Source: Panorpa germanica
Lineage: Eukaryota; Arthropoda; Insecta; Mecoptera; Panorpidae
DNA length: 64,000 nucleotides
Reading direction: 5' to 3'
NCBI GenBank assembly: GCA_963678705.1
Contig: OY783209.1
Span: forward strand, 9,982,001 to 10,046,000
This document shows positions 1 to 64,000 of the stretch, one piece after another. The notes under the pieces are model-generated. The model did not search any database. It had not been told where the DNA came from and was given only the letters and a program-made list of their open reading frames with translations. The translations under genes were made by a program, and so were the position numbers. Each line of letters opens with the position of its first letter. Position 1 is the stretch's first letter.

Positions 1-81
1 TTTGCAATTAAGCATACAAAAATATAACATTTGATAATATATATTTTGCACACACACAATTTCGGAATAATTTTTCTTACA

Positions 82-711
82 ATGGGCTTGTGTCCTCATT
101 TTTTAGTGGTCGATTTTTCAATTGTTGATTGAAATTGATGTTAATAAATGTGTATTGGCGTGTCTATTTTATTAAATATCTAAATATTGACGGAGATATA
201 GCAATTAAAAATTTGAATTGTAGTTTTAGCGCTAGAAATGGTCGCCCATATTTGTATGACATGAAATGCATTTTAACGTCAGTTATTTGTTGAGTAGGTC
301 AGTGTTGTGGTAATGTTTTGTAGCTGTTGGTACTCAAACAATCCAGTCAAGTCAAAGAATAATAAGTTTTTACTTTATTTAACCCTGTTAAGGCAGACAT
401 AATATTGAAATTTGATTGTTCCTTGAAATAGCTGTAAATAATATTTGATATTTTGATATATAAATACATATAGCAGAGATTTATGATCTGTAAGGTTGGT
501 AACCTTACACAAGGATTGTGATGTCACATGCATTTGGAGTTTGTACAACGTTGAATCCCTTTAATAATTAAAGAGACAAAATGACTTTTTTAATTGTTAA
601 TATCTCCTAACATATAAGGAGTTATTAAAAAATAATTGAACATTTGAGGTTCTAGTAACCCACTTTATCAATATATAGTACACTTTTATAGAAATTAAGA
701 CATAGGACACA
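82..711 (+). mobile_element. MITE copy A (GGGCTTGTGTCC family)
   Basis: Non-autonomous DNA element, one of at least seven copies in the window. The left end reads ATGGGCTTGTGTCCTCATTTT; the right end contains the family sequence GACATAGGACACA but has lost the terminal AAGCCCAT. Other full copies are about 630-637 bp. No transposase is encoded. Copy B lies inverted 750 bp downstream. I cannot assign a superfamily from the ends alone. Confidence 0.8.
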
Positions 712-910
712 TTTACAGACATTTATATGCACATATTATAAATATATAAGACTAATTGGGTTTTTAAAAATGCTAAAACCGTGCAAAACTTTTTCTTGTT
801 AGAAAACATGTATTTGTCAAAGTAATAAACATAACCAAAAGAAAATTATACACTTGTATAATACATTACTTATATATGTAAAAAAAAACACAATTTTGAT
901 ATGTACTTAC

Positions 911-1077
911 TCAAAATCTTCTTCTGCTGGTTCATTACTTAGGCAAGATTCTGGGTAATTTAACCGGAATGTACAAATTTTATTGGAAATTAAATGTTTA
1001 TTATGGAACCTTCGTTCATACGTTGATTCATCGTAATCATCACAATCATTCGTGTTGTAAAAGTTTGGAAACATCAT
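911..1077 (-). CDS. putative first coding exon, unknown product (gene continues off left edge)
   Basis: On the minus strand an open exon starts with two consecutive ATGs (1077-1075 and 1074-1072). It runs 167 nt to a consensus donor GTAAGT at 910-905, ending in phase 2. The predicted peptide is acidic and Tyr/Asn/Glu-rich (MMFPNFYNTNDCDDYDE... to ...EPAEEDFE); I do not recognise a family. An in-frame stop lies shortly upstream of the ATG, supporting it as a start. The phase equals that of the ATG18-type exon at 4304-4380 on the same strand, so it could be an alternative first exon of that transcription unit. It lies between two inverted MITE copies, so it may instead be a captured or decayed fragment. 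Transcription is unproven. Confidence 0.4.
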
Positions 1078-1460
1078 TAACACAAAACACTTGTATGATT
1101 AAAACATAACCTTCAATAAACTGGTAAAATTTTTGAACAATTTGTACTGACTCAAAACTAACTTAGCAAATTTTTAAATAAGAATATTTGCAAATTCTGA
1201 GAGTAGCTTGAACCTGAGAGAGAGAGACTGCAGTAATTACTGAGTGCTATTTGGTACGGTCGGCTACCTGAGCCTACCCCGAATGTTTACTACCCCAGCA
1301 GATGCGTTAATACACAAGGAGCTCATGACATATCTCTACACGTTATTTCTACAGTAATATTTAGCAGCGGCGTAAAATAGATAGTTTTTGAGATGCTTTA
1401 TTTATATATTATTCATATTTCATATGTTTTTTTTTAACGAATTACTTATTCAGATATTTA

Positions 1461-2006
1461 ATGGGCTTGTGTCCTATGTCTTAATTTCTATAAAAGTGTA
1501 CTGATAAGTGTATTGATAAAGTGGTTTCCTAGAACCACAGTTTTTAGTAACTCCTTTTTAATTAAAAAAGTCATTTTGTCTTTTCAATTATTAAAGGAAT
1601 TTAACGGTATACACATTCCAAATGCATGTGATATCACAACCGCTGCCAACCTTACAGCTCATAAATCTCTGCTATATGTATTTATATATCAAATATTATT
1701 TACAGCTATTTTAAGGAATAATCAAATTTCAATATTATGTCTGCCTTAGCAGGGTTAAATAAAATAAAAACTTATTATTCTTTGACTTGACTTGATTATT
1801 TCGACTACCAATATCTACAAAACATTACCACAGCACTGACCTACTCAACAAATAACTGACGTTAAAAAGAATTTCACGTCATACAAATGTTGAATTGCTA
1901 TATCTCCGTCAATTAATAAAATAGACACGCGAATACACATTTATTAACATCAATTTCAATCAACAAATGAAAAATCGACCATTAAAAAATGAGGACACAA
2001 GCCCAT
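1461..2006 (-). mobile_element. MITE copy B (GGGCTTGTGTCC family)
   Basis: Inverted relative to copy A. It begins ATGGGCTTGTGTCCTATGTC and ends GAGGACACAAGCCCAT, so both terminal inverted repeats are present. At about 546 bp it is shorter than the ~630-bp full length, with an internal deletion near 1515-1550. Reading frames across it are chance frames within the element. Confidence 0.85.
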
Positions 2007-4303
2007 TTTACAGCTTTAAACTTGAATTCAAGTTGTATTTTAAATATCAAATGTAAGCCTAGCAAACAATAGCTCTAATGTAAATGCACCCGCACAGATG
2101 TTTCAAACACCCTTGTAAGCAACAACGTTTTTGACGGATTATTCTCTACATAGATTTGACAACATGGCAATAATTGCCATAACATTTTTGGGTATTATTT
2201 TGAATACGAGTTCACTTTTTGTAATGTTTGTCTACGAATTCAAATGACTAATATTAAAAATGGAAAGTTTTAGTTTAAGTTAAGGAGATATTGCAAGGAA
2301 AGTATAAAGGAAGAATAAGGACGGCGGAGTAAGGAGAAAGATAGGGGGAAGGAAAATAAACGAGAGGTAGTTTTTAATAGAAAGAAATGAATTGAATTAG
2401 ATTTTTAAAATTTATTTAAAAACTTATGGAAGAAATAGTTGTAAACAGATTGTAAGGCCAGAAAGATATCTACAGTAAATAAACACACATACATACAATA
2501 TTAAAACTGATTATAGTTTTTTCAACAAAAGTGCCTATTGCAAAAGGTAGTTAAATAGGTCATTTAAACAGAAATAACAATAAATCGTTCGGCCGATCCA
2601 GCACGTACTTCAATATAAATAAAAAGGGGGACTGAAAGAGTTATTATTAAGAGAGCAACAGAGAAATCTATGAGGGTGAAAAGCAAGGTGGCGGAGTGTG
2701 CATCTTCATAGAAGAAAAAGTAACAAGAACGAAAATGGAGGTGTAGGTTAAACTAAGATTATGGGTAAGTGAAAAAAACTGAAAGAAAAAATGTGGAGAT
2801 ATAGTGGAAAGAAAGTGGGCTAGAAAGAGATACATGGAATGAAGGGAGAAGAAAGGTATAAACCAAAAAAATCTGAGTAAGATAGAGTCTTTGAAAATTA
2901 AGAACTTATATACAAAAATAAATCATAATTATAATAAATATTTTTGAGGTTAGGAACAAGGAAAGTTATTATTACAAACGATAATTCTTCGATTCAATTC
3001 GAGATTATGACAATAAGTTATTTACTATCAAAACAATATACTTTACATTAATTGTAACAAAGCTTAATGATAAAATAATATTGTATTTGACGTCACTCAT
3101 TACTATTGTTTGTTAACGATAATGACTATTAAATTCCAGCGCTATTATCAAAATATTTAAAAAAAAACGTAATGGAGATAAACGATTTCAACTAAAACAA
3201 AGCAATAAATATATCTAGGGTTCTTAATTTCTTATACCTTATAAGAATGGTCAATAAGTTTCTTTATTTTCTACTTTAATACTTTTTAATTTTAAAGTAC
3301 TGGTTGTGTGCTAACAAATTTATAAATAAGGGCATTTCTATAAATTCTAAGATCAGATTGATTCTGTGAGAAAGTGAGAGGGGGTGGCTGCGATATCTGC
3401 TACAGTTCGACTACCTGAGTCAACCCCGAATGTTAGCTACCCCAGGAAGATGCGTTGATACCACAGGCGCATAGTTGGACATATCTTTGTTATACCTTTT
3501 TTTTAATTTTTTTTTACATAGGGCTATTATAGAGTGAATCTAAATCAAAATATTTAATAGAACAAACATTCAATGCATGAGTTTCATTTTGTTAATTAAA
3601 TCTCGTTCTTATTATGACAAAACAGGATATTTAAATCTACATTTTTAAATAACAAACGTAACTATAGAAAATAAGTTTCCTTATTTACTAGTTTAATTCT
3701 TGTTTGCTCTATTATGTATAATATTATGTAGAAGAAAGAAACAATCTATTTTAAATGAAAGAATATTTAAAATTAAATTGTAAAGATTACTCAATTTCAA
3801 TCAAAAGATTTATTCCTAACAAAGAATTCTGAGTAATGCGATAGTTTTATATTAAACTGCGATTTAGAATTACTAGAATAAACAAATAATTGACAATCAC
3901 GTCATTATCAGTAGATAGTTAAAAACAATGTAAATTACATTGATGTTTTTGTTTCATACGTCACATATGGGCTCATGTTTTGACAGTTGTTTGGTGTTGC
4001 TTGCTATGAATCGAGATTAGCAAGATATGATTGACCTATATTTTTGCAAAATGCGCGTTCGAAGTATCAACACAAACATAAACTTAATTACGTCATTGTT
4101 GTTTTGGTCAAATGTATTATGTTTACTTTCACTTTTTAGTAAATCAATCACAAAAAAATCTAATTATTTTTGAGGGTTATTTTTTAAAATGTAATATTAT
4201 CCATACAGATTTCAATAAGAAAGAGCAATCATCTTTCACATATATATAATTGAGTATAGAAATAGATTAAATACATATTTTTGATCTAGAATTATTAACT
4301 TAC
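2007..4303. other. AT-rich sequence, probably intronic; no further exon recognised
   Basis: Between copy B and the ATG18-type exon. If the minus-strand autophagy gene continues leftward this is intron. I find no WD-repeat exon here. 3300-3540 shares an imperfect repeat with 1140-1440, including ACCCCGAATGTT near 3423 and a following CTACCCCAG. Confidence 0.4.
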
Positions 4304-4380
4304 GTGCAATCTTGGTTAAAGTGAACAAAGAACCCTCCTGTATTCGCACTTTCAACAGAAGAATGGCTTGCTAGATTCAT
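4304..4380 (-). CDS. ATG18/WIPI2-type autophagy protein, first coding exon (partial gene)
   Basis: On the minus strand ATG at 4380-4378 opens a 77-nt exon closing in phase 2 at a GTAAGT donor (4303-4298). It encodes MNLASHSSVESANTGGFFVH followed by FNQDC. The MNLAS start and the 'F-x-NQD' ending match the N-terminus of vertebrate WIPI2 (MNLASQSG... FNQDNTS), where the first blade of the WD-repeat propeller begins. WIPI2/Atg18 binds PI3P on forming autophagosomes and recruits Atg16. The rest of the gene is not recognised between here and the left edge, so a long intron or a model running out of the window is inferred. The gene is divergent from the hydrolase at 4959. Confidence 0.7.
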
Positions 4381-4958
4381 GAGTCCGATTAATCTAGCTT
4401 TTTGGCCACTCTATTTAAAACTGTGGTTTTAGAGGATAATTTTTATAACAAATTTATTAGCAGCACTTAAAATATATCACTTTATTTATTATTTTAATAT
4501 TAAGAGCGTAGTATGTTATTAATCTATCAAATTACGACCTTGGTTTCGTACAGTTTCACTGAGTTTCACACTAAACAATTTTACAAGCCATAATGAATAT
4601 ATCGAACGAACAGCTGACTGAAACTTCGGAAGCGGATACAACACGAATATCAAAAGTTGTGCAACATTATTTTATCATCTGGTAATATTAATTTAAGACG
4701 ACTGACGTTTCGTTGAAGTCTTTTAAATACCGCTTGAATAATTGTATAACTTGTTAATATTACAAACACTTGCATAACTCTCAGTAATATGCATTCCACA
4801 CCTCTACTGTAATTATATTTTTGTTTTGTGATTATTTATACTTAATTTAATGTAACCCAACGACCACGAGAAATATACCAGTGAAAATAACCTAAAAAAT
4901 AAATTGTGTTAAATAGTAAATTAATCATTTTGTGATTAAATTTTACAATAAAAAAGTT
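4381..4958. promoter_or_regulatory. bidirectional promoter / 5' UTR region
   Basis: A 578-nt intergenic stretch separates the divergent ATG18-type and OVCA2-type start codons, so it should hold both promoters. I see no obvious TATA box in a defensible position and no coding exon. Confidence 0.4.
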
Positions 4959-5711
4959 ATGGAGAACTCAAAGCTTAAAATTTTAGCTCTACATGGATAT
5001 CGTCAAAATGGTGAATTATTCCGAAGTAAAATAGGTTCCTTTAGAAAAATTGTTAATAAATATGCTGAGTTTACCTTTTTGACAGCCCCACATAAAGTAA
5101 TTGATAATAAAGGAATTGAACCCGGTTCTGAAAGTCAAGAAGAAGTTGAAACTACACAATTTGGGTGGTGGTTCAACAGAGATGACGTTACTTTTAAAGG
5201 CGATAGAGAAGGAGGTCCAGCCATAGGTTTTGGTGACACTATAGAAACAGTTAATAAAATTTGTAAAGAGCAAGGACCATTTGATGGTGTACTAGGATTT
5301 TCTCAAGGAGCAAGTCTAGTTGGTTTACTGTTTCATTTACAAAATCAAGGCTATATTCAAAGTGATTTCAAATTTGCAATAATGGCATCAGGATTCAGAT
5401 CAGGAAGTACCCCCCATATTGGCTATTACCAAGATAAAATTGATGTTCCTTCTTTACATATATTTGGCGAAAATGATGACATTATTCCGCCTCAGCTAAG
5501 CAAGAATCTCGCTGTAATGTTTAATAAAGATAAAGCTGTTTTTGTGCCTCATCCAGGTGGACATTTCTTCCCAGCAAATTCAGCGCAAAAAGAAACATAT
5601 GTTAACTTTCTTAGAGATCAATTAATCGCTAAATTAGAACATGAGGAAATGACAAAAGCGAATAATAAAAACAGTGTTATCGTAGGGGAAGATATGCTTA
5701 TAGAAAAATAG
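4959..5711 (+). CDS. OVCA2-like serine hydrolase (FSH family)
   Basis: Single-exon gene, 250 aa, alpha/beta-hydrolase of the FSH1/OVCA2 family (esterases acting on acyl esters; physiological substrate uncertain). The N-terminus reads LKILALHGYRQNG, the family's oxyanion-strand motif HGYxQN. The nucleophile Ser115 sits in GFSQGAS. The likely acid is Asp173 in GENDDIIP and the base His202 in PGGHFFP, so the triad is complete. Length matches the family (about 220-260 aa). I start at ATG 4959 because the upstream in-frame opening at 4932 is only a GTG. There is no signal peptide or membrane segment, so it is cytosolic. A poly(A) signal AATAAA lies at 5778-5783. Confidence 0.88.
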   Translation: MENSKLKILALHGYRQNGELFRSKIGSFRKIVNKYAEFTFLTAPHKVIDNKGIEPGSESQEEVETTQFGWWFNRDDVTFKGDREGGPAIGFGDTIETVNKICKEQGPFDGVLGFSQGASLVGLLFHLQNQGYIQSDFKFAIMASGFRSGSTPHIGYYQDKIDVPSLHIFGENDDIIPPQLSKNLAVMFNKDKAVFVPHPGGHFFPANSAQKETYVNFLRDQLIAKLEHEEMTKANNKNSVIVGEDMLIEK

Positions 5712-7394
5712 ATCATCTTAATATTCTTTAGTTCAAATTATTTATTTTTCTCAAGTGTACTAATGTTTTTTTTTTGTAATAAAACACTTATTATATTAAA
5801 TCGTAATCTTATTTTGTATGTTTTATTTGATGAAGTAAATCAGGTTTATAATAAGATTAAAGAAAAAAAAAGGCAGTCTATACGTTAAAAATTCTTTATT
5901 ATTACAGTCTATAATTATATGATTCTAAGGCCATTAAAAGTCAATAGTCCTGTACCGCACCACAATCTTAATTTTTTTTTTTACAATAAAACTTAAATAA
6001 AATATAAATTAACAATAATATATTTTTGTACAATCTATAGCTGATTTTAATTGATTCTTTTATAGAACTTATGTAAACAAACTGAAACTGTTGTATTTCT
6101 GCTCGTATATTATTTATTATATCTAAATATGTCTTATATGCATTTCTCGAATTTTGCAAATGTATCTGTTAGTTTTCATATCATAGGTCTATAAAGGGTT
6201 TATTGCATGTTTTAAAATTCCCAACCGAGACCAGTAGCGAGTTATAGCTTCACGGAATCATCTGAATTTGCGATCCCCACAATCAAATTTAGATATTCTT
6301 ATTACGGTAAAAAGTTGATGATCTTTTAGGCAAAATCTCAGATTCAATACTATCTATTATTAATTTGTTCAAGATTATTTTGGAGGCCCTGGACAATTGC
6401 CAATATTGTCTATTGGACCTCGCGCTTCTGACTGAGCATATAATTGATTTCTGAGTAAAATACTTTGTACAAAGTTATTGAAGACTTGATGTTAATAAAA
6501 TGCAGCTTTAGTTAATATACAAAAAGTTACATCATTTCTAAAAGAAGAATAAATAAAATTGTTTTATAAATAGCATAGATAGCCTGTGTAAGTAGTAATT
6601 GATGTTTAATCATAAAGAAATATATTTCAATCATACTTAATAATGTTTATAAAATAAAATTTCAGATTTTATGTACAAATACTTGTAATCGGTTTGTTTT
6701 TAGTTACCAAAAAACACGATTCGTTGTGTAAATAATGGACGAAATGTTTTGAAGTTACAAGTGTATAATGTATGCTATAATACATTCAAATCCTATAACA
6801 CACAAAAAAATTTCAAATATAAATTACAATTAAACAATGTTACGATTCATTAAATCTAATAAAGATGTAAGTTTTCTAATAGTTTGCTCTAATGAAAATG
6901 ATAAACGGTGAAAGTCATTCAATAAAAATAATTATAATAGGTGTCTTTAAATACCTACACAAACAACGATTTACACGTATTTTAACTGCAAAATGTAACA
7001 TCTGTGTGAATTGTAAATTATAAAAAATAAAACTTTCTCAGTTTCATGATTCTCTTAAAATCTAATATGTATTACAACATTTTTTTAAGAAATTGAAATA
7101 TTATTTAGCACATTTTTTATGTAAAATGCTAAGTTATATCTCCTCAAAATTTCCTGGATTATATGTAGGATTTTTAATACTTACAAGTTAACATTCAGAA
7201 AAAATTAGTTATTTTATTAAAGATAGAAATATGAAAAAAATATAACTTGCTTTTTTATTATACTAAATTTTTGTATATATATTATTTTATATATATATAT
7301 ATATATTTTTTCTCGTACACATACAAGTAACGGACTGATAGATGTTACTGGTAGTTAGTTTACTTATTATTAATTATATAAAAACATCACTGGT
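5712..7394. other. intergenic / 3' UTR sequence between convergent genes
   Basis: Lies between the 3' ends of the OVCA2-like gene and epsin. Apart from the poly(A) signal at 5778 and poly-AT runs (an AT dinucleotide tract near 7285-7307) nothing recognisable is present. Much of the right half is presumably epsin 3' UTR. Confidence 0.5.
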
Positions 7395-10189
7395 TTAAGA
7401 TAAAAAGGGATTGGGTTGATCAAGAGGTTTTGATGTCCACGGTGATGCTGCCGAGGAGTTATTGCTGTTAGGTACTGGTGCCCATGGATCCTGAACTGGT
7501 TGTGGCATTAAAAATGGTGGTTGTTTTATCTGATTCATGCTTGGGCGGACCTGCTGCAATTAAACGAATATTTAAGCTTTGGAGTAATAGACACATAAAA
7601 TAAAATAAGACAACCTTAGTTACAAACCTGTTGCATTTGTTGTTGAAACAAATTAGTTCTTGGAGGTAGTGCTGGTTCTGAAAATGGATTAACTGGTGAT
7701 CCGAATGGAACAGCCATTGTCTGAGAAACAGGAGTTGGTTTAATCAAATTATCAAGATTGACAAGTGAAGAGTTTTCACCAAGAAAACTTTGAGGTGTTT
7801 TCTTTGTAGCTCCTGTCGATATTCCGGTATTGTTCGATGTTAAAGTATCGTTCAAATGTGTTAAATCAAAAGGATCCGGAGATAAAGTACCACCGTTATT
7901 ATTATTATTATTCAAATTCTCAATCGGACGACTTCGATTACTGATAATATCAAATTCCGATAGATCTTGGGGGCTGTGTAAAGGAGCTCCAAGTGGTGAC
8001 GGTCTAGCTGCAGTTTGCGGAGGGCTCGAATCTTGTATAAACTAAAAAAAATATTTATTAAATATATTTATATTGCGATCTGTCATCTTACTGACATTCA
8101 ACAATAGGATGAACTAAAAATAATGTAAATTATTTAAGATACAATTCTCAAATAAAAACTATATTTTATATTAAAACGTAATATAATTACCCCAATTGGT
8201 GTTACTGGACTTGCAAGATTACTAGCAGCCGCTGGAGCCCATGGATCTTTCTTCGGTGGTAAAGTACTCCAGGGTTCTGCAGGAACGACAGGTGGTAGTG
8301 CAGCTGCCGGAGCCCAAGGATCCAATGGAGGGGGCGAAATACTACCAGTTGTTGTACTCCAAGGATCAGCTGATTGATTCTGTTTGAATATTACGTAATT
8401 TAGATGCTAATTACTGTTACTAATGCATTTACATATATGTTACATACCATATTATATTCATAATATCCGAAATCCAATGTCTGATATAATAAAAAAAAAA
8501 CCATGCAAATATAAACATGCAATTTAAAACAAAATAAAACATAAATTTAAATTTAAGTGTTTGGTTTGTGTTTTTATGAATTCCTTAACCCCTTACAATT
8601 TAATTACTGCTGCCAAAATAACACCATTTATATAAAGCAGAAAAAGAATATAGAAATAAAACATAAATTTTTGTACCTGTGGTCTAGATGGTGGTGGTAG
8701 TCCCCATGGATCTATGATGCCTGAGTTACTAGTAGGAGGTTCTCCTAAGCTGACATCTAGTAAATCAAGCATATGTGATTGTGGAGGCGGACGTTGCTCA
8801 AGTGGTGTTACTCTATAATAAGAAAATGACCGGAGTATTAGAATAAAACATTAATAACAAGAAACTCAAAACCGAAATTATTTTATTTATTTTTTTATGT
8901 GTTTGTTGGTTTCTTCTTTTAGAAAAATACACCCGAGACGTTTTTTGTTGTTGATGTTTGAACCATTCGTTTTTAACATCTGAAAGTATATAATTATAAT
9001 TATTGAGTACAAAATAAAAGCTACTCACTTGAAATCCTGTTGACTTTGAGATAAAGCCAATTGTAATCGCACATCGTCACTTCGCCGCCGCTGTTCCTCT
9101 TGCTCGGCCTCTTCCCGTGACATAGCCAAAGCTAATTGCAATTGCAATTCTTCTTCACCAATGGTTTGAGGACGTGCTGCATCCATTTCTCGAGATGCAG
9201 TATCGGAACAACTGCTACTAGACCATTCCGAACGAAACTGAAATAATAATAATTAAAAAATAATATATATCACCCAGTTGTATTGTTTTTTTCTAATATT
9301 CACTTACATCTCGATGATTTGGACTAACAGCAGTATCAATAGCACCATCACTTCCAAACGCATTTGGTGTTTGAGCAAATCTTTCTTTAGCTTTTAGAGC
9401 GCGTGCTCGTTCATTACGAAGTCTTTCATCATCCTTTAACAGAATTACTAATTGTTTTGCTTTTTCACGCACATTTACTCCTAAAACAAATTAATACGTA
9501 ACATTAACATCAATGAGATGTAAACAAATGATGTACACTGGTCTTGCATTTACCTACCTTGATCTTTCCCTTCTTCTAAATACTGAAAATCTTTTAATGT
9601 TTGTATTGCAAATATATTCTCTTTGCATTGCTGTGCAACTTTTTCAGTTCCTGTTTTTATTAAGTATTCAAGCAGTACTAATGCTTTATATACATGCCTC
9701 CAATTACGACCATGATCATTTAATCGTTTCCATATCATTTGCATTATTTCTGTAAATGCAACTACATTGTAAGTTAGATCGGCAATTTCTGCCATCAATG
9801 TACTTGAAGGGCCCCATGGATCGTTTGATGTTGCCTCGCGCACTTTTACCTACAATACCATTCATAATATGTGATAAAAATACATAATGACTAGTATAAA
9901 GGAAGTAGCATGTAATCGATAAGCGATTTTAGTTTGATGAGAAGAATACTAAATTTATATCCATTGTCTTTAGAAAAAAAGTTACTACAAAACATCATTG
10001 TATATAAAAAATTCTCAAGGTAATATTTCCAATTTTATTTTGAGTTATATTTAGTTTGCGTCTTGCAAACAATCGATAAAGTGAATGAATTACCAAAGTC
10101 TTTATACTTTAAAAACTTACTTGGGCATCGGAGTAGTTGTGCGCGAGGTTTTTAATATTTCTTCGTAGGCCCGCCACGTTTACTTGCAT
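7395..10189 (-). CDS. lqf: epsin (liquid facets), clathrin-adaptor endocytic protein
   Basis: Nine coding exons on the minus strand: 10189-10121, 9849-9558, 9480-9308, 9237-9029, 8812-8677, 8480-8448, 8379-8191, 8041-7628, 7553-7395; 557 aa, all junctions GT-AG and phase-consistent. Residues 1 to ~150 are an ENTH domain (start MQVNVAGLRRNIKNLAHNYS) that binds PI(4,5)P2 and curves membrane. Two ubiquitin-interacting motifs follow (about 206-221, EEELQLQLALAMS; and 232-247, DDVRLQLALSQS). The disordered C-terminal half carries several DPW motifs (AP-2 binding) and two NPF motifs (EH-domain binding), one four residues from the end. This is the full metazoan epsin architecture for ubiquitin-dependent cargo and Notch-ligand endocytosis. 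The start chosen is the conserved ENTH Met; an in-frame extension upstream is listed separately. Confidence 0.93.
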
Positions 10190-10594
10190 ATCGTCCCTCT
10201 GACGACGCATCTGCAAATTGTTATATTAGTTTATAAATAGTTTTATTAGTTATTCACTTTTTTATAATAACAAATTTTATATAACATAAACAACATAATA
10301 TTAATATAAACTTGCTTCCATTTTTTATAATCGACAAATGGTTTTAAAAATTCCTAATAATTTTAAATTTGCATAATTCGAAATATAGTCCATTTAGCTA
10401 TTAACCAATTAAAATGAATATTACTCAAAGTGTCGCTTATAAAAAACGAATGATATTGTATATTTTATAACGAATTCAAACTAAATTTGCATATAAAACA
10501 TTCAGAATTCATCTAAAATACTTACTTGTATAGAAGAATAATCCGTCGTGTTATTAATATATAAATAGCTATTTCCAAAAAGTTCTATCAGCGT
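10190..10594 (-). other. in-frame upstream exon and extension of epsin (alternative N-terminus)
   Basis: The ENTH start codon is preceded in the same exon by 21 in-frame nt (10210-10190, MRRQRDD) after an acceptor TTTGCAG. Further upstream a 69-nt block, 10594-10526, sits between an acceptor (TTCGCAG) and a donor (GTAAG). It is open in the same frame: TLIELFGNSYLYINNTTDYS then SIQ, joining directly to MRRQRDD. The block has no ATG. It is either 5' UTR, with MRRQRDD as a minor start, or part of a longer isoform initiated farther upstream. Confidence 0.5.
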
Positions 10595-13500
10595 CTGCGA
10601 ACAAATCACAAGCAACAAACAATCTCAACAAGTAAACACATACAGGTGAACGTACAAATTATATGTGGATAGGAGGTAAACAAACAAGATAACACAAAGA
10701 CACTAGTAGATAACTATATATTCCTGTAACGAAAATTGGCTACACTCTTAGGTATTGAATATGCTAATTTTTGAGTAATGATAAGGGTAGCGTATTTATT
10801 AACAAGAGCTGAAAAGTTACAATTGATTAACTAAAAAAATTATTGACTCATTTCAGGATGCTACGTTATTTTTTATTCAAAGTTTCTTCTTCAACTCAAG
10901 TTAATTTCAATCTAAGAGAATGATCAAATAGTTATTTGTAGAAAAGATAACTGAATTATAAATATTATCTAAAAAAAAATACAGTCATTGTGTGTGATAA
11001 CAACATACGTATATTTAGAGGTGAAAGTACTCTTTACTGTTAAAAAAATATGATCTTATTTTAATATGAATAATTTTTTTTTATAAGCTGAAAGATTTAT
11101 TGCATAAAATTCTGATATTAAAAAGATTGATGCTTTCATGTTAAACACTGCTGAAAAACTACAAATTTTGTATTTTACGAAACTCTTTAATAATGTTATA
11201 TAAACTTTCATCCCCCTTTCTCTCTTTTCTGGTCGTATTTGTTTGTAGTTGTGTTTAATTGCAAATATTGAAGAACTATTTAATTTGGAAACTTTAAAAT
11301 TTCAGTGTAAAAATAATCTTTAAATAACTATTGTTGCTTATTTCAAATTTCTTGATTGTTAAACATTATGGACTAAAAATATAAAAGCAGGACAGAAAAA
11401 TCACCAAGAACAGAAAATTAAAAAATCAAAGAAGTGTACCGATATAAACAATTTCTACTTTCACCACTGCATATATTTAAGGCGTGTTCGAGAGTCTTAC
11501 AGAAATCTTCTACTACAAATTACTCTCTTTTAGTTTACATTCGAGTAATCAAGAAATTTTTTCTGTACTTGTGTCTTTCTTGAGGAACTCGAACACAACC
11601 CTTTATATATATCATAGACAATACAAAAAAAATAACTAGCAACAACAAAAACACAAGCTCTAACAAATTATTACCATCTATTTTCAAACATAAAAAGAAA
11701 TTCAATAATAGTTACTTACAAAATTAATCCATCTGGATTAAAACTGATCCGCCATCATAGAAATAAAATTTATTTTAGATTAATAATAGACTAAAACAAT
11801 TTTTAAATGATATATAAAATAATAAATGAAATAATTGTCCAGTGTGCTACTATAACTATTCCATTAGTATACTAAAACTTAAAAAATGTTGTTCTAAGGA
11901 TTTTTTTCGTCATAATCTTATTACTTTAATTTTGCTGAAACCTTATATATTTAGTATAGACCAAAGAAAAAATATATTTCGAACACTTTGTATAAATTGA
12001 ATACATATACGAAAGATAAGAACAAAGGTAAGTATTTTTAGAACGTAAACAAATATTTATGTACAAGAATCTGATTTAGTTGAAAACATTTTTTTCGACT
12101 GAATTTTTGAAACTAAGATCATGTATCATGAAAGGTAAAGACAACTGCAGAGATCCACTCAATAGCTAAGATAAGGTCTGCTACACCGACTTTAGATATT
12201 GTAATAATATACTCGTATAAAAAAAAGTTTACTTTTTATCTTATATATTTACATTAGGTCTATCAATTTTGTACGGTCAATGAAAAATTCATGAAAATAC
12301 AATATTGAATAATGAATAGACTCCGAAAGTTTGAACAATATCGAGTGACAACTTTTTGCAAAAAAATAACCCATTGTGGGATAGCAACTGATAAGATTCT
12401 CCTTTATAAACAAAAATAATAGTTGCCTATTAACCATACGTTCTTTTTATATATGTATGTCACGTTGTGATTAACTCAGTTCTCATAATTAGTTACACTT
12501 GTCCAAATAGTCTTGTTTTAATGTTGGCTTAATAATGCATAATAAAGTATTAAATATCCTGACATTTGACCACACATGTTATATGTAGAATCTGCTGCGC
12601 GTGACTCATAGTTTTATTTAAGCATGTTTTGAATTACTAACTTTTAGCTTTTTTACTTAATAATTTACGTTGCGGTACAAATACTAGTACATAGCAATCG
12701 ATTTTTTCATTTACAATTTGTATATTAGTAAGGAAGATATTGAGTTTTCTGTTATGTGCACAACGAAAACATGCAATGTACTAGTTTTTACAAAAAGCAC
12801 GTGATGCAGAAGTCATACTATGTTGTATAATCTTATAGACTACATATAGCTAATATTAGCAATATTGATTTAACATTTTAAATAAATTATTTTAGATTTA
12901 GAATTATAGTGTTTTCATGGATTTTTGACATGAATCATTGACTGCTATCTATTTTGTTAGCTTTTAGATGTTATCAAGTAAAGCTAATAATAAAGGCGAC
13001 GAATAATAAAAGGTGATGGAAAAAGTTACAAAGTAGAGGCACTTGTAAACAATCACTCAGTTAGTCAATAGAGTCAATATAGTCAGTCAGAATAAATAAT
13101 TTAAGTTGGTCATAGAGGTAAATAGTGACAAACGCTTTTGATAAATTTAGTCACTATTTCTGGTTTATTTTTAATAAAACATAAATATAACTGAATTTAA
13201 ATAGAGAATTATAATAAATTTAATCAAAATAATCCAGTGATCAGATTTAGCTCAATGTGAGAATTATCCATGATGGTTCTCAATGCGAAATCTTACCCAA
13301 ATTAAAAAAACTTCCAAATTAGATCTTTTTCTTTGATGTGATGTGATGGAAATACATTCTATTGATAATATTGAAACTTTGTGAAATCCAGTAAAAAAAA
13401 TAAAAACACCTAATCATATTGTTAAATATTTTGCCTTGGGCGAAATACCAATAATATTATTAATTATAAATGAAAAATAATTGATAACACAAAAATATCT

Positions 13501-15982
13501 TTGTTAAATATTTTTGCCTTGAGCAACTAAAAATATTATTAATTATATTGTTTACTTGTAGGAATCGTCTAAATGCTAATTATTAGTAATTAAAATATAA
13601 TAAATAGTATCCTATTTTACAGTCAAGTTATATAACAATCGCCATAATCATGACTAAATAATTAAATGAGTGTTATATTACATTCTATAAATTTGTGAAA
13701 ATTATTAGTTCCGCACGTTAATAACTTTAGCGATTATTAAAAGAATGTAGATAATATTTTACAAATACTACGATATTGAATTATTAAATTGCTCCACTGG
13801 AGCTGGAAGCAAGAAACTGAAACTCTTAATTATTAAAATTATTAATTTCTTTCGATAACAACAGGGTAGCGTTATATTATACCACTATCAATATATGTAA
13901 AAGCCACAGCATAATTAATTACCCTTCATTTATAAATTAATATTTATTAAATTAACGGTATTGTATAAAAAAATAATGTATGTTTTTTTTAATTTATATT
14001 CATTTAGGATATTTCACATAGATCAAATTAAGAGAGTTCGGCGGTGACTCATGCAAATTGTATTTTTGATACTAGCCCTACAACCGAAAACCGCAGTTTT
14101 TATAGTGTTATCTACTATTAATTAAAGTTAACAGACAAGTACAGAAATTATGGGGATGGTCACCGAAGTCTGACATCAAACTCTCGGTCACTATGACGTC
14201 TTTTTATATATTAAACTATCTAAGAACTTTTATTTCACGATATCCGGTATATTTTGAAAAATAAATAAAGGAATATCATTTAAGGAAATCGATATATGAT
14301 ATTAAAGATCGTAAATTAAAGTTGATCTGTTATAGTTCTAAAGGAAAATTTATAAATAGGTAATCGCTAAAATGTCATTATCATATATCATATATACCTA
14401 TGCGTGTTTCAGTTACATGAAGCTATACTTTTTTGCAAAACAATATATAAAACTGTTCTATTTTGAAATGCACAAGATATTTAATGGTTTTTCACATGCA
14501 CTAGTAAAAACATTTATAGAAACTAGTATAGAACTGTGATAGTAACTCTAAATTCGTAATAATAATTTTAATAGAGAATTATTAGTCATTGTTATATCAA
14601 ACTTGATAAATATGTTTATCTGTATTCTACTTGTAATCAGTCTCTAATGTTAAGATATTAAACGTCTATGGTTTTGATAATGGTATAAAAAAGGAAGATG
14701 TATCAAAAACCATTGTCTTTGTGATTTTTTGAAAATAGTTTGATAACATTAATTAAATATATACGTTCTCTGTGATTATCGAGTTAGGTTATGTTCTTTG
14801 TGCACGACTTATCTACAAATTAATATCTTATCGCGATATATAAATACCGACACCTAAAATAACTGATAAAGCTTAAAACATGAGCTAAATATTCTATCTT
14901 TTACATATTTAACAATGACTTAGTTGATTTTGATTATATAAATGAATGGAAAAAAATTAAGAGGAAATATTTGATGGTCATATATAATTCACTGATGTAT
15001 TTAAATATGCATTCAATACAATATAAATAAATATTTAGGTCACATATTACATTTAAACAAGTATACCATAATTTCATTGAAATTTTATGGAAGATAGAGC
15101 ATTGTATGTCAATGTTACTTTGCGATATACTACGTTTAATGTGTCAAAGTCAACAACTGTATATAATATTTAATCAACGTCATCAATTAAAGAGTGAAGT
15201 ATCACTGGCACAGGTTACGTATAATAACGGGATATTATTAGTAATAGCACTGTAACACTATTTAAAATATAAATAATAAATTAACACTAATTTATAATTT
15301 CACTCACCTAAAGTACAAGGCACTCAGAGGAAAACAATTGCTTTGTTGACTTTCATTAACTTTAAATTATTCGAAGTAAAAATCTATTAAAAAGTATAGA
15401 ATAAACATAAAATAGTAAAAAACCACTTATATATTAGTTATTTGTGACACTTTTTTGAAATATACATGCTAAATGATTTTAAAAATGTATAAAAACTCAA
15501 TTAATGACATCTAGTACTTTCATATGACGACAAATTTCAACATGGCCGAAAATAGTTTCCAATGAATGAGCTGTTTTCTTGGAAACCAAATACTCGTGTG
15601 CAGTGACATCTAATATTAAGGTGTGTGATACATAGCGCCAAGTTGTAGTTTAGAAGGTAACCAAGATAACTACCTGATCTGTTCTCTGTAGTAAGAAATG
15701 ACAGCGGGGTTTTCAATGACAACATATCTTTAATACACTTTAATATCGTAAAGTTTAATAAGTAACTTGAAGTAACTTTAAAATTAAGCAAAAACCACTC
15801 AATTATCTACTTAACAGTGATTATAACATCTCTACGTTTTAAGTCACGCACCGCTTTTATAAACAAGTACTTAAATATTTTAGGTTATGCGCTTGTTTTT
15901 AAATTGTAATTTGAATCATTTACTTATTATTAATTAATTTGATTTGAGTGCTGCATTAACAAGGAATTTGTGATTAACCATA
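10595..15982. other. long AT-rich non-coding stretch (probable epsin 5' introns plus intergenic)
   Basis: About 5.4 kb with no open frame that resembles a conserved protein. Possible minus-strand 5' UTR exons of epsin end at GTAAGT donors near 11714-11719 and at GGTGAGTG near 15301-15308. A diverged local duplication of about 50 bp (TTGTTAAATATTTTGCCTTG) occurs at about 13418-13480 and 13500-13550. The right end holds the 5' region of the next gene. Confidence 0.45.
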
Positions 15983-17742
15983 ATGTTAGAACCTAATGAG
16001 CCAAGTAATAATCCGTTTGATAGCTGTTGGATTTCATTGATAGAAAATTCTAAAGTTCCATCAATTACAAGCTTAAAAGATAGACCTATTGAGAAAGACG
16101 ACTACAGTAATTATAAAAGTAATTTAGATGTAAACTTGAAAGCTTTAATTTGTTTTGTGAAGGAGCATTCAAAAAAACTGGAAGAAATCGTCGAACCAGA
16201 CGAATTTCTAGTATCATTAGTTGTTATTATTTTTGAGCAAACCCAAAAGGGACAATGGACTACAGAATCTGAGGTATTACAAGAAGAATTGAAAAGTATT
16301 TATAAGAATTTCTATAAAACCGAGGACGTTAGTTATATGTCGAAGTTATTAAACCTGTTACTTAAACAGATTAAACATAATTTATTAAGAGACAATTGGA
16401 AAAGTAATCCGGCTTCAATTCAAGTTCACCAATTCGCTATAAATGTTTTACTGGTACATATATTGTTTTTTTTCAATATACATTATATTGTATTTATATG
16501 TTTAATTAAATGTTTATTCGTAGGAAAGAGATTTGATAAATAACGACTTCATTCATATGATATTTCCTCCATTGCTTCTCCAAATAGATGATCACCAGTC
16601 GGAACATAAATTGAACGGGTTAAAATCATTAAATACTGTCTTTTCTGGGATCGTAAGTACATGAAATTTATTTTAATAAACAGATTTATATTTGTTTAAT
16701 ATTTAGTTATATGTTTAATTTATCAGGATTTCTGTTTGTTGGTTAAATCTGGACTTGACATCGTCATCTTTGAAGCAGTTAAACCACTATTATATCTACC
16801 TGACTCAGAAATTGTACGTTTAGCAGTATTATGTCTGTGTCCCATTATAAACAGAGAAAAGGTAAGTTACATTTCCAAAAAGGTAACTAAAAGATTGATG
16901 TAATAATTGTAAATAGTAATATTAAATCTTTTTGCAGCCGTCAACTATAAGCAATAATTTAGAGAATAAGGTGAGTCTACTTTTTATAACTAACTAATTT
17001 TGTAATTGAATATATTACCTATATTTCTATATGACTATAAATTGCATTTTTTTTAAAGTTTTTAAAATACTACGATGTTTTGGAGATCGTCTTATCAAAT
17101 ATGATAGTGACTTCAGCGTCCAATGCTCGTCGTATGTATACAGAGGTCTTACCTGTAATTTTAAAATCAATCAGAAATGGAATATATCCATGGATAAACC
17201 GACTTCAGGAGATTTATGATCATTATTTGGATACTTGTGTTATAGACAATTATGTTGATGAAGAAATTTTATTTAATACAATTTATGTAAGTATATAATT
17301 GGTATACCATATATATATCATAAAATATACTTAAGTATTATATTTATTATATTGTTTCCAGTGCATCATGGTAACTTACGACTATTTTAAACCATTTGCT
17401 AAACCAATCTTCGAAGATTTAGTAGATATTATGTTGCTTTTACTCTTGAGATTTACTGAAGGTACTTTTGTAAGGGATAAAGTGGTTTCAGAGAAATTAT
17501 TGAAAGCTCTGGTAATTGCAATTTCAATCTTATTAAAAAATAATGATATTAAACTTTTAACTATTGTAAACAATGAAATGTTTGCTATATATGCAAATAA
17601 ATTTCCCTTATATAATCAACAATGGAAGTGTATTAACAGGCTAATACATATAGAAAACAATTTGCCTGATCACCAAAAAACAATTATTCCATCCGAGAAG
17701 TTTCTTTATTATTTACAAATAAAATACGATGAAATTACGTAA
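15983..17742 (+). CDS. TELO2-interacting protein 2 (TTI2)-like
   Basis: Six exons: 15983-16453, 16524-16652, 16727-16861, 16938-16970, 17059-17286, 17362-17742; 458 aa, GT-AG throughout. The protein is all-helical, Leu/Ile-rich and HEAT-like. The middle (LNGLKSLNTVFSGI, then a segment ending VRLAVLCLCPIIN) and C-terminal parts (YTEVLPVILKSI..., then a long hydrophobic helix before DLVDIMLLLLLRF) follow the order and spacing I know for human TTI2, and length fits (human about 508 aa). TTI2 works with TELO2 and TTI1 as an HSP90 co-chaperone for mTOR, ATM, ATR and other PIKKs. Similarity is weak at residue level, so the family call is an inference; an unrelated HEAT-repeat protein is the alternative. 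Poly(A) signal AATAAA at 17773. Its 3' end faces that of IFT139 about 200 bp away. Confidence 0.55.
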
Positions 17743-17947
17743 GATTACGTATAACTTTTTATATATTTTTTTAATAAAAACTTAATATTATAAAATTTTT
17801 TTTTTGTGCAAGTGAGTTTATTCGAAATACATGAAAATAGTTAATAACATTGCAATAAATTTGTCTAAATAGTACTAACTTCAAAGTGATAAATACCATT
17901 TTACATTTAAAAGGTGTTTTATAAGTTTAATTCGTGTATAAATTTAT

Positions 17948-20900
17948 TTATGTTTTTAAATTTATTTTACACTTCTCTAAAATATCTTTTCTAAGTCTTG
18001 GATAATCTGGATGTATTTTCAACACTTGTTGACAGACATCCATTGCATCGGCGTATCGTTTAGTTTTCATGTGATTAAACGCAAGTCGATATCCAATCGC
18101 AGGGTTAGATCCTCCCCCGTAATTCCAAGCGTGTTCATATTCTATGGCTGCACTACGGTACAACTGCTCTTTTTCAGCTATAAATCCACTTAATTCATAC
18201 GCTTTAGTACACGACTTATTATGTTGCAAAACTCGCTTGAGAAGTTCGTTAGCAATATCGTATTTACCGGATTGCGTATAACAATCAGCTAGTAATAACC
18301 AACATCTTTCAAGATATTCCGCATCTTCAAAAGTCCAAGTGGTTTTGGATACACGTTTCAGTTGATTACGAGCTCTTTGCGAATTTTTTTGTAGTAAGTA
18401 AGCAGATGCCATTCCTAAAATGGGTCCAACATGATCTCGGTATTCAATTTGCGATCCTATAGCGATAAAATCTTGTAAAGCACGTTCTATGTTCATTTTT
18501 TGTCTTGTTGCTAACAGAAGAAAATTCCCTAATAGTCTGTGATTTAGTGCCTCATTATCCATGCCTCCTAAACGTGGTTTTAGTTCTTTAAGAAGCCTTT
18601 CTGCTGTTCTAAGAGCCATACTTCTCGAATCACGATATTCAGCATCATCTAGAATATCAACTCCTGATTCTCCCATTAAATCATCATCGGGATGGAGACA
18701 GATTTCTATCATGTTATAAATAGCTTGTTGTCCCCATTCTGGATCTCTACGCGCATTATTGAAGTGACGCAAAGCTGCATTCGGATTGCCTGAATACCAT
18801 TCATATAATGCTTTGCAGTATGACAAACCTATTAATGAATTATATTATTATTTATAACATAAATAAGAAACAAAAGTACACTTTATTAGTAATATTAACC
18901 GGGTTCGTGTGTGGGTCTTTGGCAAGCTTGTTCAGCTTTTTCTATAAAAGCTGTGGCATCCTTAAGCGTAGCAGATCGTCGCATGACTTCCAAAAGGCGT
19001 GCCAATGCCGTCCAATAGGTAGGTTGGGTTGAAAGAAGTTGGGTAAAATGATATGCTGCTGTTTCGAAATCCACCTATTCCAAATAGAAAAATTTATAAT
19101 ACTACTGAACATAATACAACAATTTACAGTTTCAAAATTTCAATTACTTTTCTGAATGCTAAATCTGCCATCATTACAGAAGCCGCTTCATTATTCGGCT
19201 CAGATTGTAGCAGCATTGTGCAAGTTTGTTGGCATTGGTTTAATTCATTTACCTTAAAATATTTTTTTTATTAATTCCATATATTTTATCTCAGTAAAAA
19301 CAATAGAAAAATTGTATTACCTGCATATAAAGCCTAGCGAGAGCAGCAAGAATGGTAGCGTTCTGAGGTGAAAACTTTAGAGCCTCTTTATAATGTTGAA
19401 TCGCTTGTTCAGTATCTCTCAAATGAGAACATTGCTCCGCCATTAGAACGCAAATATGAGAAGATAATCGACGTTGATCAGAAAGTGTGTTTACTGTAAA
19501 TATAATAACTCATTGTGAGCAATGTAGAAGAATATAGTCTCGCAAATACCAAATATGGACGTTACTTTCATGTAACATTCTTACATTCCATGTAATATTT
19601 ATCTAACGCAAAACCTATTAATATATAAATAAGTCTTGTATAAATGAGTCTTATTTTACAGCTATTATAAAGTATTCTTAAGAAATTTTATGATTATGTT
19701 AATGTGCAGAGTAGATTTATTTTTCAAGATGCAGTAAACTAGGTCACAAAACGTTCTACGTTAGGAAAAATTGTTTACGTCACAAGTAATTTTTGTTATA
19801 TTAAGTAAACCTTAAATACATGTAAATATGTTTATCGGGTTGACGATATTTACCTGACTGTTCAACAGAAACTCGCTTTTGCACGCGATACTGATTATCT
19901 CTAGCTTCCTTAAGACAAGATAGAGATCCCGTTAAATTTCCAGCCTTCTCACGAATTCTTGATAATAGTAACAATTGTTTGGTTCTGATTTGCAAAACAC
20001 TTAAATCATCTATTATTCTAGTATTATCTAGTTCGCTTTGAAGCGTCTTTTCAGCATTTTCGTATTGCTTCAGTTTCATGTAAAGTTCAGCCATATCTAG
20101 TTTTAAATGCGTGTTTTCTGAATTACCTACAACGTCCTTATAGTAACTTATTGCCTTAGAATATTGGTGTGTTTTAACAAGAGCGCGACCCATTTTGCTT
20201 GCCAAAGCAGAATCATTAGGACTTTGTATAATAGCTTGCTCATATGCTTCAATTGCGTGGTCAGGTTCTAAAATAATGATAGTAAAAAGAATTGCATTTT
20301 GAAATGAATATACATGATATATACTAGTAATATACCTTGAATTGATATATAAGCATCTCCAAGCATGACATAGCTTTGTGGACCTGGGCAATGTTCAACA
20401 AGTTCTCTAAAACATTTTGCAAATGCCTGACGATCTTTAGAATTGTGGAGATAAATTGCAGCCATTCTCGTATGTGCTTGAAGATAATATGGTTGCGACG
20501 GAGAAATACTTCCAAGCAATTCCAAAGCTTGTTTTGTATCACCGCATTGTAAAGTAAATTCTGCATTTGCTATTATGATACGACCTTCTTCAGTGGTGTG
20601 TCGAAATTCATCTAGCGCATCCTGTTCGATTACATTTTTAAGATGCATTACTACAATAATAATATAAATTGAAGCATAATTTTATCTTATTACCTGCATA
20701 ACTTTAGCAGCTTCAACTTGCTGATTCTGAGCCATATGAGAATCAACCAGTTCGAGATATAATGTAACTCTATCAGATAAACCTAATGCGTACTCATTTT
20801 TTTGTTTAGATTTTGAAGGGCTATCGTGTTTAATTCCTGACAAGTCCATCGCTATTGAAAGACTCTTCAAACTATCGTCAAATTGTGAATTTTGTTTCTG

Positions 20901-22628
20901 TACTATTCCAGTTATTAAATGATACAGTGAATTTTCACGAACTTTAAAATTATAACTCAAACAAACTTCTAAACTTTGTGATGCTTTTTGATAAAGACCT
21001 TGTTGTATATAAATTTGGGCTATCAATAGATGTGCATCAGAATACGTTGGATCCAGATCTTCCAAAATTCTTTGAACCGTAACACAAGCTAGACTTATAT
21101 TTCCGCTTAAAAATTGTACTCGTGCTAGTTGATAAACACCATCGACTAAACCTGGACAAGACTTGACTACAGCTTCTAAAATATTCATACTCTGTTTTAA
21201 CGAAATATGGAGCTCATTATCAATCGAGGATTCGTTTTTAGATGATTGTGTTGGGCTGTATTGTAAATATTCTTTTGCAACTTGCAATAAAAAATCGGCA
21301 TCGAATTTTCGCAAATAATCAGCTCCATAAGACAACTGTTGCAAATTTTTGAAGTGGGTTTCTATAGTCTCATTTAACATTGGAATAGCTCGTTCTGGGT
21401 AATTAGTTAATAATTTTGCGGACATGAATAACAATAAAGGAGGCTTATTATTTGCAACTTGTAGTTCCGTTAGAAATTCAAGTTGCTGACTAATCTGCTC
21501 CGATGGGCCTGATTCAGACAACTGACACAAAGTTAATCCACATAACGCACTAATGGAGCTATCATCCACTTTAGTTGCAGAGCGGTACAATCTTAACGCT
21601 TCTTTATATTTCCCCTGAAGCAAACATTGATATCCTAACTCGGTTATAAAATCAGCGTTTGTTGCATTTAGCTGCGCTGCTGTTTCTGCAAATTTATAAG
21701 TTTCAGATAAAATTGTCATATTTCTACCACAAACTCTTGAAAATAATTGAGCCGTTTGTAAAAATAAATTCGCATTTTTTGATTCGTTCTTTTCCATTAT
21801 AGTAAAAAGTTGACCAAGAAGATTTCCAGCCGATGAATAGTTACCATCTCTACATATTAATATAATCAATTTGACTTTTAATGCTTCTAAATTATGTGGG
21901 AAGGTTGTAAGGATTCGTAAAGATGTTTCCAAAGCTTGCTCCCAATCCCAATTGGAGAGTTGTATATTCATCTTTTCTAAAAGAGGAACCAATGATTTTG
22001 GGTATTTAACAATCAGTTTATTTATCAAAGATAATGCAGTTTCAAATTCATTTTTAGTCTGGTAGTATTTTATTTGTCCAAACGAAGCCTCCATATCTTT
22101 ATTTTGTTTTAACGCAGTATCGAAATATTCTAACAGATTGTCACCATTTTTATTATCATTATTCATAAAAATCTCAATCCAACCCTTCAAAGCTAAGGCA
22201 TTGACAAAATTAGCGTTTGCTTTTAAGCATTTGTCAATATATTCTTGCGCATTGTCCAAATTTCCTGATAGAAACTGAAATATAGCTGCATAGTACATTG
22301 GCATGTATGACGCTTTACGACGTTCATCTTTCAATTTATTATCTAATACTGTTATTGCTTCTTTATCGACAACAGCACATTGTTTATGTGCATGAATAAG
22401 TGCTAAACATGTCCCTAACATAACATTACTATCACCTTGAAGGGTAGTTAATTCTCGAATACCTTCTTGTACTCTGTTTCCAAGAACAAGTGATACACCA
22501 TTGTAAAAGCGAAACACGTTATCTCTTGGAAACTTCGTCATTCCTTCCAAAGCAACAGCTTGCATACTATGATAATACTTTTCTCGCCCATAATAATGTA
22601 TGGTTGCTCTTAATTCCTGCTCATCCAT
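17948..22628 (-). CDS. tetratricopeptide repeat protein 21B (IFT139), IFT-A subunit
   Basis: Seven exons on the minus strand: 22628-20694, 20621-20336, 20267-19854, 19493-19321, 19252-19148, 19074-18900, 18828-17948; 1322 aa, against about 1316 aa in human TTC21B. The N-terminus MDEQELRATIHYYGREKYYH and C-terminal stretches (CKALYEWYSGNPNAALRHFN; MIEICLHPDDD; SCTKAYELSGFIAEKEQLYR) align along the whole length with TTC21B. It is a solenoid of TPRs with no other domain, forming the core of intraflagellar transport complex A, which drives retrograde transport and entry of membrane cargo into cilia. In insects cilia are restricted to sensory neurons and sperm, so expression should be narrow. For exon 2 I use the acceptor at 20622 because a nearer one would give an immediate TAA; the resulting join KVMQ-DALDEF matches the human protein. 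Confidence 0.95.
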
Positions 22629-22782
22629 TTTATTAGTTAGTAATATTCAGAAAAAAATGAAATGATGTTATCTCAATATTATTATCCAAAATAAAACACA
22701 AGTTCCTTTAATTCATTATGTTTATAATGATGCTAAGCATAAGTTGTACAAGCTCGGTGACTACTTTAAATTCAATTCGTTT

Positions 22783-23296
22783 CTAAGCAAGATATTTCTT
22801 GTATTCGGTGTTTTTCTCCAAATAAGACTGCACGTAGGTACACGTTACAATCATTTTCAAGTTATTAGCTTCAACATAGTCAAATGCTGCCTGGAAAAAA
22901 GGATAATCCTTTGAATTTGTTCCTAAAATATTTAAGCCAAGTTATTACAATTCCTAAAATACCTGAGTCAAAATTTGAGCTACACCTTTTCCACGGAAAA
23001 TATCTGGAACGTAAGTATGATAAATATCCAAAACGTTATTATTTCTTGAATATTCAAGTATAGCTTTTTCTGCAACAAAATAGTAAAGCTTAGTGACACT
23101 CTTCCTTTTACATTTACTTAAATTTGCTTTATAAATTACCGTTGTTTACTCCGACATAGAAATTGTTGTTTTGTTGATCATGCTTCACTTCCAAATTTGA
23201 AGATGAGAAGGAAGCTAACTGAGATCTAGTCAACATATTTTTATTTAATTGCCATTTTTGTACAGGCTGTAGAAACAATCTTCGCATGCCATTCAT
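22783..23296 (-). CDS. NATD1-like GNAT acetyltransferase, copy 1
   Basis: Three exons on the minus strand: 23296-23140, 23069-22963, 22890-22783; 123 aa. After a ~40-residue basic/Ser-rich leader lies a compact GNAT fold of the NATD1 (YjdJ) type: EVKHD-start strand, AILEYSR, the DIYHTYVPDIFRGKGVAQIL acetyl-CoA loop (R-G-K-G in place of RGRG), then AAFDYVEANNLKMIVTCTYV and a short tail YLEKNTEYKKYL. Family members are small N-acetyltransferases of unknown substrate. The leader (MNGMRRLFLQPVQKWQLNKN) could be mitochondrial. It shares intron positions and phases with the neighbour at 24068-24583. It begins 150 bp downstream of the IFT139 start, on the same strand. Confidence 0.82.
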
Positions 23297-24067
23297 TCCC
23301 ACTGTTTAACTACTAAATATTGAAACAAAAAATATTTTAATTTATGCAATACGCTTAAATTTTTTTGATAATAATCTTAGTCTTACGGTCATGACAAATT
23401 GAGTTAAATGCTTCAAATGCTGACGTCAGAGAGATATTTATACACTTTTTAAGATGTAAATATGTATTAATTTATCTATTTAAACTCACACCACACTAAC
23501 TGACGCTAACATATTATCTTTCTTTATAATAAGTTTGACACTTGCTATAGGAAATCACCCACTGGAAAGCAACGTATTTTGTTTTTAATTTGTTGCTATA
23601 GAAACGTATCGAAGTAACAAAATAACTAACGCGTTTAAATATGATCAAGGTCATTGGGGGTCATCTTAACATTGACTATACAAATGATTAATATATATTG
23701 TATCAATATATTGATCACATCTTCATTACATTAAAAAATATTAAGTTTATTATCACAGATTTCTAAATTTTATTAATCTTAGATTCTATTTCATCCAGTG
23801 TTATTTATTTCAAGTTTCATTATAAATTTGTCTCAGATTTCATTCTATGCAGTGTAAATTTATCTTCGGCTTCATAGTTTAGTATAAATTTGTTAAATCT
23901 CTTTAATGTAATATACATTACGTACTTTTTTATAAATTGATTTGTTTCTTTTTAAGAAAACAATGATTCGAGCAAAAATTTATTCACTTAATCAGTTGAC
24001 ATCTAAAATTACAATACTTTAAACAATACATGTGAATAAAGAGCATAACGCTAAAAAGTACAAAAAT
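23297..24067. other. intergenic, AT-rich
   Basis: Between the two acetyltransferase paralogues. It should contain the promoter of copy 1 and the 3' UTR of copy 2 (both minus). No coding signal seen. Confidence 0.5.
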
Positions 24068-24583
24068 TTATGCAAGAAATTTTTTATAATGGCTGTTTTG
24101 TTCCAGAATCTTTTTTAAATAATCGCAAGATACATTCATTTTTAAATTGTTTGCCTCAATAAACGTGAAGGCCGACTGAAAAACAAGAAAATATTACTCC
24201 TGAATTTTTATTGAAAATTAAAAAAAGAAAAAATTAAATTACCCTCGCTAAAGTTTTACCAATTCCTCTACCACGATATATGGGTGGTACATAGGTATAA
24301 TAAAAATCCAAGACGTCTTTCTCACGAGAATATTCCAGGACAGCCTTACCTTAAATAGGATATTACATTTCAATATATGATATTGCAAATTTAAAGTCAT
24401 CCTTTTAATACCTCCGGTTCCGGATGGACCAACTCCCACAATAAACATATAATTTTCAGGTTCATGTTTTACTTCTTGTTCTGTTGTTGTACAAAAAGAA
24501 CTAGTCAGTGGCAATAACTTTGTTCTCATTCTACAGTTCACTTTATCGAAATTATATTTTAAAATTTTGCGTAAATGGAGCAT
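24068..24583 (-). CDS. NATD1-like GNAT acetyltransferase, copy 2
   Basis: Three exons on the minus strand: 24583-24412, 24349-24243, 24175-24068; 128 aa. Exons 2 and 3 are exactly as long (107 and 108 nt) as those of copy 1. Domain features are EVKHEPENYMFIVGVG, AVLEYSREKDVLDFYYTYVP, the acetyl-CoA loop YRGRGIGKTLA (canonical RGRG) and SAFTFIEANNLKMNVSCDY. The basic N-terminus (MLHLRKILKYNFDKVNCRMR) could target mitochondria. I start at ATG 24583; the farther upstream open frame begins with GTG. The acceptor at 24350 is chosen so that GKAVLEY aligns with copy 1. Confidence 0.82.
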
Positions 24584-25087
24584 TGTGTTATTTAATTTAC
24601 AGTCAATTTTGAAATATAATTTTGTCACATGTCGGACGTTAAATTATAGCAATTACAGAAACAAAAATAGTTTATTTTGGTCCGGAATTTTTGTTTCGAT
24701 TGTATTTAAAATCAATATTTTAAAACAATTATGAACTCAAGTTCGTTTTTGTACATAAAAAATATTTTCATATAACTAAAATAATTTTCTATAAGAAAGA
24801 AAAGCAAGATTATTAATGAGCTTGAATTATTTTTACAGGATCAGGATCAGTAAATTTATAACTGTATTGCGGTGATGCATTAGATATGGTCGGTTTTTAA
24901 TTCGGGAACGGTTTGGTATTGAAAAATTTGTGTAATAAAAAAGTTATAATTTATTTATTAAACTATGGAAACATTCAAATAAGAGGTAACAAGTAACGAA
25001 TGTATTTTGTAAAATAGTATAAAAATAAACTTTGTCTAACATATCACTTATTGGTAACAATTTAATATTATGTAATTTAATATTAAC
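24584..25087. other. intergenic / polymerase eta 3' UTR and acetyltransferase copy 2 promoter
   Basis: Short AT-rich spacer, same-strand genes on either side. Nothing else recognised. Confidence 0.5.
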
Positions 25088-28000
25088 TCAACTTTTATTA
25101 AAAAAAGATGCTATAGACTTATTTTTTTTAATTTTAATATTTTTCTCATTCGGGGAACGTTTTCTTTTCGTTGCGTTTGTAGATTTGTTCTTAGTATTAT
25201 TAGATAATGCAATGTTATTTGGAATTCTATTTTGCCGAAATTCAGCTCTTTGTTCATTTGATATTTTAAATGCTAAATGATAATCCATGTGGCTGGTTAA
25301 GTCATCCACAAATTTACCGCATTCTGGGCATTGCTTAGCAATGGAATTTTCCACTTTGGACAAATTTATTGCAACGTGGTAATCTAAATGGCACTGGTAT
25401 TCCTTGCTATCAATGAGTTTGTTACAATCTGTGCATTTTTTAAATATTGTAGTAGTAGTAGATGATTTAGAATCATCATTGCTCTCTTTAGTAATGCTTT
25501 CCTTTATTTCCGTAGACGAATTACTATCTTCAGAACTGTCCGACAGAACATTTACAACAGATATATTCATTCGGGTCTGATGCACCTCGTCTATACTTAA
25601 AGTATTATTTAATATTTCTTGAATTTCACTAGAAGATGAACAGGAACTATTTGTGTCTTCACATATAAACATTTCTTTTAATTCATTAGTGCTATGTACC
25701 TCTAATGGCTGCGATTTTAAATCATTAATATTCGGAGGTAACCCAAATGATGATGACGGAATTCCTGCAATTGTATTTGACTCTGACTGCTTGTTTTTCT
25801 GTTGAAAATATTTCATAAAAAATGACCTAGAGTTACTATTTGATTCCTCTGAATAATCCTTCACTGGAGTCTTATTAATATTTTGATAATTTTTAACAGG
25901 TGATATTTCGTTTAGTTGATTTTGTATAATTTCTGAAGAACTATAAACATCTAAGGGTTTTGAATTCGAATTTTCGTTTGTATTTCTTGTTTTCTCAGAG
26001 TTATTAGAAATATTTGTATTAATTTGAAAAGTATCTGGATTTGTAGAAACAGATTGCGGTTTCAACTGTTTAACAAACATATCTTTTATGCTGGTTTTAT
26101 CTTTTTTAATATCGTTTTTTATGTTTTTACATGTTTTATTAGGACTTTCAGCTGGTTGATTAACTTCACCAGATTCTTCAATAATGTCTTCTGCAGGATC
26201 TGTAAAGCCATTCTTTTTAATTGAATGATGCAATAACATACTCATAATATTTTGTTTATTTGATTCAGTTTTATCTTTATTACTTTCTTGTAAAACAATT
26301 TCCGTATTTTCAACAGTTTCATTAATATTAATTGTTTTATTGAAAAACATTTCGATGCCTTTAACTTTAGAATCTGTACTTTCAAATTTACCAACACTAA
26401 GACCCAAAAATTTAATGGGCAAAGCTAAAACGTTTTCACTATTATTGGCAAAAAAATTTGCCGTTGATTTTTTAATAATTTCTAAACTGTCAGCTGTAAT
26501 TTTGGAAGCATTATAAGATGGTAATGGTGTACTACGGGAACTTGCAACGTCCTGACCATCTATTTGTTGAGTGTAGCTTACTACTAGTTGCGTAGCACGT
26601 CTCGAATTTTCAACTATATCAGCTTCTAATCGCTCGGCAATTTCACCAGCTAGTTCAGTTAGCCAATGTTTTAAAGAAAGAAATCCAGTTATAGCAGTTC
26701 TTCCGGGAAATTTTTTGCAACAACCAATGCTTTTTGAAGTTAATCTTTGAACTACGGGTTCATGGTCGATGCCCCGGGCCATGTGATAAAGCCAAGTTCT
26801 GCGTAACATTATTACTAATAAATTAAAGTTCCAAACTAAATATTTTATGAATATGTGTTACACAGAAAGCATACTAACCCACTCTTTTCATTAAATTTTG
26901 ATTGTAATTGTTTTTCTGAAAATTGAAATAACTCCGACATATTACTTATTCCTAAAGTCTCACATACAGTGTCTCCAAATTTTCCCCCAAGTCCTCTAAT
27001 TTTTTTAATTGACAAAGTGCTGTAATTAAGAAAAATGTATAATATCATTCATATGCTGTAAGTAATATAATAATGTATTTTAAAATTACCTAAATAAATT
27101 AGGTACTTGATCATGTGTTAAAATTGTTTGTTTATTAGGTTTGTTTATACCACATGCTAATTTAGCCAAAATTTTGTTATGTGCAATGCCAGCACTGCAT
27201 CGGTATCCTGCAGAAAATAGTAGAAAGAAATTATATCAACTGTAGCTGTTAATGCTTTTTTGTTTGAAAACCTTGTTTCCACCTGTTTGTTCATATACCG
27301 CTTGTCTGATTTCACAAACAATAGTTCCAGCAATGGCTAATCTTAACAAATTGTGATCCACCATATCTTCTGGCGAACTATAAACAGACCCCAGGAATTC
27401 ATCCATCGATTCGTAACCAACTGCATAAGTCTGCGCTAACAAAAGTGGCGATATTTGAGAATCTAATGAATCTAATTTATCATGAACCTGGAAATAATAG
27501 TTACTATGTTTATAAGCAAACCTATTTTCAAATATACGGTTGTTTTAGAAGATAAAATGGGAAGTTAAGGACAGAAATTTTCTGATGCATTACATTTTTA
27601 GTTATGTCCAAATATGCTTCATCAACACTTGCTCTTTCTAACATTGGGGTAAAGCTATTAAGAACGGTAGCAACTCTTTTTCCAGCTTCCCGGTATCTAA
27701 AAGTTATAAATCATGAAAATAGTATCCAGCAGAGTAAATTATTGTCCAACTGTTGTGGCATACTTTGAAATATCAGCTTTTCCTTGTTTATTTGGTACTC
27801 TTGCTAAGATGATATCTGGGCATTTCTGTTTAGCTTCTTCGCCTCGCATATGTCTAGTAACTCCTCTATCTCTTGCAGCATAATTTACAGCTATTATACT
27901 AAAATAAATTTGAAATTCATCTTAACCGTTAAGGGTAGTTTTGTGAGTATTTCATGGACATACCCTCCACCACGCCAAGCGTTATACTGAACGACAGCAA

Positions 28001-28097
28001 CTGGTTTTCCTTTTAGTGAAGGATCTAATTGTTCTTCTACTTGACAATAGAAGCAATCCATGTCTACAAGAACGATAATTCTTTCCAAGTGTGCCAT
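25088..28097 (-). CDS. DNA polymerase eta (Y-family translesion polymerase)
   Basis: Seven exons on the minus strand: 28097-27964, 27898-27764, 27696-27594, 27487-27283, 27207-27090, 27019-26879, 26798-25088; 848 aa. Catalytic carboxylates are intact: Asp12/Asp14 in VLVDMDCF and Asp115/Glu116 in ERASVDEAYLD, plus the finger motif VVQYNAWRGGG and the little-finger start KSIGCCKKFPGRTA. It inserts AA opposite UV thymine dimers at stalled forks. The long low-complexity Ser/Asn/Lys tail ends with two UBZ-like C2H2 fingers, about 734-757 (CTDC...HLDYH) and 769-787 (CPEC...HMDYH). A PIP-box-like motif KSIASFF lies within the last ten residues; another PIP-like GIEMFF is at about 426. Fingers and PIP direct it to ubiquitylated PCNA. 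It is divergently arranged with SEC61 gamma. Confidence 0.96.
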
Positions 28098-29054
28098 AGT
28101 ATAAAAATATGTAATATATACCCTTAAATGGGATGTTTATAATTGATGTGCACTGTTACTGATTAGAAATATTATTTAATTTGATACAAATAATAAAATT
28201 TGTGTTATTTATTGTTGTTGTTTTACCACCAAATTTGAAAGTAATAACATGTGACAACAACCTGTCAAAACTTGTTCTTGTTTGAGCAACGGTAACATTA
28301 CTACAACGTTGGTAAAAGGTATTTAAACAATCAGGCAATACTACAATGTCATTAAACGTGGACGTGGACGTGTATTTCATTGTGGAGTTGGCAAAGCTTT
28401 TCTAGTACAGCTGAAAGTACGTTTGTGTAGTTTTGTGTGACAGTCTTCAGTCAATCCACGGAAATAACCTGCAATAAGTAGTAATTGTAATACATTTCCG
28501 ATTTTCTTAAATTATAAATAAACGGTAAGTTATTAGTTTGATGTCTTAATTTTTCTGATATTTCTGTAATATAATTGTTGAACACTTGTTTCGTTTTGGG
28601 CTATGTAGATTAATTAATTTATCAGAGAATTTATATATTTGGTCATATTTGATAGTAAAAGAAACAAAAAATATCGATTAATAAAAATTATAGTAAAATG
28701 TATTAAATTTGAAGAAGTTTAGTGTAATTTTTATATTTAACGATTTCCCTTTTGTTCCTAATTATTGTAAGTTTTGTTCTACTGATTTTTATGTAACAGT
28801 TATGTTTTGTAACATAACCATATGTGTTAACAGATATATAAGTATTGTAATAATTGAAACTCATTAAAATTATATACTTCTGTCTATAACGGTGTCCGTT
28901 TTTACATAATACAGTTAATTGCGGAATAGCGGTTATTCAATATCTTCATCTCAGCTTTGTTTCACTATTTTTGTTTTCATAAGTTGAATTTTACAAAGAT
29001 TTAACTAAATAAATATTAAAAGTAATTTGTATTATCTTTCTTATAGACGTCGCC
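28098..29054. promoter_or_regulatory. divergent promoter and 5' UTR intron of SEC61 gamma
   Basis: A likely SEC61-gamma non-coding first exon ends at 28524 (donor GTAAGT). The coding exon starts at 29047 after TTTCTTATAG, giving a ~520-nt intron in the 5' UTR. Upstream, about 28098-28400 should hold the polymerase eta promoter. A minus-strand open stretch at 28156-28380 has no homology I recognise. Confidence 0.5.
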
Positions 29055-29261
29055 ATGGATCAAGTAACAAAATTTATGGAACCTTGCCGTCAGTTCTCAA
29101 AAGACTCCATCAGATTGGTTAAACGCTGCACGAAGCCCGACAGAAAGGAGTTCCAAAAGATCGCTATTGCTACAGCTATTGGATTCTGCATCATGGGCTT
29201 CATTGGATTTTTTGTTAAACTTATCCACATTCCTATCAATAACATCATTGTTGGATCATAA
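29055..29261 (+). CDS. protein transport protein Sec61 subunit gamma
   Basis: Complete 68-aa protein in one exon, beginning [20 protein letters not shown] and ending NNIIVGS. This is the near-invariant SecE/Sec61-gamma: a cytosolic amphipathic helix rich in basic residues ([15 protein letters not shown]), then a single C-terminal membrane helix (about residues 35-60). It clamps the two halves of Sec61-alpha in the ER translocon. The length is typical. The start context CGCCATGG is Kozak-like. A poly(A) signal AATAAA is at 29320. A 5' UTR intron is inferred. Confidence 0.97.
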
Positions 29262-30332
29262 ATTTAAATTATTTTCGAATGAACAATTTATTTATTAAGA
29301 TTTTTATATTTAAATATACAATAAAAATAAAACACATTACCATCATTTCGAATTATCTAGATTGACCATTTTGAATTAAAAATTTATGTAGAATTTATAT
29401 ATTCATTTAAGATTAAATAAAATTTAGAATGTGTTTTTAAATATGCTCTTTTAATAATAATGAAACCTGAATTATCCACACCCAGTGAAAATAAGATTAT
29501 GTATTATTATTATAAACGTTATGTATTATTTAACGTAAGATTTTTTACCTAATGTTTTGTGTTTTATTATTTACCGACTTTTAATAATACACGCATTAGT
29601 TTTTATTGCATAAAACGTTATGTTTACATTAGGAAACATTAATTTATGTCACAGAATAATATAAGTTAAAATATAACTTAAGTCAGAGTTTTTACTGATA
29701 ATATATTAACATAAGGGTAGATTATTGTTAAAATAGAATAGATGTGTAAAATATAAATGAATTTCAAATATAAAAAATATTCGAATGAAATATCTGCTAG
29801 TTTGATTTGAAATTGCTAAAGCATCTTTACTAAACAATAAAATGTTACACAGAAAAACAAAATATGTTGTTTAAAATTATACTGGATGTAAAAGTATCGT
29901 AAGGAAAGATAGATATACATATTTGAAAAATAAATATTGCTGAATTTTAATTTGATTTATATATTAATTAAAATCGGATTTATGTAACTTAAATTTTGAG
30001 TAAGTTAGTTAAACGCCTGAAATATATGTGACTAGAACTGCTTTACAAATAAATGTAGTATATGTTTATGTAAAATATTTGACATTTCTTGTTTTTGTAT
30101 TTGAGATAGTTTATGATGGTTAATAAGATAAATAAGCATATATAATGGCAATATATAAATCATAAATTTCGTTACAGATAAAACAAGAGCAGATAAATTT
30201 TGATCTTTTATTTAAAAACAGAAACTTAAAAAAATAACCTTTAATAAACATGTCAGAATAATTGAAATTTTTAGAAAATGACATTAATAGTTGATTTATT
30301 TTTGATATGTAATTTTATACACAAACATTAAA
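29262..30332. other. intergenic, AT-rich
   Basis: Spacer between SEC61 gamma and the dynein gene, same orientation. It should include the dynein promoter. No repeat or coding signal recognised. Confidence 0.5.
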
Positions 30333-57891
<27,559 letters not shown>

Positions 57892-58556
57892 ATTGCCACC
57901 AACGTATTTTTAGTTATATTTTTTATTTTTTTTTATTTATTTGATACAACATGAATATTTCAAACATTTTAAAATAAAAATAAAAATTATTTGTTTAATT
58001 TGTGGTTTCAATTATTCATTTTGTCTGACCTAAAATCTAAAGCGCCTTTAGGAGCAACAGAACTACACAAATTTTGTACAGAACTTTGTTCAAATGTTCG
58101 GCGTATAAGTAATATTTCTGCCTTCTCTCACTATAAATAGGCTTGTAAACTCATATTTTAATAATTTAAATGAAAATATCTAAAAAGTGTTATTTAGGTT
58201 GTATATACTCTTGGCGCAAAAAAATCTGTGCGCCATCTATTAAATAAATGATAAAGCATATATATTTTAAATACTGCTCTTCAATAGATGTGCTAATAGA
58301 AGCTCAGATTTTTGTTAAATAGTTAAAAAAAATTGGGTTTTATGCGTTTTATGCTACTATTAATGGATACTGAATTATGCTACTATTAAATATCTACGCT
58401 ATTCTGGTTTTTATGCGACCTTTCTTAAATTCATGGACATTATTTTTAAAAGAAAAGTTAAAAATTTTAATAATTCAACATTAGGAACAAAAGATCAAAC
58501 TTACAAATAAATTTATAATATATTGGAAATAGCATGTATACAATATGAGATTTCTG
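57892..58556. other. dynein 3' UTR and start of repeat-rich region
   Basis: Contains the poly(A) signal at 57973-57978. An isolated diverged repeat unit (CTGGTTTTTATGCGACCTTT near 58405) is related to the array at 58.7-61.2 kb. Confidence 0.5.
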
Positions 58557-61362
58557 GATAATATTGCGCCTGGCAGAGTGGCAACACTACTTACGAGCAA
58601 AATTTTCTCTACAAGAAAGTAATGAATTTCGCAATTATTTTGTGACAATATTCACATACTGAATGTAACAACTAATTAGTGACGTTTTAATGCAGTTACG
58701 TTAATGAGGCTTTAAAATAAAGAACTGCTTCATGGTTCATTACATTTTAAATATTTACGCGATTTTGGCTTTTATACGACCCTTTTTTGTTTTCACGTAC
58801 ATTTTTAAAAAAAGATTAAAATCCATTTTCTTAAAAAAAAGTTTTGATGGAGTTATGTTCGTCATGCATTAAAATGAGAAACTGCTTCATTACAATTTAA
58901 ATACCTTTGCGATTCTGACTTTTATGTGACCTTTTTTAAATTCATGGACTTTTTTTCTAAAATTTTTTTTTTGCATTTCTTGAAATATTTTGATGCAGTT
59001 ATGTTCGTTAGGCTTTAAAGTAAATAACTGCTTCATTAGATTTCAAATATCTACGCGATTCTGGCTTTTATGCGACCTTTTTTAAATTCATGGACTTTTT
59101 TTCTAAATTTTATTTTTTGATTTCTTGAAATTTTTTGATGCAGTTATGTTCATTAGGCTTTAAATTAAAGAACTGCTTCATTAGGTTTCAAATATATACG
59201 CGATTCTGGCTTTTATGCGACCTTTTTTAAATTCATGGACATTTTTTTCCAAAAATTTTTTTTAAATTTCTTAAATTTTTTTGATGCAGATATGTTCGTT
59301 AGGTTTTAAATTAAAAAACTGCATCATTAGATTTTAAATATTTACGCAGAAACTCAAAAAATTGCATTGCTCTTAAAATCAAAAAAGTCAACCTTTTCAT
59401 CATTTTTAACAAGATTATAGTCTTCTTTCATTACATACTCCGATAAAGAGATTTAATATATTGATATATCATAACCTAAAATACTTATTTAAAAATGAAT
59501 TATAAACATGAAATCAGCATTTAAAATTAAGTTAAAATCCGTTATAAAATGACATATATTTTTCTTAAATTTTTATGAAAAGTAAGAAGAGTATATAACC
59601 TTCTTACTGGACATTTTCCTCAAAAAGAAAAAAATTACATTTTCTTGAATTTTTTTGATGCAGTTATGTTCGTAATGTTTTAAATTAAAGAACTGCATCA
59701 TTAGATTTTAAATATCTACGCAGGAACTCAAAAAATTGCATTGCTCTTAAAATCATAAAAGTGAACCTTTTCATCATTTTTAACAAGATTATAGCCTTCT
59801 TTCATTGCATACTCTGATAAAGAAATTTAATATATTGATGAAGAAGAGTATAACCTTCTTACTTTTCATAAAAATTTAAGAAAAATATATGTCATTTTAT
59901 AACGGATTTTAACTTAATTTTAAATGCTGATTTCATATTTACAATTCATTTTTAAATAAGTATTTTAGTTTATGATATATCAATATATTAAATCTCTCTA
60001 TCGGAGTATGCAATGAAAGAAGACTATAATCTTGTTAAAAATTATGAAAAGGTTCACTTTTATGATTTTAAGAGCAATGCAATTTTTTGAGTTTCTGCAT
60101 AGATATTTAAAATCTAATGATGCAGTTCTTTAATTTAAAGCCTAACAAACATAACTGCATCAAAAAAATTTAAGAAATTTAAAAGAAATTTTTGGAAAAA
60201 AATGTCCATGAATTTAAAAAAGGTCGCATAAAAGCCAGAATCGCGTAGGTATTTAAAATGTAATGAAGCAGTTCTTTAATTTAAAGCCCAACGAACATAA
60301 CTGCATTAAAAAATTTAAAGAAATCCAAAAAAAAAAATTAGAAAAAAAAGTCCGTGAATTTAAAAAAGGTCGCGTAAAAGTCAGAATCGCGTAGATATTT
60401 AAAATGTAATAAAGCAGTTCTTTAATTTAAAGCCCAACGAACATAACTGCATTAAAAAATTTAAAGAAATCCAAAAAAAAGAATTTTAGAAAAAAAAGTC
60501 CATGAATTTAAAAAAGGTCGCGTAAAAGTCAGAATCGCGTAGATATTTAAAATGTAATAAAGCAGTTCTTTAATTTAAAGCCCAACGAACATAACTGCAT
60601 TAAAAAATTTAAAGAAATCCAAAAAAAAAAATTTTAGAAAAAAAGGTCCATGAATTTAAAAAAGGTCGCGTAAAAGTCAGAATCGCGTAGATATTTAAAA
60701 TGTAATAAAGCAGTTCTTTAATTTAAAGCCCAACGAACATAACTGCATTAAAAAATTTGAAGAAATCCAAAAAAAAATTTTAGAAAAAAAAGTCCATGAA
60801 TTTGAAAAAGGTCGCGTAAAAGCCAGAAACGCGTAAATATTTAAAATGTAATGAAGCAATTCTTTAATTTAAAGCCTAGCGAACATAACTGCATCAAAAA
60901 ATTTCAAGAAATCCAAAAAAAATATGTTAGAAAAAAGTCCATGGATTTAAAAAAGGTCGCATAAAAGCCAGAATCGCGTAGGTATTTAAAATGTAATGAA
61001 GCAGTTTTTCATTTTAAAGCATGACGAACACAACTGCATCAAAACTTTTCAAGAAAATTAAGTTTAATCTTTTTTTAAAAATGTCCATGAAAACAAAAAG
61101 GGTCGCATAAAAGCTAGAATCGCGTAACTATTTAAAATGTAATAAAGTAATTTTTTATTTTAGACCATAAAGAACATAACTGTATCAAAATATTTCTAAG
61201 AATCAAACAAAAAAATGTCCCTGAATCAATAAAACTAAAGACATTATTACGCCTGACAGAGCGGCAACATTAATTACGAGCAAAATTTACAAGCAAGTCA
61301 TCATAATGTTTGAAATTATTTTGTGACAATATTTACAGAGTAAATGTAACAATTAATTGGGG
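58557..61362. repeat. large inverted repeat built of ~147-bp tandem units
   Basis: The left half has units whose core is GGCTTTTATGCGACCTTTTT, then AAATTCATGGAC, a poly-T run, TGATGCAGTTATGTTCGTTAGG and AACTGCTTCATTAG. Cores start near 58771, 58921, 59067 and 59212. The right half has about seven units in reverse orientation (AAAAAAGGTCGC followed by TAAAAGYC, near 60219, 60366, 60514, 60659, 60808, 60949, 61098). The two halves meet around an inner palindrome (59470-59600 versus 59850-59990). A ~125-bp direct repeat (GGCAGAGTGGCAACA-type, 58557-58682 and 61236-61362) bounds the whole. No protein is encoded. The layout resembles foldback (FB-like) elements, whose inverted ends consist of tandem subrepeats. 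Confidence 0.8.
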
Positions 61363-62341
61363 CAGAAGAAATATAACATTTTTGCAAAAACATTTTTTTT
61401 AGTTTTTCGAAAATTTCGGGTTTCCTGGAAATTCAGTGAAAAGTCCGAGGACGCCAAAAGTCTTATAATTTTTTTCTCTACGGAGTAGAGAATGTAGATG
61501 CATGGAACAGTTTTCGCAAACGCTGTTGTAATCTTCGTTCATTGTCTGATTTTTCAAGCAAATATTTCACAAATGTACTTCGGGACAAATTGTGTGTTTT
61601 AGTAGATGCATCAAATCAGGCGCATTCTTACTTAAATACTATATACTGATGACGTACACTTTATTTTTAGATAGGTGTTCCGAATTTCGAGATATTAGCG
61701 TGTTAAGGCATACATATAATAATGGTTTCCAATTTTAAAATCAACGTATAAACTATGCTAACAAACCTATTATCAAAATAAAAATGCATTCTTTTCTTGA
61801 AAATTTTAAATGCTAAAACTTGTTAATTTTATAAAAAATATAATTTTTTGTATCCAATTTAACGTAAAGAAAAATACAACAATTAACTGAAACAATTTTA
61901 TTGAAAAAAATATTTAATTACAGTAGAATATTTATAACTAGTATCAGTCAATATATTTATAATACTAAATGTATATAGATAATAAAATCTTCTGTACAGA
62001 ACAAAATGAAAAAGTGGTAGATATACTATCTACTGAAAAAAAGAGAGAAAAATACTCTTTCATTAAATTAGATTTTTCAAACATACGGTATGGTAATCTT
62101 AAAAAAAATATTATTATACAACATATTTCGTAAAAGTTCTATATAATGACAAAAAATGTTTATAAATTAAATACTACGAATTTTAACATAAAGAAATGAA
62201 TTGTAATTTTCTAATATCAGTACTTTTTCTCTCATGAATTATGAAAGTTAAAATTAACTTGTTTTATCACAAAGTTATCACAGAAACATCAAGATGTCAA
62301 AGAACTCTCTCCTACTTTGTATTCTAAATATAATTTCATTG
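61363..62341. other. AT-rich sequence; innexin 3' UTR on the right side
   Basis: No exon or repeat recognised. The innexin (minus strand) stop is at 62344-62342, so its 3' UTR should occupy the right part. Confidence 0.5.
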
Positions 62342-64000
62342 TTAAACGATTTGGTTATCAATTTCATGTCCAATATCCATCAGCAGATCTCGGAAAACGT
62401 CTGGATTCAGATTCTTACAGACTTGTTGTAGCACAAACCAGTCGCCAGCGTGGCCTGCACGTACTAGAGCTCGAACAGTTTTACGTGGAACGCTAAAAAA
62501 AATATTGCTTTCATTAAACAAATATCTGCCTACACTCACATTTAGTAAATAATACATTAAATAATAAAACGTTATGCAATGTTAGTTGATTTCAGGTATA
62601 TAAAATGTAAGCTGTATTTAAGAAACAACAAAAGATTAAAAGATATTATTAGACTTAAAATGTACTGCATATCTAATTATTCAAAAGGTTTATAAATTAG
62701 AAGAAAAGAAGAAAATCGAGACCAAATAATAAATTTTGCAAATAGTTAGCAATATTATTGAAAAATTATATTTATAGATTTAGAAACGTTCAATATGATT
62801 GTATTTTACAGATGAAACACAAAATATAAGCTGTAAGCACTTAAAAGAAATTCTGTTTATGAAAACAATCTAAATTAGATAAATTTATAACAATGAATAT
62901 ATAGATTGTCTGTGTCATAGATAAATGTATCATTGATTTTATCTCTCGAATCATTTGTCAGCGATAGAGTTGTGTTAGAAATGATAAAATATATTCAAAA
63001 AATATCTTTCAATGCAAAATTTGTTAAATGTTATTATGATTGTATGCTCGAATAGGTGTTGCAATTATTTTAAATAATAGTACTCCGTAAATGCTTCATA
63101 CTTATAGGTTTGAGACATCAAAATCCATACGCGTAGTTCTGGGCAAATCATAACTAAAGCTCGATAGATGAGGACCAATCCAGATATGAAGGCCAGGGCA
63201 ACAAACCAAAACCATAGAAAAGCATAAATTTTCTCATTAACAATATTTAATGGCAAAATACAGAGTGCATCCTTCTTTTGTACTGATCCAGAGGGTCCAT
63301 AATCAGTAAAATCGCATTTTGCAACTTTTGGAAAGAGCTGCAAAGACATAATATAGACTTTTATATACGAGTAAAATTAAATGTTGTAGTTTAGATTCTT
63401 TATACAAACGGTACCCTAACAGTTGGGTCGACATCATTAACTGAAATTGGTTGGTTTAGAAAAGCAGCAACTGCAGGACCATATCCAGAGAATTCAGCAC
63501 CAAGAAAGAAGTCTACTAAAAATATTTGACCAACCTATCAACAATCAAACTGCTTTTAATAATTGTCTTTGTAACTGCAAAATAAATAATACCACAAACT
63601 CGTTTTACCACATTTATAAAGTTAAGAGCTTCACACATAGAAAATCTCAACATGTAAAAAACATGAGTAGATTTGTTGACATTCAGTAAATATTGTGATA
63701 ACATTGTGCGGCGATCTTTGTTCCATTTGTCATTTAGGATTATAGGAGTTGCTGCAAAACGTAATAAATAAATAACTAGAAAACAAGATTCTTATCAGAA
63801 AGTAAATACAAGACTGTAAACTCACTTAAATCCTGTACTAGCATTCGAACTCTTCCTCCTTCCCAACTTTTCCACATATATCTTGGAACGTAAAACAGCA
63901 GAGCTTGGAATGTCAGAACAATGCAAACCCACTGATAGTATTTATGATGAATGACTTCATCAACTTCATTTACAGAAGGTCCAACACCAGCGTAAGCTAC
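62342..64000 (-). CDS. innexin gap-junction protein (3' part; 5' end off right edge)
   Basis: Five minus-strand exons are visible: 64000-63826 (partial), 63751-63609, 63534-63415, 63337-63102, 62492-62342; 274 codons of C-terminal sequence, all phase-consistent. Diagnostic innexin signatures: YYQWVCIVLTFQALLFYVPR leading into MWKSWEGG (the YYQW motif of the second membrane helix), CEALNFINVVGQIFLVDFFL (third helix), the extracellular loop with FPKVAKCDFTDYGPSGSVQK and ALCILPLNIVNEKIYAFLWF (fourth helix). The cytoplasmic tail is short: RALVRAGHAGDWFVLQQVCK to NQIV. Innexins assemble into invertebrate gap junctions and hemichannels. The first two exons (start, first membrane helix, first loop) lie beyond the window. 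I cannot assign the paralogue number. Confidence 0.93.

Follow-up and report, generated by a model that had tools for sequence, protein, structure and literature searches.

The inverted array of tandem units near the right end of the analysed stretch (hereafter the window: 64,000 nt, corresponding to C6:9982001-10046000 of the 464-Mb Panorpa germanica genome in 249 contigs) raises the question of what kind of element it represents and where this element begins and ends. The original prediction described ~147-bp units running in opposite directions on the two sides of an inner palindrome, all bracketed by a ~125-bp diverged direct repeat, and considered, among others, a novel foldback element and a satellite seed. 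The comparisons presented below indicate that the locus is very probably a decayed copy of a non-autonomous Helitron with a palindromic body, i.e., an element joining foldback anatomy with the ends and the insertion mode of Helitrons. No open reading frames (ORFs) of at least 100 aa were found within the window copy, and the window gave no match to phage DNA. Elsewhere in the window, likeness to a TPR-rich TTC37/SKI3-like protein and to an innexin is presumed for the ORFs at 17948-22646 and 63065-63376, in keeping with a genome of insect-like type.

The use of the TRF tool indicated two window arrays of period 146, at positions 58842-59347 (3.5 copies, 88% match) and 60100-61216 (7.6 copies, 88%), and self-BLAST, which pushed the start of the left array out to 58685, aligned the two in inverted orientation (58685-59605 vs. 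60753-59841, 88%, 926 columns). The opposed orientation of the units was therefore confirmed, and their length was corrected from 147 to 146 bp (spacing 145-148). With the layout of other loci taken into account, the left arm comprises ~4.5 units on the minus strand (58685-59347) and the right arm ~7.6 units on the plus strand (60097-61216). The inner palindrome was also recovered, as an inverted pair of ~250 bp in the centre, of which the left arm (59348-59602, plus strand) was distinguished through inverted pairs in other copies and the right arm (59849-60096, minus strand) through arm pairing and comparison with other loci. The left side of the centre additionally carries a partial unit (59641-59717, minus strand), recognised by comparison with other loci, and a second, partial inner sequence (59722-59839, plus strand), which makes the centre asymmetric; the asymmetry of another copy, L042, is its mirror image. 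Among the longest gap-free arm pairs there was 59096-59595/59849-60348 (500 nt, 94% complementary). The predicted RNA fold of 58685-61216 has a minimum free energy of -1185.5 kcal/mol, with 852 of its 1008 pairs bridging both sides, compared with -485 to -631 kcal/mol for five equally long stretches taken from elsewhere in the window.

The bracketing direct repeat is real (58562-58677 vs. 61245-61358, 80.7%, 119 columns in self-BLAST). However, it does not mark the boundary of the element, since a partial 146-bp unit lies to the left of the bracket, beyond the earlier-reported start (58386-58451, minus strand, BLAST 77-92% to array units), and the homology of the right flank to other copies continues to ~61488; with the flanking pieces included, the whole structure spans 58386-61488. 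It had been argued that these repeats were too long for a target-site duplication (TSD), and this held: judged by their matches to other loci, both are Helitron 5' subterminal sequence, the right one at the position typical of the family and the left one a misplaced copy. The right-hand piece (61236-61488, minus strand), located beside the right arm and devoid of the tip, aligns piecewise with the sequence that follows the right arm in L009, L011, L012, L019, L021, L025, and others. The extra left piece (58557-58677, minus strand) matches positions 247-349 of the 360-bp 5' region of L011 in the same orientation as the right-hand one, and a stretch of ~105 bp adjoins it. An LTR/TRIM interpretation of the direct repeat was rejected because of this 5' subterminal identity and because, within the 25 loci compared below, no other one has the repeat in direct orientation on both sides.

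A search with a 300-bp query from the right array gave 1679 candidates in the genome, and the 40 scored among them contained at least 214 unit matches on many contigs. Thus, the lack of further copies, which had been named as grounds for dismissing the element, was not observed, and the many dispersed copies speak against a single-locus or assembly artefact. Twenty loci were fetched from the listed unit matches; as these were mostly high-ranking, the sample may favour long, well-kept arrays. Together with four loci selected for their 3'-end match and the window itself, they constitute the 25-locus set, in which both inverted arms were found in 24 loci and a single arm in L028. Four further loci were fetched by the 3' end or tip, including L049 and L050, chosen for their tips in tandem; nearness to the window partly decided the choice of L042, and L053 was fetched for its two opposed tips 3 kb apart. 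Of the eight loci obtained through the 3' end or tip (L039-L042 and L049-L052), six have both arms; a single arm is present in the other two, accompanied by the central palindrome in L052 and alone in L049. The number of units per arm in two-armed copies ranges from 3 to 24 on one side and from 4 to 15 on the other. Among the matches listed, unit matches crowd toward one end, within a few Mb of it, on several contigs (C9, C10, C11, C13, and C17).

The ends of these copies determine the assignment of the family. A 5' region, whole (up to ~360 bp) or in part, was seen in 14 of the 25 loci, the bracketing repeat corresponding to its array-proximal portion, and in seven (L011, L015, L019, L021, L025, L040, and L042) it stands on the side opposite to a 3' end; L012 is an eighth copy with unlike ends, its 3' end (C17:2273561) lying just beyond the fetched stretch. 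In complete copies, the arm corresponding to the left arm of the window leads to the 3' end and that corresponding to the right arm leads to the 5' end. Neither end was seen in another seven loci (L010, L013, L014, L016, L020, L027, and L028). In L018, 5' sequence shares its side with a divergent 3' end, L017 carries 5' sequence on either side, 5' fragments are scattered within the arms of L023, and two 5' regions are joined head to head in L024; the remaining loci of the set have one kind of end only, or fragments. As in the window copy, truncation or rearrangement may account for all of these loci.

Where complete, the 5' region terminates in TCCTATATTATAATG or close variants, and the TC start expected of Helitrons was found as A|TCC in L009 and L040, A|TCTT in L021, A|TTC in L011 (TT in place of TC, or a T preceding TC), and C|TCC in L012, in which the base before the tip is C. 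One of the first two 5' bases differs in the relatives L045 and L046. The 3' tip folds into a predicted hairpin located a few bases before a CTRR-type end; this end is CTAG in seven of nine cases, ATAG in one, and CTAA in one, and T follows in all nine, partly by choice, as that T was contained in the BLAST query used to find the ends. The 29-base pattern of the 3' tip, allowing up to two mismatches, had 107 matches in the genome vs. none for its reversed control.

Three complete copies, L040 (4426 bp), L021 (4011 bp), and L011 (3400 bp), are each located between A and T. The 5' tip of L040 recurs 33 bp further in, and the outer tip was used. For the joined flanks of L040, 447 candidate places were indicated, and all of the 40 scored cross the junction at 94-99% identity; these empty sites equal the query in length within a base and show no target duplication. 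For example, C6:8316479-8316603 covers positions 36-160 of the query in exactly 125 bases. This indicates that L040 entered another dispersed repeat precisely, between A and T, without duplication or loss. The joined flanks of L021, L011, and L053 revealed no empty sites among the matches listed, which comprised the halves themselves, local copies, or matches stopping at the junction or within three bases of it.

As for the window copy, neither terminus was found: no 3' hairpin with a CTAG end within the window, and no 5' tip within the right flank of the copy. It was assigned to the family through its unit, its inner sequence, and ~250 bp of the 5' region. We conclude that it is a rearranged and decayed relic which has lost both tips and, therefore, should not be able to move.

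The relationship between the two arms was analysed on 391 units. Mean identity reached 0.930 for units of the same arm, 0.922 for units from opposite arms of one element, and 0.908 for units of different elements, the last value being equal for like and unlike arms. The identity between an element's own arms (0.9168) exceeded that of arms re-paired at random (0.9044, sd 0.0012), with none of 5000 shuffles as high, in a statistic that kept segmental duplicates in. Consequently, the arms are not two old lineages, and those of one element share history, for which conversion, joint copying, or recent duplication might account.

The centre, in turn, differs in orientation between the window copy and its nearest fetched relative. 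Window positions 58685-60531 align to L042 2143-315, across the centre and in flipped order (90%), the longest match of the window among the fetched copies, yet the ends of both elements point the same way. In L009, L020, and L021, extra centre pieces lie only to the right; L022 and L026 have them on both sides, and L028, the copy without a right arm, has them on the left. Moreover, two copies have a 3' end on both sides, with no 5' end found, and each lies between A and T: L051 (C19:5453600-5458100, 3.2 kb) and L053 (C6:1043900-1047240, 2.96 kb), whose two outer 60-base ends are identical. Recombination between arms would be the simplest common cause of the flipped centre and the double ends. 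Separate insertion or duplication events may also have given rise to the double-ended copies, since a satellite-like repeat stands in the flanks of L053 partly as inverted copies (65 matches in 85 columns) and the joined flanks of this element gave no empty site.

A satellite-like repeat of 87-88 bp, in which the motif AGTATAACCTTCT is frequent, adjoins several copies (L014:5297-5769, L027, and the flanks of L053) and occurs also at C21:1.03 Mb and C14:7.56 Mb. It resembles part of the inner sequence of the element, and the motif itself is present once in the window, at 59847.

Based on these comparisons, a complete element consists, in the 5' to 3' direction, of the TCCTATATTATAATG tip, the ~360-bp 5' region, n units in one orientation, the inner sequence, its inverted counterpart, n oppositely oriented units, the 3' hairpin, and CTAG. 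Such a palindromic element would move as one piece, presumably by means of the Rep/helicase of autonomous Helitrons present in the genome; by analogy with the biology of Helraiser, this would involve a nick at the 5' end, unwinding toward the 3' hairpin, and insertion between A and T. Inverted duplication of a one-armed array Helitron may have created the palindrome itself, and later exchange between the arms, through recombination or gene conversion, could flip the centre and change unit numbers. The same exchange might yield copies with two 3' ends (L051 and L053), the copy with 5' sequence on both sides (L017), and the misplaced 5' fragment of the window. An extension of this scenario, which we regard as unlikely but worth stating, is that a rolling-circle lineage has turned foldback, with arm recombination producing 5'-3', 3'-3', and 5'-5' forms, of which at least the 3'-3' ones (L053 and L051) can transpose into AT sites as inverted-repeat elements in their own right.

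Among the alternatives, a true foldback transposon of the FB, Tetris, or Galileo type, moved by cut and paste and equipped with long terminal inverted repeats (TIRs) built of tandem units, is the one suggested by the anatomy. The locus does have long inverted repeats of tandem units, the internal logic is that of Tetris (inverted unit arrays around a middle domain, with TIR repeats of ~220 bp; PMC4079207, in the part available), and inverted repeats reach both ends of L051 and L053, which carry like ends on both sides. However, in L011, L015, L019, L021, L025, L040, and L042 they do not, a 3' hairpin with CTAG facing a 5' region on the opposite side, and L040 was inserted precisely between A and T without duplication, whereas TSDs of 8-10 bp are described for Tetris in that part of the same source. 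An FB/Galileo/Tetris-type element was rejected on account of the unlike ends and the lack of a TSD in L040, and the probability left to it is very small. The prediction of a novel foldback element thus stands insofar as the element is mobile, foldback-shaped, and present in other copies, and is not supported as regards the FB type, the ends being those of a Helitron.

A less improbable alternative, still an unlikely one, is that the palindrome does not move as a unit, but represents two separate array Helitrons inserted tail to tail or a local inverted duplication of a one-armed element. L049, a one-armed fragment in which units are followed by a 3' end, the head-to-head 5' regions of L024, and the partly inverted flanks of L053 are in agreement with it, and the founder or the double-ended copies may have originated in this way. 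On the other hand, one centre and one layout recur at dispersed loci, and the two-armed L040 is a single 4.4-kb insert in an otherwise intact repeat. The slightest chance of all is given to a satellite locus whose arrays multiplied through unequal exchange together with segmental duplication, Helitron ends being mere neighbours. The variable number of units per arm (3-24 and 4-15), the clustering of unit matches on some contigs (among the matches listed), the location of some copies within segmental or tandem duplications, and the lack of any Helitron end in seven of the 25 loci would fit such a locus; against it stand the order of 5' region, arm, centre, arm, and 3' end conserved in eight copies, one of which (L040) is a precise insertion. 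The locus might conceivably act as a satellite seed, as considered earlier. One palindromic copy, L050 (C1:27401250-27407850), is part of a ~6.5-kb tandem duplication, both borders of which share one 3' end and its flank.

Comparison with known systems places the palindromic Helitron beside several described elements. Helibat/Helraiser has a 5' TC, a 3' hairpin just upstream of CTAG, and A|T insertion (PMC4778049, in the portion available), and the 5' TC, the 3' hairpin with CTAG, and the A|T target recur in the family described here. In contrast, the termini of Helibat/Helraiser lack inverted repeats and that portion of the source mentions no palindromic body, whereas ~3-4 kb of each complete copy here is one inverted array. 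Like the Helentron-associated DINE-1 elements with their central repeats and the oyster Cg_HINE, the family is non-autonomous and array-bearing, with a unit of 146 bp; Cg_HINE is a rolling-circle element with repeats of mostly 140-180 bp, one cluster of which averages 146 bp, but its array keeps one orientation to the flanks "without exception" (PMC7492417, available text), while the arrays here are inverted. For some shuffled oyster loci, a review mentions arrays running in different directions (PMC12628747, as far as available). HINE/DINE elements have subTIRs as their ends and T-rich or TT targets (PMC4067079; PMC2374699, accessible parts of both); the present family has CTAG|T ends, A|T insertion, and inverted arrays.

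The inverted tandem-repeat arrays around a middle domain are shared with Tetris/FB, and Tetris repeats also build satellite-like arrays; the unlike ends of eight copies and the absence of a TSD in L040 differ from the TIRs and 8-10-bp TSDs of Tetris (PMC4079207, available sections). Inverted-repeat elements are also represented by ATons of Aedes, inserting at AT, and maize Heltirs, whose inverted repeats resemble Helitron 3' ends, with which L051 and L053 may be compared; ATons are described as small and without known autonomous elements, and the word "tandem" is absent from the available text of that paper (PMC3422177). A Helitron-derived tandem unit of similar length, 154 bp, occurs in Helitron-2 of Drosophila virilis, where the repeats are reported to be transcribed and processed to piRNAs; the accessible description contains no inverted arrays (PMC12910113). 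Among the titles and abstract openings surveyed, no Helitron family with inverted arrays was recognised. The family described here joins a foldback body to Helitron ends.

The 5' region is not confined to the palindromic elements. At first look, 2485 candidates were obtained for the 5' tip region vs. 170 for the 3' end, and L043 (reverse strand, 72-801) is a compact Helitron of ~730 bp that has the 5' region in common with the family and terminates in another 3' hairpin and GCTAG|T. Since the same 5' region is found with another 3' hairpin, the 5' end belongs in common to a larger family. Read-through is a known behaviour of Helitrons, and the palindromic family may have gained its 3' part in this manner.

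The genome contains 893 candidate Helitron Rep domains, of which 150 were scored, with open frames of up to 1489 aa. Among the matches listed, these are densest on C2 and C5, and a large set of Rep places shares one bit score and a 1119-aa open frame. The autonomous-looking pair L047/L048, ending in a hairpin and GCTAG|T and otherwise having other end sequences, is 98.6% identical, which suggests, from the sequence likeness, a recently active autonomous Helitron. Nevertheless, it was rejected as the partner of the palindromic family, for the 3' plan is common to both and the sequence is not. L049, a one-armed fragment near gene-like ORFs, and L050, a palindromic copy, were rejected in the same role. 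No Rep match lay within 10 kb of a 3' tip among the matches listed, as compared by eye, and no autonomous Helitron with the exact ends of the palindromic family was found among the autonomous family fetched and the Rep and tip matches listed. Helitron 3' ends at C19:10974123, 10979365, and 10985016 (L049) follow one another in steps of 5.2 and 5.7 kb and are separated in L049 by gene-like open frames (637 and 479 aa), which suggests tandem duplication of a gene together with a Helitron fragment.

Current models of Helitron movement involve a single-stranded stage which terminates at a small 3' hairpin. An element consisting almost entirely of one multi-kilobase inverted repeat, yet precisely copied into a new site, constitutes a natural test of this single-stranded model. 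Should the lineage have turned foldback as outlined above, kilobase hairpins would be no block to rolling-circle transposition, and an origin would be provided for Heltir, the AT-inserting ATon, and similarly puzzling elements with inverted repeats. Furthermore, a rolling-circle element here carries a candidate dsRNA precursor, which might, as the original prediction held, also serve as a piRNA precursor if transcribed, and repeats annotated as foldback elements or inverted satellites may in fact be Helitrons.
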